Positions 1 to 62,995 of a stretch of 62,995 bases of DNA are shown here, in pieces. Under the pieces are notes generated by a model. It searched no databases. It was not told the origin of the DNA and saw only the letters and a list, made by a program, of their open reading frames with translations. Every line of letters begins with the position of its first letter. Within the stretch, counting starts at the first letter, position 1. Source of the stretch: Halomarina rubra (lineage in GTDB: Archaea > Halobacteriota > Halobacteria > Halobacteriales > Haloarculaceae); the NCBI RefSeq assembly GCF_023699475.1, contig NZ_JALXFV010000001.1:21483-84477 (forward strand), given 5' to 3'. Both the position numbers and the translations under genes were made by a program.

Positions 1-585
1 GCCGCCCAACGCCACCGCCGCCACGAACGCCGCCCGCGAACTCGACGGGGCGAGCCACGTCCTGACGCTCTCGCGGTCGGGCACCGTCCGGAAGGCGCTG
101 GCCGACCTCTCTCCCGAGCGAGTCACCGTCGCCGAGTCGCGCCCCGGTGGCGAGGGCGTCGGCGTCGCGGAAGCGCTCGCCGGCGACCACGACGTGACGC
201 TCGTCCCCGACAGCGCCGTCGCGCACGCGCTGGCCACCACGGCGGTCGACGCCGTCCTCGTCGGAGCCGACACGGTGCTCCCCGACGGGCGCGTCGTGAA
301 CAAGGTCGGGACCCGCGCCGTGCTGGTGGCGGCCGCCCACGAGGGCGTCCCGGCGGTCGTCGTCGCCGCACGCGACAAAGTGAGCCCCCGTGAGACGACC
401 GCCCTCGAACCACGTCCGTCGGAAGCGGTGTACGACGGTGACGCCCCGCTCGACGTGTTCGCGCCGACGTTCGACGTGAGTCCCGCCGGACTGGCGACCG
501 TCGTCACCGAGGCGGGCGTGCTCGACGCCGCGGCCGTCGCGGCGACCGCTCGCGAGGCCGCGAGCGTGCTCGGTGGGACGAGTGA
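1..585 (+). CDS. eIF-2B alpha/beta/delta-related protein (ribose-1,5-bisphosphate isomerase / initiation factor 2B-like), partial at both ends
   Basis: The 5' end lies outside the window. The frame (first full codon at base 2) reads a Rossmann-like domain with the family signature GADTVLPDGRVVNKVGT and the following AAHEGVPAVVVA strand, which I recognise from the eIF-2B/MtnA/ribose-1,5-bisphosphate isomerase superfamily. Archaeal members act in nucleoside degradation or sugar-phosphate isomerisation; the substrate cannot be told here. Homology seems to end near base 580. In this frame no stop occurs until 1319-1321, far inside the antisense of the Rieske gene. A one-base shift just upstream of 571 would give a natural ending W-D-E-stop at 574-585. 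I therefore end the gene at 585 and suspect a missing base or a real frameshift; the literal open frame runs to 1321. Confidence 0.7.
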
Positions 586-615
586 GACGGGTCGGTACCG
601 GCGAGCGACGGCCGC

Positions 616-1032
616 TCAGAGCCCGATGTGTGAGGTCGAACTCGGCGTGTCATCGTCGTCGATGCCCCCCTCGTGGAGGTACGTGTATCCGTCGTCGCTG
701 AGGAACACCGCGCCGTCCTCGACCGTGACCGCGACCGACGGCAGGGTCGTCCCGGCGGCCTCGCCGTTGTCGCAGTGGCCAGAACAGGCGTCGAACAGCG
801 AGCCGTGGCGTGGGCAGATGAGTTGCCCATCGCGCATCGGCGCGCCGTCGCCCCGGTCGAAGCGCTGGTCCTCGTGCGTGCAGTTGTTGACCCACGCCTC
901 GACGCCCGGCTCTGCCGCACAGCGGACCAGGATGACCTCTCGCTCGTTCGTGAACGGGTCCTCGGCGGTGAACAGGACCGACCCGTTCTCCGGGACGTCC
1001 TCGACGCTCGCGACTCGGGTTCCGTCTGCCAT
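616..1032 (-). CDS. Rieske [2Fe-2S] domain protein
   Basis: A 138-residue soluble protein. It has the two Rieske cluster ligand boxes, C51-x-H53 (CTHEDQRFDRG) and C73-x2-H76 (CPRHGSLFDACSG), followed by the usual glycine/proline region. It has no transmembrane anchor, so it resembles small cytosolic ferredoxin-like Rieske proteins (the NirD or dioxygenase-ferredoxin type) more than a bc1 subunit. ATG at 1032 is preferred because the longer in-frame start at 1173 adds a stretch of low-complexity, Arg-rich residues unlike a haloarchaeal N-terminus. It stands alone between converging neighbours, so its redox partner is not evident. Confidence 0.9.
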   Translation of the reverse strand: MADGTRVASVEDVPENGSVLFTAEDPFTNEREVILVRCAAEPGVEAWVNNCTHEDQRFDRGDGAPMRDGQLICPRHGSLFDACSGHCDNGEAAGTTLPSVAVTVEDGAVFLSDDGYTYLHEGGIDDDDTPSSTSHIGL

Positions 1033-1355
1033 CGTGCGTCTCTCGGAGGCACGGCCGCTTGGCTGTTGCCGTCGGCGCACCTCCGGCACCCCGTCGACAC
1101 CTCGTCGACCGTCGTCCTCGACGGCCGTCACAGCGCCACCGAACCGAAGCGCGGGATTCTTGGGTAGCAGCACCGAACCACCCGTAGGCGGCGATGATGA
1201 CTGTTACCCCCACCGAGCCCCTTGTGACGACGGTTTTCACCTGAGCCGCCATCTCTCACGTTCACGACGCTACCGACGAAGGTCACGCCAGTCGTCTGTC
1301 TCCCCTCGTAGCCCCGCGTGACGCGGTTCTCTCGGTCCCGCTTAACCTCCGCCGG
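1033..1355. other. Intergenic stretch with no convincing gene
   Basis: About 320 bases between the Rieske start and the DUF488 stop. Open frames are present on both strands but have unnatural composition. The only faintly interesting one is a minus-strand start at 1252 with a short hydrophobic run; it reads on without a stop into the Rieske gene in the wrong frame. I see no RNA gene or strong repeat here. Confidence 0.5.
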
Positions 1356-1812
1356 TCACTCGTCCGCCCGCAGGTGCTCGGCGAGTCGCTCCCGGAGTAG
1401 CGTGCGGTGACAGCGTTTCTTCTCGGTGTTCTCGAAACAGACGAGCGCGAGTCGCTCCCCGGAGCGGAGGCGTTCGAGGAGGTCGGCCACCGCCGCCCGT
1501 GCCTCGGCCGACTCGTCGATGTGGTCGCGGTAGCGGCGGTCGAACGACGCCTCCGTCCACGCGGCGTTGTGGGCCTCTTCGTCGCACACGCCACGCTGTG
1601 CGAGGTCCTCCCGCCGTCGTTGGACCTCGTCGAGCAGGTCCGGTGGCGGGCCGAGAGCGGGGTGGTTCTCGTCGACGGTCGACTGGAACCACCCGGTCGG
1701 GCGGCGGACGACGCCCACGAGCGTCGTGTCCGCCGGGAGGTCGACGAGGTCGTGTTGCAGCGCCGCGACGTACGTGTCGAACAGCGTGTCTGCGGGGTCG
1801 ACGGCGGTCACG
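1356..1812 (-). CDS. DUF488 family protein
   Basis: A protein of about 151 residues. The features I recognise from DUF488 are the N-terminal RPTGWFQSTVD segment and the C-terminal LALVCFENTEKKRCHR core, with its Cys/Glu followed by Cys-His-Arg. The biochemical function of the family is not established. I chose the GTG at 1812 (M/V-TAVDPADTLF), which leaves a normal intergenic distance to the divergent dehydrogenase gene; an ATG at 1856 would add 15 residues of atypical sequence. The gene is divergent from the 2-hydroxyacid dehydrogenase at 1892. Confidence 0.75.
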
Positions 1813-1891
1813 GTGGGTGTTCGTCCGCGAGCGCACTGAAGGTTCGGGGTCCGCACGGAGCAGTTTTGCCGGTCGCCACACCAGGTCCGGT

Positions 1892-2797
1892 ATGCACGTT
1901 CTCGTCCACGAGTCGGTCGCGCCCGTCTTCGACCCCGCCCTGCTGGTCGAGTTCCTCACCAGCGAGGGCGTCACCGCGACGACCGGCGCGCTCGACGACT
2001 GCGACGGCGTCGTCGCGTTCGACCACGACGAGGCGCTGTTCGACGTCCCGTGGGTCCACGCCATCACCGCCGGCTACGACGACTACCCGGTCGAGCGCTA
2101 CCGCGAGGCCGGCGTGACGTTCACCAACTCGACGGGCATCCACGGCGCGAGCGTCGGCGAGAGCGTCGCCGGCCACTGTCTCACGTTCGCCCGACGGCTC
2201 CACCGCTACCGCGACCGCCAGCACGACCGCGTCTGGGAACACGAACCGTACGACCGAGCGTTCACGCTCCGCGACGAACGGGCCTGCGTCGTCGGCCTGG
2301 GCACGCTCGGGCAGGGCGTCGCCGTCCGACTGGACGCGCTGGGAATGGACGTCGTCGGCGTCCGGCGGACGCCCGCACTGGTCCCCGGCGTCTCGGAGGT
2401 GTTCACGCCCGACGCCCTCGCCGAGGCGGTCGCCGACGCACGGTTCGTCGTCCTCACGGTCCCGCTCACCGAGGCGACGACCGGTCTGGTCGACGCCGCC
2501 GTCCTCGACGCGATGCGAGAGGACGCCTACCTCGTCAACGTCGCGCGCGGCGAGGTGGTCGAGCAGGACGCGCTGGTCGCGGCGCTCGACGAGGGGGCCA
2601 TCGCCGGCGCGGCGCTGGACGCGCTGGACCCCGAACCGCTCCCGGAGGAGTCGCCGCTGTGGGGGTTCGAGGAGGTGCTCGTCACGCCCCACTGCGCGGC
2701 GCTGACGAACGACTACCACGAGGCGGTCGGGGCGCTCGTCGCGACGAACGCCCGGCGCATCGAGCAGGGCGACGCGCCGGTCAACCGGGTGGTGTGA
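1892..2797 (+). CDS. D-2-hydroxyacid dehydrogenase (NAD-dependent)
   Basis: A 301-residue member of the D-isomer-specific 2-hydroxyacid dehydrogenase family. Seen in the sequence: the nucleotide-binding glycine loop GLGTLGQG, the catalytic Arg box VNVARGEVVEQDALVAAL, the Glu in DPEPLPEESPLW and the terminal His in VTPHCAA. Together these form the family's Arg-Glu-His catalytic set. The enzyme reduces a 2-oxoacid or oxidises a 2-hydroxyacid with NAD(P); the substrate cannot be assigned. It is monocistronic. Haloarchaeal genomes usually hold several paralogues, so phosphoglycerate dehydrogenase is not implied; the protein is short and lacks an ACT domain. Confidence 0.9.
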   Translation: MHVLVHESVAPVFDPALLVEFLTSEGVTATTGALDDCDGVVAFDHDEALFDVPWVHAITAGYDDYPVERYREAGVTFTNSTGIHGASVGESVAGHCLTFARRLHRYRDRQHDRVWEHEPYDRAFTLRDERACVVGLGTLGQGVAVRLDALGMDVVGVRRTPALVPGVSEVFTPDALAEAVADARFVVLTVPLTEATTGLVDAAVLDAMREDAYLVNVARGEVVEQDALVAALDEGAIAGAALDALDPEPLPEESPLWGFEEVLVTPHCAALTNDYHEAVGALVATNARRIEQGDAPVNRVV

Positions 2798-2867
2798 GCC
2801 GTCGGTCGGGAGGCCACCGTCTGCCGAAACCGGTGCCCGCTCGCCGTCGGTCTGGACCGTCGGCCGG

Positions 2868-3056
2868 TCACCGCTGGTCGGACGCGGCGACGGCGAGCGC
2901 GGAGATGCCGAACACGCCGAGGACGCCGAGACCGAACAGGAGCGGTGAGAACGACCCGGTCACGTCGAGACCGAACGCGAGGACGCCGCAGGCGACGACG
3001 CCGGCGAGCGCGACGAGTGTTCGCGGGTCGGCCCACGACGCACGAGAGGCTGCCAT
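2868..3056 (-). CDS. Small two-helix membrane protein, unknown function
   Basis: A 62-residue protein with a short polar N-terminus, a first hydrophobic helix (about residues 12-31), a turn containing Asp-Val-Thr-Gly-Ser-Phe, and a second hydrophobic helix (about 36-57) ending in Asp-Gln-Arg. The ATG at 3056 gives this clean architecture, whereas the longer reading frame upstream overlaps threonine synthase and is spurious. It lies downstream of the threonine synthase gene on the same strand, separated by about 120 bases. I do not recognise a family. Confidence 0.6.
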   Translation of the reverse strand: MAASRASWADPRTLVALAGVVACGVLAFGLDVTGSFSPLLFGLGVLGVFGISALAVAASDQR

Positions 3057-3175
3057 GTCCCCGTCGAGCGCGGGTGGCGACGTAGTTATCCGGCGCGTAT
3101 CGTCGGCTCGTCTGAACACCCGCGCTGTGAGAACGTCTCGGTAGTGGGACGGTCGGCGTCGACGCCGACTCACCT

Positions 3176-4369
3176 TCAGACCGTCCCGAGGTGGCCGCGC
3201 AACACGTCGTCGTCCTTGTTGCCAGCGCCGGTGTTGAGCAGGACGACGGTGTCGTCGGCGTCGAACTCGCCGCGCTCGGCCAGTTCGAACGCGCCCGCTG
3301 CGGCCGCCGCACACGTCGCGCCCATCTCGATTCCCGTCTCGCGGGCGACGGCGACGGCGGCGTCGAGGATGGCGTCGTCGCTCGCGGCGACCGCGCCGCC
3401 GCCGCTCTCCTCCAGCGCATCGAGAATCAACGGACTCGCGCCGGGGTCGGGGATGGCGATGCCGCCGAACACGGTGTCTATCTCCCCCCACGCCTCGTGG
3501 CGGTCGGCCCCCGACTCCCACGCGTCGACGATGGGCGCACACCCGCTGGCCTGCGCGGCGTACATCGGCGGCAGGTCGTCGACGAGACCGAGGTCGCGGA
3601 ACTCGCGGGCGGCCTTGTGCATCCCGACGAGGCCGACGCCGCCCCCGGTGGGGTAGACGACGGCGTCCGGCACCTGCCAGTCGAGTTGCTCGACGGTCTC
3701 GTACAGCATCGTCTTCTTGCCCTCGTGGCGGTACGGCGTGACGAACGTCTTCGTGGAGTACCAGTCGTGGTCGGCCATCGCGTCGGTGTAGGCCGCGCCC
3801 GCGTCGCCGATCTCGCCGGGGACGACGGTGAGGTCCGCGCCGTGGACGAGCGTCATCGACTTCTGGGTGAACCCCGCGCGCTCGGGGAGGAACACGTGGG
3901 CGTCGAGGCCGGCCTCGGCGGCGTACGCCGCGGCCGACTGGCCCGCGTTGCCCGCGGAGTTGAGCGCGACGTCGGTCGCGCCGTGCATCCGTGCGGCGGT
4001 CATCGCGACCGTCTGGCCGCGGTCCTTGAACGTCCCCGTCGGGTTCCGGCCCTCGTCCTTGACGAACACGCGCTCGACGCCCATCCGTTCTGCCAGTGCG
4101 GGAGCCTCGACGAGCGCCGTCGCGCCCTCGTCCATCGTCACCGCGTGCTCGCGGGCGAACGGTAACAGCTCCTCGTAGCGCCACATCGTGTCGAACCGTC
4201 GCGCCTCGAGGTCGGCACGCGTGAGGTCGACCCGGTCGTAGTCGTACGTCGGGTCGAGGATGCCGCCACAGTCGGGGCAGCGATGCGGCGTCTCGGCGTC
4301 GAACGTCTCCCCGCAGTCGACACAGCGCAGGCCAGCGAACGCGTCGGTCGTCTCCAGCGTCGTCTCCAT
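3176..4369 (-). CDS. thrC: Threonine synthase (PLP-dependent)
   Basis: A 397-residue fold-type II PLP enzyme that converts O-phospho-L-homoserine to threonine. The N-terminus carries a zinc-ribbon-like pair (CVDC at 16-19, CPDC at 31-34), as in archaeal threonine synthase-like proteins. The PLP lysine is K115 in NPTGTFKDRG. The phosphate-binding glycine run is YPTGGGVGLVGM, and a C-terminal LLNTGAGNKD segment is present. The closely related cysteate synthase and other paralogues share these features, so the exact substrate is an inference. It is transcribed away from the RidA gene at 4454. The homoserine dehydrogenase of the pathway is at 48.9 kb in this window. Confidence 0.88.
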   Translation of the reverse strand: METTLETTDAFAGLRCVDCGETFDAETPHRCPDCGGILDPTYDYDRVDLTRADLEARRFDTMWRYEELLPFAREHAVTMDEGATALVEAPALAERMGVERVFVKDEGRNPTGTFKDRGQTVAMTAARMHGATDVALNSAGNAGQSAAAYAAEAGLDAHVFLPERAGFTQKSMTLVHGADLTVVPGEIGDAGAAYTDAMADHDWYSTKTFVTPYRHEGKKTMLYETVEQLDWQVPDAVVYPTGGGVGLVGMHKAAREFRDLGLVDDLPPMYAAQASGCAPIVDAWESGADRHEAWGEIDTVFGGIAIPDPGASPLILDALEESGGGAVAASDDAILDAAVAVARETGIEMGATCAAAAAGAFELAERGEFDADDTVVLLNTGAGNKDDDVLRGHLGTV

Positions 4370-4453
4370 GCGAGACGCTCACGCGCGGCGGGCAAAGGCG
4401 TGGTGACTCCGGCGAGCGCGCGGGTTCTTGTCGACGCACGACGAGGTCGGGAC

Positions 4454-4849
4454 ATGCGACGACAGCGCGTCCAGAGCGGCACCGAGTGGGAAGAGAAGGT
4501 CGGCTACTCGCGGGCGGTCCGGGTCGGGAACCGGGTGTTCGTCGCGGGGACGACCGCGACCGACGAGGACGAGGTGGTCGACGGCGACGCCTACGACCAG
4601 ACGAAGCGAGCCATCGAGAACGTCGAACGCGGACTGACCGAAGCGGGAGCGAGCCTCGACGACGTGGTCCGGACCCGACTGTACGTCACGGACGCCGACG
4701 ACTGGGAACTCGTCGGGCGCGCCCACGAGGAGGCGTTCGGCGACGTGCGGCCCGCCGCGACGCTGGTGGAGGTGTCACGACTGGTCGACCCGGCGATGTG
4801 CGTCGAGGTGGAGGTCGACGCGGTGGTCGACGAGCACGGCGGCGAGTGA
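4454..4849 (+). CDS. RidA/YjgF/Rid family protein
   Basis: A 131-residue protein with the Rid family core: GYSRAVRVGNRVFVAGTT at the N-terminus, the VRTRLYVTDADDW strand, and a C-terminal RPAATLVEVSRLVDPAMCVEVEVDA segment. Rid proteins hydrolyse reactive enamines/imines released by PLP enzymes. Its position divergent from threonine synthase fits that role but is only contextual. The Arg that binds the carboxylate in canonical RidA appears replaced around the RLVDPAM motif (RL rather than the usual CVAxLP context), so it may belong to a non-RidA subgroup. The start ATG at 4454 follows a short intergenic gap. Confidence 0.85.
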   Translation: MRRQRVQSGTEWEEKVGYSRAVRVGNRVFVAGTTATDEDEVVDGDAYDQTKRAIENVERGLTEAGASLDDVVRTRLYVTDADDWELVGRAHEEAFGDVRPAATLVEVSRLVDPAMCVEVEVDAVVDEHGGE

Positions 4850-4867
4850 CCGGTACCGTACGGTCGC

Positions 4868-5731
4868 TCACTCGCTGACAGCGGGCGTCCCGTCGGCGTC
4901 GAACGCGAAGACGAGTTCGTCGTCCTCACAGGGCACTCGAACGTGCGCACGCAGTGGGTCCGTCTCGGTCTCGACGTAGTCCTCGTCGAAGCAGAAGGGG
5001 AGTTCCCAGCACGGCGTCGCCGCCAGGTCGATGCCGTGGTCGTAGAACAGGGCGACCGTCGCGGGGTGTCGAAGGACCCGTTCACCGAGCGTCTCTCGGG
5101 GGTGGAAGGTGCAGTGGCGACACTCGTAGCGGACGTGCGTCACGTAGTCTCGGTAGTGGCCGGCGGGAATCAGGGCGGCCGTCATCCGTCCGCCACAGGC
5201 GGGGCAGATGCCGTCGGCCGCGAGACGAAGCCGTGCGCGCTCCCAGCGGTCGTGCGCCAGCGCTAGCTCCTCGTCGGTCCGGCTCTCGACGCCAGCGGGT
5301 GGGAAGGCGTGTTCGTTCCAGAGTCGGTCGCAGTCGACACAGAACACGTTCGCCATGTCGTCGACGTAGCGGAAGGCGAGGGTGCCACCGCAGTCGCCAC
5401 ACGCCCCGTCGAGGGTGGTCCGCTCGCGCTCTGGGTGGTCGGTGAACCGTCCGGCGTGAATCGCCTGGATGACGTGGAGTCCGGCCTGTCTGAGCGTGTA
5501 CCCCTCGTCGCCGACCCGTCGGATGAAGTGGTCGGTCAGTCGCCCCCGATGGTAGTTGAGTCGCCCGTTGTCCGCGACGTCGACCCGGTCGCGTATCTCC
5601 GAGAACGTCGCCGTGCCGTCGGGGGCCGTCCAGATGGCCCAGAGGATTTCGAGTCGGAGCTCGTGACCGAGCAGCGAGAACGCCGCCTCCGGTGCGAGTC
5701 GACCGTCCGTCTCGTCGGGCAGTGGACCCAT
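4868..5731 (-). CDS. Winged-helix (ArsR-like) regulator with zinc-binding C-terminal region
   Basis: A 287-residue protein. Residues 10-100 form a winged helix of the haloarchaeal ArsR-like type (LLGHELRLEILWAIW, then SEIRDRVDVADNGRLNYHRGRL). The rest carries Cys pairs that look like two zinc ribbons, CGDCGG with CVDC and CPACGG with CRHC. This arrangement matches a large group of haloarchaeal 'ArsR family transcriptional regulators' of unknown target. ATG at 5731 is chosen because upstream in-frame sequence runs antisense through HAD and GNAT genes and is not protein-like. The gene is divergent from the HAD gene at 5846 and may control it. Confidence 0.8.
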   Translation of the reverse strand: MGPLPDETDGRLAPEAAFSLLGHELRLEILWAIWTAPDGTATFSEIRDRVDVADNGRLNYHRGRLTDHFIRRVGDEGYTLRQAGLHVIQAIHAGRFTDHPERERTTLDGACGDCGGTLAFRYVDDMANVFCVDCDRLWNEHAFPPAGVESRTDEELALAHDRWERARLRLAADGICPACGGRMTAALIPAGHYRDYVTHVRYECRHCTFHPRETLGERVLRHPATVALFYDHGIDLAATPCWELPFCFDEDYVETETDPLRAHVRVPCEDDELVFAFDADGTPAVSE

Positions 5732-5845
5732 TGGCTGACGAACCGCACCGACCGGCAAAAACGGTTCGACGCCCGAACGTGTCGAAGTTCGGATAGAAAC
5801 ACAGTTCTCAGAACGCCTTTGTCGGCGCTCGGTGACGTCCAGACC

Positions 5846-6493
5846 ATGCACGACGCGGTCTGTTTCGACATGGACGGGGTCATCGTGAACTCCGAACACC
5901 ACTGGGTTCCCATCGAGAACGAACGCATCCTCCCCCGAGCGGCTCCCGAGAGCGACGTGACGGCGAGCGACATCACGGGGATGAACGTCTCGGACCTCTA
6001 CGACCACCTCGTCGCCGACCACGGGACGACGATGGACCGCGACGTCTTCCTCGCGCTGTACGACGACGCCGCGGAGGAGCTGTACACCGAACGTGCCACG
6101 CTGCTGGAAGGGTTCGACGCGCTCTGTGCGGACCTCCGCGAGCGCGGGGCGGCGCTGGCACTCGTCTCCTCCTCGCCACGCCGCTGGATTCGGTTCGTCA
6201 CCGACCGCTTCGAACTCGACTCGTTCGACGCCGTCGTCAGCGCCGACGACGTCGAGGGACCGAGCAAACCCGACCCGTTCGTCTACGAGCACGCCGCGGA
6301 CGAACTCGGCGTCTCGGCGGACGCCTGCGTCGCCGTCGAGGACTCGACACACGGCGTCGCCGCTGCCAACACCGCAGGGATGACCAGCGTCGGCTTTCGC
6401 TGGGACGACGAGCACGCACAGGACCTCGGGGCGGCCGACACGGTGGCGACCGGCTCCGACGACCTCCGGGCTGCGTTGCTCGACCGGGTGTGA
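5846..6493 (+). CDS. HAD-superfamily phosphatase (subfamily IA)
   Basis: A 215-residue HAD hydrolase. Motif I is DMDGVI with nucleophile D8 and acid D10, motif II is the Ser run in VSSSPRR, motif III is the Lys in SKPDP, and motif IV is EDSTHGVAAA. The helical cap between residues 15 and 85 places it with phosphoglycolate phosphatase or beta-phosphoglucomutase-like enzymes; the substrate is not determinable. Its TGA overlaps the GTG start of the following acetyltransferase by four bases (GTGA), so the two are probably translationally coupled. Confidence 0.87.
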   Translation: MHDAVCFDMDGVIVNSEHHWVPIENERILPRAAPESDVTASDITGMNVSDLYDHLVADHGTTMDRDVFLALYDDAAEELYTERATLLEGFDALCADLRERGAALALVSSSPRRWIRFVTDRFELDSFDAVVSADDVEGPSKPDPFVYEHAADELGVSADACVAVEDSTHGVAAANTAGMTSVGFRWDDEHAQDLGAADTVATGSDDLRAALLDRV

Positions 6494-7095
6494 CGGTGTT
6501 CCCCGAGGAACTGTCCACGGACCGGCTCGCTCTCCGTCGCCTCGACCGGGCCGTCGACGCCCGCACGCTGTACGACCACCGCCGAGCGAACGACGAGGCG
6601 GGAGTCTACGAGTTCGTCCCGTTCTCGGCGTTCGACTCGCTGAAGGCGGCCCGCGACGCGCTTCGGTCCCTCCGGACGCGGTGGGACGACGGCGAGGGCG
6701 CACGCTACGGGGTCTTCGAGCGCGACGGTGAGGAACGCGACACCGCCGTCGACGCGTCGCTCCTCGGCGTCGCCGACTGTCACTGCCTGTGGGACCGGCG
6801 GACCGGCCACCCCGGCGTGATTCTCGCGCGTGACCACTGGAGTGAGGGGTACGCGACGGAGTGTTTCGACGCGCTGTTGACGCTGGCGTTCGACCGTCTC
6901 GACCTCCGACTGGTCTCCCTGCACCACCGGGTCGGCAACGGACGCTCCCGGCGAGCCATCGAGCGCCTCGTCGACCGCCACGGCGGGCAGTTCGATGGCC
7001 GCCTCCGTAACTGGACGCCGACCGACGACGGCGTGGCCGACGAGCGCCGCTACACGATTCGACGCGACCAGTACCGGTCGACGACCGGCCACTGA
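6490..7095 (+). CDS. GNAT family N-acetyltransferase
   Basis: A 201-residue protein of the RimJ/RimL-like GNAT group. The evidence is the N-terminal STDRLALRRL strand, a central LLGVADC strand, the acetyl-CoA binding region HWSEGYATECFDALLTLAF, and the VSLHHRVGNGRSRRAIERL segment, which resembles the typical NxxSxxxxEK-like motif. It starts with GTG at 6490 inside the stop of the HAD gene, and both would be made from one mRNA. The acceptor substrate is unknown. The next gene, katG, has its own promoter. Confidence 0.85.
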   Translation: MTVFPEELSTDRLALRRLDRAVDARTLYDHRRANDEAGVYEFVPFSAFDSLKAARDALRSLRTRWDDGEGARYGVFERDGEERDTAVDASLLGVADCHCLWDRRTGHPGVILARDHWSEGYATECFDALLTLAFDRLDLRLVSLHHRVGNGRSRRAIERLVDRHGGQFDGRLRNWTPTDDGVADERRYTIRRDQYRSTTGH

Positions 7096-7213
7096 GCGGG
7101 CCCAGTCGACCCTCCCCAGTGTTCGTTCCCCGCTGACGCTGCTCTCCCCTGCCGACGTTCCTCCCCCCGCTGCGCCGCTTTCCTATCGCTCGGCCCTCGT
7201 CCCACCGCGGCGT

Positions 7214-7240
7214 GACGGAGTCTCGACGTGGGACTCCGTC
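7214..7240. repeat. Perfect 9-bp inverted repeat upstream of katG
   Basis: Arms GACGGAGTC (7214-7222) and GACTCCGTC (7232-7240) are exactly complementary with a 9-base loop. Flanking CCGC and GCGG could extend the stem past a small interior loop. It lies about 120 bases after the GNAT stop and 110 bases before katG, so it may be a 3' structure of the HAD-GNAT transcript or an operator. Confidence 0.6.
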
Positions 7241-7256
7241 GCGGGGTTCGCCCCCA

Positions 7257-7301
7257 GAAGTTCGCGATTCAGACAGATTGCTTGCGCTGTCGCGAAACTT
7301 C
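7257..7301. repeat. Long inverted repeat immediately upstream of the katG promoter
   Basis: The left arm GAAGTTCGCGA (7257-7267) pairs with the right arm TCGCGAAACTTC (7290-7301) with one bulged A; the inner seven base pairs are perfect. A further short repeat ACTTC/GAAGT spans 7297-7312. The structure ends about ten bases upstream of the TATA-like element, where a dimeric regulator of katG could bind; a terminator for the upstream operon is the alternative. Confidence 0.6.
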
Positions 7302-7314
7302 CTTCGTGAAGTAG

Positions 7315-9498
<2,184 letters not shown>

Positions 9499-9563
9499 AC
9501 TGACCGCCGGCGGGGGTCGGCCCCGTCACTGTTCTCGGGCCGCGACGACGCGCGACGCGCACC

Positions 9564-9782
9564 TCAGCGCGTCTCGACCGTCTCCGTTATTATCTCGGCG
9601 AGGTGGTCTCGGTGCTGTCGACAGAGCCAGTTCGCGACCACGCCCCCCGACTCCGGTGTCATGCGGTACTTTCCGACGGCCTCGGTGCCACAGCGGACGT
9701 ACCGCTCGTCGTCCACGGCGGACCCGCGGCGTGGGTCGGGGCTGTCGGCCGGGACGAAGGTGACGGCTTCGCACGTGGGCAC
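9564..9782 (-). CDS. Small Cys/His-containing hypothetical protein
   Basis: About 72 residues if translation starts at the GTG at 9782; GTG at 9812 or ATG at 9962 are in-frame alternatives, the last adding an unlikely N-terminus. Four potential metal ligands are visible, Cys4 in PTCEAVTF, Cys33 in YVRCGTEAVG, and Cys/His in NWLCRQHRDH, which suggests a small zinc finger. I recognise no named family. The neighbour across a divergent promoter region is another very small Cys protein (10011), so the two may be functionally paired. Confidence 0.5.
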   Translation of the reverse strand: MPTCEAVTFVPADSPDPRRGSAVDDERYVRCGTEAVGKYRMTPESGGVVANWLCRQHRDHLAEIITETVETR

Positions 9783-10010
9783 GCGGTCGTGAGCGTCGTC
9801 GTGGGGGGTCACGAGATGTCCTGACGAGTCGTACGCGTGGCCGGTAGAAGGGGTCGCCACCCAACTGTGTGGGTAGTCGGTCGGCGAGCACCCCCCAAGA
9901 GTTTGGCATCCGTTATACACGACGGGAGGACTCAGTGAACAACAGATGATGACTCGAACCACGGCGGGAGACGGTGCGGTCGCGGCCGGCCGGCCGGCGG
10001 AGGGTCGTCG

Positions 10011-10181
10011 GTGAAGGGACGGAGGATAGTGAACTGTCGCGAGTGTGGCCTGGCGTACACGGCCCGAGAACGCGACGACGGGACGTTCATCCTCCCGACG
10101 GCGGACGGCGTCTGCGCCTGCGGAACGGACGCCGTCGAGGCGTACGACGTGGACGAATCACCGTCGACCGCCTCGGACTGA
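10011..10181 (+). CDS. Very small zinc-finger-like protein (56 aa)
   Basis: This is a 56-codon frame starting GTG at 10011 and ending TGA at 10179-10181. The peptide contains CRECG near residue 9 and CACG near residue 36, separated by a hydrophilic turn. This is a plausible four-cysteine zinc ribbon typical of the tiny proteins abundant in haloarchaea. Composition is natural for this genome (acidic tail, Asp-Glu rich), whereas the overlapping longer frames are Arg-rich shadows. Function is unknown; such proteins have been linked to regulation in other haloarchaea, but nothing here shows that. Confidence 0.55.
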   Translation: MKGRRIVNCRECGLAYTARERDDGTFILPTADGVCACGTDAVEAYDVDESPSTASD

Positions 10182-10521
10182 CGGTCCGACGACCGGTGGT
10201 GTAGCCGCGTCGCTCGCGAGTGCCCGATTCTGCCGAGTCGAACGTCTTCGTCGAGAGCGACCGCGGTCGGCGGCGTCGCTCGTCGGTGGTAAACGGAACA
10301 GGAGAGCGGCCGGGTCGGGATGAAAAGGGCCCGACCGAGCCGCCGTCCTGAAATTGGTCCCCGCTGACGCTTCGGCCCTCCAGACGAAGCGTCGTTTACA
10401 CTCAGTATCTCCACCCTGATAAGGTCTCACCTTGTCGTCCGAAAGCTGTCGGGGTGAAACCACGAACGCGCCTCGCTTCGACTCGGTGACCGCCCGCCAG
10501 ACGGCCCTGGCTGCCCGTGGC
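10182..10521. other. Intergenic region without a gene; contains an imperfect inverted repeat
   Basis: About 340 bases at the 3' side of the first M32 carboxypeptidase. I see no natural reading frame. The one clear structure is GATAAGGT-CTC-ACCTTGTC at 10418-10436, an 8-bp inverted repeat with one wobble pair. It could be a 3' hairpin of the minus-strand transcript or a protein binding site. Confidence 0.45.
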
Positions 10522-12030
10522 TCAGAGCCCGTAGAGGTCGCCGAACTTCTCTTTCGCGTACTCGACGAAGTAGTCGGCAGTCAGCGGTTCGCCGGTGGCG
10601 TGTTCGACGAGTTCGGGCGTCTCGTAGCGACAGCCGGGTTCGTGGACGCGCTCGCCCATCCACTCGCGGATGGGGTCGAACTCGCCCTCGCGGACCAGTG
10701 CGTCGACGTCGAGGTCCTCGCGGATGGCGGCGTTCAGTTGTGCCGCGAGGACGCTCCCGACGGTGTAGTTCTGGAAGGAGGCGAACCCGGACGACCAGTG
10801 GATGTCCTGGAGACAGCCCGTGGCGTCGTTCGGCGGCGTGACGCCGAGGTACTCCTCCATCTTCTCGTTCCACAGGTCCGGAATCTCCTCGACGTCGACG
10901 TCGCCCTCCACGAACGCGCGGTCGATCTCGCTGCGCAGGATGATGTGGAAGTGGTAGGTGAGTTCGTCGGCCTCGACCCGGATGAGGTTGTCCGGGTAGA
11001 TGCGGTTGACCGACTGGTACATCGTCTCGGCGTCGAGGTCGGTCCCGAGGTGCTCGTTGACCGTCGGGGCGAACGACTCCCAGAACGGACGGGTGCGCCC
11101 GACGTGGTTCTCCCAGAACCGGCTCTGGGACTCGTGGACGCCCGACGACCGGGACATCCCGAGCGGCGTGCCGTAGGCGTCCTGTCTGAGACCGAGCTGG
11201 TAGGAGGCGTGGCCGTACTCGTGGGTCGTCGACATCACCGCGCCCAGCGGGTCGGACTCGTCGAATCGGGTCGTCACGCGGGCGTCGAACTGCGTCCCGA
11301 CCATGAACGGGTGGGGGGCGGTGTCGAGGCGACCGCGCGAGCGGTCGTAGCCGAGCGTGTCGAGGGTCGCCTCACACAGCGCCATCTGGTCGTCGTCGGG
11401 GTAGGTGCCGTCGAACGGGTCGGGCAGGTCGTCGCCGTGCTCGCGGATGTCCGCGATGAGCGGGACGAGCTCCTCACGGAGCGTGTCGAAGATGTCCTCG
11501 ACGGTCTCCAGAGGTAAGTACGGCGCGCCGTCCTCGTACATCGTGACGTACGGGGACTGCGTGCCGTCGATGTGCTCGGCGCGGTCACGGTGGAGGTCAC
11601 GCAGGGATTCGAGCGTCGGCGCGAACGCCTCGAAGTCGCTGTCGGCCTTCGCACCCTGCCACGTCTGCTGGGCGTTGGCCTGGGTCTCCGACAGCTCCTC
11701 GACGAGGTGGCCGGGGACGTCGACGGCCCGCTCGTAGCTCCGGCGCAGTTCGCGGACCACGGCGGCCCGTTCGTCGGTCAGGTCCGCGGCGTCGAGCGCG
11801 TCGAGGTGCTCGCCGACGACGGGGTCGGTCTGGAGGTCGTGGGTGACCGACGAGAGCGCCGAGAGCTGTTTCGAGCGGGCGGGCATCCCGCCCTCGGGCA
11901 TCATCACCTGGAGGTCCCAGTAGACCACGCCGTTGGCGTCGTTGAGGTGGGCGAGCTTCTTCGTGTGGTCGAGGAGGTCGACGTAGGGGTCGGGGGCGTC
12001 GGACTCGGTGTCCGTGTCTGTCGATGCCAT
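10522..12030 (-). CDS. Carboxypeptidase M32 (thermostable carboxypeptidase 1 family), copy 1
   Basis: A 502-residue, all-helical M32 metallocarboxypeptidase that removes C-terminal amino acids from peptides in the cytoplasm. The zinc site is H270-E271-Y-G-H274 (TTHEYGHASYQLGL), followed by the conserved HESQSRFWENHVGR segment that supplies the third ligand region. FDARVTTRFDESDPLGA and a C-terminal DIHWSSGFASFQNYTVGSVLAAQ block are also typical. Length matches the family (about 500). A paralogue of almost the same length lies 1.5 kb upstream on the same strand (13501-14994), with a ParB-like gene between them. Confidence 0.95.
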   Translation of the reverse strand: MASTDTDTESDAPDPYVDLLDHTKKLAHLNDANGVVYWDLQVMMPEGGMPARSKQLSALSSVTHDLQTDPVVGEHLDALDAADLTDERAAVVRELRRSYERAVDVPGHLVEELSETQANAQQTWQGAKADSDFEAFAPTLESLRDLHRDRAEHIDGTQSPYVTMYEDGAPYLPLETVEDIFDTLREELVPLIADIREHGDDLPDPFDGTYPDDDQMALCEATLDTLGYDRSRGRLDTAPHPFMVGTQFDARVTTRFDESDPLGAVMSTTHEYGHASYQLGLRQDAYGTPLGMSRSSGVHESQSRFWENHVGRTRPFWESFAPTVNEHLGTDLDAETMYQSVNRIYPDNLIRVEADELTYHFHIILRSEIDRAFVEGDVDVEEIPDLWNEKMEEYLGVTPPNDATGCLQDIHWSSGFASFQNYTVGSVLAAQLNAAIREDLDVDALVREGEFDPIREWMGERVHEPGCRYETPELVEHATGEPLTADYFVEYAKEKFGDLYGL

Positions 12031-12190
12031 GCACGTGAGGGGGTTTCGGGGTGTGTTAACTGTAGGGGAACCCGTCGTGTCCTCCGGGTCGGGTCGGTGA
12101 ACGGGTACGGTCGGTGTCCGTGCCGACGTGGTCGCGGCTGTGCCCGTCCGAGACGACCGTGAGGAGAGCCAGCGGAGAGCGCGTCGGCGC

Positions 12191-13189
12191 TCAGTCGTCG
12201 GCGCGTGCGGCCGGTGGGTCCGCGGCGACGCGGTCGGCGACGGGTCGCTCCAGTTCCTCGGCGACGCCGGCGAGCCCCTCGCGGACGTCGATCATGTCCG
12301 GGTGGTCGAGGTGGTCTCGCGCCCGGTCGCTCAGTTCGTCGACGTGGTCGGCGGCGGCGACCTCGTCGCGCAGGTCCTGCCACTGCTCGTGGCGGACGAT
12401 GACGCAGACGGGCACCTCGCGGACGTCGAGGTGTTTGGAGAACCAGAGGCGGTGACGGCCGTTGTGTCGGAGGAGTTCGCCGTCGCGACCGACGTCGACC
12501 CGGATGTCATCCAGCCAGTCGAGGATCTGGACGTCGTCGGTCTCGCCGAAGAACAGCGACCCGTTGGTCGTGGGGCGGAACCGGTCGGCCAGCGAGTCGT
12601 TCTCCTCGTAGGCCGCCTCGGCGAACGAGGCGTCGAGCAGCGAGCGGACGGGGACGGCGCGTTTCTCGGCGATGCTGTCGTGGAGCGCGTCGAGTTTCTC
12701 GACCCACTCCCAGACCTCCTCGCCGCGGTAGAAGTGCCAGCGTTCGCCGTCGAGCGTGTCCTGGACCTTCTGGATGTCCGCCCAGTCCTCGCCGTCGACG
12801 TAGCGCGCTTCGAGCGCCCGGATGACGTCGTCGAACCGGTCGTCGAAGCGCTGACAGTCGAGGTCCCAGTCGCCGTCGCGGACCTGCCCGAGCTTTCGCC
12901 AGCAGAACCGCGGGTTGAACGGGCTCACCCGCTGGATGTCCTCGGGGTCGACCCACCGGAGTTCGCGGGGGTCGGCGGCGGCGTCGACGCCCCGCTGGTT
13001 GCGCCACGTCGTGAACCGGTACCACTGGAGGTCGCTGAACACCGCGCGTTCGAGACCGTACGACCCGTAGCGGTAGCTGTAGTCCAGTTGGTCTCGTAGT
13101 TTCGAGAGCAGGTGGTCCACCCCGCCGTCTCGGTAGTGCCGGAGGGCACGGTCGATGACCATGACTCTCTCGACTCGGGAACGGTCCAT
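12191..13189 (-). CDS. ParB/sulfiredoxin-like domain protein, unknown function
   Basis: A 332-residue protein. Its C-terminal third contains DGELLRHNGRHRLWFSKHL followed by VPVCVIVRHEQW. This resembles the ParB N-terminal (ParB/Srx) fold with its Gly/Arg-His-Arg nucleotide or DNA-contacting turn. The N-terminal two thirds are rich in Trp and Arg and not recognised. No HTH or partner ParA is nearby, so chromosome partitioning is unlikely; related haloarchaeal proteins are annotated only as hypothetical. Start choice: ATG at 13189 is shown, but a TATA-like CATAACTA lies right at this ATG, so the internal ATG at 13162 may be the true leaderless start. Confidence 0.7.
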   Translation of the reverse strand: MDRSRVERVMVIDRALRHYRDGGVDHLLSKLRDQLDYSYRYGSYGLERAVFSDLQWYRFTTWRNQRGVDAAADPRELRWVDPEDIQRVSPFNPRFCWRKLGQVRDGDWDLDCQRFDDRFDDVIRALEARYVDGEDWADIQKVQDTLDGERWHFYRGEEVWEWVEKLDALHDSIAEKRAVPVRSLLDASFAEAAYEENDSLADRFRPTTNGSLFFGETDDVQILDWLDDIRVDVGRDGELLRHNGRHRLWFSKHLDVREVPVCVIVRHEQWQDLRDEVAAADHVDELSDRARDHLDHPDMIDVREGLAGVAEELERPVADRVAADPPAARADD

Positions 13190-13500
13190 AGTTATGGGCG
13201 GCCATGTCTCCCGAGTGCTCCCCCGCACTCGTGAGTCGAGTCTCCGACGGGAGCTGCGGCCGTCGAACGCTGCGACGAGGTCACGGTAGCCGGGTTGTAA
13301 TGACTTCACACGGGAGAACTTCGGTTTCCGAGCGCCGCTACCACGGCACGCTGTATCGCGTGACCGACCGAGTAATCCTCGGCTTTCGTGTCGTAGCGTG
13401 TTCGTGAACCATCACGAACTGGTGAGTGACCTGGACGTGTGGGTGTCTGTGAAGGCCGGCGCGTCGAGTGGTTTCCGGTCCCCCCCGAGCGGCGGTCGCC
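13190..13500. other. Intergenic stretch with no supported gene
   Basis: Just over 300 bases between the ParB-like gene and the end of M32 copy 2. Short plus-strand frames exist (for example from 13204), but their composition is not protein-like for this genome. Only the promoter-like CATAACTA of the ParB-like gene, on the minus strand near 13190-13200, is noticeable. Confidence 0.45.
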
Positions 13501-14994
13501 TCAGAGGTCGTACAGCCGTTCGTACTTCTCGGTGACGTAGTCGAGGAAGTAGTCGGCGGTGTAGTCCTCGCCGGTCGCCTCACGGACGAGTTCGGGGGTC
13601 GTGTAGCGCGCGCCGTGCTGGTGGACGTTCTCGTAGAGCCACTCGCGGAGCGGGTCGAACTGGCCGGCGCGGACCTGCGTGTCGAGGTCGAGGTCCCGTC
13701 GGACGGCGTCGTCGAGTTGGGCCGCCAGCACGCTGCCCAGCGAGTACGTCGGGAAGTACCCGAAGTTGGCGTGGCTCCAGTGGATGTCCTGGAGACAGCC
13801 CTCCGCGTCGGTCTCGGGGCGGATGCCGAGGTACTGCTCGTACTTGTCGTTCCACACCTGGGGCACCTCGCTGACGTCGAGATCGCCCGCGATGAGGTCG
13901 CGTTCGATCTCGAAGCGAATCACGATGTGCATGTGGTAGGTGAGTTCGTCCGCCTCGACCCGGATGAGGTTGTCCTCGTACACCTGGTTGGCGGCCTCGT
14001 ACGCCTCGCGGGGGGTCGCCTCCACGTCGGGGAACTGCTCGGTGAACGTCGGGAGGAACAGGTCCCACCACGCCTCGGTCCGCCCGACGTGGTTCTCCCA
14101 GAGTCGGGACTGGGACTCGTGGACGGTCAGGTCGCGGTCGGCTCCGAGAGGGGTGCCGTAGTGGTCGTCGGGCAGGCCGAGCAGGTACTGGGCGTGGCCG
14201 AACTCGTGGATGGTCGCGGTGAGCGCGCCCAGCGGGTCGGACTCGTCGAAGCGGGTCGTCACGCGGGCGTCGAACTGGTTGCCCGAGGTGAACGGGTGTG
14301 AAGAGACGTCGAGACGGCCGCGGTCCCAGTCGTACCCCAGCGTGTCCAGCGCGTCACGGGAGGCGGCCTCCTGTTTCTCGGCGTCGAACTGGCCCGAGAA
14401 GGCGTCGACCGCGAGTTCGACGTCGCTCTCGCGGATGCGGTCGACGAGCGGGACGAGTTCCTCGCGCAGACGCGTCAGCACGCGCTCTGCGGTGTCGAGG
14501 TCGAGGTACGGTTCGTAGTCGGCGAACAGGACCGCGTACGGGTCGGCGTCGGGGTCGATGTGCTCGGCGTAGTCGCGTTTGAGCTGGACGAGTTCGTCGA
14601 GTTTCGGGGCGAACGCGTCGAAGTCGTCCTCGGCTTTCGCCTGCTCCCAGACGCCCAACGCCTCGCTCGTCGCTCGGGAGGTGCGCTCGACGAGGTCGGC
14701 GGGGACGCGGGTCGCTCGCTCGTGTTTCCGGCGGACCTCCCGGACGACGGCCTGCTGGGGGGCGACGAGCGTCTCGTCTTCGAGCGCGTCGAGGTCGGCG
14801 GCCATCTCCTCGCTCGTCAGCAGTTCGTGGCCCATCGTCGACAGCGTCGACACCTGTCGGGAGCGCGCGGGCGTGCCGCCGCTCGGCATCGTCACCTGCT
14901 GGTCCCACGAGAGGACGCCGCTGGCCCCCTGGAGATACGTGAGTCGTTCGACGCGCTCGACGAACTCGTCGTAGCGCGACTGGTCGATTGCCAT
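13501..14994 (-). CDS. Carboxypeptidase M32, copy 2
   Basis: A 497-residue paralogue of the gene at 10522. Zinc motif H263-E264-F-G-H267 (TIHEFGHAQYLLGL), the HESQSRLWENHVGR box, the FDARVTTRFDESDPLGA segment and the DIHWSHANFGYFPTYSLGSVLAAQ block are all present, so it should be active. I start at ATG 14994 (MAIDQSRYDEF); an ATG five codons earlier is also possible. The two copies are clearly diverged outside the active site, indicating an old duplication or separate acquisition rather than a recent tandem copy. Confidence 0.94.
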   Translation of the reverse strand: MAIDQSRYDEFVERVERLTYLQGASGVLSWDQQVTMPSGGTPARSRQVSTLSTMGHELLTSEEMAADLDALEDETLVAPQQAVVREVRRKHERATRVPADLVERTSRATSEALGVWEQAKAEDDFDAFAPKLDELVQLKRDYAEHIDPDADPYAVLFADYEPYLDLDTAERVLTRLREELVPLVDRIRESDVELAVDAFSGQFDAEKQEAASRDALDTLGYDWDRGRLDVSSHPFTSGNQFDARVTTRFDESDPLGALTATIHEFGHAQYLLGLPDDHYGTPLGADRDLTVHESQSRLWENHVGRTEAWWDLFLPTFTEQFPDVEATPREAYEAANQVYEDNLIRVEADELTYHMHIVIRFEIERDLIAGDLDVSEVPQVWNDKYEQYLGIRPETDAEGCLQDIHWSHANFGYFPTYSLGSVLAAQLDDAVRRDLDLDTQVRAGQFDPLREWLYENVHQHGARYTTPELVREATGEDYTADYFLDYVTEKYERLYDL

Positions 14995-15137
14995 GCGCGA
15001 GACGGACACGCGCGGAGGGCTTCAATGAGGTGGGTCCGCGTGGCAGGCCTCCCGACACCCTCCCATCGACGTGACCCCGTGACTGTCCGCAGTACCCGCG
15101 AGAACGGGTATGCCCGCGGACTGCCTCCCCTGACGAC

Positions 15138-16199
15138 ATGAGCGCTGGCCCACGCCCGTTCGAACTCGGCGAGACCGTCGCCCCCGGCGAGACGAGACAC
15201 CTCTACCTCGACGTCGGTGAGACGTACCTCGGCGCGCCCATCGAGATTCCCGTCACCGTCGTCAACGGTGCCCGAGCGGGCCCACGACTGCTCTGTTCGG
15301 CGGCGATGCACGGTGACGAACTGAACGGTGTGAGCGTCGTCCACGAACTCGCCCGGCGGTACGACCCCGAGGACCTCGCGGGGACGCTCGTACTCGTCCA
15401 CGTGATGAACGTGCCGGGGTACATCGCCCAGCAGCGCTACCTCCCCATCTACGACCAGGACCTCAACCGACTGTTCCCCGGCAGTGAACACGGGTCTACG
15501 GGTTCCCGGATGGCCCGACGGGTCTACGACCGTCTCGTCTCGCGCTGCGACATGGTGCTCGACTTCCACACCTCGACGCGCAACCGAATGACGCTGTTCC
15601 ACGTCCGTGCGGACACGAGCGACCCCGCGGTCGCGGACCTCGTCGACGCGTTCGGTGCCCGTCTCGTCCTCGACGGTGCGGGGTCGACGAAGATGCTTCG
15701 ACGTGTCGCCAGTGACGCCGGCGTCCCGACGCTCACCGTCGAGATGGGCGAGGCCCAGCGATTCCAGCCGAGACTCGTCGAGATGGGCCTGCGCGGCGTC
15801 GAGAACGTGCTCGCGACCTACGGGATGCTCCCGGCCGTCGACCCGCGTCCGGTGTCGTACCGCATGGTCGTCGGGCACGGCGAGTCGACGTGGGTTCGCG
15901 CCCCGACCGGTGGACTCGTCGAGATGCACTGGGGGCCGTACCCGGTCGTCGACGAGGGCGACCCCATCTGTACCGTCTCGAACCACTTCCAGACCGAGAC
16001 GGACACCGTCGTCGCGCCGTTCGACGGGTTGCTCATCGGCATCGTCGCCAACCCGCACGTCCAGCCGGGCCACCCGCTGGTCCACCTCGCACGCATCGAC
16101 GACGTCGACCGCGACGAGATCGAGCGAATCTTCGACGAGGTGGGGTTCAGCCAGCACGGGACGTTCCACTGGATGGGCCGGGACGTGAGTCCGGCCTGA
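15138..16199 (+). CDS. M14-type succinylglutamate desuccinylase/aspartoacylase family protein
   Basis: A 353-residue zinc hydrolase of the AstE/AspA group. Predicted zinc ligands are H58 and E61 (AAMHGDELNG) and H144 (LDFHTSTRNR); the candidate catalytic Glu lies in TLTVEMGEAQRF near residue 200. The C-terminal domain (about 235-345) resembles the biotinyl-lipoyl-like beta domain of this family (VVAPFDGLLIGIVANPHVQPG). Such enzymes remove acyl groups from amino acids or related compounds, but the substrate is unknown; archaeal members are often only named family proteins. Its own promoter region lies between it and the divergent M32 gene. Confidence 0.85.
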   Translation: MSAGPRPFELGETVAPGETRHLYLDVGETYLGAPIEIPVTVVNGARAGPRLLCSAAMHGDELNGVSVVHELARRYDPEDLAGTLVLVHVMNVPGYIAQQRYLPIYDQDLNRLFPGSEHGSTGSRMARRVYDRLVSRCDMVLDFHTSTRNRMTLFHVRADTSDPAVADLVDAFGARLVLDGAGSTKMLRRVASDAGVPTLTVEMGEAQRFQPRLVEMGLRGVENVLATYGMLPAVDPRPVSYRMVVGHGESTWVRAPTGGLVEMHWGPYPVVDEGDPICTVSNHFQTETDTVVAPFDGLLIGIVANPHVQPGHPLVHLARIDDVDRDEIERIFDEVGFSQHGTFHWMGRDVSPA

Positions 16200-16216
16200 C
16201 GACCACACACGCGAAG

Positions 16217-16223
16217 ATTTATC
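16217..16223 (+). promoter_or_regulatory. Putative TATA-like element upstream of valS
   Basis: ATTTATC lies about 100 bases before the valS ATG. If it is used, transcription would start near 16247 and the mRNA would carry a leader of some 75 bases, which is unusual among the leaderless genes in this window. Confidence 0.35.
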
Positions 16224-16322
16224 CTGCTCTCCCCGTTCTGCTCTGGTATGTATCGGTCGCCCGTAGTACGTGTGTAAGCTCCTTCTCACAGCGCACCGCC
16301 CGGCGACCGACCGCGACGAACC

Positions 16323-18959
16323 ATGACAGACCTACCGGACGACTACGACCCGGACCGTATCGAGCAGCACTGGCGCGACCAGTGGCGAGACACCGACCTC
16401 TACGCCTACGAGGACCACGAGGACCGTCCCGACTACATCATCGACACCCCGCCCCCCTACCCGACGGGGAACCTCCACATCGGCCACGGTCTCCAGTGGT
16501 CGTACATCGACTTCGCCGCGCGCTACCACCGGCTGAAGGGCGACGACGTGCTGTTCCCGCAGGGCTGGGACTGCCACGGCCTGCCGACCGAGGTGAAGGT
16601 CGAGGAGAACCACGGCATCCACCGCACGGACGTCTCCCGCGAGGAGTTCCGCGACCTCTGCATCGAGCACACCGAAGAGCAGATCGACTCGATGAAGGAG
16701 ACGATGGACGAACTCGGCTTCTCCATCGACTGGTCGGCGGAGTTCCGCACGATGGACGAGTCGTACTGGGGGAAGACCCAGCGCTCGTTCGTCGAGATGG
16801 AAGACGACGTCCACCGCGACGAACACCCCGTCAACTGGTGTCCGCGCTGTGAGACCGCCATCGCCGACGCCGAGGTCGAGAAGGAAGACCGGACGGGCAC
16901 GCTGTATCAGGTCGCCTTCGACGGCGTGGAGACCGACCCAATCGAGATAGCGACCACCCGCCCCGAACTCCTCCCGGCGTGTGTCGCCATCGCGGTCGAC
17001 CCCGAAGACGAGCGCTACGAGGGCCGCGTGGGCGACACGTTCGAGGTGCCGCTGTTCGGCCAGGAGGTCGAACTCATCGCCGACGAGGACGTCGACGGCG
17101 AGTTCGGCACCGGCGCGGTGATGATCTGTACGTTCGGGGACAAACAGGACGTCGACTGGTGGGCACGCCACGACCTCGACCTGCGACCCGTCCTGACCGA
17201 GGACGGCCACCTGAACGACCTCGCCGGCGAGTTCGAGGGCCAGACCATCCCGGAGGCCAAGGAGAACGTCGCCGAGGCGCTCGACGACGCGGGCCACCTC
17301 GTCGACGAGAACTCGACCGAGCAGGCCGTCGGGGTCTGCTGGCGCTGTGACACGCCCATCGAGATCCTCTCGAAGGAGCAGTGGTTCGTCCGCATCGACC
17401 AGGACGCCATCGTCGAGAAGGCCAAGGAGGTCGAGTGGATTCCCGACCACATGTACGCCCGCCTGGAAGAGTGGGCCGAGGGGATGGACTGGGACTGGGT
17501 CATCTCCCGCCAGCGCGTGTTCGCGACGCCCATCCCCGCTTGGGAGTGCCAGGAGTGTGGACACTGGCACGTCGCGGAGGTCGAGGAGCTACCGGTCGAC
17601 CCGACCGAGACCGACCCCGCCGTCGGGGCGTGTCCCGAGTGCGAGGCCGAGGAGTGGGTCGGCGAGACCGACGTCATGGACACGTGGATGGACTCCTCTA
17701 TCACGCCGCTGCACATCTCGGGGTGGCCCGAGGAGATCACTCGCGAGGAGTTCGAACCGGTCGCGCTCCGCCCGCAGGGTCACGACATCATCCGGACGTG
17801 GGCGTTCTACACGCTCCTGCGCACGGGCAAACTGACCGACGAACGCCCGTGGGACACCGTCCTCGTCAACGGGATGGTGTTCGGCCCCGACGGCAACAAG
17901 ATGTCCAAGTCCCGTGGCAACGTCGTCACGCCCCGCGAGGCCATCGACGACTACGGCGCGGACGCCGTCCGCCAGGCGCTCGCGCTAGGCGGCCAACCCG
18001 GCGCTGACGTGCAGTTCCAGCCCAAGGAGGCGACCTCCGCCTCGCGGTTCAACACGAAGGTGTGGAACATCACGAAGTTCGCTGCCGGTCACCTCGACGA
18101 GCGGACCGTCGACATCGAGGACCCCGCCTACCGCGACGCCGACCGCTGGATCCTCGGCCGGGCCGCACAGGTCGCCGAGCGCGTCGACGAGGCCATGCAG
18201 GAGTACCGCTACGACTCCGCGCTCCGTGAGGTCCGGGAGTTCGTCTGGCACGACCTCGCCGACGACTACCTCGAACTCGTCAAGGGTCGCCTCTACGAGG
18301 GCCGCCCCGGCGAGCGCAACGCCGCCCGCCACGCGCTGTTGACGGCGCTGTCGTCGTCGCTCCGGATGCTCTCGCCGTTCGCACCGTTCCTCGCCGAGGA
18401 GGCGTACGACGCCCTCCCCGGTCTGGACGGCAGCGTTCACGCCGCAGAGTGGCCTACCCTCCCCGACTTCGACGAGGAGACCGTCGACCGCGGCCAGCTC
18501 GTCGCCGACGTCGCCAGCGAGATTCGCTCCTGGAAGTCCGAGCAGGGGATGGCGCTCAACGCCGAACTCGACCGCATCGAGGTGTTCACCGACCTGGAGG
18601 GCGACGGCGCACTCGACACCTACGACCTCTCCAGTGCGGTCAACGCGCCGGTGTACCTCGAATCCGGCCGTCCGAACGTCGAACTCGTCCCGGTCGGGGT
18701 CGACCCCGACCACGCCAGCATCGGGCCGAAGTTCCGCGACGAGGCCGGTGCGGTCATCGGCGCGCTCGAAGCCGCCGACCCCGCCGCGCTGAAGGCCCAA
18801 CAGGAGACCAACGGCGAGGTCGAACTCGACGTGAACGGCGAGGCCGTCACCCTCGACGCCGACGCGTTCGAAGTCGTCGAGGAGCAACAGGCCGCCAGCG
18901 GCGAGGAGGTCGAGGTCGTCGAACTCGACGACGCGACGGTGCTCGTCTACGAGGGCTGA
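16323..18959 (+). CDS. valS: Valyl-tRNA synthetase
   Basis: An 878-residue class I aminoacyl-tRNA synthetase. The HIGH motif is at 52-55 (TGNLHIGHG) and KMSKS at about 526-530 ([10 protein letters not shown]). The CP1 editing domain lies between, and several Cys pairs (CPRC, CWRC, CQEC, CPEC) look like zinc knuckles, as found in archaeal ValRS. The [15 protein letters not shown] segment is characteristic of the Val/Ile/Leu group; the overall length and the [15 protein letters not shown] editing segment favour Val. The C-terminus is acidic and lacks a long bacterial coiled-coil arm. Confidence 0.96.
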
Positions 18960-19055
18960 GCGCCCGGCGCGGCCTCGCGACGCGACCGTCTCGACTGTCT
19001 TGCTATATCAACCCCTGGTTTTCACAAGGGTGGCTCGTGTAGGCCGACGAAACAG

Positions 19056-19469
19056 ATGCCCGTGAGCGACATAGCGAGCGACGCGGTCGTCTCCGCGACC
19101 CCCTCGACGCCGGTGCCGACGCTCGCCGACCGGATGCTCGACGAGAACGTCCGTAGCGTCGTCGTCACGAAGCAGTCGCGACCGGTCGGTATCGTCACCG
19201 ACCGCGAACTGGCGCTGTCACTCACCGACGCGTTCGACGTCACCGCTCTCGACGCCGCGGACGTCATGGACGGGGACATCGCGGCCGTCCACGACGACGA
19301 CTGCGTGCTCGACGCCCTCCGAGCGATGCACCGGCGGACGGCACGGCAGGCCGCGGTCGTCAACGACGCACGTCGACTCGTCGGCGTGCTCACGCTCGAC
19401 CGACTCGTCGCCACCGTCGCCGAAGAGCTGTTCGAGACCATCGACGCGGTCGGTCAGTCCCCGCGGTAA
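19056..19469 (+). CDS. CBS domain pair protein
   Basis: A 137-residue protein made of two CBS motifs (about 15-65 and 72-130). The repeated pattern is VVVTKQSRPVGIVTDREL and AAVVNDARRLVGVLTLDRL. CBS pairs bind adenine nucleotides or related ligands and regulate partner proteins; as a stand-alone module its partner is unknown. A TATA-like CTATATC near 19003 lies about 50 bases upstream of the ATG. It sits between valS and the M29 peptidase on the same strand, with gaps too large to prove an operon. Confidence 0.9.
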   Translation: MPVSDIASDAVVSATPSTPVPTLADRMLDENVRSVVVTKQSRPVGIVTDRELALSLTDAFDVTALDAADVMDGDIAAVHDDDCVLDALRAMHRRTARQAAVVNDARRLVGVLTLDRLVATVAEELFETIDAVGQSPR

Positions 19470-19512
19470 CACGAATCGGGGGTGTTTACCCCGCCTCGTG
19501 CGTGGTTCGGTC

Positions 19513-20607
19513 ATGGACGAACGGATCAGGGAACACGCACGCATCCTCGTCGAGTGGAGCGCCCGCATCGAGGCGGGCGACGACGTCGTGGTCGTCGTCG
19601 GGATGGACGCTCACGACCTCGCGGTCGCCGTCGCCGAACAGCTCGGTGAGAAGGGCGCGACCCCCGTCTTCACATACAGTTCGGGCGAACTCACCCGCGC
19701 CTACCAGCTCGCCCACGACGGCGAGTTCGAGGAGGCCGACCACGAACTCGCGCTCTACGAGAACGCCGACGCGGTGCTCGCGCTGCGCGGCGGGCGCAAC
19801 ACCAGCGCCACCGCCGACGTTCCGAGCGAGACCCGCCAGCAGGCCGCCCGCGCGGACCAGGCGGTCCGCGAGGCACGGATGGACACCGACTGGGTGTCGA
19901 CGGTCCACCCGAACCGTTCGCTCGCCCAGCAAGCGGGGATGGCCTTCGAGGAGTACCAGCAGTTCGCCTACGACGCCATCGTCCGGGACTGGGAGGACCT
20001 CGCCGAGCGCATGGCGCTCGTCAAGGACGTCCTCGACGACGGCAGTGAGGTCCGCATCGTCAAGGAGGACACCGACCTCACCATGGCCATCGACGGTCGG
20101 GTCGCCGTCAACTCCGCGGCGAGCGTCGCCTACGACTCGCACAACCTCCCCTCGGGTGAGGTGTTCACCGCCCCCTACGCCACCGAGGGAGAGGTGCTGT
20201 TCGACGTCCCGATGACGCTCAACGGCAAGCGCGTCCGCGACGTCCACCTCACCTTCGAGGACGGCGACGTCGTCGACTACGCGGCCGCACAGAACGAGTC
20301 GGTGCTGACCGAGATTCTGGAGACCGACGACGGTGCTCGTCGCCTCGGGGAACTCGGCATCGGCATGAACCGCGGTATCGACCGGTTCACCGACAACATC
20401 CTGTTCGACGAGAAGATGGGCGACACCGTCCACCTCGCGCTCGGGCGAGCCTACGACTCGAACTTCACGACGGAGAACGCCGACGAGGCCAACGACTCGG
20501 CGGTCCACGTCGACATGATCACCGACCTGAGCGAGGACTCCCGGATGGAAGTCGACGGCGAGGTCGTCCAGCGCGACGGGCAGTTCTGGTTCGAAGACGA
20601 CTTCTAG
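19513..20607 (+). CDS. Aminopeptidase M29 family (AmpS/PepS-like), copy 1
   Basis: A 364-residue metallo-aminopeptidase. The C-terminal half contains the family's metal-binding features: RRLGELGIGMN, the DEKMGDTVHLALG segment (Glu and His), and VHVDMI (His and Asp). The N-terminal domain has the VVVGMDAHDLAVAVAEQLGEKGA start typical of M29. ATG 19513 is preferred over one five codons earlier because MDERIREHARIL begins the conserved region. A shorter paralogue is at 45250. It probably trims peptides in the cytosol; specificity is not evident. Confidence 0.92.
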   Translation: MDERIREHARILVEWSARIEAGDDVVVVVGMDAHDLAVAVAEQLGEKGATPVFTYSSGELTRAYQLAHDGEFEEADHELALYENADAVLALRGGRNTSATADVPSETRQQAARADQAVREARMDTDWVSTVHPNRSLAQQAGMAFEEYQQFAYDAIVRDWEDLAERMALVKDVLDDGSEVRIVKEDTDLTMAIDGRVAVNSAASVAYDSHNLPSGEVFTAPYATEGEVLFDVPMTLNGKRVRDVHLTFEDGDVVDYAAAQNESVLTEILETDDGARRLGELGIGMNRGIDRFTDNILFDEKMGDTVHLALGRAYDSNFTTENADEANDSAVHVDMITDLSEDSRMEVDGEVVQRDGQFWFEDDF

Positions 20608-20666
20608 AGGACGTCGCGGGACCTTGCCGGCCCCACGCTTTTCGCACCGCCGCGTGAAGTCGACCT

Positions 20667-21095
20667 ATGGCAGACGACGCAGCGACGTTTCTGGAAGGGT
20701 TCGTCCACGAGGAGACGCAGGTCCACGATGGGGGGGTCGACCTGACGCTCGCGACGGTCGAGCGACTCGACGAGGGTGGCGCGGTCGACTTCGGCGGCGA
20801 CGAACTCGCCGCCGTCGAGACGAGTCGAGTCGAACCGGAGGCTCGCGACGGGGACGACGAGTACGGCTGGTGGGACCTCGACGCCGGCACCTACCTCGTC
20901 GGGTACAACGAGCGCCTCGACGCCGAACAGTCGGTGTTCGCCCTCCAGCCACGCACCGAACTCGTCGAACGCGGCGTCACCCACCCGACGCTGTTCGTCA
21001 GCAAACTCCCGACGGTCCCGTTGACGGTCCCCGAGTCGGGCGTCTCGCTGAAACGGAACGCGCGCATCTCCACGCTCCGCTCGCCGATTCGATAG
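20667..21095 (+). CDS. dCTP deaminase/dUTPase-like (DCD superfamily) protein
   Basis: A 142-residue protein with the trimeric dUTPase/dCTP deaminase-type pattern: GGVDLTLATVERL near the N-terminus, YLVGYNERL in the middle, and FALQPRTELVERGVTHP, which resembles the Arg/Ser-rich receptor-binding segment. It is shorter than catalytic dCTP deaminases (about 180-195) and I do not see the usual C-terminal catalytic Glu block, so enzymatic activity is uncertain. It begins 59 bases after the M29 peptidase gene and could be co-transcribed with it. A strong hairpin series follows. Confidence 0.7.
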   Translation: MADDAATFLEGFVHEETQVHDGGVDLTLATVERLDEGGAVDFGGDELAAVETSRVEPEARDGDDEYGWWDLDAGTYLVGYNERLDAEQSVFALQPRTELVERGVTHPTLFVSKLPTVPLTVPESGVSLKRNARISTLRSPIR

Positions 21096-21264
21096 CGAAC
21101 AGGCGTCACCGATTCCCGGCCCACGAGACGCGGTTTCGCACTCCCACGCGACGCCTCGTGGTGGCACTCAGCGCATGGCTGAGACTGGCCGCGTGCTCGT
21201 ACTTGAACGGTCGTAGAGGGTAGCGGCCGCTCCGCGGTGCGGTGGCGAGATAGAGAGAAGACGT

Positions 21265-21319
21265 CCGCGCCGGAGGCGCGGTTCACCGGGAGGAGCGCGA
21301 CGCGCTCCGAGCGGCCTTT
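21265..21319 (+). terminator. Tandem perfect hairpins followed by a T-run
   Basis: Two back-to-back perfect inverted repeats: CCGCGCC-GGA-GGCGCGG (21265-21281) and GGAGCGCG-A-CGCGCTCC (21292-21308). A run of five T follows at 21315-21319. The arrangement looks like a terminator for plus-strand transcription from the dCTP deaminase-like gene, although archaeal termination mostly depends on the T-run. Confidence 0.5.
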
Positions 21320-21341
21320 TTCATCGTCGGTTTTGCGCCGA

Positions 21342-21360
21342 GCGGTTCGCCGAAGGCAAA
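21342..21360 (-). repeat. Hairpin at the 3' side of the EF-2 gene
   Basis: GGTTTGCC-TTC-GGCGAACC on the minus strand (plus-strand positions 21342-21360) forms an 8-bp stem with one G-T pair and a 3-base loop. It starts 21 bases after the EF-2 stop. It may mark the end of the EF-2 mRNA. Confidence 0.4.
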
Positions 21361-21380
21361 CCCGAGGCGGAAAACGGTCG

Positions 21381-23567
21381 CTAGAAGTAGTCGACGCCCT
21401 CGGGCAGTTCGAGCTTCATGCCCTTGCGCTCGCGGATCTCCTTCATCGTCTCCTCCTGGAGACTGTTGGACATGACCTGGAACCCGGCGTTCTCGGTGTT
21501 CCACGACGCGCGACCCTCGGTGGCCGAGCGGATGTCCGAGGAGAACCCGATCATCTCGTCGACGGGCGCGATGCCCTCCACGACCATGAGGTCACCCTCC
21601 TGGTACATGTCGTCGACGCGGCCACGGCGACCCTGGATCTCGCCAGAGGCGGCACCCATGTGCTCGTTGGGCACGTCGATACGGACGTTCTGTATGGGTT
21701 CGAGGAGCTTCACGCGCGCCGCGATGAGACCGCGGTGGACCGCGTTGCGGACCGCAGGGATGACCTGGGCCGGACCGCGGTGGATGGCGTCCTCGTGCAG
21801 GCGAGCGTCGTGCAGGCGGATGAGCGACCCCTGGACGGGCTCGGCGGCGAGTGGACCGTCGTCGAGCGCCTCTTCGAGACCCTCGATGACGAGCTCCATC
21901 GTCTCGTTGAGGTGCTGAATCCCCTTCGTGTCGTCGATGAGGATGTTCGTCCCGTAGATGTGTTCGACGTTCTGGGACGTGTCCTTGTCCATGCCGGCCT
22001 CCTGGAGTGCCTCACGGCGCTCCAGTTCGGGCATGTCCATCGACGCTTCGCCGAGCTGGATGGTCTCGACGAGCTCGTCGCTGAGCGGCTCGATGGTGAT
22101 GTAGAACCGGTTGTGGCGGTTCGGCGAGATGCCTTCGACGGTCTCACACGCACCCGTCGGCTGCTCGCGGAAGACGACGATGGGCTCACCGGTGATGACC
22201 GGGATGCCCTGCTCGCTCTCGATACGCTGGGTCTGGACCTCCAGGTGTAGCTCACCCTGCCCGGAGATGAGGTGCTCCCCGGTGTCCTCGTTGATGGTGA
22301 TCTGGATGGTCGGGTCTTCCTTCGAGACACGTCGGAGGGTCTCGATCAGCTTCGGAAGGTCGTCCATGTTTTTCGCCTCCACGGACTTCGTGATGACCGG
22401 CTCCGAGATGTGCTCGATGGACTCGAACGGCGTCATCTCGACGGAGGAGACGGTCGAGCCGGCGATGGCGTCGCGCAGACCGGTGACGGCCGCGATGTTC
22501 CCCGCCGGGACACGCTCCACTTCCTCACGCTCGCCACCCATGTAGATACCGACGGACTGGACGCGGTTCTTGCCTGCCGTCCCCGAGACGTAGAGCTCCT
22601 GGCCCTTCTCGAGACCGCCGGCGAACACACGACCGGAGGCGACCTCGCCCGCGTGCGGGTCGATACCGATGTCGGTAACCATCAGGACGACCTCGCCGTC
22701 GTCGTCGACGAGACGCATCTGCTCTGCGAGCTCGGACTCGGCGTCGCCACGCCAGATGCGCGGGATACGACGGGGCTGGGCGTCCAGCGGGTCCGGGAAG
22801 TGCTCACAGACCATGTCGAGCACGACGTCCGAGAGCGGCGTCCGCTCGTGGAGCTCCTGACGTTTGTCGTTCTGCTCGAGGTCGATGATGTCGCCGAAGT
22901 CGAGACCGGTGGCCTGCATCGACGGCATCGAGACCCCCCACTTGTAGAGGGCGGACCCGAAGCCGACGGTGCCGTCTTCGACGCTGACCGTCCAGTCGTC
23001 GACGTCGTCCATGTCCTCGGTCATCCCGCGGATGAGCTCGTTGACGTTGCGGATGACCTTGAGGAGGCGCTGCTGCATCTCCTGGGGCCCCTCCTGGAGC
23101 TCGGAGATGAGACGGTCGACCTTGTTGATGAACAGAGCGGGCTTGACACCCTCGCGGAGTGCCTGTCGGAGCACCGTCTCGGTCTGGGGCATCGCGCCCT
23201 CGACGGCGTCGACCACCACGAGCGCACCGTCGACGGCACGCATCGCGCGGGTGACGTCCCCACCGAAGTCGACGTGGCCCGGCGTGTCGATGAGGTTGAT
23301 GAGGTGGTTGCGGTCCTCGTACTCGTGGGTCATCGAGACGTTCGCCGCGTCGATGGTGATACCACGTTCCTGCTCGTCCTCCTTCGTGTCCATCGCGAGC
23401 TGCTGGCCGGCGGTCTCGTCCGAAATCATCCCGGCACCCGCGAGGAGGTTGTCCGAAAGCGTCGTTTTCCCGTGGTCGACGTGAGCGGCGATGGCGATGT
23501 TCCGGATCTGCTCCGGCTTGTCCATCAGCTTCTCACACTCCTGTACGATTTTCTTACGTCGGCCCAT
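21381..23567 (-). CDS. fusA: Translation elongation factor EF-2
   Basis: A 728-residue archaeal EF-2, the GTPase that drives ribosomal translocation. The G1 motif is [11 protein letters not shown] (about 28-36), G2/G3 include DTPGHVDF, and G4 is INKVD. The C-terminal EF-G domains IV/V are complete, and the diphthamide target His596 lies in [12 protein letters not shown], typical of archaeal and eukaryotic factors. Here it is separated from rpsG by four unrelated genes. A 3' hairpin follows the stop. Confidence 0.98.
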
Positions 23568-23757
23568 TAGGGTGTCCTACCGATAGCGTAGTGAAAAGGG
23601 TAGTGTTTCCATTTCCACGGAATCACTCGATTATCGTGAGAATACGCCACATACGGAGCCTCTCGGACCCTCGGTCTCGCTCCGACGCTGGCCGTCCGCG
23701 ACCGTCGCTGCCGACGCTCACACCGGGTGCACGGCGGGGGTTCCGACCGACGTGCGG

Positions 23758-24603
23758 TCACGGACCGCGAAGCTGTTCGTACGCCCACCGGACGCGACGG
23801 AACGCCGACTCGTCGCCACCGCAGTCCGGGTGGGTCTCCTTGACTCGCTCGCGGTACGCCGCCCGAACCGTCTCGGGAGCGGCGTCGGGAGCGACCCCCA
23901 ACACGGCGGCGGCCTCCTCACGCGCCCGTGAGAGCTGTCGTTGGCCGCTCCCGCGTGTCCGCCCTCGGTCGCCGCCGTGACCGGTCTCGCCGGTCTCGCC
24001 GTGGCCGGCGTCCTCCCGTCCGGTCCGCCCGTCGGCCGTCCCGCCGTCGCTCGGCCCGCGGTCGGTGCCTCGTCCGCCGGACCACGACTCGCCGGTCTCC
24101 TCGGCCCACCCGCCCCACCAGTTGGGGTCCTCGTCGGCCCAGGGGTCGTCCCAGCGACCGCCGTGGTCGCGACCACCGACGTCGGCCCCGTCGGGGTCGA
24201 ACCCGGTTCGGGTCCGGCCGGCCGTCGGACCGTCGGTCCCGCTTCCCGACCGTCGGGCGGCGTCCTCCCGCCAGAACGCACCGGGCCAGCGCCAGTCGTC
24301 CCAGTCGTCGTCGCTCGGGGAGGCGTCGCCGGTCCGGTACTCGAAGCCGCCGCGGTGCCAGTCTTCGGTCGCGACGCGACGCTGTCGCCGTTCGTCGGTG
24401 TCGTCGGCCGCCCGTGGGTCGGCGTCGCCGTAGGCTTCGGCGAGGATGCGGTCGCGCCCGTAGCGCCAGCAGAGGTAACTCGACGCACCGCTGCCCGCGG
24501 CGGCGACCCAGAACAGGGGCCGGAGGAGGCCGAGGCACGCGAACAGCAGCGCGCCCACCGCGAGTACCCCCGCCAGCGCGATGGCGACCGACGACCTGTT
24601 CAC
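23758..24603 (-). CDS. Membrane-anchored protein with C-terminal J (DnaJ) domain
   Basis: About 281 residues from the GTG at 24603. Residues 5-40 form one or two hydrophobic helices. A long Trp/Gly/Asp-rich, apparently disordered linker follows (about 60-215). The last 60 residues form a J domain with the HPD tripeptide in THPDCGG and the flanking AAYRERVKE and FRRVRWAYEQL helices. J domains stimulate Hsp70 ATPase. The inverted order, membrane segment first and J domain last, resembles DjlA/TerB-like or Tim14-like anchored J proteins. Start choice is tentative: the frame is open further upstream to 24987. Confidence 0.8.
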   Translation of the reverse strand: MNRSSVAIALAGVLAVGALLFACLGLLRPLFWVAAAGSGASSYLCWRYGRDRILAEAYGDADPRAADDTDERRQRRVATEDWHRGGFEYRTGDASPSDDDWDDWRWPGAFWREDAARRSGSGTDGPTAGRTRTGFDPDGADVGGRDHGGRWDDPWADEDPNWWGGWAEETGESWSGGRGTDRGPSDGGTADGRTGREDAGHGETGETGHGGDRGRTRGSGQRQLSRAREEAAAVLGVAPDAAPETVRAAYRERVKETHPDCGGDESAFRRVRWAYEQLRGP

Positions 24604-24735
24604 GCCCGTACATGGTCGCTCGGTGATTGTAAGTGTCCCGTCGGTCCGGACACGTCCGTTCGGCCGCGTCGGTCGACCCACCACGCGACGACGCGCACAA
24701 GAGTCATACGCGCAGAGGCCGTGGTAACGAACAGC

Positions 24736-25488
24736 ATGGACGTTCGAGTGTTGGGCCGTGGGCCGACCGATCCGTTTCTCTCCGCCCGCGACCTCTTCGA
24801 GACCGAGTACGACCTCTCGTTGCCGGTGGAGGTGCGCGTTCGAACGGACCCCGACGAGCGGACCTACACGGGTCACTACGCCGACCACCACGTGTTGAAC
24901 ATCTCGGTCTCCGCCGCCACCAGCGCGATGGCCCGGGAGCTCTCGCTCCACGAGTTCGCCCACATGCACCGCTACGAACAGGCCCACCCCTCACACATGC
25001 AGTCGACCGAGGAGGCCATCTACCTCGCGTTGGCGGGTCGCAGCGTCGAACGACGCAAGCTGACCCACTGCTATCAGATCGCCAACCACATGAAGGACAT
25101 CTACGCCGACGACATCACGCTCGACGTCGGTCCGGCGGACAAACTCGTCGCGTTCCTCGAGTCGAGTCTCGCGACGGCGCTCGCCGAACGGCCCGTCTCG
25201 GCTCCTCGGGCCTGGCGACGGCTCACCCCGGCGTCCGACCCCGACATCACCGCGGTCAACGCGGCGTTCGCGCTGGCGCTGGTCGAACGCCACGACCTCG
25301 TCGACGACGACCACCGCCTGTACGACCTCGCGGCGGCCGCCGGCAGCGACGCACCCGCCGTCAGCGTCGAGCAGTTCAAAGCCCGGTTCGAGTCGCTCGC
25401 CGACGACCCCGACGAGAGCGAGTACCGCAAGTCGCTGGTCGACGTGACCCGCGCGTACGCCGGCGGGACCGAACAGGCCGCGGACTGA
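24736..25488 (+). CDS. DUF5781-type protein with HExxH motif
   Basis: A 250-residue protein found, to my recollection, throughout haloarchaea as DUF5781. Its most notable feature is H72-E-F-A-H76 in LSLHEFAHMHRYE, a zincin-type metalloprotease signature, followed by STEEAIYLALAG, which could supply a third ligand Glu (HExxH plus Glu). No signal peptide or membrane helix is seen, so any activity would be cytosolic. It is divergent from the J-domain gene; both are inserted between rpsG and fusA. Protease activity is an inference. Confidence 0.75.
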   Translation: MDVRVLGRGPTDPFLSARDLFETEYDLSLPVEVRVRTDPDERTYTGHYADHHVLNISVSAATSAMARELSLHEFAHMHRYEQAHPSHMQSTEEAIYLALAGRSVERRKLTHCYQIANHMKDIYADDITLDVGPADKLVAFLESSLATALAERPVSAPRAWRRLTPASDPDITAVNAAFALALVERHDLVDDDHRLYDLAAAAGSDAPAVSVEQFKARFESLADDPDESEYRKSLVDVTRAYAGGTEQAAD

Positions 25489-25518
25489 CGACGGCACGAC
25501 GCTCCTCGCGCCTCGCCC

Positions 25519-26805
25519 TCAGCTATCGGCCGGTGTGTCGCTCCCGGGCGTCACCGCCGTGCTCCCGTCGGGAGCGACCGTGCTGACCAGCCAGACGACG
25601 CCACCACCCACGGCGACGACCCCACCCATGGCGGCGACGGTCGTCGTCGCGGTCGTCGCGTCGGCGAGCACCCCCGCCGCCAGCGCCAACGGCGTCCGGA
25701 CGGCCATGTAACACATCTGGGCCGCCGACAGGGTCGTCGCCCGACCCGCGCGCGCGACGTGGTCGTTGAGATAGCCCCCGACCACCGGCCGGACCAGTGG
25801 GATACCGACGCCCATCGTGACGAACGCCGGCAGCGCCAGCAGACCGACCCACGCCGGGACGACGAGTGCGACCCCCACGAGCAACGGGACGACGAGCAGC
25901 GTCCCGCGGACCCCGAGACGGTCGGCCAGCGGGCCGGCGTAGTAGCCGCCGACCGACGACACGACCGAGAGCACGGCGTACAGCACACCGAGTCCCAGCG
26001 CGAGGGTCGCCCCCGCCTCCCCCGACCGGGCGGCGGCCACCGCCCCACCCGGTGGGAGGTCGACGCCGAGGCCGGCCGCCGTCGGCCCGAGCGTCTCGAC
26101 GGCCATCGGCTGGACGTACCCCCGCGCGACGCCGGTCGCCGCGAACAACAGCGCGGCGTAGACCACCAGCGACCGGAGCGGCGGGCGGGTGAGTCGTTCG
26201 CGGACCAGGCCCAACGTCTCGCGCATCGGCGGGCGGTCGTCACGTTCCCCGGCGTACTGGGCGTTCTTCGGTAGTCGCACCAGTGCGAGGACGCCCAGGC
26301 TGTTGAACGCGACGGCCGCGACGAACGGGAACGTCGGGTCCAGACCGTACAGCAGACCGCCGCCGACCATCGTCACCGCGCCGGTCCACTGCTGGACGGC
26401 GTCGCCGCGTCCCCGGACCCGGGTGAAGGCGTCGGCGTCGAGACGCTCGTCGAGCAGGTCGTAGAGCCACGCGTCGAGACTCCCCGACCGGAACGTCAGC
26501 GCCAGCGCCCACAGCACGTACAGGAGGGCGTACCACAGGAACGACTGGACGAGGACGAACCCCGCCAGCGAGGCGACGCCGAACACCACCGACAGCAGTA
26601 GGCTCGCTCGGCGGCCGAGTCGGTCGCCGACGTAGCCCGTCGGTATCTCGCCGAACAGTGCGACCACGGAGTACAGCGCCGACAGCGCGCCGACCTCGGT
26701 GAACGACAGCGTCCGCAACAGGAACAGCGTGAAGACGGGCGTGACGAACCCGACCGACAGGGTCGCCCGGTAGACGTAGTAGTTCGCGACGAGGCGGTCG
26801 GCCAT
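25519..26805 (-). CDS. Major facilitator superfamily transporter
   Basis: A 428-residue integral membrane protein with about twelve hydrophobic segments. The MFS signature GYVGDRLGRRASLLL lies between helices 2 and 3 (about residues 57-72), and a related GPLADRLGVRGTLL appears in the second half. The substrate is unknown; the overall look is of the drug/efflux-type MFS common in haloarchaea. It is convergent with the DUF5781 gene. Confidence 0.9.
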   Translation of the reverse strand: MADRLVANYYVYRATLSVGFVTPVFTLFLLRTLSFTEVGALSALYSVVALFGEIPTGYVGDRLGRRASLLLSVVFGVASLAGFVLVQSFLWYALLYVLWALALTFRSGSLDAWLYDLLDERLDADAFTRVRGRGDAVQQWTGAVTMVGGGLLYGLDPTFPFVAAVAFNSLGVLALVRLPKNAQYAGERDDRPPMRETLGLVRERLTRPPLRSLVVYAALLFAATGVARGYVQPMAVETLGPTAAGLGVDLPPGGAVAAARSGEAGATLALGLGVLYAVLSVVSSVGGYYAGPLADRLGVRGTLLVVPLLVGVALVVPAWVGLLALPAFVTMGVGIPLVRPVVGGYLNDHVARAGRATTLSAAQMCYMAVRTPLALAAGVLADATTATTTVAAMGGVVAVGGGVVWLVSTVAPDGSTAVTPGSDTPADS

Positions 26806-26891
26806 GGTCCGTGGGTCGGACCCGTCCCGGAAAACGGTTCGCTGAACGCGGTTTTTGTATGGAGGCTGTCAGCTCTCGTCCCGCGGTCGTC

Positions 26892-27452
26892 TCAGTGGAC
26901 GTCCTTGCCGTCCTTGAGGTCCTCGCGCTCCTCGGCGAGGTAGACGTTGGCGTCGGGGTGCTGGTCGGCGTCCTCGACCACCTCGCCGTCCTCGCGCAGC
27001 GCTTCGAGGTTCCCCTTCGCCGTCTCGCGCTCGACACCACCGATGGTCACCATCGCGTCGAGCAGCGTCGACTCGGGGACTCCCGACTCGAACGCGCCGT
27101 CCTCGGAGAACGCCCGGAGGTAGGCGCGTGGGTCGGACTCGCCGGCGAGTCGGTCGTGCCACGTCTTCGGGTAGAGGCTCAGTCGGTCGTCCCCGACCCG
27201 GTAGACGCGCTCGTCGCCGGCCCAGTCGTCCCCGTCGACGGTCTGCCCGTCGAGGTTCGTCAGGAGGCTGTCGCCGTCGACGGTCGGCGTCTCCTCGCTC
27301 AACTGCTCGACGTACGCGGTGTACGTCTCGCGGGCGACTCCCGGCTCTCCGGACGGGTGCCCGCGCTCGACCAGCGCGAGGAACTCCGTCGCGGTGAGGT
27401 ACTTGCTCCGACTGCCCGCCTCGTCGAGGACGGCACGGCGTAACTCGGGCAT
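26892..27452 (-). CDS. Haloarchaeal conserved hypothetical protein (possibly DUF5791)
   Basis: A 186-residue acidic, soluble protein without signal peptide or membrane helices. It has an N-terminal helical part (MPELRRAVLDEAGSRSKYL), a central variable region, and a C-terminal segment (STLLDAMVTIGGVERETAKGNLEALREDGEV) that could be a small winged-helix-like fold. I associate it loosely with DUF5791 but cannot confirm this. It lies between rpsG and the MFS gene, same strand as both, with about 200 bases on the rpsG side. Confidence 0.65.
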   Translation of the reverse strand: MPELRRAVLDEAGSRSKYLTATEFLALVERGHPSGEPGVARETYTAYVEQLSEETPTVDGDSLLTNLDGQTVDGDDWAGDERVYRVGDDRLSLYPKTWHDRLAGESDPRAYLRAFSEDGAFESGVPESTLLDAMVTIGGVERETAKGNLEALREDGEVVEDADQHPDANVYLAEEREDLKDGKDVH

Positions 27453-27653
27453 GGCTCGACGTACGGGGCGACGACTGAAAGACGTGCGGGCGGCGGCCAG
27501 TCACGCAGGGACTCGCCGGGGGCGCGGCGGCCGCCGGAGCCGCCGGGACCGACGACTTCGTGTCGTGCGGGTCGGGGCGACCACGGGGAGGCCCCGGAGC
27601 GGCCGCTGGTGGTCGAGAGTCGAAGAAGACAGAGAGTAGTCGTCGAACCGGAG

Positions 27654-28274
27654 TTAGCGGGCGGCGGCGGCGACGCGCTCTTTCTCCTCTTTCTGGTTGA
27701 TGGGGTACGCCTGCACGTCGTAGTCGGCCGCGCCGATGAGCGTGCGAGCGAGCGCCTCGGCGGCCGAGGTCTTCGTCTTGTACGACCCGCTCTGGGTCCC
27801 CTGCGCGATGAACTTCAGCGCCTGGTCGACACGGCGCTGGGGAGCGACGTCGACGGCCTTCGGGACGGAGATACCCCCGTACTTCAGGCGGACGGTCTCC
27901 TCACGCGGTCCGGAGTTCTCGACGGCCTCGACGAGCACCTGCACCGGGTTCTCGTCGGTGCGCTCGTTGACGATTTCGAGGGCGTCGCGGACGATACCGG
28001 TCGTCTTCTGCTTGCTCCCGGTGTTGTCCTCCGTCTGCATCAGGCGGTTGATGAGTCGCTCGACGACGCTGATCTCGCTCTTCTTGAACTGCTTGTTCGC
28101 GTGGCGACCCATCGTGTGGGCGATGGGGGTGACGGTGATGTAGCGCTCCGTCGAGGGGTCGGAGTAGACGATGTCCGAGACCTCCCACTTCGTGAACAGC
28201 AGCGCGTCGACCGACTCCTCCTCGTCGTCGGTGCCGGCGGGCGCGTCGGGTTCGGGTGCTTCTTCCTCGCTCAT
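27654..28274 (-). CDS. rpsG: 30S ribosomal protein S7
   Basis: A 206-residue S7, which nucleates assembly of the 16S rRNA 3' domain. Recognised from YITVTPIAHTMGRHANKQF, RLINRLMQTEDNTGSKQ and the APQRRVDQALKFIAQG region, characteristic of archaeal S7. The N-terminal extension is acidic, as usual in halophiles. Its ATG overlaps the last base of the rpsL stop, showing translational coupling with S12. Confidence 0.97.
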   Translation of the reverse strand: MSEEEAPEPDAPAGTDDEEESVDALLFTKWEVSDIVYSDPSTERYITVTPIAHTMGRHANKQFKKSEISVVERLINRLMQTEDNTGSKQKTTGIVRDALEIVNERTDENPVQVLVEAVENSGPREETVRLKYGGISVPKAVDVAPQRRVDQALKFIAQGTQSGSYKTKTSAAEALARTLIGAADYDVQAYPINQKEEKERVAAAAR

Positions 28275-28702
28275 TATCGCACCGGCTTCTCCGCGTTCCC
28301 GCGGACGAGTTCGATCATCGAGACGCCGTTGACCTTCTCGACCTTGTAGTTGACACCGGAGAGGTCGCCCATCGCACGACCCTTCGCCCCACCGATACCG
28401 GCGATGGTGACTTCGTCGTGCTCGTCGATGAACGAGATCGCGCCGTCACCGGGACAGAACGCGGTGACCTGCTTCCCGTTCTTGATGAGCTGGACTCGGA
28501 CACACTTCCGGATGGCCGAGTTGGGCTGTTTCGCCTCGATGCCCACCTTCTCCAGTACGATACCGCGGCCCTGTGGGGCCCCTTCGAGCGGGTCGGACTT
28601 CTTCCCGAGCCCGCGAGCGCGACGCGCGTACTTCGAGTCGGACCACCGTCGGTTCTGACGGTCCTTCTGAAGCTTCCGCGCGGCGTACTTGCCGTTCGCC
28701 AT
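28274..28702 (-). CDS. rpsL: 30S ribosomal protein S12
   Basis: A 142-residue archaeal S12 of the decoding centre, related to eukaryotic uS12. It carries the [20 protein letters not shown] block and the C-terminal [11 protein letters not shown] tail. Upstream at 28727-28736 is a TATA-like CTACTTAAGG at about 29 bases, so rpsL-rpsG have their own leaderless promoter rather than depending on the RNAP operon. A plus-strand gene separates it from nusA. Confidence 0.97.
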
Positions 28703-28726
28703 AGTGGAGCGAAGTACCTACCCGAG

Positions 28727-28736
28727 CTACTTAAGG
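28727..28736 (-). promoter_or_regulatory. TATA-like promoter element of rpsL-rpsG
   Basis: On the minus strand the sequence reads CCTTAAGTAG, centred about 29 bases upstream of the rpsL ATG at 28702. This spacing fits a leaderless archaeal transcript. Confidence 0.55.
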
Positions 28737-28880
28737 CTCCCTTTTCGCCGCCGCGTGCGGGTGTTTCACGCACTCGGTCGGATTCGTCCCCCGTGTCGCG
28801 ACCCTGACGGGTGCGCTGGCCCGTCTCACCACCGGCACATCTCCGAACGCTCTTGTACTTCGATACAGTAAGCGTCCGAC

Positions 28881-29168
28881 ATGGCAAACGCATCGTCCGA
28901 GGGGACCACCGAGAGACGGGAGCGACCGGCACAGCGCGACGACTCCTCCTCGGTGGGTTCGGCGCTGGCCTTCCGGGCCGTCGGCTTCATCGTCCTCATG
29001 TTCGTCATCGGCTTCGCCATCGACTTCCTCGCCTCCCAGGGCGTCATCGACGACAACGAGATGATCAACGTCCTCATCGGCATCTTCCTGAGCCTCGGAA
29101 TCATCGCCATCCTCCTGAGCGTCGTCGTCGGCGTGCTGGGTGTCGTCCGCCGCTTCCGAAACCGGTAG
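28881..29168 (+). CDS. Small two-helix membrane protein between nusA and rpsL
   Basis: A 95-residue protein with a charged, Ser-rich N-terminus (about 1-28), a first hydrophobic helix (about 30-51), a short loop with Asp-Asp-Asn-Glu and a second hydrophobic helix (about 60-86), ending in a basic RRFRNR tail. Family not recognised. It lies on the strand opposite to the surrounding nusA and rpsL genes, splitting what is commonly a continuous minus-strand cluster. Confidence 0.7.
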   Translation: MANASSEGTTERRERPAQRDDSSSVGSALAFRAVGFIVLMFVIGFAIDFLASQGVIDDNEMINVLIGIFLSLGIIAILLSVVVGVLGVVRRFRNR

Positions 29169-29238
29169 GCGCGTCGCTGTCGTTCGGTACTTCTGTCGCG
29201 GAAAATCCGTTTTCGACCGTCGAGGCTCGCCGCGAGCC

Positions 29239-29658
29239 TCAGGTCAGTTCCACGTCGTCGACGTCGTAGTGGCGCTCGGCGAGCGTCCGTGCTCGGTCGA
29301 TGGTGCGCCCGTCGGTGCCGATGGCGACCCCGCGGTCCTCGTCGGCGACCTCGACGTACGCGACGCGGTCGTCGTTCTCGCTGATGGTGACGTGGTACAC
29401 CGCCGCCGGCGCGAACGCGTTGGCGACGAACGCCTCCGGGGTGTCGGCGTCCTCGACGAGTTCGACCCGCCGTCCGACCTGCCGTTCGACGCGCTTGACG
29501 TGGCGACCGTCCGGTCCGATGGCCTTCCCCATCTCGCCGGGCGGGACGACGAACACCAGTCGCTCGTCCTCGACGACGCAGTCGGTCGCCGCCACCTCGG
29601 TCTCGTCTTCGAACAGCTGGATGTACCGCAGCGCCTCGTCCGACAGCGTGACGGGCAT
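29239..29658 (-). CDS. nusA: Archaeal NusA-like KH-domain transcription factor
   Basis: A 139-residue short archaeal NusA consisting of two KH domains only. The GxxG-type loops are visible as GKAIGPDGRHV (first) and GVAIGTDGRTI (second). Unlike bacterial NusA, there is no N-terminal RNAP-binding or S1 domain. It starts one base after the rpoA'' stop and is thus the last gene of the RNAP operon. It probably binds RNA during elongation or termination. Confidence 0.93.
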   Translation of the reverse strand: MPVTLSDEALRYIQLFEDETEVAATDCVVEDERLVFVVPPGEMGKAIGPDGRHVKRVERQVGRRVELVEDADTPEAFVANAFAPAAVYHVTISENDDRVAYVEVADEDRGVAIGTDGRTIDRARTLAERHYDVDDVELT

Positions 29659-29659
29659 C

Positions 29660-30910
29660 TCAGTCGGCGCTCTCGGACTCGGTGTCCGGGCGCGAGCCCA
29701 TCCGCAGCGTCACGTCGCCGGTACCCAGCTTGATGGGTTTGCCGACGATGACGTTCTCGGTCACGCCGTCCAGGTCGTCGACCTCGCCGTGGATGGCGGC
29801 GTCGAGCAGGTGGTTGACCGTCACCTCGAACGCCGCACGCGCGAGCACGGAGTCCTTGTTGCCGGAGATGCCGTGGCGACCGATGGACTCGATGGTACCG
29901 GGGTTGGTCATCATGTCCGCGACCAGCATCAGGTGGCGGATGTTGACGTCGCCCAGCCCCTGCTCTTCGAGCGTGTTCATCGTCTCGTTGATGATCGTCT
30001 CGCGAGCGGCCTCGACGCCGAGTTGGCGGTAGATCTCGTGGATGTTGTTACACGTCGTCCGCGAGGCGTCCACGCCGTCGATGTCGAGGACCTTCCCGAA
30101 CGCGCTGCCCTCGGTGTAGAGGACGAACTCCTCGTCGTCGGTGTCGGGGTCCTCGGTCTGCTCCTTGCGGATGACGACCCGCGAGACGTCGTCGATACCC
30201 TTGAACACGATCTCGCGGAGCTCTTCGACGAGCTGGAGCAGACCGCGGTAGGACGGCTCCTCGGGACCGAACTCGATGGTCGCGTCGTCTGGTTCGACGG
30301 TGCTCACGTCGAGTTTCGACTCGATGGTCTCGGCGATCTCGGCCGTCACTTCCGCGGTCGTCCCGACCGTCGGCCAGCGCTCGTCGAGCGTCTCCTCGTT
30401 GAGGTCGATGCGGACGAGCATGTCCGCGACGTTCGTCGAGACGTCACCGAGCGCGAGGATTCGCGTCGCCTCGATCTGCCAGACGATCTCGTGGGCGACG
30501 TCGCGTTCGGTGTAGCCGTCGTCGTTCTCGGCGTCCAGTCGCTCCTGGACGAACTCGGGGTCGACGTGGACCGTCATCATCGGCGTGTCCGGCGTCTTCC
30601 GGGCGTCCACCAGTTCGATGAGCCGTGGCAGCCCCTGCGTGACGTCGATCTCCGCGACGCCCGCGTAGTGGAACGTGTTCATCGTCATCTGCGTCCCCGG
30701 CTCCCCGATGGACTGCGCGGAGACGGTGCCGACGGGGTCGAGCGGGTCGACGCGCGTGTCGAGGTAGCGCTCTTCGACGGCCTCTTTCACGTCGGTCGCC
30801 GTCTCGACGTCGTCGATACCTTTCGCGTCGAGGGTCTCGTACAGCTTGTCTTTCAGCCGTCGGGGCAGGTCCGAGCCCTCGACGACCACCTGGATGTCGT
30901 TCGCTGCCAT
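29660..30910 (-). CDS. rpoA2: DNA-directed RNA polymerase subunit A''
   Basis: A 416-residue C-terminal part of the archaeal largest subunit (the split beta' equivalent). It contains the bridge-helix-proximal and jaw/clamp regions. Family segments seen are [20 protein letters not shown] and [21 protein letters not shown], and near the end [18 protein letters not shown]. The ATG shares a base with the rpoA' stop, a tightly coupled arrangement ensuring equal synthesis of the two halves. Confidence 0.98.
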
Positions 30911-33831
30911 CAGTCGTCACCTGCGATGAAGTTGTCCATCTGTTCGGAGAGGTTCGTCTGGGTGTCGGTGAGGAACTCCTCGCCGTCGTCGCCGAACTCG
31001 GCTTCGAGCACCGCGTCCGCGATGCCGTCGACGTCGATGTCGTTCTCCTCGTCGGAGGACACCTTCACCGGCGAGGTGCCGTCCTCGCCGAACTCGAACT
31101 GGACGATGGTGTCCGAGGTGTCCCGGACGGTCCCGTCGTACTGCGTCTCCAGTTCGGAGAGCGCGTTGATGAGGCGGCGCTGGAGGTAGCCGGACTTGGA
31201 GGTCCGGACTGCCGTGTCCACCAGCCCTTCGCGGCCACCCATCGCGTGGAAGAAGAACTCCCGCGGGGTCAGCCCCGAGCGGTACGACGACTCGACGAAG
31301 CCGTGGGCGTCCGCCGAGAGGTCGTCTCGTGGGTAGTGGCTCAGCGTGCGGTCCTCGTAGCCGCGGTTGATGCGCTCGCCGCGCACTGCCTGCTGACCGA
31401 CACAGCCAGCCATCTGCGTGAGGTTCAGCATCGACCCACGCGCACCCGAGCGGGCCATCACGACGGCCGGGTTGTCGTCCTCGAGGAACTCGTCGGCGAT
31501 GTCACCCGCGGAGTCACGGGCCTTCCCGAGCGTCTGCATGATCTTCATCTCGAGGGTCTCGTCGACCGTCCGGCCGGGGAGCGACTCCAGGTCGCCCGCC
31601 TCGTACGTCTCGATGAGTTCGGCGACGCGTTCGTAGGCGTTGTCGATGGCCTCGCCGATCTGCTCTTCGGCCTCGTTCGGGACGGACTCGTCATCGATGC
31701 CGACCGAGAACCCGAAGTGCATGATGGCACGCATCGCGAGCGTCGCCACCTCGTTGATGAACATCCGGGCGCGCGTCGTCGAGTACTGCTTGCAGATGGT
31801 GTCGACGACCTCGCCACCGAACGCACCGACGGCGTCCTCGTCGACGGTCCCCTCGACGAGCGTCCCGTCCTCGATGAGCACGGTGTCGCCGGTCGACGAG
31901 GAGAACTCCAGGTCGAGGCCCGGCGGCAGTAGCTCCGAGAAGATGGACCGGCCGGTCCAGTACGGGACGCCCTCGTCGTTCTCGCCGTCCGGCTCGGGCA
32001 GTTCGTCGACCCGCGTCGCACGCAGCAGGTCGAGCGCCTGCGTCTCGTTGAAGTGGGGGTTCTCGTGGGTCAGCAGGTACGTCCCGCTGATGTGGTCCTG
32101 AATCGCACCGATGATGTTCAGCCCCATCCGCGGGGAGAGGATCTGCTCCTGGACGCGCATCAGCACGCGCGCCTCGGCACGAGCCTCCTCGTTCTGGAGG
32201 GCGTGCATGTTCATCTCGTCGCCGTCGAAGTCGGCGTTGTACGGCGGACAGACGACGGTGTTGAGCCGGAACGTCTTGTACGGCATCACCACGACCTCGT
32301 GGGCCATGATGGACATCCGGTGGAGCGACGGCTGTCGGTTGAAGATGACGATGTCGCCGTCGATGAGGTGGCGGTTGACCTCCCAGCCGGGTTCGACCTT
32401 CTCCGACAGTTCCTCGCAGTTCTTCTCGGTCACCTTCAGACGGCGACCGTCCGGGCGCTTGACGTAGTTCGCACCGGGGTGGCCCTCGGGGCCGTTCTGG
32501 ACGTATCGTCGCGCCTCGGTGATGTTGCGCTCGGTGACGTTCATCGTCTGGGTCATCTCGGTCGCCACGCGGTCGGGGACACCGACCTCGTTGAGCGACA
32601 GCGTGGGGTCAGGCGAGATGACCGTACGAGCCGAGAAGTTGACGCGCTTCCCCGACAGCGAGCCACGGAACCGACCCTCCTTGCCCTTCAGTCGTTGACT
32701 GAGGGTCTTGAGGGGACGTCCGGAGCGGTGGCGAGCGGGCGGCGTGCCCGAAATCTCGTTGTCCATGAACGTCGTCACGTGGTACTGCAGCAGCTCCCAC
32801 AGGTCCTCGATGATCAGCTGTGGTGCACCCGCCTCGCGGTTCTCCATGAACCGCTGGTTGATGCGGATGATGTCCACCAGCTTGTGGGTGAGGTCGTCCT
32901 CGGAACGCTGGCCGTTGTCCAGCGTGATGGACGGACGGGCCGTCACCGGCGGCACCGGCAGGACGGTCAGGATCATCCACTCGGGACGGGACTTCTCGGC
33001 GCTGATGCCCAGCACGCGGATGTCCTCGTCCGGGATGTTCTCGAACCAGTCGCGGATGTCCGAGGGCATCAGCTTGTTCATGTCCTCCTCGGTCAGGTCG
33101 ACGTTCAGCGCCTTCTCCAGCGCCTTGCGGTCGTCCGGTCGCGGTCGGAACTCACCGGAGAGGATCTCGCTGATGCGCGAGGCGTCGATGCCCGTCTTGT
33201 CGGCGACCTGCGTCGGCGACTGGGCTTCGCGGTCGACGTCGCCCTCCTCCTCGTCACCGACGGGGCGGCCCTCCATCGCCGCGGCGATGCGGTCGGTGTA
33301 GTCCGCCGACAGCACGTCCTGAACCTCGTAGTACGTGGTCGGCTTCTCGTGGTTGATGTCGTACTGCTTCTCGCCACAGAACGGACAGCGGTTCTTCTTT
33401 CTGGCCTGGCGGATGGCCGCCTTCGTCACGTCGTTGAGGTCGTCGCCCAACTGACGCGTGCGTTCGAGGTTGTCGCGGAACTCGTCGCGCTCGTCCTCGG
33501 TGAGACAGAGTCGCGAGCACTCGCGACAGGTCCCGCGCAGGAGGCGGCGAATGAGCTTCGAGAACCCGACGTGGATGACGGGCGCGGCCAACTCGATGTG
33601 ACCGAAGTGCCCGTTGCACGACCCGCTGTGTTTGCCGCAGGTCTTGCACTCCAGACCGGGGTCGATGACGCCCAGTCGCGGGTCCATCAGCCCCATGTCG
33701 ATGGGGAACCCGTCGTCGTCGTAGGTGTCGGCCGTGATGACCTTCGTCGCCGACATCTCGCGGTACTCCTCGGGGTTCATCAGCCCGAAGCTGAGTGACC
33801 CGATCTCCTTGGGTGATGAATTGACACTCAT
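30910..33831 (-). CDS. rpoA1: DNA-directed RNA polymerase subunit A' (with an HTH-like insertion)
   Basis: A 973-residue N-terminal half of the largest subunit. Zinc ligands are in [17 protein letters not shown] (62-78), with further pairs CREC (102-105) and CPFC (149-152). The catalytic Mg loop NADFDGD is at 532-538. The rudder/lid region is well conserved (about 285-410). Typical archaeal A' subunits are about 880 residues; the extra length is partly an insertion at about 180-255. Residues 203-247 of this ([20 protein letters not shown], then a gap and [15 protein letters not shown]) resemble an XRE-type helix-turn-helix. It overlaps the rpoB' stop by four bases. Confidence 0.98.
33091..33225 (-). 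other. Candidate XRE-like helix-turn-helix inserted in RNAP A'
   Basis: This codes for A' residues about 203-247. The pattern [10 protein letters not shown], Ser-Arg-Ile-Ser, a Gly turn, Arg-Pro-Arg-Pro and Ala-Leu-Asn-Val-Asp-Leu matches the usual order of XRE/Cro helices (Q-x-A-x-x-T-G, S-x-I-S, G-x-x-x-P, A-L-x-V). It lies before the MPSDIRDWF segment where ordinary A' homology resumes. The assignment is by eye only. Confidence 0.5.
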
Positions 33832-35654
33832 ACTGCGTCCTCCAGTTCGATTCGCGGGGCGATGCCCAGCGCCTTCATCTCGTCGAGCAGTAGTTTGAAC
33901 GCGTAGCTCATCTCGACGCGGTGGATGTCCGTCTCCTCCTCGCAGTTCGGACAGTAGATGCGCCGTTGCTCGACGTTCTCGACGGCGGTCATCCCACAGT
34001 TCCCACAGATGTCGATGTACTCGCGGTCGGACTCGTCGAGGAGGCGCTCTTTGAGCGCCATCGCCGCGCCGTGACCGATGAGCACGTCGCGCTCCATCTC
34101 TCCGACACGGAGCCCACCTTCACGCGCACGCCCTTCGGTGGGCTGGCGGGTCAGCACCTGGACCGGCCCACGCGAACGCGCGTGAATCTTGTTCGAGACC
34201 ATGTGGTACAGCTTCTGGTAGAAGATGACCCCGACGAAGATCTCGGCCTCGATCTTCTCGCCGGTGACACCGGAGTACATCGTCTCCTTGCCCGCGGAGT
34301 TGTACCCCTTCTCCTCCAGCGCCGCACGCAGTTCCTCCTCGTCCTCGCCCTGGAAGGCGGTCCCGTCGACACGGCGGCCTTCGAGCGCGCCGACCTTCCC
34401 GCCGAGCATCTCCAGCACGTGACCCACCGTCATCCGCGACGGCAGCGCGTGCGGGTTGACGATGAGGTCGGGCACGACGCCCTCCTGGGTGAACGGCATG
34501 TCCTCCTGGGGCGCGAGGTGGCCCACGACCCCCTTCTGGCCGTGTCGCGACGCGAACTTGTCCCCGAGTTCGGGGATTCGCTGGTCGCGCACCGAGACCT
34601 TCGAGAGCTTCGACCCGTCCTCGCCCTCCATCAGCGTCACCGTGTCGACGACGCCGTCTTCGCCCGAACGCATCGTGACGCTCGTCTCGCGGCGCTTCTG
34701 GGGGCTCAGCCCACCCATGTCGTCCGGCTCTTCGAGGAACCGGGGCGGGGAGGTCTTCCCGAGCAGCACGTCGTTCTCGTCGACGGTCGTCTCCGGGTTG
34801 ACGAGACCGTCGTCGTCGAGGTGCGTGTACGCCTCCTCGCCGCGTGCGCCACGGACCTCGTCGGAGGGAATCTCGAAGCGGTCCTCCTGGCCGCCGGGGT
34901 AGCGTCGCTCCTCACCCTCGTAGGTGCGGAAGAAGTGCGACCGGGCGAGCGCGCGCTCGACCGACGCCTTGTTCATGACGAGCGCGTCCTCGATGTTGAA
35001 CCCCTCGTAGCTCATCACCGCGACGGTGAAGTTCTGTGCGGCGGGCCGGTCGTCGTACCCGATCTGCTCGGTGGTCTGCGTTTTGACCATCGAGAGCTGT
35101 GGGTAGTGCAGCAGGTGCTGGCGCGTGTCCGGCCGGATGCGGTAGTTCGCGCTCGGCAGCCCGAGCGACTGCTTGACCATCCCCGACCCCATCGTAATTC
35201 GTGGGGAAGCGTTGTGCTCGGGGTAGGGAATCATCCCGGCACCGATACCGAAGATGAGCTGTGGGTCGATCTCGAGGTGGGTGTGGTCCTCGCTGACCTC
35301 CTCCTCGTCGACCGCGACGTAGATGTCCTCTTCCTCCTCGGCGTCGATGAACTCGATGGCACCGGTCTCGACGAAGTCCTCGAAGTCGAGCTGGCCGGCC
35401 TCGAGCGCCTCGATGTCCTCGTCACCGATGCGCGGCTCGCCGTCCTCGACGACGATGAGCGGTCGGCGGGCGCGGCCGGCGTCGGCGTTGACGATGACCT
35501 CGCCGGTGCGCTCGCGCACCGAGACGTTGACCATCTGACTGACGTCGCCACGGCGGCGGGCCTGTCGGATGTCGCTCGCGAGTCTGTTCGGGTCGGGGTG
35601 CGTCCCGACCAGGCTTCCGTTGACGTAGACTTTGGCTTCTCGTCCCTGACTCAT
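33828..35654 (-). CDS. rpoB1: DNA-directed RNA polymerase subunit B' (C-terminal half of B)
   Basis: A 608-residue C-terminal half of the second-largest subunit. It carries the hybrid-binding and wall regions ([40 protein letters not shown]), the [20 protein letters not shown] block, and a terminal zinc ribbon CGNCG / CPNC (about 558-580). The B subunit is split into B'' and B', as is usual in haloarchaea and many methanogens. It begins one base after the rpoB'' stop and overlaps rpoA' by four bases. Confidence 0.98.
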
Positions 35655-35655
35655 G

Positions 35656-37221
35656 TTAGTCGTCTGCTGGCTGCTGGTCGAACGTCTCGATACCCGGGAT
35701 GCCCTCGACGCCCATCGACGACAGCTCCCGTTTCAGACCGCGCTCGTCGGCGACGTCCTGGCTGAGCTCCATCGCCTGTGCGAAGTTCTTGACGAGCCCA
35801 CAGTTCGGCCCCTCCGGCGTCTCGGAGGGACAGATGCGACCCCACTGGGTCGCGTGCAGGTCGCGTGCCTCGAAGTGCGGTTGGGAGCGCGAGAGCGGCG
35901 ACCGAAGCCGACGCAGGTGGGAGAGGACTCCCATGAAGTCGGTCCGGTCGACGAGCTGACTCACGCCGGAGCGCCCACCGACCCAGTTGCCCGTCGCGAT
36001 GGGGTGTTCGAGGCGTTCGGTGAGCACGTCGGACCGAACGACGGTGCTGACCGAGAGGTTCCGGTTACGCATGTTCGCGCGTTCGAGCTGGTACTTCACG
36101 TCGCGTGCCAGCTTGTTGAGCGCCGTGCGGAACAGGTCGCGCATCAGGTCGCCGCTGACCTTCAGGCGCTTGTTGGCGTAGTGGTCCTTGTCGTCGGCGT
36201 CGCGTCGACCGAGCGCGAGTTCGAAACACGCCTCGGCCATCCGGCAGAGGTAGAACGCCTTGTTGAGTCGCCCCTCCTCGTCCTCGATACCCTCCTCGTG
36301 GAGGTGCGGGAGCAGGTAGCGGTCGATGACGTAGTTCGCGCGTTTCAGCTGGTAGTTCTTGCCCTGGCCGCTCGCGACGCGCTTCCCGAGTGTCTCGATA
36401 GCCTCCGTGGTCGACTGGACCTCGGCGGCCTCCAGATTCTCCAGCATGAACTTGACGATCTCGGGGTCGTCGCTGACGCGGTGGACGATCTCTTCGTCGG
36501 ATTCGAGGCCGAGTGCGCGGACGAGCGTGACGAAGTTGATGCTCCCCGACACCGAGGGGAACGACACTTCGAGCAGGCCCTCGCGGTTGCGCTCACACAG
36601 GACGAGCGCGCGGTAGCCACGGCGCTGGCTGAACGTCTTGGCGACCTGGATGTCGTCGCCGTACTTCGTGTCGTGCTCGGCGAGGATCTTGTTCGGCGCG
36701 AGGTCCTCGCTGGTCATCAGCACGCGCTCGGAGCCGTTGACGATGAAGTAGCCACCGGGGTCGGCGGGGTCCTCGCCGATTTCGACGAGCTCCTCGTCGG
36801 AGAACCCGGCGATGTTGCACTTCGAAGAGCCGACCATGATGGGCATCCGGCCCACCTTCGTCTCGGCGGTGTCGACGACGTGCTCCTCCTCTTCTTTCCC
36901 CCCGCGGATGATGGTCATCTCCATGAACACCGGCGCGGCGTACGTGATGTTCCGGAGACGCGCCTCCTGGGGGTACAGCAGTTCTTCGGACCCGTCCGCT
37001 TCACGCACGCGCGGGGTGGTGATGCGGACGTCACCGAGTTCGACGTAGACGGGCTCTTGGCCCTCCTTGTCGCCGATGTCGGTGTCGATGGTCTCTTTCT
37101 CGTGGACGACCTCCTGCATGCCGCGTTCGAGGAACGCGTTGAACGACCGGAAGTGGTGTTCTGCGAGGCGGTCGCGCGAGAAGTACTGGCGAGAGATGGT
37201 GCGGCGGTCTGCCCTGTTCAT
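35656..37221 (-). CDS. rpoB2: DNA-directed RNA polymerase subunit B'' (N-terminal half of B)
   Basis: A 521-residue N-terminal half of the B subunit, with the protrusion and lobe domains. Conserved blocks include [14 protein letters not shown] near the start, [20 protein letters not shown], and at the C-terminal end [20 protein letters not shown], which forms part of fork loop 2. The ATG overlaps the rpoH stop by four bases. The next gene, rpoB', starts one base after its stop, consistent with a single polycistronic mRNA. Confidence 0.98.
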
Positions 37222-37448
37222 TCTATCACTAGTCGATAGACGACGGCTCGGTCTGCGGTTCGGGAGTCCCGTTCGATGCGGATGACGTCCCCGACCTCCA
37301 CGTCTAGCTCGCGGAGCGGCGGGTCACGGCGTTTGATCTTCGGTAGGTCTGTGCGGTCGATGTTGTACTCGTCCAGCACCTCTTCGAGTTCCTCCTCCTC
37401 GACGATGGTGTGCTCTGGAACGAGGTTGTGTTGGCTTGCGTCTACCAT
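37218..37448 (-). CDS. rpoH: DNA-directed RNA polymerase subunit H (Rpo5)
   Basis: A 76-residue homologue of the eukaryotic Rpb5 C-terminal domain and first gene of the RNAP operon. The signatures [14 protein letters not shown] at the start, [15 protein letters not shown] in the middle and [20 protein letters not shown] at the end are typical. It starts ATG at 37448. The promoter must lie in the 235-base region shared with the divergent tRNA-Asp gene, but I could not pick one TATA box with confidence. Confidence 0.97.
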
Positions 37449-37646
37449 GTGTTCCTGACGGTGGAGAAAGCTATCACGAGATACTACAGCGGGTTATTCG
37501 GCCAGGGGACAAAACGCTTACTATCGGCGCGCAGCGCGGCTGCTGGACCCGCCGTCAGGCGTTACCCCTTGATACGTCATCGGGCAACGTCAATCTGTCC
37601 CTCTGTCGGACGCTACCACGGATACAAGAGCGGACGTTTGGAAAGT

Positions 37647-37654
37647 CTTAAATG
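37647..37654 (+). promoter_or_regulatory. TATA-like element of tRNA-Asp
   Basis: An AT-rich CTTAAATG is centred about 33 bases upstream of the tRNA-Asp 5' end at 37684, an acceptable distance for an archaeal tRNA promoter. It stands out in this GC-rich region. Confidence 0.45.
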
Positions 37655-37683
37655 TATCTCCGGGTTACGAGTGAATGCAGGGT

Positions 37684-37756
37684 GCCCGGGTGGTGTAGTG
37701 GCCCATCATACAACCCTGTCACGGTTGTGACGCGGGTTCAAATCCCGCCTCGGGCG
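37684..37756 (+). tRNA. tRNA-Asp (GTC)
   Basis: A 73-base cloverleaf. The acceptor arm GCCCGGG pairs with CTCGGGC (one G-T pair) and the discriminator is G. The anticodon stem CAACC/GGTTG encloses CTGTCAC, giving anticodon GTC. The T arm CGGGT-TCAAATC-CCGCC has the normal TTCAAAT loop (one mispair at the stem top is possible). CCA is not encoded. Its last 23-24 bases are repeated 126 bases downstream. Confidence 0.95.
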
Positions 37757-37773
37757 CTTCTCTGATTTCCAAC

Positions 37774-37797
37774 CGCGCAGAGGCTCGTCTCTGCGCG
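37774..37797. repeat. Perfect 9-bp hairpin downstream of tRNA-Asp
   Basis: CGCGCAGAG and CTCTGCGCG flank a 6-base loop. It begins 18 bases after the tRNA and may be the tRNA terminator or processing structure. It sits between the two copies of the tRNA 3' end. Confidence 0.5.
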
Positions 37798-37883
37798 ATA
37801 CTTCCGGAAACCAGTGTGCGACTAACTGGGTTTGAACACAAGGAGTCGCAGCGCCGAGCAGAGCGAGGCGACCGTCTCCCCAT

Positions 37884-37907
37884 GGGTTCGAATCCCGCCT
37901 CGGGCGC
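37884..37907 (+). repeat. Duplicated 3' end of tRNA-Asp (attachment-site-like)
   Basis: GGGTTCGAATCCCGCC and the following TCGGGCGC (24 bases in total) match tRNA-Asp positions 37734-37757 with a single A-to-G change. No complete second tRNA can be folded upstream of it. Such copies of tRNA 3' ends are typical of integrase-mediated insertion scars; a degraded second tRNA gene is the alternative. Confidence 0.6.
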
Positions 37908-37956
37908 ACTTCTTCCGAACTCACATTCTCCAGCGAGGCGTCTCCCCGCCGCTCGC

Positions 37957-38418
37957 TCACCGATAGCGCTCGTGGACGGCCAGACCGTCCGCCTCCAGCA
38001 CGCCACCTTCGACCGGAATCTCTCGACCCAGTCGCTCGAACACCTCCTCGCAGGGGATGCCCGGTGGGCCGTCGAACGTCTCGGCGGTGACCGCCCCGGA
38101 GACGCTGTAGACGACGCCGCCGAGGCCGGCGTAGGCGATGCCGGCCGCGCACATCGGGCAGGGTTCGGTGCTGGTGTACATCACCGTCCGCTCGCGCTCG
38201 TCGGCGGTCAGTTCTCGGCCGGCACGACGCGCGAGCGTCAGTTCGGGGTGGAGCGCGAGGTCGTCGTCGCTCTCCTCGCGGTTGGTCTCCTCCACGACGA
38301 CCTCGTCGTCGCGGACGAGGAGCGATCCGTAGGGGCCGTCGCCGCGGTCGCCGGCCTCGCGGGCGAGTTCGATGGCGCGTTCGACGTACCGCTCGTGGTC
38401 GGCGTCTGGAATCGACAT
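37957..38418 (-). CDS. Nucleoside/cytidine deaminase-like zinc protein (TadA/guanine deaminase group)
   Basis: A 153-residue member of the CDA superfamily. Zinc and catalytic residues are in LALHPELTLAR (HPE instead of the more common HAE) and TSTEPCPMCAAGIAYAG (PCxxC). The size and the PCPMCAAGI box resemble TadA/guanine deaminase-type proteins; archaeal relatives are annotated only as nucleoside deaminase, so the substrate is open. It converges on the tRNA-Asp region. Confidence 0.88.
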   Translation of the reverse strand: MSIPDADHERYVERAIELAREAGDRGDGPYGSLLVRDDEVVVEETNREESDDDLALHPELTLARRAGRELTADERERTVMYTSTEPCPMCAAGIAYAGLGGVVYSVSGAVTAETFDGPPGIPCEEVFERLGREIPVEGGVLEADGLAVHERYR

Positions 38419-38508
38419 GCCCGACCCACGGACGGCGGCGGGTGGTACGTTGTGGTCGCGTCAATCGCCGAGCGTCTCGGACGGCGACGCCGTCGGTCGG
38501 CGACCGCT

Positions 38509-39522
38509 TCAGTCGTCGAGGTGGATCGGGACTCGGACGCCGTCGTTGCGGGCGGACTCGTAGGCCGCCTCGACGACGGCGGTGACGTAGAAGCCGTGGC
38601 GGACCGTCGCCGCCGGCGACTCGCCGTTCCCGATGGCGTCGAGGAACGCCTCGACCTTCCCGCGCGTGTCGGTCTCGTCGAGCAGCGGGGTCGACGTCGT
38701 GTTCTCGGGGTCGACGTCGTGGAGCGTCCGTTCGTCCCAGCCCCGGCCGTCGATGTAGGTCGCGCCCTCGTCGGTCCAGACGTGGACGTGCTCGCGCACG
38801 CAGGCCGTGTCGCCCGAGACGGTGAGGTTCGCGACCGCGCCGTTGTCGAAGCGGACGGCGAGCAAGGCGTGGACGTCGACGCGCTCGTCGTCGTCGGCGA
38901 ACACCATCTCCGCGCTGACGGAGGTGGGGGTCGCGTCGGCCAGCCAGAGCACGACGTCGACGAGGTGGCTCCCGGTGTCGTACAGCTGGCCGCCGCCGCT
39001 GAGGTCGGGGTTCCCCCGCCACGTGTTCCGGAAGTTCTCGTACCAGTCCTGGGTTATCTCGGCGGTGATGAGCATCGGCGTCGCCGTCTGGACCCGTTCG
39101 CGCGCGGCGATGTACGGCTGTTCGTGGTGGCGCTGGAAGCCGACCATCGTCACCTCCGGGCGTGCCTCGGCACGCTGGACGAGGTCGCGCGCGTCGTCGA
39201 CGTCCGTGGTGAACGGCTTCTCGCAGTAGACGTGCAGGTCGCGGTCCATCGCGGCGCTGACGTGCTCGTGGTGGAACACGTGGGGCGTGGTGACGATGAC
39301 GGCGTCGAGGTCGACCGATTCGAGTATCGTCTCGGCGTCCTCGAAGCGCATCTCCGGCGGGACCGCGAGCGCCCCGCCGGCGCGTTCGCGGCTCTCGGCG
39401 CTGACGTCCGCGAGCGCGACGAGGGTGGCCCGCTCGTCGCCGAGCACCTGGGAGGCGACGTGGACGCCCCAGTGGCCGGCACCGATCGATGCGATTCGGA
39501 GTGGCTGGTCTGGTGTGGTCAC
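38509..39522 (-). CDS. Gfo/Idh/MocA family oxidoreductase
   Basis: A 337-residue NAD(P)-dependent oxidoreductase. The Rossmann start is IASIGAGHWGVHVASQV, followed by ADVSAESRERAG and the family signature CEKPFTTDVDDARDLV with its catalytic Lys. A C-terminal domain contains GGGQLYDTGSHLVDVVLWL, in which the His is likely catalytic. Family members act on sugars, cyclitols or sugar nucleotides; the substrate is unknown. GTG at 39522 places the glycine loop near the N-terminus as usual; the ATG at 39570 adds 16 residues and is the alternative. Confidence 0.88.
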   Translation of the reverse strand: MTTPDQPLRIASIGAGHWGVHVASQVLGDERATLVALADVSAESRERAGGALAVPPEMRFEDAETILESVDLDAVIVTTPHVFHHEHVSAAMDRDLHVYCEKPFTTDVDDARDLVQRAEARPEVTMVGFQRHHEQPYIAARERVQTATPMLITAEITQDWYENFRNTWRGNPDLSGGGQLYDTGSHLVDVVLWLADATPTSVSAEMVFADDDERVDVHALLAVRFDNGAVANLTVSGDTACVREHVHVWTDEGATYIDGRGWDERTLHDVDPENTTSTPLLDETDTRGKVEAFLDAIGNGESPAATVRHGFYVTAVVEAAYESARNDGVRVPIHLDD

Positions 39523-39585
39523 GACTGTCCTCGCTTCACCTCGCCGACGTAAAGCTATCTCGGGTGACACTGTCTCACAGTCGGT

Positions 39586-39930
39586 TCAGACCAGTGACCC
39601 GACCGCACTCCCGGCGAGGACGGCGGCCAGCGCCCCCCCGAGCATGAGCGCGACGGCGGCCAGCGCCCGACGACGGCCCTCGGCGGCGAGTTCGACCGTC
39701 TCGACGGCGGCGGTCGAGAACGTCGTGAACGCGCCACAGAACCCCGTCCCGGCGACGAGCAGCGCCGTCCCGTCGACGGGGGCCGCGACGAGCACGCCGA
39801 GCAGGAAGCTCCCGAGGAGGTTGACGACGAACGTGTCGAGCAGGTCGCGTTCGAGGAACTCGCCGACGAGGTGGCGGGCGACGGCCCCGAGGACGCCCCC
39901 CAGACCGACGGCGACGGCGGGCGAGATCAT
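39586..39930 (-). CDS. crcB: Fluoride channel CrcB/Fluc, second gene of the pair
   Basis: A 114-residue membrane protein with four hydrophobic helices. Fluc hallmarks are GAVARHLVGE near residue 14, an NLLGSFLLG helix with the conserved Asn, and GTGFCGAFTTFSTAAVE, containing the Phe-box/Ser-Thr motif lining the fluoride pathway. Together with the overlapping gene at 39927 it probably makes a heterodimeric fluoride exporter. Its start ATG overlaps the stop of the first gene (ATGA). Confidence 0.92.
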   Translation of the reverse strand: MISPAVAVGLGGVLGAVARHLVGEFLERDLLDTFVVNLLGSFLLGVLVAAPVDGTALLVAGTGFCGAFTTFSTAAVETVELAAEGRRRALAAVALMLGGALAAVLAGSAVGSLV

Positions 39931-40310
39931 CGGGCACCTCCCGTCGGTCTCTCGCCGGCGACGCGCCGGCCGGCGACGACCGCGAGCAGGCCGAGTGCGT
40001 ACGTTCCGACGACGTACAGCGCAGCGCCGGTCGTCCCGAGCGCGACTGTCTCGACGGCGAACGTGCTGTAGGTGGTGAACGACGAGCAGAACCCGGTGCC
40101 GAGCGCCAGCGAGACCGCCCGCGAACGTTCGCGGGCGGTGAGCGCCCCGAGCGCGAACGCGCCGAGCGCGTTCGCCGCGAGCGTCCCCCACGGCAGCGTC
40201 CCAGGGACCCACGCCGTCGACAGGGGGGCCGCGACCGCGAGCAGGTGCCGACAGACCGCGCCGACGAACGCCCCCGCCGCGACCAGTGTCAGCGCCCGAC
40301 GCCGTTGCAT
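39927..40310 (-). CDS. crcB: Fluoride channel CrcB/Fluc, first gene of the pair
   Basis: A 127-residue four-helix protein. GAVCRHLLAV, ANALGAFALG and GTGFCSSFTTYSTFAVE are the same three signatures seen in its partner. Two-gene Fluc systems produce one forward and one reverse subunit for an antiparallel dimer. The four-base overlap with the next gene supports stoichiometric translation. The coding sequence contains a 26-base perfect palindrome (40114-40139). Confidence 0.92.
   Translation of the reverse strand: MQRRRALTLVAAGAFVGAVCRHLLAVAAPLSTAWVPGTLPWGTLAANALGAFALGALTARERSRAVSLALGTGFCSSFTTYSTFAVETVALGTTGAALYVVGTYALGLLAVVAGRRVAGERPTGGAR
40114..40139. repeat. Perfect 26-base palindrome inside crcB
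   Basis: The half-site ACCGCCCGCGAAC is followed directly by its exact reverse complement. It encodes Thr-Ala-Arg-Glu-Arg-Ser-Arg-Ala-Val in the loop of the first CrcB subunit. A perfect palindrome of this size inside a gene is unlikely by chance even at this GC content. Confidence 0.75.
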
Positions 40311-40337
40311 CGAGCGAGCGTAGTCGACAGGGCGGCA

Positions 40338-41462
40338 CTACCCTTTCGACTCGTCGCTCCCCTCGGTCGGGCCACCGCGGACACCACCACTGCTCACCTC
40401 GCCGTCCCCCTCGTCGCCACAGTCGTCGTCCCCGTCCGGCGTGTCGTCCGGTGTGGCGACGCGTGGACTGTCCCCACCGTGCGGTGTCAGTCGTTCACGG
40501 ATGCGAATCGCGTGGACGCCCTCGGTCGCGTCGTCGACGACGAGTGCGTCGCCGGGACGCTCGGGCATCCGGGTCTCGACGTCGTCGCCGACGTACGTCG
40601 GCCGAGTCTCGCGGAACGCCCGCAGGTCGGCCCGACCCGTCAGGCGGTGCATCACGACGAGGTCCGACTGCGAGACGGCGACCGGTGGGAGCGCACCCGG
40701 TCGCTGGGTCGCACAGACGAGGCTGACGCCCGGCGCTCGGCCGCGAGTGAGGACACGCGCGAGCGCACTCGCGGCGACGCCCTCGAAGAACACGTGGGCC
40801 TCGTCGACCAGCAGCCACGGCTGTCGTGCCGTCGACCCGTCGAGTCGCCCGCGGTAACACGCCTCCGCGACGCCGAGACAGACGGCGTTCATCGCCGCGT
40901 CGTCGAGCCCCGAACAGTCGAGAATTGTCGCCTCGCTCCCCGAGAGGTCCGGCGAACCCGCGTCGAACACGCCCCACGACTCGGCGAGTCGGAGGTGGTT
41001 CTCGGCGGCCATCCGGACCGCGTCGGGTGCGTCGCCGTCGCCGACGAACGAGACCATCTCGTCGAGCGTCGTCGTCTCGCAGGCCGCACGCCAGACGAGC
41101 GCACCGACCGCACTCGTCGCGTCGAGGCCGAGCAGCGAACACCACGCCTGCGGGTCGAGCGCGTCCGCGCGGACCCGTGGCTCGACGACCCGTGCGGGAA
41201 CCGACTCGGGCGAATCGGCGAGCGTCACGAACGTGCCCATCGGGTCGACGACGACCGGAGCCACGCCGTCGGTCCGAGCGAGTTCCTCGGCGAGGACGCC
41301 GAGCGTGTAGGACTTCCCGAACCCGCGCTTGCCGACGACGAGTGCGGCGTGGGGGCCGCCGAGGTCGAGACCGACCTCCTCGCCGGGGCTGCCGTCGCGG
41401 GCGCGGTACGCGCCGAGGTGTCCGACCGGACCGAGGTCGTCCGTGCTGCCGAGGACGTGCAT
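40338..41462 (-). CDS. HerA/VirB4-type ATP-binding protein (DUF87-like)
   Basis: A 374-residue P-loop ATPase of the HerA-FtsK type. Walker A is GKRGFGKSYT (44-53), Walker B LLVDEAH (about 217-223), and a sensor-like SLVCATQRPGALP follows. The catalytic core is present; the C-terminus is a short, acidic, low-complexity tail. True HerA DNA-translocases have an N-terminal HAS-barrel, hinted at by MHVLGSTDDLGPVGHLGAY, and pair with NurA, which is not nearby. ATG at 41462 is chosen over one ten codons upstream. It is divergent from the gene at 41538. Confidence 0.85.
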   Translation of the reverse strand: MHVLGSTDDLGPVGHLGAYRARDGSPGEEVGLDLGGPHAALVVGKRGFGKSYTLGVLAEELARTDGVAPVVVDPMGTFVTLADSPESVPARVVEPRVRADALDPQAWCSLLGLDATSAVGALVWRAACETTTLDEMVSFVGDGDAPDAVRMAAENHLRLAESWGVFDAGSPDLSGSEATILDCSGLDDAAMNAVCLGVAEACYRGRLDGSTARQPWLLVDEAHVFFEGVAASALARVLTRGRAPGVSLVCATQRPGALPPVAVSQSDLVVMHRLTGRADLRAFRETRPTYVGDDVETRMPERPGDALVVDDATEGVHAIRIRERLTPHGGDSPRVATPDDTPDGDDDCGDEGDGEVSSGGVRGGPTEGSDESKG

Positions 41463-41537
41463 GGCGACGCTGGTGGTGGGTCCCGATTTCAACCCTCGGA
41501 CGAGGGTTCAAGTACCGACGCGGGACCACGACGACCC

Positions 41538-42026
41538 ATGTCCGACGGGTTCGACTTCGACACGACCGCCGTTCGCGAACAGGTCCGCCGACTCCGCGAC
41601 GACGAGCGCGCAATCGAGGGACTGCCCATCCGTCTCGTCATCGCGCTCGTCGTCGGGGTCGCCAGTCTCAGCGTGATGATGAACATGCTCTCGGGGGTGT
41701 CGGGACTCGCCGTCACGGAACTCGACACGCAACCGACGCCGGAGGTGGTGACGCCCGGCGAGCAGGCCGTCGACGTGCGCGTCGTCACGTCGGAGGGCCG
41801 GCCGGTCGCCGGCGCGACGGTCGTCGCGAAGGGAGAGACCGCCCGCCTCGACGGTATCGTCACCGCCGAGACGGACGGGAACGGAACGGCCACGCTGGAC
41901 CTCGCGCCGACGCTCGGTCCCAACCAGGTCGACGGCACGCTCCGCTTCGAGGTGAAACCGCCGGCGGGAAGCGAGTTCGTCGACCGCCGCGGGAACACGA
42001 AACTGCTGGTGGTCGCCGAAGACTGA
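41538..42026 (+). CDS. Membrane-anchored protein with Ig-like/carboxypeptidase-regulatory-like domain
   Basis: A 162-residue protein: a charged N-terminal part (about 1-28), one hydrophobic helix (about 30-52; IEGLPIRLVIALVVGVAS), and an extracytoplasmic beta-rich domain (about 75-160) with the pattern VRVVTSEGRPVAGATVVAKG and GNGTATLDL, as in Ig-like/CarboxypepD_reg folds. It may belong to DUF7382, which I recall for similar haloarchaeal proteins. No class III pilin signal motif is obvious, so calling it a pilin would be speculative. It is divergent from the HerA-like gene with a 75-base gap. Confidence 0.65.
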   Translation: MSDGFDFDTTAVREQVRRLRDDERAIEGLPIRLVIALVVGVASLSVMMNMLSGVSGLAVTELDTQPTPEVVTPGEQAVDVRVVTSEGRPVAGATVVAKGETARLDGIVTAETDGNGTATLDLAPTLGPNQVDGTLRFEVKPPAGSEFVDRRGNTKLLVVAED

Positions 42027-42062
42027 CGCTGTCGGTGCGGCGGCGGCGTCGGAAGCGGCGGT

Positions 42063-42818
42063 TCAGCGCCGGCCCTGCAACCGCTCGTCCCAGTCGAGCC
42101 ACTCGTGCTCCCAGCCGTGACGACGCGAGGAGCCACGTTCGGCGTGTTCGCGGTCCTCGCGGACGGTCCGGTTGCGCTCGACGGTGTCGGCCTGTTCGCC
42201 CTCGACGAGCATCGGTTTGAACGCGATGGGGCCGTGGCGCTCCTCGACGCGGCCGGTCGGACCGACGGTGACGAGCGACTGCCCGCCCGCACCGAGTGGC
42301 ATCACGAGGCGGCCGTCGTCGGCCAACTGGCGGACGAGCGCGCGTGGCGGTTCGATGGCGGCCGCTTCGAGTAGGATGCAGTCGTAGGGGGCGTACTCGG
42401 GGAGGCCCTCCATCCCATCGCGGCGGTCGACCAGCACCTCGCCGTAGCCCGCCGAGGCGAGGTTGCGCCGCGCCTCGTAGACGAGTCGTCGGGTGATGTC
42501 GACGGCGTGGACACGTTCGGGCCCGGCTATCTCGGCGACGACGGCAGCGGTGTAGCCGACGCCCGCCCCGACGACGAGCACGTCGTCGCCCTCGCTCGGC
42601 GAGAGCGCTTCGAGCAGTCGCGCGGCGGTGCTGGGTGCGAGGACGGTCGTGCCGTAGCGTTCGAACGCCCGGTCGGCGTACGCCGCGTCCTCGTCCTCGA
42701 CGAACTCGTGACGGGGGACGTCGCGCATCGCCAGGCCGACCGCCTCGCTGCGCACGACGCCCTTCGCGTCGTACTCCAGGCTGTCGACCATGTCCTCGCG
42801 GAGGACGGCCCGGTCCAT
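42063..42818 (-). CDS. PIMT-like methyltransferase lacking the canonical active-site Ser
   Basis: A 251-residue protein with the protein-L-isoaspartate methyltransferase architecture. The SAM motif I is VLVVGAGVGYTAAV (80-93), and the N-terminal VPRHEFVEDEDAAYAD region matches PIMT. The family's T-V-S-x-P motif reads T-V-L-A-P (58-62), so the conserved Ser is Leu. A charged tail of about 45 residues (Glu/Arg/His/Trp-rich) follows the catalytic domain. The true PIMT is 1 kb upstream (43842). It may methylate another substrate, but this is inference. Confidence 0.8.
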   Translation of the reverse strand: MDRAVLREDMVDSLEYDAKGVVRSEAVGLAMRDVPRHEFVEDEDAAYADRAFERYGTTVLAPSTAARLLEALSPSEGDDVLVVGAGVGYTAAVVAEIAGPERVHAVDITRRLVYEARRNLASAGYGEVLVDRRDGMEGLPEYAPYDCILLEAAAIEPPRALVRQLADDGRLVMPLGAGGQSLVTVGPTGRVEERHGPIAFKPMLVEGEQADTVERNRTVREDREHAERGSSRRHGWEHEWLDWDERLQGRR

Positions 42819-42843
42819 GTCCGGACTCGGGGACCGAGCGGTA

Positions 42844-43779
42844 TTAATCGCGCGGCCGGCGTCCGACGACGGCCCGGTCGGCCAGCCCCGGAACCTCGAC
42901 GACGGCAGCCGAGTCGAACCCCGCCTCTTCGACCAGCGACCGGAACTCCTCGCGGTCGTGGACGCTCGCGGTTCCGTCCAGTGCGTAGGCGTCGAGCGCC
43001 ACCAGTCGCGCCCGGCCGTCGTCACCCTCGACGCCGGCGACCGGTTCGACGAAGACGCAGGTCGGGGCCGCCTCGCGAGCGCTCCGGAGCAGTGTGTCGA
43101 CGTGGTCGTCGTCGAGACGGTGCAGGACGCCGACGCCTGCGACGAGGTCGGCGGTCGGCAACGCCTCTCCGTCGGCGTAGTCACACTCGCGGAGCGTCAC
43201 CGCCTCGTGTTCGAGGCCCGCGCGGGAGGCCGCGACGCGTTCGGCGGTGTCGACGAGCGTCACGTCCCGGTCGCGGGCGGCGAACTCGACGGCGTGGGGG
43301 CCGGGGGCGTCGCCGACGACGGTGACCGTCTCGGCGTCGGGGGACTCCCGGAGCGCGGCGGTCACGGCGGCACGGACCCACGCCTCGGGACGGGCCGCGC
43401 GTGCGCCGAGGTCGTTGCGGAGCCAGTGGTCCGAGCGCGGTGGATCCTCGCCGCGTGCGGTGTCGGGGAACGCGAGCCACGCGTCCAGTCGGTCGAGTTC
43501 GTGCGACAGGCGGCCGATGGAGCGAACGTCGGTCTTCGTGAGGAAGCCGAGCATCCGGTTGGTGGGCTGGTACTCGCCGCCGACGAGTTCGAGGAAGCCG
43601 CGTGCGGCGAGCGCTTCGACCAGCAGTTCGGCGGCCTGCGGGTCGATACCCGTCTCGGCGGCGACGCCGTCGACGGTGCCGGTCGTCGTCGCCAGCGCGT
43701 CGAGGACGCCCGTCCGACGGGCGGCGTGACAGAGGAGGCGTTCACGGGCGTCGTCGTCACCGGAGTCGAGCGTCGGCAT
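42844..43779 (-). CDS. SAM-dependent methyltransferase with winged-helix dimerisation domain
   Basis: A 311-residue protein. The N-terminal region (about 20-90; VDGVAAETGIDPQAAELLVEALAARGFLE) resembles the winged-helix domain of O-methyltransferases of the acetylserotonin type. The SAM domain has TVTVVGDAPGPHAVEFA with an atypical motif I, and LVAGVGVLHRLDDDHVDTLL. A substrate is not suggested by context. It lies 25 bases upstream of the PIMT-like gene and downstream of pcm, so three methyltransferases are consecutive on one strand. Confidence 0.8.
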   Translation of the reverse strand: MPTLDSGDDDARERLLCHAARRTGVLDALATTTGTVDGVAAETGIDPQAAELLVEALAARGFLELVGGEYQPTNRMLGFLTKTDVRSIGRLSHELDRLDAWLAFPDTARGEDPPRSDHWLRNDLGARAARPEAWVRAAVTAALRESPDAETVTVVGDAPGPHAVEFAARDRDVTLVDTAERVAASRAGLEHEAVTLRECDYADGEALPTADLVAGVGVLHRLDDDHVDTLLRSAREAAPTCVFVEPVAGVEGDDGRARLVALDAYALDGTASVHDREEFRSLVEEAGFDSAAVVEVPGLADRAVVGRRPRD

Positions 43780-43841
43780 ACCTCCGCGTTTCGAGTCCAG
43801 CGGCAAAACAGTGCGCGAGCGCGAACGGTCGTCGCCCCCCG

Positions 43842-44498
43842 TCAGTCCCGCATCGGGACGAAGCGGACGCGCCCCTCGGTGCGTCGCGACACGGTGCCGT
43901 CCTCGCGCTTGTCGAGGACGACGAGTTCTTGGACGTCCGTGCCGACCGGGGCGACGAGTCGGCCACCAGCTGCGAGCTGCTCGACCAGCGCGTCGGGGAG
44001 GTCGGCGGGTGCACAGGTCGCGTAGACGGCGTCGTAGGGCGCGTGTTCGGCCCACCCTTCGCGGCCGTCGCCGGTCCGGACGTGGACGTCGTAGCCCAGC
44101 AGCGAGAGCGTGTCGCGGGCGTCGTTGGCGAGGTCCTCGTGGTACTCGACACTGTAGACGTTCGCCGCGCCGACCAGTTCGGCGGTGACGGCTGCGTGGT
44201 AGCCACAGCCGGTGCCGACTTCCAGCACGCGATCGCCCGGCGACAGCGAGAGGTGGTCGGCCATGATGGCGACCATGTGCGGGGCGCTGACGGTCTGGTC
44301 CTCGCCGATGGGGAGCGGACGGTCGGCGTAGGCGTCGGCCTGCTGCTCGTCGGGGACGAACCGGTGGCGCGGGACGCGTCGGAGGGCTTCGAGGACGGAC
44401 TCGCGGCGCACCCGGTCGCTGTCGCGTAACGCGTCGACGAGTCGGTTCCGTACGTCGCGTCGGTCGCCGTCCATGTCGCTCGGGTCGGTGTCGCTCAT
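43842..44498 (-). CDS. pcm: Protein-L-isoaspartate O-methyltransferase
   Basis: A 218-residue repair enzyme that methylates isoaspartyl residues in damaged proteins. The active-site motif TVSAPHM is at 69-75, SAM motif I VLEVGTGCGYHAAV at 91-104, and the post-motif region YDAVYATCAPADLP is normal, as is the terminal VRFVPMRD. Its stop lies 62 bases before the next methyltransferase gene. The upstream zinc-finger gene ends only six bases before its ATG, so the four genes from 45161 to 42063 may form one transcript. Confidence 0.95.
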   Translation of the reverse strand: MSDTDPSDMDGDRRDVRNRLVDALRDSDRVRRESVLEALRRVPRHRFVPDEQQADAYADRPLPIGEDQTVSAPHMVAIMADHLSLSPGDRVLEVGTGCGYHAAVTAELVGAANVYSVEYHEDLANDARDTLSLLGYDVHVRTGDGREGWAEHAPYDAVYATCAPADLPDALVEQLAAGGRLVAPVGTDVQELVVLDKREDGTVSRRTEGRVRFVPMRD

Positions 44499-44504
44499 GC
44501 GCGA

Positions 44505-45161
44505 TTACCAGGCCGACCAGGCGTCGCTGCTCTCGTCGTCGGCGTAGACGCGCTTGATGTCCTTCGCGATGGCGTCGTCGCCGTCGTAGCGCAACTGGTC
44601 CATATCGGTGCCCGGGCCGACGGCGTCCGAGCGCAGGCGGATGGACTTGACCGTGAACTCCTCGTCGCCGAGTTCGACCGTCTCGCCGACGACGAACTCG
44701 TGGTCGCCCGGCAGCAGGAAGTCGACGCTGCGGGTGCCGTCGTGGCTCCCGTCTCTCGGGTTCATCGTGACCGGGACGCTCACGTTGTCGACCGCGCGGG
44801 TCCAGAACGTCTCGACGTCCGCGACGGGCGCGGACTCGACGCGCTGTTCGTCGCCCAGGTCGAGGCTGGTGATACGGACGGTCATCAGCGCCTCGGGGGT
44901 GTCGACGATGAACTCCTCGCCGACGGCGACCTGCTCGCCCGGCGGCGCGTTCACGTGGGTCTTGAACGACTCGCCGTCCTGCGAGACGATGACGGTGCGT
45001 TCGACCTCTTCGTCCTCTTCGATGCGGGTCTTGTGCGTGTGGTCGCACTCCGTACAGCGGACGGTCAGCGTGTCGCCCGGCGCGAGCACCTCGTGGACGG
45101 TCTCGAGGTCCGGCGAACAGGCCGGACAGGGCACGGCGACCTGCTGTGTGGGTTCGCTCAT
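44505..45161 (-). CDS. HVO_0476-type zinc finger protein
   Basis: A 218-residue haloarchaeal protein. Its N-terminus has an archaeal zinc ribbon, CPAC (12-15) and CTEC (about 36-39), followed by two beta-rich repeats with the recurrent LGDE(E/Q)-type turn (SLDLGDEQRV; VELGDEEFTV). I recognise the overall layout as the conserved 'HVO_0476 family zinc finger'. The function is unknown. It is first in the run with pcm, spaced six bases from the pcm start, which hints at a link with protein repair. Confidence 0.82.
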   Translation of the reverse strand: MSEPTQQVAVPCPACSPDLETVHEVLAPGDTLTVRCTECDHTHKTRIEEDEEVERTVIVSQDGESFKTHVNAPPGEQVAVGEEFIVDTPEALMTVRITSLDLGDEQRVESAPVADVETFWTRAVDNVSVPVTMNPRDGSHDGTRSVDFLLPGDHEFVVGETVELGDEEFTVKSIRLRSDAVGPGTDMDQLRYDGDDAIAKDIKRVYADDESSDAWSAW

Positions 45162-45249
45162 ACTCCCGTGTTCCCGGTCGGGACGTAAAAGGACGCGGAC
45201 ACGGCAGCGCCCGCGTGCGGTGCGTGTGCCCCCGTCCCGTCGGTCGACC

Positions 45250-46197
45250 TCAGTTCGGCGTCGGCAGACCGACCTCGTCACCGTCCGCGTACACCGTCGG
45301 CTCCTTCACGATGCCGTCGAGGTGGAGCGGCGCGTCGGTGTCGCCGCCGATGCCAGCGTCGTCGCCGATGGCGATGTGGACCGTGCCGGCGGCCTTCTCG
45401 TCGAGCAGAACCGAGCCGACGAGCTCCGTCACGGCGACGTTCGTCCCGATGCCGAGCTCCGCGAGGTTGTACGCGTCGCGACCGACCTGCTCCGCGCCGG
45501 CCTCGACCTGCGCGCGGACCTCGTCGTCGGAGATGTCGGTGACGAAGCCGTCTTCGACCTCGAAACGGAGCTCCTGGCCGTCGAGGAGACCGTAGGGCAT
45601 CATCGTCCCGTCGACGACGTACGTCCCCTCGACGGTCTCGGGGCTGACGAACGTCTCTCCTGCCGGTAAGTTCGAGAACCCGCCCGCCTCGCGGACGACG
45701 CCGGTGTCCTGGAGCCACTCGCGTTCGCCGGGGTAGAAGCTGATGTCCGTGCCGTTGGGCGCGGTGACGCGCACCTCCTCGGCGTCGGCGACCTGCTCGC
45801 AGGTCTCGCGCGTGTGGCGCTCGATGGCCTCGTAGTCTGTGTCTAACCCGGTCGTGAACACCTCCTCGGTGATGCCGGGGAGGGTCGCGCCGCGGGCACC
45901 GGCCGCACAGGCCTCCGAGCGCGCGCGAGTGTGGCTCAGGCTCTTCGTGGTCGGTGCGAGGAAGACGTCGGCGTCGGCCATCGCGGCGGCGACGGGCGCG
46001 GGCGGCTCCTCGCCGTGTTGCTCGCCGGGCGGGTAGCGGACGATACTCACGTCGTCGCTGACGGCGCGGGCGGCGTCGTACAGCGCCTCGCCGATCGGCT
46101 GGCGTTCGTCGTCGGTGACGACGAGACACGATTCGTCGGTGTCGAGTGCCATGCACTGTTCGACGGCGGTCCGCGCGGGTGACGAGAGGTCGCTCAT
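45250..46197 (-). CDS. Aminopeptidase M29-related protein, copy 2 (short)
   Basis: A 315-residue relative of the M29 aminopeptidases, about 50 residues shorter than the copy at 19513. The C-terminal metal-binding blocks are retained: [24 protein letters not shown] and PLHLDGI. The N-terminal domain is reduced and diverged ([16 protein letters not shown]). It is probably a peptidase of different specificity; loss of activity cannot be excluded. ATG at 46197 is used; the upstream frame to 46416 runs into the GAPDH promoter and is not coding. Confidence 0.85.
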
Positions 46198-46361
46198 GGC
46201 TCGGGGTCCGGAACCCCGAGAGTTAGGCCTTCCCACATCGCGCGTGGCGAACGCTCGCGGGGGTCTCCGAACGGTCGCCGACCGGAGACGAACGGACCGC
46301 CTTCCGCACAGTATTGACTCGGATTCGAGTGAACTCGGCGGCCCTGCGGACGGTAACCACG

Positions 46362-46372
46362 GAATAATTATG
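46362..46372 (+). promoter_or_regulatory. TATA-like promoter element of type II GAPDH
   Basis: GAATAATTATG, strongly AT-rich against its surroundings, is centred about 29 bases before the ATG at 46397, consistent with a leaderless transcript. Confidence 0.6.
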
Positions 46373-46396
46373 GCCCGTGACGGGGGAGGTTCGGAC

Positions 46397-47410
46397 ATGA
46401 TACGCGTGGGCATCAACGGCTACGGCACCATCGGGAAACGCGTCGCGGACGCCGTCGCCGCCCAAGACGACATGGAACTGGTCGGCGTCGCCAAGACGCG
46501 CCCGAACTTCGAAGCCGAGACCGCCGTCTCGAAGGGCTACCCGCTGTACGCCGCCATCGAAGAGCGTCTGCCGCTGTTCGAGGACGCGGGCATCGACGTC
46601 GCCGGCGGCGTCGAGGACCTCGTCGAAGCGAGCGACGTGGTCGTCGACGCCTGTCCCTCCGGCATCGGCGCGGAGAACAAGTCGATGTACGACGAGTACG
46701 ACACGCCCGCGCTCTACCAGGGTGGGGAGGACGCCGACCTCGTCGACGTCTCGTTCAACGCGCGGAGCAACTTCGCGGAGGCCGAGGGCGCGGACCACGT
46801 CCGCGTCGTCTCGTGTAACACGACCGGTCTCTCGCGCCTGCTCGCGCCGCTCCAGGAGGAGTACGGTGTGAAGAAGGCCCGCGTCACACTCGTCCGACGC
46901 GGCGGCGACCCCGGCCAGACCGGTCGCGGTCCCATCAACGACATCCTGCCGAACCCGGTGACGCTCCCCTCCCACCACGGGCCGGACGTCAACACCATCT
47001 TCCCGGACCTCAACATCGACACGCTCGGGATGAAGGTGCCGGCGACGCTGATGCACACCCACTCCGTCAACGTCCAGTTGGAGGCGGTGCCGACCGCCGA
47101 GGAGGTCCGCGAACTGCTCGGTGCGGAGTCGCGCCTGTTCCTCGTCCCCGAGAAGTACGCCATCGACGGCGCGGGCAAACTCAAGGAGTTCGCGATGGAC
47201 CACGGCCGCCCGCGTGCGGACATCTGGGAGAACTGCATCTGGGACCAGTCCATCTCGATGGAGGACGACGACCTCTACCTGTTCCAGGCCATCCACCAGG
47301 AGTCCGACGTCGTCCCCGAGAACGTCGACGCTATCCGCGCCGTCCTCGGTGCGGCCGACCGCGAGGAGTCGATGACCCGCACCGACGACGCGATGGGCGT
47401 CGGGTTCTGA
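46397..47410 (+). CDS. Type II (archaeal) glyceraldehyde-3-phosphate dehydrogenase
   Basis: A 337-residue phosphorylating GAPDH of archaeal type. It has the Rossmann start [17 protein letters not shown], a catalytic Cys140 in [12 protein letters not shown], the anion-binding [19 protein letters not shown] loop and the phosphate-binding His in HTHSVNVQ. In haloarchaea the type II enzyme is thought to work mainly in gluconeogenesis, with a bacterial-type enzyme for glycolysis. It is monocistronic, with a clear TATA-like element. The start ATG fits the leaderless spacing, and an earlier open frame is spurious. Confidence 0.96.
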
Positions 47411-47484
47411 GGCGGCACGCGAGGAGTCACCTCTCCCGCAGACCGTTCACATCCGGTGACAGGACCGTCGCAGGGAACGAGCGC

Positions 47485-47503
47485 ACACAGAAAGTTCATG
47501 TGT
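47485..47503. repeat. ACACA/TGTGT inverted repeat in the hsp20 promoter region
   Basis: ACACA (47485-47489) and TGTGT (47499-47503) are separated by nine bases and lie 22-40 bases before the hsp20 ATG at 47525. This overlaps the position where the TATA/BRE element should be. It could be an operator for a heat-shock regulator. Confidence 0.4.
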
Positions 47504-47524
47504 CGGAGAGTCTTGGTAGTATCC

Positions 47525-47923
47525 ATGGGACCTCGTGACAGGGACGACCGCGACCCCTTCGACGACATTTTCCGCGAACTAAGCAGGATGATGGACGACA
47601 TGATCGGCGCGGACGTGGGGGTGGACGTTCACAGCGCCGCCGACGCCGGGTTCGGCGACGACGTCCACATCACGACCGAGGAGGACGACGACAACGTCTA
47701 CGTCGTCGCGGACCTCCCCGGCGTCGAGAAGGACGGTATCGACATCAAGTGCGACGGACGGACGCTCACCATCGCGGCCGCGACCGACCGTCGACAGTAC
47801 GAAGAGCGCCTCCGCCTCCCCACGCGGGTCGACGAGCACGGCGCGAAGGCGACGTTCAACAACGGCATCCTCGAAGTGACGTTCCCGCGGGCGGACTCCT
47901 CGGCGGACATCAACCTCGACTGA
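47525..47923 (+). CDS. Hsp20/alpha-crystallin family small heat shock protein
   Basis: A 132-residue protein. It has an acidic N-terminal region with DPFDDIFRELSRMMDDM and then an alpha-crystallin domain (about 50-130). The domain includes VYVVADLPGVEKDGIDIKC, RLPTRVDEHGAKATF and the terminal NNGILEVTFPR signature. It acts as an ATP-independent holdase. The C-terminal IxI tail typical of larger members is not evident. ATG 47525 is preferred; an earlier in-frame ATG 23 codons upstream would run through the promoter inverted repeat. Confidence 0.92.
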   Translation: MGPRDRDDRDPFDDIFRELSRMMDDMIGADVGVDVHSAADAGFGDDVHITTEEDDDNVYVVADLPGVEKDGIDIKCDGRTLTIAAATDRRQYEERLRLPTRVDEHGAKATFNNGILEVTFPRADSSADINLD

Positions 47924-48020
47924 CGGGCCGACCAGCGGTTCGCTCCTCGCCGCGGCCACCGACTGCGTCGCACGACCGCACGTCGAACGGCCCTTGACCA
48001 CCTCGCCCGTAGCCACGGCC

Positions 48021-48242
48021 ATGTCGCTGGCGTACCAACTGCTCGACCTCCTCGTCGCCGGCCTGCTCGCGGGTCTCGGGACGTTCCTGCTCGTCCCCGT
48101 CGCGGGCCAGACCGGCCTGACCATCGGCGTCGTCTTCGCGTGTCTGTACTACTTCTCGCGAAACCCTTACGGCGTGTCCCGCGAGCGCGCCGCGGAGTAC
48201 GACACGTACATCGACGACCTCTACGACCGCGTGTTGCCCTGA
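48021..48242 (+). CDS. Small membrane protein (73 aa), unknown function
   Basis: Two hydrophobic helices (about residues 5-26 and 31-47) are followed by a polar C-terminus (YFSRNPYGVSRERAAEYDTYIDDLYDR). No family recognised. ATG at 48021 gives the best N-terminus; another ATG nine codons earlier is possible. It is isolated between hsp20 and the ACT-domain gene, same strand, with gaps of about 100 and 155 bases. Confidence 0.65.
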   Translation: MSLAYQLLDLLVAGLLAGLGTFLLVPVAGQTGLTIGVVFACLYYFSRNPYGVSRERAAEYDTYIDDLYDRVLP

Positions 48243-48397
48243 GCGGCGCGTGGCGGCCACCGTCGGCCGGTCACCGTCGGTCACTGTCGGCCACTGCCCG
48301 GTCGACGCGGGTGGCGGTAATTCGTGGCACCGACTGAACGCTTTTGTCCGGGCGCACGCTCCCCACGTAGTATGACTGCACGCCGGAGGGTAGACCG

Positions 48398-48949
48398 ATG
48401 AGCGACGAACCGGGCGGCACCGACGCCGCCGACGAGGTGCGTGCGTACACGGTCCGCCTCGAACTGGTGGACGAGCCCGGCGAACTGCTGAACGCGCTCG
48501 GCCCCATCGCCGACACCGGCGGGAACCTGCTGTCGGTGTTCCACGAACGCGGGAACCTGACGCCGCGAGGTCACATCCCCGTGGAGGTCGACCTCGAAGC
48601 GACGCCCGAACGCTTCGAGCGCATCGTCTCGGCGCTGCGTGACAACGGCGTCAACGTCGTCCGCGCGGGCGCGGACCGCTACGGCGAACAGTTGACGGTC
48701 GTGCTGGTGGGCCACCTCGTCGACACCGACCTCTCCGATACGCTGTCGCAACTCGAACGCTCGACGAGCGCGACCATCGCGGACTTCTCGTTGCGTCTCG
48801 CACGCGGCGAGGACGACCAGGTCACGAGTGCCCGCGTCCGCCTCGACGCCGAGGCGGGGACGGGCCGCGAGGTCATGCGCGCGCTCCGGGAGGTCGCCGC
48901 CGAGAAGGACCTCACCGTCGTCGAACCGCTCGTGGGGGTGTCGCCGTGA
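48398..48949 (+). CDS. ACT domain amino acid-binding protein
   Basis: A 183-residue protein with one clear ACT domain (about 10-85; VRLELVDEPGELLNALGPIADTGGNLLSVFHER) and a second, weaker beta-alpha-beta unit after residue 95 (TVVLVGHLVDTDLSDTLSQL). ACT domains bind amino acids for feedback control. Its stop overlaps the GTG start of homoserine dehydrogenase by four bases, so it is almost certainly a regulator of that enzyme, substituting for the ACT domain that the short archaeal enzyme lacks. Confidence 0.9.
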   Translation: MSDEPGGTDAADEVRAYTVRLELVDEPGELLNALGPIADTGGNLLSVFHERGNLTPRGHIPVEVDLEATPERFERIVSALRDNGVNVVRAGADRYGEQLTVVLVGHLVDTDLSDTLSQLERSTSATIADFSLRLARGEDDQVTSARVRLDAEAGTGREVMRALREVAAEKDLTVVEPLVGVSP

Positions 48950-49911
48950 GGCTCGCCGTCGTGGGTGCGGGCGCCGTCGGACGCGCCGTCGTCGACCTCG
49001 CGGCGTCGTACGACCACGAGGTCGTCGCCGTCGCGGACTCCTCGTCGGCCGTCGTCGCGCCGGCGGGCGAGACGCTCGACCCCGACACGGTCCTCCGTCG
49101 GAAGGCGGACACGGGGGCGGTCGGCGACGACGTGCCCGAGGCGGCGCTGGACGCGGAGTACGACGTGCTGGTCGAGGCGACGCCGACGACGCTCGACGAC
49201 GCCGAACCGGGCTACGGGCACGCCGTCGCCGCCCTGGAGCGCGACCGCCACGTCGTGCTCGCGAACAAGGGGCCGGTCGCCGAGCGCTACGACGCCCTGC
49301 GCGCCGCCGAAGACGACAGCGCGGGGCGCGTGCTGTTCGAGGCGACCGTCGGCGGGGCGATTCCCGCGGTGACGACCATCGACGACCTGGGGCCGGCGCA
49401 CGTCACCGCCGTCCGCGGCGTGCTCAACGGGACGGCCAACTTCGTCCTCACGCGCATGGCCGCGGAGGGTCTGGGCTACGAACACGTCCTCGCGGAGGCC
49501 CAGGACCTCGGCGTCGCGGAGGCCGACCCCTCCTTCGACGTGGAGGGGACCGACGCCGCGCTGAAGTGCGTCATCCTCGCGAACGTGCTGTACGGCGGCG
49601 GGTACACGCTCGCCGACGCGGAGGTCGAGGGTATCTCCGGCCTGCCCGGCGAGGCACTGTCGCTCGCCGCCGAGGACGGGATGACCGTCCGTCTCGTCGG
49701 GAGTGTCGAAGACGGCGACATCCGCGTCGGCCCGCGCCTCGTCCCCGAACACGGTACGCTGGCGGTCTCGGGCACCCGGAACATCGTCCAGATAGAGACC
49801 GACCACGCCGGTCGGCTGAACATCTCGGGACGGGGTGCCGGCGGCCCGGAGACGGCGACCGCAGTGCTCGCGGACGTGGGGCGACTGTCGCGACCGACCG
49901 GGTCGCGCTGA
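48946..49911 (+). CDS. hom: Homoserine dehydrogenase
   Basis: A 321-residue NAD(P)-dependent enzyme that makes homoserine from aspartate semialdehyde in threonine and methionine synthesis. Seen here are the nucleotide loop VVGAGAVGRAVVDLA, the catalytic Lys region HVVLANKGPVAERYD, and the signature GVLNGTANFVLTRMAAEG with EAQDLGVAEADPSFDVEGTDAALK, which holds the catalytic Lys/Asp pair. No C-terminal ACT domain is present; the preceding overlapping gene provides a separate one. The start GTG at 48946 lies within the stop of that gene. Confidence 0.95.
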   Translation: MRLAVVGAGAVGRAVVDLAASYDHEVVAVADSSSAVVAPAGETLDPDTVLRRKADTGAVGDDVPEAALDAEYDVLVEATPTTLDDAEPGYGHAVAALERDRHVVLANKGPVAERYDALRAAEDDSAGRVLFEATVGGAIPAVTTIDDLGPAHVTAVRGVLNGTANFVLTRMAAEGLGYEHVLAEAQDLGVAEADPSFDVEGTDAALKCVILANVLYGGGYTLADAEVEGISGLPGEALSLAAEDGMTVRLVGSVEDGDIRVGPRLVPEHGTLAVSGTRNIVQIETDHAGRLNISGRGAGGPETATAVLADVGRLSRPTGSR

Positions 49912-50090
49912 CCCGGTGCGTCGGGGGTGACTCGACGCCCGTCCGAGGCGCGTCCGAACGACTCCTCGAACCGACACGTCGACGGGACACTCTCCGATTC
50001 CAAGTAAAAACCCGCACCCCTCGCGGCGTGGTAGTAAGTGCCAAACCGACAGACGGCGGCGGGGTGGCCTGCAACGGGTATCGAAATGGT

Positions 50091-50096
50091 TTTATC
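50091..50096 (+). promoter_or_regulatory. TATA-like element upstream of EF-1alpha
   Basis: TTTATC within GGTTTTATCC is about 50 bases before the EF-1alpha ATG. Transcription would start near 50120, leaving a short leader of some 25 bases. Confidence 0.4.
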
Positions 50097-50146
50097 CGAT
50101 TCAGGCAAAAGATTTCGCCACAGCGCATCTGCGCGTGGACTAATAC

Positions 50147-51412
50147 ATGGCAGACAAACCGCACCAGAACCTGGCCGTCATCGGCCACGTCGACCACGGG
50201 AAGAGTACGATGGTCGGGCGACTCCTGTTCGAGACAGGGTCCGTCCCCGAGCACGTCATCGAGCAGCACCGCGAAGAAGCAGAAGAGAAGGGCAAGGGTG
50301 GCTTCGAGTTCGCCTACGTCATGGACAACCTCGCCGAGGAGCGTGAGCGTGGGGTCACCATCGACATCGCCCACCAGGAGTTCGACACCGACTCCTACTA
50401 CTTCACCATCGTGGACTGCCCGGGCCACCGTGACTTCGTGAAGAACATGATCACGGGTGCCTCGCAGGCAGACAACGCGGTCCTCGTCGTCGCCGCCGAC
50501 GACGGTGTCGCGCCCCAGACCCGAGAGCACGTCTTCCTCGCCCGCACGCTGGGCATCGACGAGCTCATCATCGCGGTCAACAAGATGGACCTCGTCGACT
50601 ACAAGGAGGACTCCTACAACGACGTCAAAGAGCAGGTCCAGAAGCTGCTCAAGCAGGTCCGCTTCCGCGCGGACGACGCGACGTTCGTGCCGACCTCGGC
50701 GTTCGAGGGCGACAACGTCTCCGAAGCCTCGGACAACACGCCGTGGTACTCGGGTCCGACGCTCCTCGAAGCGCTCAACGACCTGCCGGAGCCCCAGACG
50801 CCGACGGACGCACCGCTGCGTCTCCCCATCCAGGACGTCTACACCATCTCCGGTATCGGGACGGTCCCGGTCGGCCGTGTCGAGACCGGTATCCTCGAGA
50901 TCGGCGCGAACGTCTCGTTCCAGCCGTCCGACGTCGGTGGCGAGGTCAAGACCGTCGAGATGCACCACGAAGAGGTGCCCAAGGCAGAACCCGGTGACAA
51001 CGTCGGGTTCAACGTCCGCGGCATCGGCAAGGACGACATCCGCCGCGGTGACGTCTGTGGTCCCGCCGACGACCCGCCGACGGTCGCCGAGACGTTCCAG
51101 GCCCAGATCGTCGTGATGCAGCACCCCAGCGTCATCACCGCCGGCTACACGCCGGTGTTCCACGCGCACACCTCGCAGGTCGCGTGTACCATCGAGTCCA
51201 TCGACGCCAAGCTCGACCCGGCCTCGGGTGAGGTCGCCGAGGAGAACCCCGACTTCATCCAGTCCGGTGACGCCGCGAAGGTCACCATCCGCCCACAGAA
51301 GCCACTCAGCATCGAGCCGGCCAGCGAAATCCCCGAACTCGGGAGCTTCGCCATCCGCGACATGGGTCAGACCATCGCCGCCGGGCAGGTCCTGAGCGTC
51401 GACGAGCGATAA
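50147..51412 (+). CDS. tef1a: Translation elongation factor EF-1alpha
   Basis: A 421-residue archaeal EF-1alpha, the GTPase that delivers aminoacyl-tRNA to the ribosome. G1 is GHVDHGKST (13-21), G3 DCPGHRDF and G4 NKMD, with the G2 threonine in RGVTIDIAH. Domains II and III (about 225-420; [29 protein letters not shown]) are intact. rpsJ follows after one base. The gene pair EF-1alpha/S10 is a well-conserved archaeal arrangement. Confidence 0.98.
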
Positions 51413-51413
51413 G

Positions 51414-51722
51414 ATGCAGCAGGCACGCGTCCGACTCGCCGGTACCAGCCCCGACGACCTCGACGACATCTGTGACGACGTCCGCGACATCGCGGACAAG
51501 ACGGGTGTCGCACTCTCGGGTCCGGTGCCGCTCCCGACGAAGCGGCTCGAAGTCCCATCGCGCAAGTCCCCCGACGGTGAGGGGACGGCGACGTGGGAAC
51601 ACTGGGAGATGCGCGTCCACAAGCGCCTCATCGACATCGATGCAGACGAGCGGGCGCTGCGCCAACTCATGCGCGTTCAGGTGCCCAACGACGTCAGCAT
51701 CGAGATCGTCCTCGAGGACTGA
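51414..51722 (+). CDS. rpsJ: 30S ribosomal protein S10
   Basis: A 102-residue uS10. The recognisable parts are [18 protein letters not shown] at the start, [20 protein letters not shown] and [20 protein letters not shown]. It starts one base after the EF-1alpha stop and is clearly co-transcribed. It also binds NusB/NusG in bacteria; in archaea the role is mainly structural in the 30S head. Confidence 0.97.
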
Positions 51723-51823
51723 CGCACTCTTCCCGATTTCTCTCTCTTTCGACGGCCCCGAGCGACGGCTACGCGACCCGACCTATCGCCAGCCTTTTCC
51801 GTCGATTCTCACGTGTGTTCGAC

Positions 51824-52261
51824 GTGAACCGTTCTGCCCTCCTCACCGCGCTGCTCGTCGTCGCCGGTGTCGTGCTCGTCGCCGTGCCACTGGCCGCCCC
51901 CGCCGAGGAACCCCCCGACCGCTACGAGTACTACGTCGAACGGACCGACGGCGAAATCGCCGCCTGGGAGACGCGCTACTCGGCGAACTTCACCGAGCGC
52001 GAGCGGGCGGTGTTCGACGCCGCCCTGCGAAACGAGAGCGGCCGTTACACGGTCAGCGAAGCCGAACTCGGGTCGGTGCCACCGTTCGTGAACGGGACGG
52101 TCGCCGTCTCCGACGTCCGCCACGACGGCCAGTGGTACCTCGTCGAAGCGAAGCGGTTCGACCGGGGGACACCGCTGAGTGCCCACCTCCCCCGGCTCGG
52201 CGCGCTGCTCGGCGGCCTCGGACTGGCGCTCGCCGGCGGCTACCGGGCCGTCATGGGCTGA
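51824..52261 (+). CDS. Membrane-anchored hypothetical protein
   Basis: About 145 residues from GTG at 51824 (GTG at 51815 is equally possible). It has an N-terminal hydrophobic helix (about 5-27; ALLTALLVVAGVVLVAVPLAA) that could be a signal anchor. A soluble middle domain with two Asn-linked-type sequons (ANFTER, NESGRY, NGTVAV) follows, then a C-terminal hydrophobic helix (about 125-143). It probably has both ends in the membrane and the middle domain outside the cell. Family not recognised. It ends about 55 bases before tRNA-Ala. Confidence 0.6.
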   Translation: MNRSALLTALLVVAGVVLVAVPLAAPAEEPPDRYEYYVERTDGEIAAWETRYSANFTERERAVFDAALRNESGRYTVSEAELGSVPPFVNGTVAVSDVRHDGQWYLVEAKRFDRGTPLSAHLPRLGALLGGLGLALAGGYRAVMG

Positions 52262-52316
52262 CAGGGACCGAACGAAACAGAAGCTACAAGTACGCGACGG
52301 CGATATCGAAAGACGC

Positions 52317-52388
52317 GGGCTCGTAGATCAGTGGCAGATCGCTTCCTTCGCAAGGAAGAGGCCCCGGGTTCAAATCCCGGCGAGTCCA
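52317..52388 (+). tRNA. tRNA-Ala (CGC)
   Basis: A 72-base cloverleaf. The acceptor GGGCTCG pairs with CGAGTCC (one G-T pair) and the discriminator is A. The anticodon stem CTTCC/GGAAG encloses TTCGCAA, giving CGC. The T arm is CCGGG-TTCAAAT-CCCGG. The G3-U70 position where AlaRS recognises its tRNA is present as a G-T pair, strongly supporting the Ala identity. The AT-rich islet starts shortly after. Confidence 0.95.
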
Positions 52389-52465
52389 TCTCCTTCCGTC
52401 GCTACGCTCCGTCAGTCGATGGACCCGCCGTACTCCCCCTCGGTCGCGGTGCTCCCGCGAGGGAG

Positions 52466-52476
52466 TCCCGGCGAGT
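52466..52476 (+). repeat. Short copy of the tRNA-Ala 3' end
   Basis: TCCCGGCGAGT is identical to tRNA-Ala positions 52375-52385. It sits at the boundary where the sequence turns AT-rich (about 52475). Eleven bases could be chance in GC-rich DNA, but its location suggests an attachment-site scar. Confidence 0.35.
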
Positions 52477-53440
52477 TTGTTTGATGTTCCAAGAAGGAAC
52501 TGAATTAGCGAAGCTTGCCCGTACTACTGTCACTGCGTGTTCAATTCCACTCTGAGATTAAATTCGCTATTCGTCATGGCGCTTTTTCAGCGTCCAATCG
52601 TAGCTCCACATCTCTCCATACCTTGTTTCATACTCTCTTGGTCGGTAACCAGGAATGCGCCATATCTTCGATTCTCGACCATATCCATGAACATGCCTTT
52701 TCCTTGCTGATGTTGAGTGAATTCGGTGAATTTCGACCAAAGTTCAGTATCGCGGTTGTATTCTACTTCCTTATATACAGAGTTGGAAACAGACCATCGA
52801 TAGGTTGTAATGATGTCTGGATTGTCAGGAATTCCGTTCAGCAAATCGCATTTCTCAAATTTGTCCGTGACTATAAACTCGACAGTAATCGACTCGCCTG
52901 GGTCCAGGAAATTAGCTTGTATTACCTTACTGCATTGATGGGGCTCGATTGGGCTATCTTTGAGACCAGAACCAGACATTCGTGCTGTAATTGTGTCCTC
53001 GATGTCATAATCTCCTTGTACTGCAGGACCTTCGGTATTCACATGCTCTACGCAACCTGGCAACGGGACAGTTACTTTGAGGTCTCGGACCAATTGGTCA
53101 CCATTATTATCTATCTTAACCCTATATAGTTGATATTCGGACTTCCAAGTCAGGTTTTCAAAGTAAATCACCTCACTTCCTGGTTCGAATGACTCCTTGC
53201 CTTGACTGAATTCTGTTTCTATAGAGGGAGCCTTGTACCCCGGAGCACCGACGCCAACATAAATGTCTGTAACAAATGCGACAAGAAATGGCTGGAAGAC
53301 TGCAGCGATTATCAGGCCAACAACTCCACCAACAATTGCATCGTGCCTGCTGAGAGAGAGTATTCGCTTTTTTATTCGCTCAAACATCGCTTTGAGAGGC
53401 GTTTGTATATTCAGGACATTATTATTTTTGTGTATTAAGT
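52477..53440. mobile_element. AT-rich islet inserted beside tRNA-Ala
   Basis: From about 52477 to 53440 base composition drops visibly to that of a moderate-GC genome, with many A/T-ending codons, against very high GC on both sides. It holds one complete ORF (52587-53387) and no integrase or transposase. The tRNA at one edge and the composition suggest horizontal insertion. The right boundary is approximate. Confidence 0.6.
52587..53387 (-). CDS. AT-rich ORFan with N-terminal membrane helix
   Basis: A 266-residue protein. A basic start (MFERIKKRILSLSRHD) is followed by a hydrophobic segment (about 18-42) and then a beta-rich domain of about 200 residues. Two stretches there resemble a DUF11/CARDB-like secreted fold, the second with LDPGESITVEFIV. 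Four to five Cys and a C-terminal helical part are present. Codon use (AAT, ATT, TAT, AGA) differs from all other genes here, indicating transfer. A 204-residue plus-strand frame lies antisense, but its composition (Phe/Leu/Cys/His-rich) is not protein-like. No family recognised. Confidence 0.65.
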   Translation of the reverse strand: MFERIKKRILSLSRHDAIVGGVVGLIIAAVFQPFLVAFVTDIYVGVGAPGYKAPSIETEFSQGKESFEPGSEVIYFENLTWKSEYQLYRVKIDNNGDQLVRDLKVTVPLPGCVEHVNTEGPAVQGDYDIEDTITARMSGSGLKDSPIEPHQCSKVIQANFLDPGESITVEFIVTDKFEKCDLLNGIPDNPDIITTYRWSVSNSVYKEVEYNRDTELWSKFTEFTQHQQGKGMFMDMVENRRYGAFLVTDQESMKQGMERCGATIGR

Positions 53441-53675
53441 TGGATGACGCACCGCTCGGCCAGGGCTACGTGAAGGGGTCGAAATTCGGGGCCGATGAGT
53501 CAAGCTGTGGCGAGCTCGCATTCCTGGTGAACGTGGACGCTAACGAACTGCTCTGGTGTTCAACTTTCCCAGCCCCACCGACCCGTCGAAGGCGCTGTGG
53601 AACCCTCGATAATCGGTCGGCAGAGACCGACGGTCAAGTCGGCTGATGAGGTTCACGCGGTCGACCGCGTCGTTC
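53388..53675. other. Intergenic remnant region, no intact gene
   Basis: Base composition returns to genome-like at about 53440. Both strands hold only short broken frames; a plus-strand stretch ending TDPSKALWNPR-stop near 53605 looks like the tail of a lost gene but has a stop close upstream. I see no clear transposase motif. Confidence 0.4.
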
Positions 53676-54386
53676 TCACTCCGCGGCCGACACCGAGAGG
53701 TACTCTTCGAGCAGGTCGTCACGGTCGCGCAGTTCGTCGACGGTGCCGTCCCAGACCGGCGAGCCCTTCTCGATGATGTAGGCGCGTTCGGCCAGTTCGA
53801 GCGAGAAGTTGACGTTCTGTTCGGTCAGGATGACGGTGACGTCCTCCTCGACGACGTCTGACAGCACCTCCATCAGGTCCTTGACGATGACGGGGGCCAA
53901 CCCCTCGGTCGGTTCGTCGAGCAACAGGAGGTCGGGGTTCTGGACGAGCGCTCTGGCGACCGAGAGCATCTGCTGTTCGCCCCCGGAGAGGTTCTGGCCC
54001 TTGCTCTGCCGGAGGTCGTCGAGGACGGGGAAGATGTCGAACATCTCCTCGATGTCTCGGGGGTTCGAACAGGCGTTGTGGGCGACCTGCAGGTTCTCGG
54101 TGACGGTGAGCGTCGGGAAGATGCGCCGGCCCTCCGGGACGAGTTTGATGCCCGCGTTGGAGATGCGGTCGACGGAGTCCCGGGAGATGTCCCGGCCGCG
54201 GTAGACGATGCTACCGGTGCGCCGCGGGACGGTGCCGGTGATGCTCCGGAGCGTCGTGGTCTTGCCCGCGCCGTTGCGCCCGAGGAGGACGACGATGTCG
54301 TTCTCCTCGACGGCCATCTCCATGTCGAACAGCACGTGGCTGTTGCCGTAGTAGGCGTCGACGTCCGAGAGTTCGAGGACGCTCAC
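53676..54386 (-). CDS. livF: Branched-chain amino acid-type ABC transporter ATP-binding protein LivF
   Basis: A 236-residue ABC ATPase. Walker A is GRNGAGKTT (about 37-45), signature LSGGEQQMLSVARAL, Walker B LLLLDEPTEGLAP, H-loop region VILTEQNV. The EGLAP after Walker B and the short length are typical of LivF. Its ATG overlaps the livG stop by four bases. It works with LivG below the LivH/LivM permease pair. Confidence 0.94.
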   Translation of the reverse strand: MSVLELSDVDAYYGNSHVLFDMEMAVEENDIVVLLGRNGAGKTTTLRSITGTVPRRTGSIVYRGRDISRDSVDRISNAGIKLVPEGRRIFPTLTVTENLQVAHNACSNPRDIEEMFDIFPVLDDLRQSKGQNLSGGEQQMLSVARALVQNPDLLLLDEPTEGLAPVIVKDLMEVLSDVVEEDVTVILTEQNVNFSLELAERAYIIEKGSPVWDGTVDELRDRDDLLEEYLSVSAAE

Positions 54387-55180
54387 TGCTCCTCACCCTC
54401 CCCGAGGTACGCCTCCTTGACGCGTTCGTCGGCCATCACGTCCTCGGGGGTCCCCTGTGCGATGAGCGACCCGTTGTCGAGGACGAGGATACGGTCGGAG
54501 ATACCGACGACCACCTCCATGTCGTGTTCGGTGAGGACGAACGTCGTGTCGGTCTCGCGGTCGAGTCGGCGGACGAGGTCGACCATCTTGCGGGTCTCGG
54601 AGGCGTTCATCCCGGCGGTCGGTTCGTCAAGCAGGACCACCGAGGGGTCGGTCGCGAGCGCGATGGCGATCTCGACCTTCCGCACGTCGCCGTGCGAGAG
54701 GTTGGCGCACTTGGACTCGGCGACGTCTTCGAGGCGGGTGAGTTCGATGACGTCCCAGGCCTCGTCGGTGAGCGCCTGGTCCTTCGTCGCTCGGGAGAAC
54801 AGGTCGAGCGTCCGCTTGTCGCGGCTGATGCGGGCGATTCTGACGTTGTCGATGACGCTGAGGCCCTCGAACACGTTGTTGATCTGGTAGCCACGCGAGA
54901 GGCCGAGTCGACTGATCTCGTGTGGTTCGCGACCGGTGATGGTGACGAGACCGTCCTCGTCGCCCTCGCCGTCCTCGCCGTCACGTGCTCGGAGACGAAT
55001 CTCACCTTCGGTCGGTGTGTACTGCCCGCTGAGTAGGTTGTAGAACGTCGTCTTCCCGGCACCGTTGGGGCCGATGATGCTCGTGATCTCCGAGGAGTCG
55101 ATGGCGACGTCGACGTCGTCGACGGCGACCAGTCGGCCGAACGCCTTGGTCAGCGACTCCGTCTGGAGGACGGTCGTCAT
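54383..55180 (-). CDS. livG: Branched-chain amino acid-type ABC transporter ATP-binding protein LivG
   Basis: A 265-residue ABC ATPase. Walker A is GPNGAGKTT (about 38-46) and Walker B VVLLDEPTAGMN, with the LivG-type DEPTAGMNASET continuation. The signature is LSHGDVRKVEIAIAL rather than the usual LSxGQ. A short acidic Asp/Glu-rich insertion (about 67-78) interrupts the catalytic core after the Q-loop strand, as is common in halophiles. It starts about 45 bases after livH, so livH-livG-livF are an operon. Confidence 0.93.
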   Translation of the reverse strand: MTTVLQTESLTKAFGRLVAVDDVDVAIDSSEITSIIGPNGAGKTTFYNLLSGQYTPTEGEIRLRARDGEDGEGDEDGLVTITGREPHEISRLGLSRGYQINNVFEGLSVIDNVRIARISRDKRTLDLFSRATKDQALTDEAWDVIELTRLEDVAESKCANLSHGDVRKVEIAIALATDPSVVLLDEPTAGMNASETRKMVDLVRRLDRETDTTFVLTEHDMEVVVGISDRILVLDNGSLIAQGTPEDVMADERVKEAYLGEGEEQ

Positions 55181-55223
55181 CGCTCACCTCCGCGGGGTCG
55201 CCCGACGCGCGGTGTCGAACAAC

Positions 55224-56183
55224 TCACGCCTCCACCTCCCCGAACAGGCCCTCGGGGCGGAACACGAGGACGATGATCATCGCGACGTAGGGGAACAGCG
55301 TCCCGCCGCCCTGGATGATCTGACTGCCGAGTGCGAGCAGCAGACCGATGATCATCGCGCCGACGAACGCGCCGACGAACGAGCCGAGACCGCCGATGAC
55401 GGCGACGACGAACGCGTAGATGATGACCTGGTTGCCCAGCGACGTGGTCACCGACTGGAGCGGTGCGGCGAGTGCTCCGCCGATGCCCGCGAGCACGGCA
55501 CCGGCGATGAAGACGCCGGTGTAGAGCCGTGGGACGTTGATGCCGAGCAGCGACGCCATGTCTCGGTCCGAGGAGGTCGCCCGCGTCACCCGCCCGATGT
55601 TGGTGCGGTCGAGCACCGTGAACAGGACGAGCATGATGAGGACGGCCATCCCGATGACGAACAGTCGGTAGCCACCGACTCTGACGCCCTCGGTGACCTG
55701 GATGGTGAACCGGAACACCTCCGGCGGGCGGATGGCGTACTGGCCGGTCCCGAACACGACCCGCGTGAGGTCGGTCAGCATCAACACGAACGCGAACGTC
55801 AACAGCAGTTGGTCGAGCGGTTCGCGGTCGTACACGCGTCGGATGAACCCCGACTCGACGATGCCCCCGAGCAGGCCGACGGTGACGCCCGCGACGACGA
55901 TGCCGAGCCAGAACGGGTGGAGCGGCCACACGTCGACCAGCGGCACGAGTATCAGCGACAACCCCGGGACGCCTCCACCTCCGACGGTCGTCACGACGGC
56001 CATGTACGCCCCGATCATGAACAGTACGCCGTGGGTGAAGTTCAACACATCGAGCACCCCGAAGATGAGGCTCAACCCGACAGCGACGAGAAACAACCAA
56101 CTGCCGATACTGATTCCCGTGATGACCTGCCGCACGAGCAGGTTCGGACTCAGTTGCATCACGAGTACGTCCAACGGTACCAT
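55224..56183 (-). CDS. livH: Branched-chain amino acid-type ABC transporter permease LivH
   Basis: A 319-residue permease with about eight hydrophobic helices. LivH features are GISIGSWLFLVAVGLSLIFGVLDVLNF with the adjacent THGVLFMIGAY, and GIGGALAAPLQSVTTSLG followed by the FVVAVIGGLGSFVGA loop, the contact for the ATPases. It is the first gene of the minus-strand half of the system. A TATA-like element lies 27 bases upstream of its ATG. The partner permease LivM is encoded divergently at 57761. Confidence 0.93.
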   Translation of the reverse strand: MVPLDVLVMQLSPNLLVRQVITGISIGSWLFLVAVGLSLIFGVLDVLNFTHGVLFMIGAYMAVVTTVGGGGVPGLSLILVPLVDVWPLHPFWLGIVVAGVTVGLLGGIVESGFIRRVYDREPLDQLLLTFAFVLMLTDLTRVVFGTGQYAIRPPEVFRFTIQVTEGVRVGGYRLFVIGMAVLIMLVLFTVLDRTNIGRVTRATSSDRDMASLLGINVPRLYTGVFIAGAVLAGIGGALAAPLQSVTTSLGNQVIIYAFVVAVIGGLGSFVGAFVGAMIIGLLLALGSQIIQGGGTLFPYVAMIIVLVFRPEGLFGEVEA

Positions 56184-56205
56184 GATACACCGTTCAGGAG
56201 TTACC

Positions 56206-56214
56206 GATTAAAGC
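56206..56214 (-). promoter_or_regulatory. TATA-like promoter element of livHGF
   Basis: The minus strand reads GCTTTAATC here, centred about 27 bases before the livH ATG at 56183, fitting a leaderless transcript. Confidence 0.6.
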
Positions 56215-56355
56215 TTTTGTTCGAATCGTTGTCGACTCGCTGTGCAAGCAACCGCGTTTTACGCCACTAGATGGTTGTGTAAAAAAACCTAAAATGCCGA
56301 AATTAGGTGGTAGAGCTGTCTCCAGCGCAAAACTTGCAACGATGTCACACAAAGC

Positions 56356-56363
56356 TATTTATT
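56356..56363 (+). promoter_or_regulatory. TATA-like promoter element of livJ-livM
   Basis: TATTTATT is centred about 31 bases upstream of the livJ ATG at 56391. It is about 145 bases from the oppositely directed livH promoter, so the 207-base gap serves both operons and may hold shared regulatory sites. Confidence 0.65.
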
Positions 56364-56390
56364 CTAACAGTGTTCAAGTCACGTCAGGTC

Positions 56391-57740
56391 ATGTCTAGCA
56401 ATCAGGGCAGGGAGTCCGACTCCGGTCGGACGAGTTCGAGACGGGTCGGTCGGCGACGGTTCCTCGCGGGAGTCGGCGCGAGTGCAGCAGCGACGTCACT
56501 CTCGGGATGTATCGGCGGTCTGGGCGGTGGCGGCGGGGGCGGCGGTGTCAAGATCGGGGGCGTGTTCTTGCTCTCGGGGTTGGCCGAAGCGCTCGGGAGC
56601 GCCTCCCAGGCCGGGGCGGAACTCGGGGTCAGCGCCGTCAACGAGGCCGGCGGCATCAACGACGAGGACGTCGAGATCGTCTTCCGGGACCACAACAACG
56701 GTGACGCGGTCTCACAGATTCGTAGTCTCGTCCAGGAAGAGCAGGTCGACGCGCTCATCGGGTTGACCTCCTCGGGGGTGACGCTCAGTTCCGCACAGGC
56801 GATTCGCGAACTCGGGGTGCCGATGACGCTCACCGACATCGGGACGCCGTGGATCACCGAACACGACACGGAGACGTACGGCGACTTCTTCAACAGCGAC
56901 GACGGGACGGCGGCCGGTATCCCGAACCTGTTCCGGACGAACGCCAACACGACGACGAACACCTACGCCATCGCGAAGTACGCCGTCGACAACGTCGGGA
57001 GCGGTCGTATCGCGAACATCGGCCCGAACTACGCCTACGGCGAACAGACGTGGGACTACTTCAAGGCGTTCGCCGACGCGCTGGGCGGCGACTTCGAGTA
57101 CGTCAGGTCGGTGTTCCCCGAACTCGGGGCCAGCGACATGACGCCCCAGATCAACCGCGTGTTGAGCGCCGATCCGGACCTCGTGTTCACCTCCTTCTGG
57201 GCCGGTGACGCCGTCACCTTCGTCCAGCAGGCGGTGAGTCAGGGACTGTTCGAGCAGGTCGACGACGTGTTCGACACGCTCGGAGCCGACCCCACGGTGT
57301 TCTCGGCGCTCGGGGACACGATGCCCGAGGGCTACCACTACTCCTCGTGGTACTGGCACTCGGCGTACGACAACCAGGCGAACACGGACTACGTCCAGGC
57401 GTTCAAGGACGCCAACAACGGCTCCATCCCGTCGTTCACGGGGCCGTCGACGTACTCGGCCATCTGGCTCTACAAGAACGCCATCGAGAACGCCGGTAGC
57501 ACGGAACCCGACGCCATCATCTCCGAGATGGAGGGGATGGAGTACGAGGGGCCGCGCGGGACGTGGCGCATCGACCCCGACAGCCACCAGGCCACCGCGC
57601 CGACCATCATCGGCGAGACCAGCACGAACGACGACGTCCCCTACGAGGGGGTCGGTCTCGACCCGGTCGAGTCGGTGTCGCTGGAGAAGTCGCGTGCGCA
57701 GGAACTGCTCGCCGACAGCGGGCTTCCGCCGGGACTCTGA
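56391..57740 (+). CDS. livJ: ABC transporter substrate-binding lipoprotein (LivJ/LivK-like)
   Basis: A 449-residue extracellular binding protein of the type I periplasmic-binding (leucine-binding) fold. The N-terminus has a twin-arginine motif RRRFLAGVGA (about 22-31) and a lipobox LSGC (Cys about 42), so it is Tat-exported and lipid-anchored, the usual haloarchaeal strategy. A Gly-rich spacer follows. Family segments include KIGGVFLLSG, AVNEAGGIN and PTVFSALGDTMPEGYHYSSWYW. The ligand is probably a branched-chain amino acid, urea or short amide; this cannot be told by eye. livM follows after 20 bases. Confidence 0.93.
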   Translation: MSSNQGRESDSGRTSSRRVGRRRFLAGVGASAAATSLSGCIGGLGGGGGGGGVKIGGVFLLSGLAEALGSASQAGAELGVSAVNEAGGINDEDVEIVFRDHNNGDAVSQIRSLVQEEQVDALIGLTSSGVTLSSAQAIRELGVPMTLTDIGTPWITEHDTETYGDFFNSDDGTAAGIPNLFRTNANTTTNTYAIAKYAVDNVGSGRIANIGPNYAYGEQTWDYFKAFADALGGDFEYVRSVFPELGASDMTPQINRVLSADPDLVFTSFWAGDAVTFVQQAVSQGLFEQVDDVFDTLGADPTVFSALGDTMPEGYHYSSWYWHSAYDNQANTDYVQAFKDANNGSIPSFTGPSTYSAIWLYKNAIENAGSTEPDAIISEMEGMEYEGPRGTWRIDPDSHQATAPTIIGETSTNDDVPYEGVGLDPVESVSLEKSRAQELLADSGLPPGL

Positions 57741-57760
57741 ACCATGAGCGGTGAGAGACC

Positions 57761-58978
57761 ATGAGCTACGACGTTCGCGAGCGGGTGACCAGCCGCGGAT
57801 CCTCGAGTGTGGTGTTCGCCGCCATCGCGGTGGCGCTCGTCGCCGCGCCGTTCGTCCTCCCGGTGTTCCAGATCGGCCTGCTCGCGCAGGTGCTCATCTT
57901 CGCCATCTTCGCGACGGCGTTCAACCTGCTGTACGGCTACACGGGGCTGTTGTCGTTCGGACACGCGATGTTCGTCGCGGCGTCGGGGTACACCGTCGCC
58001 ATCTTCATCCGGACGGGGTCCTCGACGCTCGGGTTCGCCGAGACGTTCGGCGGCGCGTCGGTCCTGGTGACGTTCGTCGTCGCCGTCGTCCTCGGCGTCC
58101 TCGTCGCGACGCTGTTGGGCGTGTTCATCGGCTACCTCAGCGTCCAACTCCAAGAGATCTACTTCGCGATGATCACGCTGTCGTTCAGCATGGCCATCTA
58201 CTCGCTGCTGTTGCTCGACCCCGGCGGACTCACCAACGGGAGCGACGGCCTGTCGATCTTCCTCAGCGACGTGAACCTGTTCGGCGTCGAGTTCGCGCTG
58301 TACAACATCCGGGACCCGACGGTGTACTACTTCATCGTCCTCGCCGTCTTCGCGGGGGCGATGTTCGCGCTCTGGCGCATCGTCAACTCCCCGTTCGGGA
58401 TGGTGTGTAAGGCCATCCGCGAGAACCCCCAGCGCACCGAGGCCATCGGCATCGACGGCCGGTTCCACTCGTGGATCACGTTCATCCTCAGCGGTGCGTT
58501 CTCGGGGCTGGCGGGTGCGTTGCTCATCCCGCTGCGGACGGGTATCACGCCCGACCTCGCGTACTGGTCGTTCTCGGCCGAACCGGTCATCATGACGGTC
58601 ATCGGTGGCCCCTACGCGTTCGCAGGGCCGGCGGTCGGGGCGTTCGTCTACCTCTACCTCCGGTGGATCATCGACTCGTTCCCGACGTTCGCAGAACACT
58701 GGGAGTTCTTCTTCGGGTTCGTCCTGCTACTGGTGGTGCTGTTCTTCCAGAACGGCGTCGCCGGCGGCCTGGTCCGCGCCCGGGACTGGACCGTCGCTGG
58801 CTACGGCCACTACCAGCGCGACGGCTGGTCGGGGGCCGCAGGCCACCTGCGCGCGACGCTCGTCTGGTTCTACGACCTCACCCTCTCGTTCGTCCTGGGC
58901 GGTCTCGCGGCTGTCGCCCAGTGGGTCACCGACCGACTGCGCTGGTTCTCCCGGACGTTCGACCGGCAGTCCGGATGA
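57761..58978 (+). CDS. livM: Branched-chain amino acid-type ABC transporter permease LivM
   Basis: A 405-residue permease with about ten hydrophobic helices. LivM-type signatures are FNLLYGYTGLLSFGHAMFVAASGY (split here by family-conserved Gly residues), the ATPase contact CKAIRENPQRTEAIGID, and GPAVGAFVYLYLRWIID. The C-terminal 80 residues (about 325-405) extend beyond usual LivM proteins and include another hydrophobic segment. It is expressed with the binding protein on the plus strand, while livH, livG and livF are on the minus strand. Confidence 0.92.
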   Translation: MSYDVRERVTSRGSSSVVFAAIAVALVAAPFVLPVFQIGLLAQVLIFAIFATAFNLLYGYTGLLSFGHAMFVAASGYTVAIFIRTGSSTLGFAETFGGASVLVTFVVAVVLGVLVATLLGVFIGYLSVQLQEIYFAMITLSFSMAIYSLLLLDPGGLTNGSDGLSIFLSDVNLFGVEFALYNIRDPTVYYFIVLAVFAGAMFALWRIVNSPFGMVCKAIRENPQRTEAIGIDGRFHSWITFILSGAFSGLAGALLIPLRTGITPDLAYWSFSAEPVIMTVIGGPYAFAGPAVGAFVYLYLRWIIDSFPTFAEHWEFFFGFVLLLVVLFFQNGVAGGLVRARDWTVAGYGHYQRDGWSGAAGHLRATLVWFYDLTLSFVLGGLAAVAQWVTDRLRWFSRTFDRQSG

Positions 58979-59010
58979 GCCGTGTCCGCGGGCCGCCGGG
59001 GTGACGCCCC

Positions 59011-59925
59011 GTGACCCGCCCGCGCGCCACGTCGTGGCTGTGTGCCGCCGTCTGCCTCCTCCTCGTCTGCTCGACGCTCGCCGGCTGTGGAACGAGCGAC
59101 CGCGAGGGCCGACCCACGTCCGAGCGAACGGTGACGCCCGCGCCGGTGCCCGACGCGCCCGCCCGTCTCGATGGGGAACTCCTCCCTGGCGTGACTCGCG
59201 AGGGCGTCGCCGACCCTCTGCGGCTGGTCGACGCCCACGTCTCGACGCTCGCGGGGACGACCTACACCGTCCGCCGGACCGAGCGTCGAACCACCCCGTC
59301 GGGCACCGTCCGCTCGCGGTTCGACCACACTATCCGAGTCGGTGAGGCCGGCCGCTCGCACTACGTCCTCGACATCCAGCGGCGGACCGACGGTGACCTC
59401 GACCGCCGGCGCATCGAGCGGTGGGTCGGCGAGGGGCGTGCCGTCGTCGCCGAGACGGCGGGCAACCGGACGGTCTACCGGCCACTCGACAGTTCGCCGG
59501 CGACCCTGACCGACATCGCGACCAACAGACAGGGGTTCGTCCGACTGTTCAGCTACCTCGACCTCCGGGTGACGGAGCGCGTCGAGCGGGCGGGGGTGAC
59601 GCACTACAGACTCGCCGTTTCCGGCGGGACACAGACCCTCTCGCCGCTACGAGACGTCGCGTTCGTCGCGTGGGTGAGCGAGCGCGGCGTCGTCCGGGAG
59701 TACCGCCTGTCGTACCTCGCGCCGACGGACGAGGGCGTCGTCCGGGTGACGGTGAACGGGTCGATTTCGCACCTCGGAGTGACGACGGCTCCGACCCCGC
59801 CCGAGGGTGTCCTCTCGACGCCCACGCCGACGGGGACGGGCGACCCCACCGAGAGGTCTCCGACCGTCGCTCAGTCCCGGAGCGCCTCGACGGGCCGTTC
59901 GCTGGCGGCCGTCCACGCCGGGTAG
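59011..59925 (+). CDS. Haloarchaeal lipoprotein of unknown function (DUF7537-like)
   Basis: A 304-residue protein starting with GTG. It has a signal peptide (about 5-24; LCAAVCLLLVCSTLAGCG) with a lipobox LAGC (Cys26), and then a Pro/Thr-rich linker. The beta-rich secreted domain has repeated paired strands (TTYTVRRTERRT; VTHYRLAVSGGTQTL), resembling the haloarchaeal lipoprotein family I know as DUF7537, related to LolA/LppX-like folds. The last 18 codons overlap the antisense end of the neighbouring ABC permease gene. It is probably anchored outside the cell. Confidence 0.75.
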   Translation: MTRPRATSWLCAAVCLLLVCSTLAGCGTSDREGRPTSERTVTPAPVPDAPARLDGELLPGVTREGVADPLRLVDAHVSTLAGTTYTVRRTERRTTPSGTVRSRFDHTIRVGEAGRSHYVLDIQRRTDGDLDRRRIERWVGEGRAVVAETAGNRTVYRPLDSSPATLTDIATNRQGFVRLFSYLDLRVTERVERAGVTHYRLAVSGGTQTLSPLRDVAFVAWVSERGVVREYRLSYLAPTDEGVVRVTVNGSISHLGVTTAPTPPEGVLSTPTPTGTGDPTERSPTVAQSRSASTGRSLAAVHAG

Positions 59926-61001
59926 AGCCCGCTCACCAGACTCACCGCGACCCCGAACACGACCCCACCGACGAGGAACGCGCCGTTGCGGGCGACGAAC
60001 ACCACGTCGTACGATATCTGCTCGACGAACGCCGCCAGTCCGACCGCGACGAGGCCGCTGAGCAGTGCGCCGACGAGTCCGCCCACCACCCCGAGCAACG
60101 CGGCCTCGACGAGCAACGTCCGGAGCACGTCGCCCTTCTGGACGCCCACCGCCCGGAGGACGCCGATCTCCTGGCGGCGCTCGGTCGTGCTCATCAGCAT
60201 CACGTTGAAGATGCTGACGCCGGCGACGACCAACGAGATAGAGGCCAGCCCGAGCAGGAAGGCGTTGAGCAGCGCGAAGAACTCGGCGATGGTCGAGAGG
60301 ATGGAGGAGAGTTCGAACACCTGGACTCGGTCGGTGCGGGCGTTGAGCGTCGCCCGGACCGCCTCGGCCGTGGCGGTCGCCGCGCTCCCGGAGTCGGCCT
60401 GGACGACGACCTGAGTGGGCTGGCTCTGGACGAACTCGCCGGGCGGGAGGACGACCGCCCCGTCGGGCTGGACCGGCGTGATGCTCTCCGACTCGGCGAG
60501 GACGGCGACGACCCGGTAGCGGTTGCCCTCTATCTCGACGACGCTCCCGACCGACAGCGACAGCGTCTCGGCGACCTCGCTGCCGACGATGGCCCCCTGC
60601 CGGTGGACTCGCGGGAGGTCCCCGGCTTGCGCTTCGAACAGCGCGGCCGGGTCCTCGGTGCCGTACAACTGCGCGAACGTCCCGTCGCCACCCGCTTCGA
60701 CGACGCCGCCGCTGGCGACCAGCGGGACGACCGTCCCGCGGCCGTTCGCGGCCCGGCGAATCTCGCGGACGTCCCGCGAGGTGAGCGTGTCGCTGCCGGC
60801 GTCGGGGTTCGGCGAGACGATGACCTGGTTGCCGATGTCGCCGAGTTCGTTCGTCGCCGACAGCTGGAGGACGGTGCCGAAGATGCCCAGCGTCGCGATG
60901 GCGAGCACGCCGATGACGATGCCAAGCGCCGCCAGCGCCGACCGCAACCGGTTGCGTGAGAGGTTGCGACGAGCCACGAGGACGGCGGGGAAGCGCGTCA
61001 T
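59871..61001 (-). CDS. ABC transporter permease, MacB/FtsX type
   Basis: A 376-residue protein with the MacB/LolC topology: one N-terminal helix (about 20-42; LAALGIVIGVLAIATLGIFG), a large extracytoplasmic domain (about 45-240) and three C-terminal helices with the FtsX pattern ERRQEIGVLRAVGVQKGDVL. The C-terminus YPAWTAASERPVEALRD is typical. ATG 61001 (MTRFPAVLVARRNLSRNRLR) is selected; an earlier ATG adds a Thr-rich stretch inside the ATPase gene. It would move a lipid, lipoprotein or drug out of the membrane with the ATPase next door. It overlaps the 3' end of the lipoprotein gene. Confidence 0.92.
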   Translation of the reverse strand: MTRFPAVLVARRNLSRNRLRSALAALGIVIGVLAIATLGIFGTVLQLSATNELGDIGNQVIVSPNPDAGSDTLTSRDVREIRRAANGRGTVVPLVASGGVVEAGGDGTFAQLYGTEDPAALFEAQAGDLPRVHRQGAIVGSEVAETLSLSVGSVVEIEGNRYRVVAVLAESESITPVQPDGAVVLPPGEFVQSQPTQVVVQADSGSAATATAEAVRATLNARTDRVQVFELSSILSTIAEFFALLNAFLLGLASISLVVAGVSIFNVMLMSTTERRQEIGVLRAVGVQKGDVLRTLLVEAALLGVVGGLVGALLSGLVAVGLAAFVEQISYDVVFVARNGAFLVGGVVFGVAVSLVSGLYPAWTAASERPVEALRD

Positions 61002-61014
61002 CGCCGGCCTCCCG

Positions 61015-61911
61015 TCACGGACGGTCTCCGTGGTCGTCGGTCCCGTCGTCGGTGGTCCCGTCGTGGCTGTCCTCGTGGTCACCGGCGTCGGTCTCGTCTT
61101 CCCCGCCGTCGGCGCTCGTCGCGAGGCCGCTCGGTTCGCTCGCCTCGCGCTCGCGCACCACGCCGTCGACGAGTTCGACCGTCCGGTCGGCGAACCGCGT
61201 CACGAGGTCGTCGTGGGTGACGGCGACCACGCTGACGCCGTCGTCACAGATGCGTCGGAACTCCTCCAGAATCGTGGTCCCCGTCTCGCGGTCGAGGTTG
61301 CCCGTCGGTTCGTCCGCGAGGACGAGCGCCGGGCGGTTGACGAGCGCGCGGGCGATGGCGACGCGCTGTTTCTGCCCGCCCGAGAGCTGTGTCGGGTCGT
61401 GGTCGAGGCGGTCGCCCAGCCCCACTCGCGACAGCAGGTCCCGAGCGCGGGCGGTCGCGTCCTCGTCGCTGCCGGCGACCCCGCCGTCGAACAGCGTCGG
61501 GAGTTCGACGTTCTCGGTCGCGGTCAGCGTCGGGATGAGGTGGAAGTCCTGGAAGACGAAGCCGATGGCTCGTTTCCGGGCGTCGGTCTGGTCGGCGTCG
61601 GTGAGGTCGGTGACGTCCCGGCCCTGGAGGTACTGCTCGCCGTGCGTGGGGACGTCGAGCAGGCCCAGCACGTTGAGCATCGTCGACTTCCCCGACCCCG
61701 AGGGGCCGACGACGGCGACGAACTCGCCGGGACGGACCGCGAAGTCGACGTCGTCGAGCGCGACGACGGTCTCGCTGGCCGAGCGGTACTCCTTGGTGAC
61801 GCCCCGGAGTTCGACGACGGCCGTCGCTCCGTCTCCCTCGTCGCTCGCCGCGTCCGTGGTCGCGCGGTACGCGCTCGGTTCCGGTCCGTCCTCCCGTCTG
61901 CGGTCGCTCAT
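61015..61911 (-). CDS. ABC transporter ATP-binding protein, MacB/LolD type
   Basis: A 298-residue ATPase. An acidic leader (about 1-32) precedes the domain; Walker A is GPSGSGKST (about 70-78), signature LSGGQKQRVAIARAL, Walker B LVLADEPTGNLD, with the LolD/MacB-type EPTGNLD ending. A long acidic Asp/Glu-rich C-terminal tail (about 258-298) follows. It is separated by 13 bases from the permease and overlaps the CARDB gene upstream by four bases, making a three-gene operon. Confidence 0.93.
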   Translation of the reverse strand: MSDRRREDGPEPSAYRATTDAASDEGDGATAVVELRGVTKEYRSASETVVALDDVDFAVRPGEFVAVVGPSGSGKSTMLNVLGLLDVPTHGEQYLQGRDVTDLTDADQTDARKRAIGFVFQDFHLIPTLTATENVELPTLFDGGVAGSDEDATARARDLLSRVGLGDRLDHDPTQLSGGQKQRVAIARALVNRPALVLADEPTGNLDRETGTTILEEFRRICDDGVSVVAVTHDDLVTRFADRTVELVDGVVREREASEPSGLATSADGGEDETDAGDHEDSHDGTTDDGTDDHGDRP

Positions 61912-62995
61912 CGCAGACGGACCGCGATGGCGACGCCCGCGGCGGCGAACAGGACGAGCGCCAACCCGCCGGCGACGCTCAGCGGGAAGTCCGACCCGCC
62001 CGACTCGCGCTCCTCGACGCCGTCGAGCGGGAGGTCGACTCGCTCGGTCCGCTCGACGCCGTTCACCGAGTAGGTGACGTCGACCGGGACGCTGGTGGCG
62101 TTCTCGAGGTCCACGTCGGCGGTGAGTTCGAAGGGGGCGAACTCGCTGCCCTCGACGCTCCCGACGAAGTAGTCCCGCTGTGGGTACGCGGGGGTGACGA
62201 ACTCGCTCTCGCCGACGGCGAGGACGACGCCGTCGACGGTCGCCGACCCCGCGTTCCCGGCGTTGCCCTCGATACGGAGCGTCCCGTCGCTCGCCGTGAG
62301 GTTGACGCCCGTGACGCGAATCGACCCGGTCTCCGGACGGTAGTCGTACGCCGCCGACGCGGTGCCGTCCTCGCCGGCGACGGTGTAGCTGGTCTCGAAC
62401 TGGACCTGGCCGCCGGGGTACCGCGAGAGGTCGACGGTCACCGACTCGCTCGCGCCCGGTCCGAGCGTGCCGAGGCCGTACCGTGGCAGGGAACTGCCGT
62501 TCGATTCGGGGGTGACGACGACGTCGCGAATCGGCGCGTTCCCGAAGTTCGTCACCGTGACGGCGACCTGAGAGGGGTCGTTCCCGCTCTCCTCGCCGCC
62601 GCTCTGTTGGGTCGCCGCGCCGGCGGCCGGACTGCCGCCGACGAGGCTCCCGAGCTGCTCCTGGAGGCTGTCGCCCTGCCCGCCCTGCCCCGCAGTGGCG
62701 CGTTCGACCCGGACGCCGACGTCCTCGCGGAGGTCCGCGACGGCGAGCGACCCGTCGGCGCTCGTCTCGGCGACGGTGCCCACGGCGGTCGTGTAGCTCA
62801 CGGTCGCCTCGACTGGCACGTCGCCGGTCGCCTCGGGGACGACGCTCACGTTGAGCGTCCGGGACGCCCCGCCGGCGAGCGAGGCCAGGGTGGCGCGACC
62901 GGTCGCGTCGCCGGCCTGGACGTCGACGACGACGTTTCGCATCGCCGCGGTCGTCGGGTTCGCCACCTCGACGGCGACCTGCGTCGGGGTGTCGG
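61908..62995 (-). CDS. CARDB/COG1361-type surface protein with C-terminal membrane anchor, N-terminus outside window
   Basis: The frame is open from 61908 to the right edge (about 362 residues seen). It contains repeated Ig-like/CARDB units (VAVEVANPTTAAMRNVVVDV; VAVTVTNFGNAPIRDVVVTP; LENATSVPVDVTYSV) and a Gln/Ser/Gly-rich linker. A final hydrophobic helix (about the last 25 residues) ends in a short Arg tail. This is the usual form of haloarchaeal extracellular partner proteins encoded with MacB/LolD-like ABC systems. It shares a four-base overlap with the ATPase gene and is probably the substrate-binding or adaptor part. Confidence 0.82.
   Translation of the reverse strand, partial: DTPTQVAVEVANPTTAAMRNVVVDVQAGDATGRATLASLAGGASRTLNVSVVPEATGDVPVEATVSYTTAVGTVAETSADGSLAVADLREDVGVRVERATAGQGGQGDSLQEQLGSLVGGSPAAGAATQQSGGEESGNDPSQVAVTVTNFGNAPIRDVVVTPESNGSSLPRYGLGTLGPGASESVTVDLSRYPGGQVQFETSYTVAGEDGTASAAYDYRPETGSIRVTGVNLTASDGTLRIEGNAGNAGSATVDGVVLAVGESEFVTPAYPQRDYFVGSVEGSEFAPFELTADVDLENATSVPVDVTYSVNGVERTERVDLPLDGVEERESGGSDFPLSVAGGLALVLFAAAGVAIAVRLR

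What the first reader, a model, noticed from the sequence alone, without database searches (positions are those of the whole stretch)
52317..53675. AT-rich islet with an ORFan membrane protein beside tRNA-Ala
About 1 kb of clearly lower GC follows tRNA-Ala, beginning right after an 11-base copy of the tRNA 3' end (52466-52476). It encodes one 266-residue protein with an N-terminal membrane helix and a beta-rich domain, and no mobility gene. A single-gene cargo islet at a tRNA may be a defence, immunity or superinfection-exclusion gene carried by a lost element.
Basis: partly seen in the sequence, partly recalled or inferred. Interest (0 to 1): 0.6.

Follow-up and report, generated by a model that had tools for sequence, protein, structure and literature searches.

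The report
Virus-borne membrane gene beside tRNA-Ala
A salt-loving archaeon carries, at a tRNA gene that viruses use as a landing site, a single foreign membrane-protein gene whose nearest relatives sit inside integrated archaeal viruses or alone beside other tRNA genes; it looks like viral cargo that outlived its virus and may still protect the cell from related viruses.

Summary
The islet is real. GC is 0.436 over 52477-53450 against 0.68 for the window, and GC3 of its gene is 0.42 against about 0.9. It lies behind tRNA-Ala(CGC) and encodes one 266-aa protein with one N-terminal membrane helix. The protein is not an ORFan: it belongs to a patchy haloarchaeal family (14 members found). A supported six-member clade (97/95) holds the window gene, two other lone AT-rich copies at tRNA-Pro and tRNA-Arg, and three virus- or element-borne copies. 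One of these lies in a betapleolipovirus 92% identical in its NTPase to Harhisp1, another in a simulovirus-like provirus. Harhisp1 is reported to integrate at a tRNA-Ala; 14 of its 15 attP bases match this tRNA's 3' end. In all six same-genus relatives examined the gene is absent and the site differs: an integrase element, a viral ATPase fragment, other AT-rich membrane-protein genes. The 11-base copy is older than the islet, because relatives without the islet have it too; homology to G056 breaks exactly at its end. So the "lost element" reading is well supported. Superinfection exclusion is the best functional guess, untested (about 0.35).

The parts
52317..52388 (+). tRNA-Ala (CGC); its 3' end is the putative attachment site (attB)
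   Evidence: ARAGORN and Rfam; CCCGGCGAGTCCAT equals 14 of 15 bases of the annotated attP of provirus Harhisp1; in G056 the orthologous tRNA is followed by an integrase element ending in a 19-base copy of the tRNA end
52389..52465 (.). old spacer behind the tRNA, shared with sister genomes
   Evidence: 78-80% identity to G054 and to the sequence behind attR in G056
52466..52476 (+). 11-base copy of the tRNA 3' end (TCCCGGCGAGT); old partial att copy
   Evidence: exact match; conserved at the same place in G054, G056 and G051; homology with G056 ends at its last base
52477..53450 (.). AT-rich islet (GC 0.436)
   Evidence: 6.1 sd below the window mean
52587..53387 (-). ORF266: single-TM protein of a haloarchaeal family carried by viruses and tRNA islets
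   Evidence: relatives in 13 genomes; tree; hydropathy
53453..53601 (+). truncated, frameshifted 3' remnant of a host lipoprotein gene (right flank)
   Evidence: 68% over 150 nt to the G056 lipoprotein gene, E 2.4e-7; sequences

Best explanation
ORF266 is an accessory (moron-type) gene that reached this genome inside a temperate haloarchaeal virus or small integrase element that recombined at the 3' end of tRNA-Ala(CGC). The rest of the element was lost by deletion, which also removed most of a host lipoprotein gene on the right, and the gene stayed as a one-gene islet. The protein is anchored by one N-terminal helix and shows its conserved domain outside the cytoplasmic membrane. There it most likely hinders entry (attachment, fusion or DNA delivery) of related viruses, that is, superinfection exclusion. 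Shown: islet, family, linkage to viruses and tRNAs, variable site. Inferred from sequence: history of the site and membrane topology. Inferred by analogy only: the exclusion function. The confidence given is for the whole chain; for the virus or element origin alone it is about 0.85.
For: Relatives: in a betapleolipovirus genome (L051; NTPase 91.8% to Harhisp1), in a simulovirus-like provirus (L052; packaging ATPase 40-42% to SNJ1 and NVIV-1), in an element at tRNA-Pro with a 13-base repeat (L053), in an island bounded by a 44-base tRNA-Leu repeat with an integrase (L094). Integrase within 6.3 kb in 6 of 10 non-resident members, chance 4e-7. Lone AT-rich copies behind tRNA-Pro (L092) and tRNA-Arg (L091, with a DUF4238 gene) in genomes of other families. 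The three lone copies and L051, L052, L093 form one clade, 97/95. Site variability in six sister genomes. In L051 the gene lies between NTPase and replication gene, the stretch called less conserved in all betapleolipoviruses (PMC5867852). Some islands with members also hold TIR (ThsB-like), Schlafen and HNH genes.
Against: No functional evidence. No relative was found in the sequenced isolates of the phage collection or in IMG/VR scans. Four members (genus g10) are resident, normal-GC chromosomal genes with no integrase noticed nearby. No right-hand att copy remains in the window, and the left copy is not specific to this islet. No reliable fold.
Confidence: 0.35

Rival explanations
1. Virus-borne surface protein with another job: lysogenic conversion that changes adhesion, S-layer or envelope properties of the host, or helps vesicle or virion release, with no effect on other viruses.
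For: Same linkage evidence as the main reading. Weak DUF11/CARDB-type hits in a few members are typical of many kinds of surface proteins.
Against: In L051 the gene is not in the conserved structural block and its GC is 0.39 against about 0.6 for neighbours, so it is unlikely to be a basic virion part. Its retention alone at three tRNA types suggests a benefit to the host by itself.
Confidence: 0.27
2. Passenger: the islet is a neutral, decaying remnant and ORF266 has no present function in this host.
For: The rest of the element is gone and the right flank is a broken host gene. The gene is absent from all same-genus genomes searched.
Against: The frame is intact over 266 codons and keeps the conserved positions of the family; intact lone copies also persist in G302 and G270.
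Confidence: 0.2
3. Cellular gene spread by ordinary horizontal transfer; association with viruses is secondary, and the function is a housekeeping or stress-related envelope function as in genus g10.
For: Genus g10 carries normal-GC resident members (GC 0.60-0.67).
Against: The resident branch is separate from the window's clade (97/95) and only 17-21% identical to ORF266; its nearest neighbour in the tree, L090, is itself close to an integrase. The family is rare: 13 of 391 class genomes at E below 1e-20.
Confidence: 0.13

Closest known systems
Betapleolipoviruses Harhisp1, HHPV3 and HHPV4 (Pleolipoviridae)
   Same: The closest kind of virus to carry a relative of ORF266 (L051, NTPase 91.8% identical). 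Harhisp1 is reported at a tRNA-Ala (PMC7911831) and its attP matches this tRNA end in 14 of 15 bases.
   Different: The isolates themselves lack ORF266. The window has no pleolipovirus gene, only the cargo. L051 bears a different att-like end from the tRNA-Ala one.
Simuloviridae (SNJ1, NVIV-1, HJIV-1)
   Same: L052 carries an ORF266 relative in a provirus with a simulovirus-type packaging ATPase (40-42%).
   Different: Isolates are reported to reside as extrachromosomal elements (abstract of PMC12642351), whereas L052 has an SNJ2-like integrase; no simulovirus gene is in the window.
Membrane-anchored superinfection-exclusion proteins of bacterial temperate phages (e.g. SieA of P22, Ltp of TP-J34; from memory)
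   Same: Single gene on a temperate virus, small membrane-anchored product, acts alone in the known cases.
   Different: No sequence relation was found; archaeal host and envelope; function of ORF266 untested.
Lone cargo genes at tRNA integration sites (genomic islets)
   Same: Foreign composition, tRNA 3' flank, variable content between close relatives.
   Different: The islet is reduced to one gene and has no remaining integrase or distal repeat.
DUF11 / CARDB Ig-like surface domains (Pfam)
   Same: Weak hits in a few members (best E 5e-4 for DUF11).
   Different: ORF266 itself scores 12.6 bits against a cut-off of 24.6.

Membership tests
Islet left by an element integrated at a tRNA | Foreign composition directly behind a tRNA 3' end | tested here: met
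   GC 0.436, z -6.1, 88 bases behind tRNA-Ala
Islet left by an element integrated at a tRNA | Content differs between close relatives at the same tRNA | tested here: met
   Seven same-genus loci including the window, all different
Islet left by an element integrated at a tRNA | Direct repeats of the tRNA end on both sides | tested here: not met
   Only the proximal 11-base copy, which also occurs in relatives without the islet; so filed as a remnant by composition, context and comparison, not as an intact element
Islet left by an element integrated at a tRNA | Integrase gene in the islet | tested here: not met
   None within 10.6 kb downstream by the session's integrase profile
Pleolipovirus provirus | Conserved block of spike, NTPase and replication genes | tested here: not met
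   Only ORF266 in the islet; tblastn of the L051 NTPase finds nothing in the window
Virus-borne accessory gene family | Relatives carried inside virus genomes or proviruses, outside the conserved block | tested here: met
   L051 and L052 by virus hallmark genes, L053 and L094 by integrase and att repeats
Superinfection-exclusion protein | Membrane or envelope location | tested here: met
   One strong hydrophobic helix behind a basic N-terminus; prediction only
Superinfection-exclusion protein | Blocks infection by related viruses | not testable with these tools
   Needs an infection assay
Known anti-phage defence proteins (PADLOC-DB) | Match to a defence model | tested here: not met
   No match for ORF266 or its two relatives scanned
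DUF11 (PF01345) | Score above Pfam's gathering cut-off | tested here: not met
   12.6 bits against 24.6

The most novel reading that the evidence does not exclude
ORF266 founds a new family of haloarchaeal envelope superinfection-exclusion proteins, shared by two unrelated virus groups (pleolipoviruses and simuloviruses) and repeatedly kept by hosts as stand-alone immunity genes at tRNA sites after the virus is gone.
Probability: 0.27. Interest if true: 0.72.

Novelty: new member of a known kind. Interest (0 to 1): 0.5.

Why it matters
Superinfection exclusion or immunity is described as poorly understood in archaea (PMC5350488). This locus gives a concrete candidate: one intact, isolated gene with virus-borne relatives in a cultivable genus (Haloarcula) and natural stand-alone copies at three tRNA types. 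It also shows that the tRNA-Ala behind EF-1alpha/uS10 is a recurrent landing site in this family, where small AT-rich membrane-protein genes are left behind; those genes form a short list of candidates for archaeal virus-host conflict.

Tried and rejected
Close-relative scans of genome contigs and viral contigs with ORF266 found nothing, nor did phages and plasmids by tblastn or IMG/VR with other members; one alignment was too diverse to scan. A PDB sequence search gave only weak matches on the membrane helix. Rejected: the 11-base copy as the left att of this islet in particular, because relatives without the islet carry it. Rejected: 53453-53675 as cargo. Rejected: the opposite-strand ORFs as genes, since the homology to relatives follows the minus-strand ORF. 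No RNA family other than the tRNA; promoter and terminator scans were near chance (sigma-70 type, not suited to archaea). The L053 capsid-like protein had no match in the phage collection, so L053 is called an integrase element at tRNA-Pro and not assigned to a virus family.

Full report
Setting. The window is from a haloarchaeon of GC about 0.68. Its family also contains Haloarcula: the same-family genome G027 is Haloarcula salina YGHS18. Gene order is homoserine dehydrogenase, EF-1alpha, uS10, a short membrane protein, tRNA-Ala(CGC) at 52317-52388, the islet, then branched-chain amino-acid type transporter genes, the first at 53676-54386 on the minus strand (gene names other than the ABC ATPase are my reading of the sequences).

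Observation. The islet 52477-53450 has GC 0.436, z = -6.1 against 974-base stretches of the window. It encodes one protein, ORF266, at 52587-53387 on the minus strand. GC3 is 0.42 against 0.90-0.93 in flanking genes, and the longest ORF in 500 first-order shuffles was 161 aa. There is one hydrophobic helix near residues 18-40 behind a basic N-terminus. The 11-base copy of the tRNA end at 52466-52476 is real.

The copy is older than the islet. In sister genomes G054, G056 and G051 a similar 70-85-base spacer and the same 11-12-base copy follow the tRNA end (in G056, the distal copy attR). Homology between window and G056 covers positions 4-88 behind the tRNA and stops at the last base of the copy. 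After the copy, G054 has an AT-rich 160-aa membrane-protein gene, G051 has sequence with a viral packaging-ATPase fragment (57% over 44 aa), and G056 continues into a host lipoprotein gene. In G053 the tRNA itself is broken: its first 29 bases are fused to the copy, followed by another AT-rich membrane-protein gene. G052 and G055 keep the tRNA-to-transporter order without ORF266. The divergence point of this site is thus at the att-like copies, and each genome carries something else behind them.

Right flank. Window 53453-53601 is 68% identical to the 3' end of the G056 lipoprotein gene (blastn E 2.4e-7) and frameshifted relative to it (VFNF..DPSK..W in another frame). The islet therefore ends inside a truncated host gene, and any right-hand attachment site has been lost.

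A complete element at the same site. In G056 a 5.7-kb element lies between the tRNA 3' end and a 19-base exact copy of it, with a tyrosine integrase next to that copy; behind the copy follows the old spacer. Among 31 loci of the family with about 15 kb downstream, 5 have an integrase there, and at least 10 have exact short copies of the tRNA end within 400 bases.

The protein family. No PHROG, NCBIfam or PADLOC family matches ORF266, and Pfam gives only a sub-threshold DUF11 hit. Whole-genome searches found 13 relatives (13 genomes including the window's among 391 class genomes at E below 1e-20, plus one more genome of genus g10). Members share conserved G, P, Y, W and Cys positions.

Where relatives live. 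L051 (Haloarcula salina, 16.9-kb contig) carries a pleolipovirus gene set; its NTPase is 91.8% identical to that of Harhisp1. The ORF266 relative (GC 0.39) lies between the NTPase/ORF7-like genes and the replication gene (DUF7845), the stretch that PMC5867852 describes as less conserved in all betapleolipoviruses. L052 has a simulovirus-type packaging ATPase and an integrase 77% identical to that of L053. The L053 element lies at tRNA-Pro with a 13-base repeat. L094 lies in an island bounded by a 44-base tRNA-Leu repeat with an integrase. L090, L093 and L057 are also near integrases, and L093 is next to a DUF7845 replication gene. Six of ten non-resident members have an integrase within 6.3 kb, chance 4e-7 given the counts per genome. 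Leaving out the four resident members was decided after looking; with all fourteen counted the chance is still of order 1e-5 by my arithmetic.

Lone copies at tRNAs. L092 (G302) has the gene alone, GC 0.40, 190 bases behind tRNA-Pro and pointing towards the tRNA as in the window. L091 (G270) has it with a DUF4238 gene behind tRNA-Arg. These genomes belong to other families than the window's. The tree puts the three lone copies with L051, L052 and L093 in one clade (97/95), apart from the resident genus-g10 branch.

Link to known viruses. Harhisp1 is an active provirus reported at a tRNA-Ala (PMC7911831). Its annotated attP, CCCGGCGAGTCCATG, matches CCCGGCGAGTCCAT at this tRNA end. The match partly reflects conservation of tRNA-Ala, so it shows a compatible site, not that this virus was the donor.

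Mechanism. Shown: foreign composition, site variability, linkage of the family to integrated viruses and to tRNA sites. Inferred: entry with a virus or integrase element at this tRNA, later deletion of everything but ORF266, outward-facing domain. Guessed by analogy: the domain blocks entry of related viruses. The support is indirect: a single-gene membrane protein carried as AT-rich cargo by two unrelated virus groups, kept alone after virus loss in three haloarchaeal families, and found near TIR (ThsB-like), Schlafen and HNH genes in some islands. I put the virus or element origin at about 0.85 and exclusion specifically at about 0.35.

Other cargo genes of the site behave alike. The G053 cargo (ORF155) has a relative next to an integrase in G031 (gene 733229-733630, integrase 732539-733051). 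The G054 cargo (ORF160) has one about 1 kb from an integrase in G093 (GC 0.37).

Novelty. The kind of thing (virus cargo left at a tRNA) is known; the protein family is unnamed and its function open. Hence 'new member of a known kind', with moderate interest.

Noticed in passing
L043 reverse complement, about 2520-2600 (G053, same genus): The tRNA-Ala behind uS10 is broken: its first 29 bases are fused directly to TCCCGGCGAGTCCAC, as if a deletion had joined it to the downstream copy; a tRNA-Ala-like gene matching at 89% exists elsewhere in that genome.
   Followed up: partly
L041 reverse complement, 2363 to about 8030 (G056): A 5.7-kb integrase element at the orthologous tRNA-Ala, bounded by a 19-base copy of the tRNA end, with several uncharacterised GC 0.50-0.57 ORFs.
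   Followed up: partly
L068 16865-16996 (G051): Fragment of a viral packaging ATPase (57% to residues 197-237 of the L052 protein) downstream of tRNA-Ala, a trace of an older provirus.
   Followed up: no
31 tRNA-Ala loci of the family: Exact short copies of the tRNA 3' end 64-306 bases downstream recur in at least 10 loci, often behind a palindromic spacer; whether they are scars or have a role is unexplained.
   Followed up: partly
L040 (G054) ORF160 and L043 (G053) ORF155: Two other rare AT-rich membrane-protein genes as lone cargo at the same tRNA; relatives next to integrases in G093 and G031, and one relative of ORF155 (63%) in the window's own genome at C10:330119-330583, about 2 kb from an integrase-like match.
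   Followed up: partly
window 37001-38000: A milder GC dip (0.607) around the second tRNA of the window, tRNA-Asp 37684-37757.
   Followed up: no
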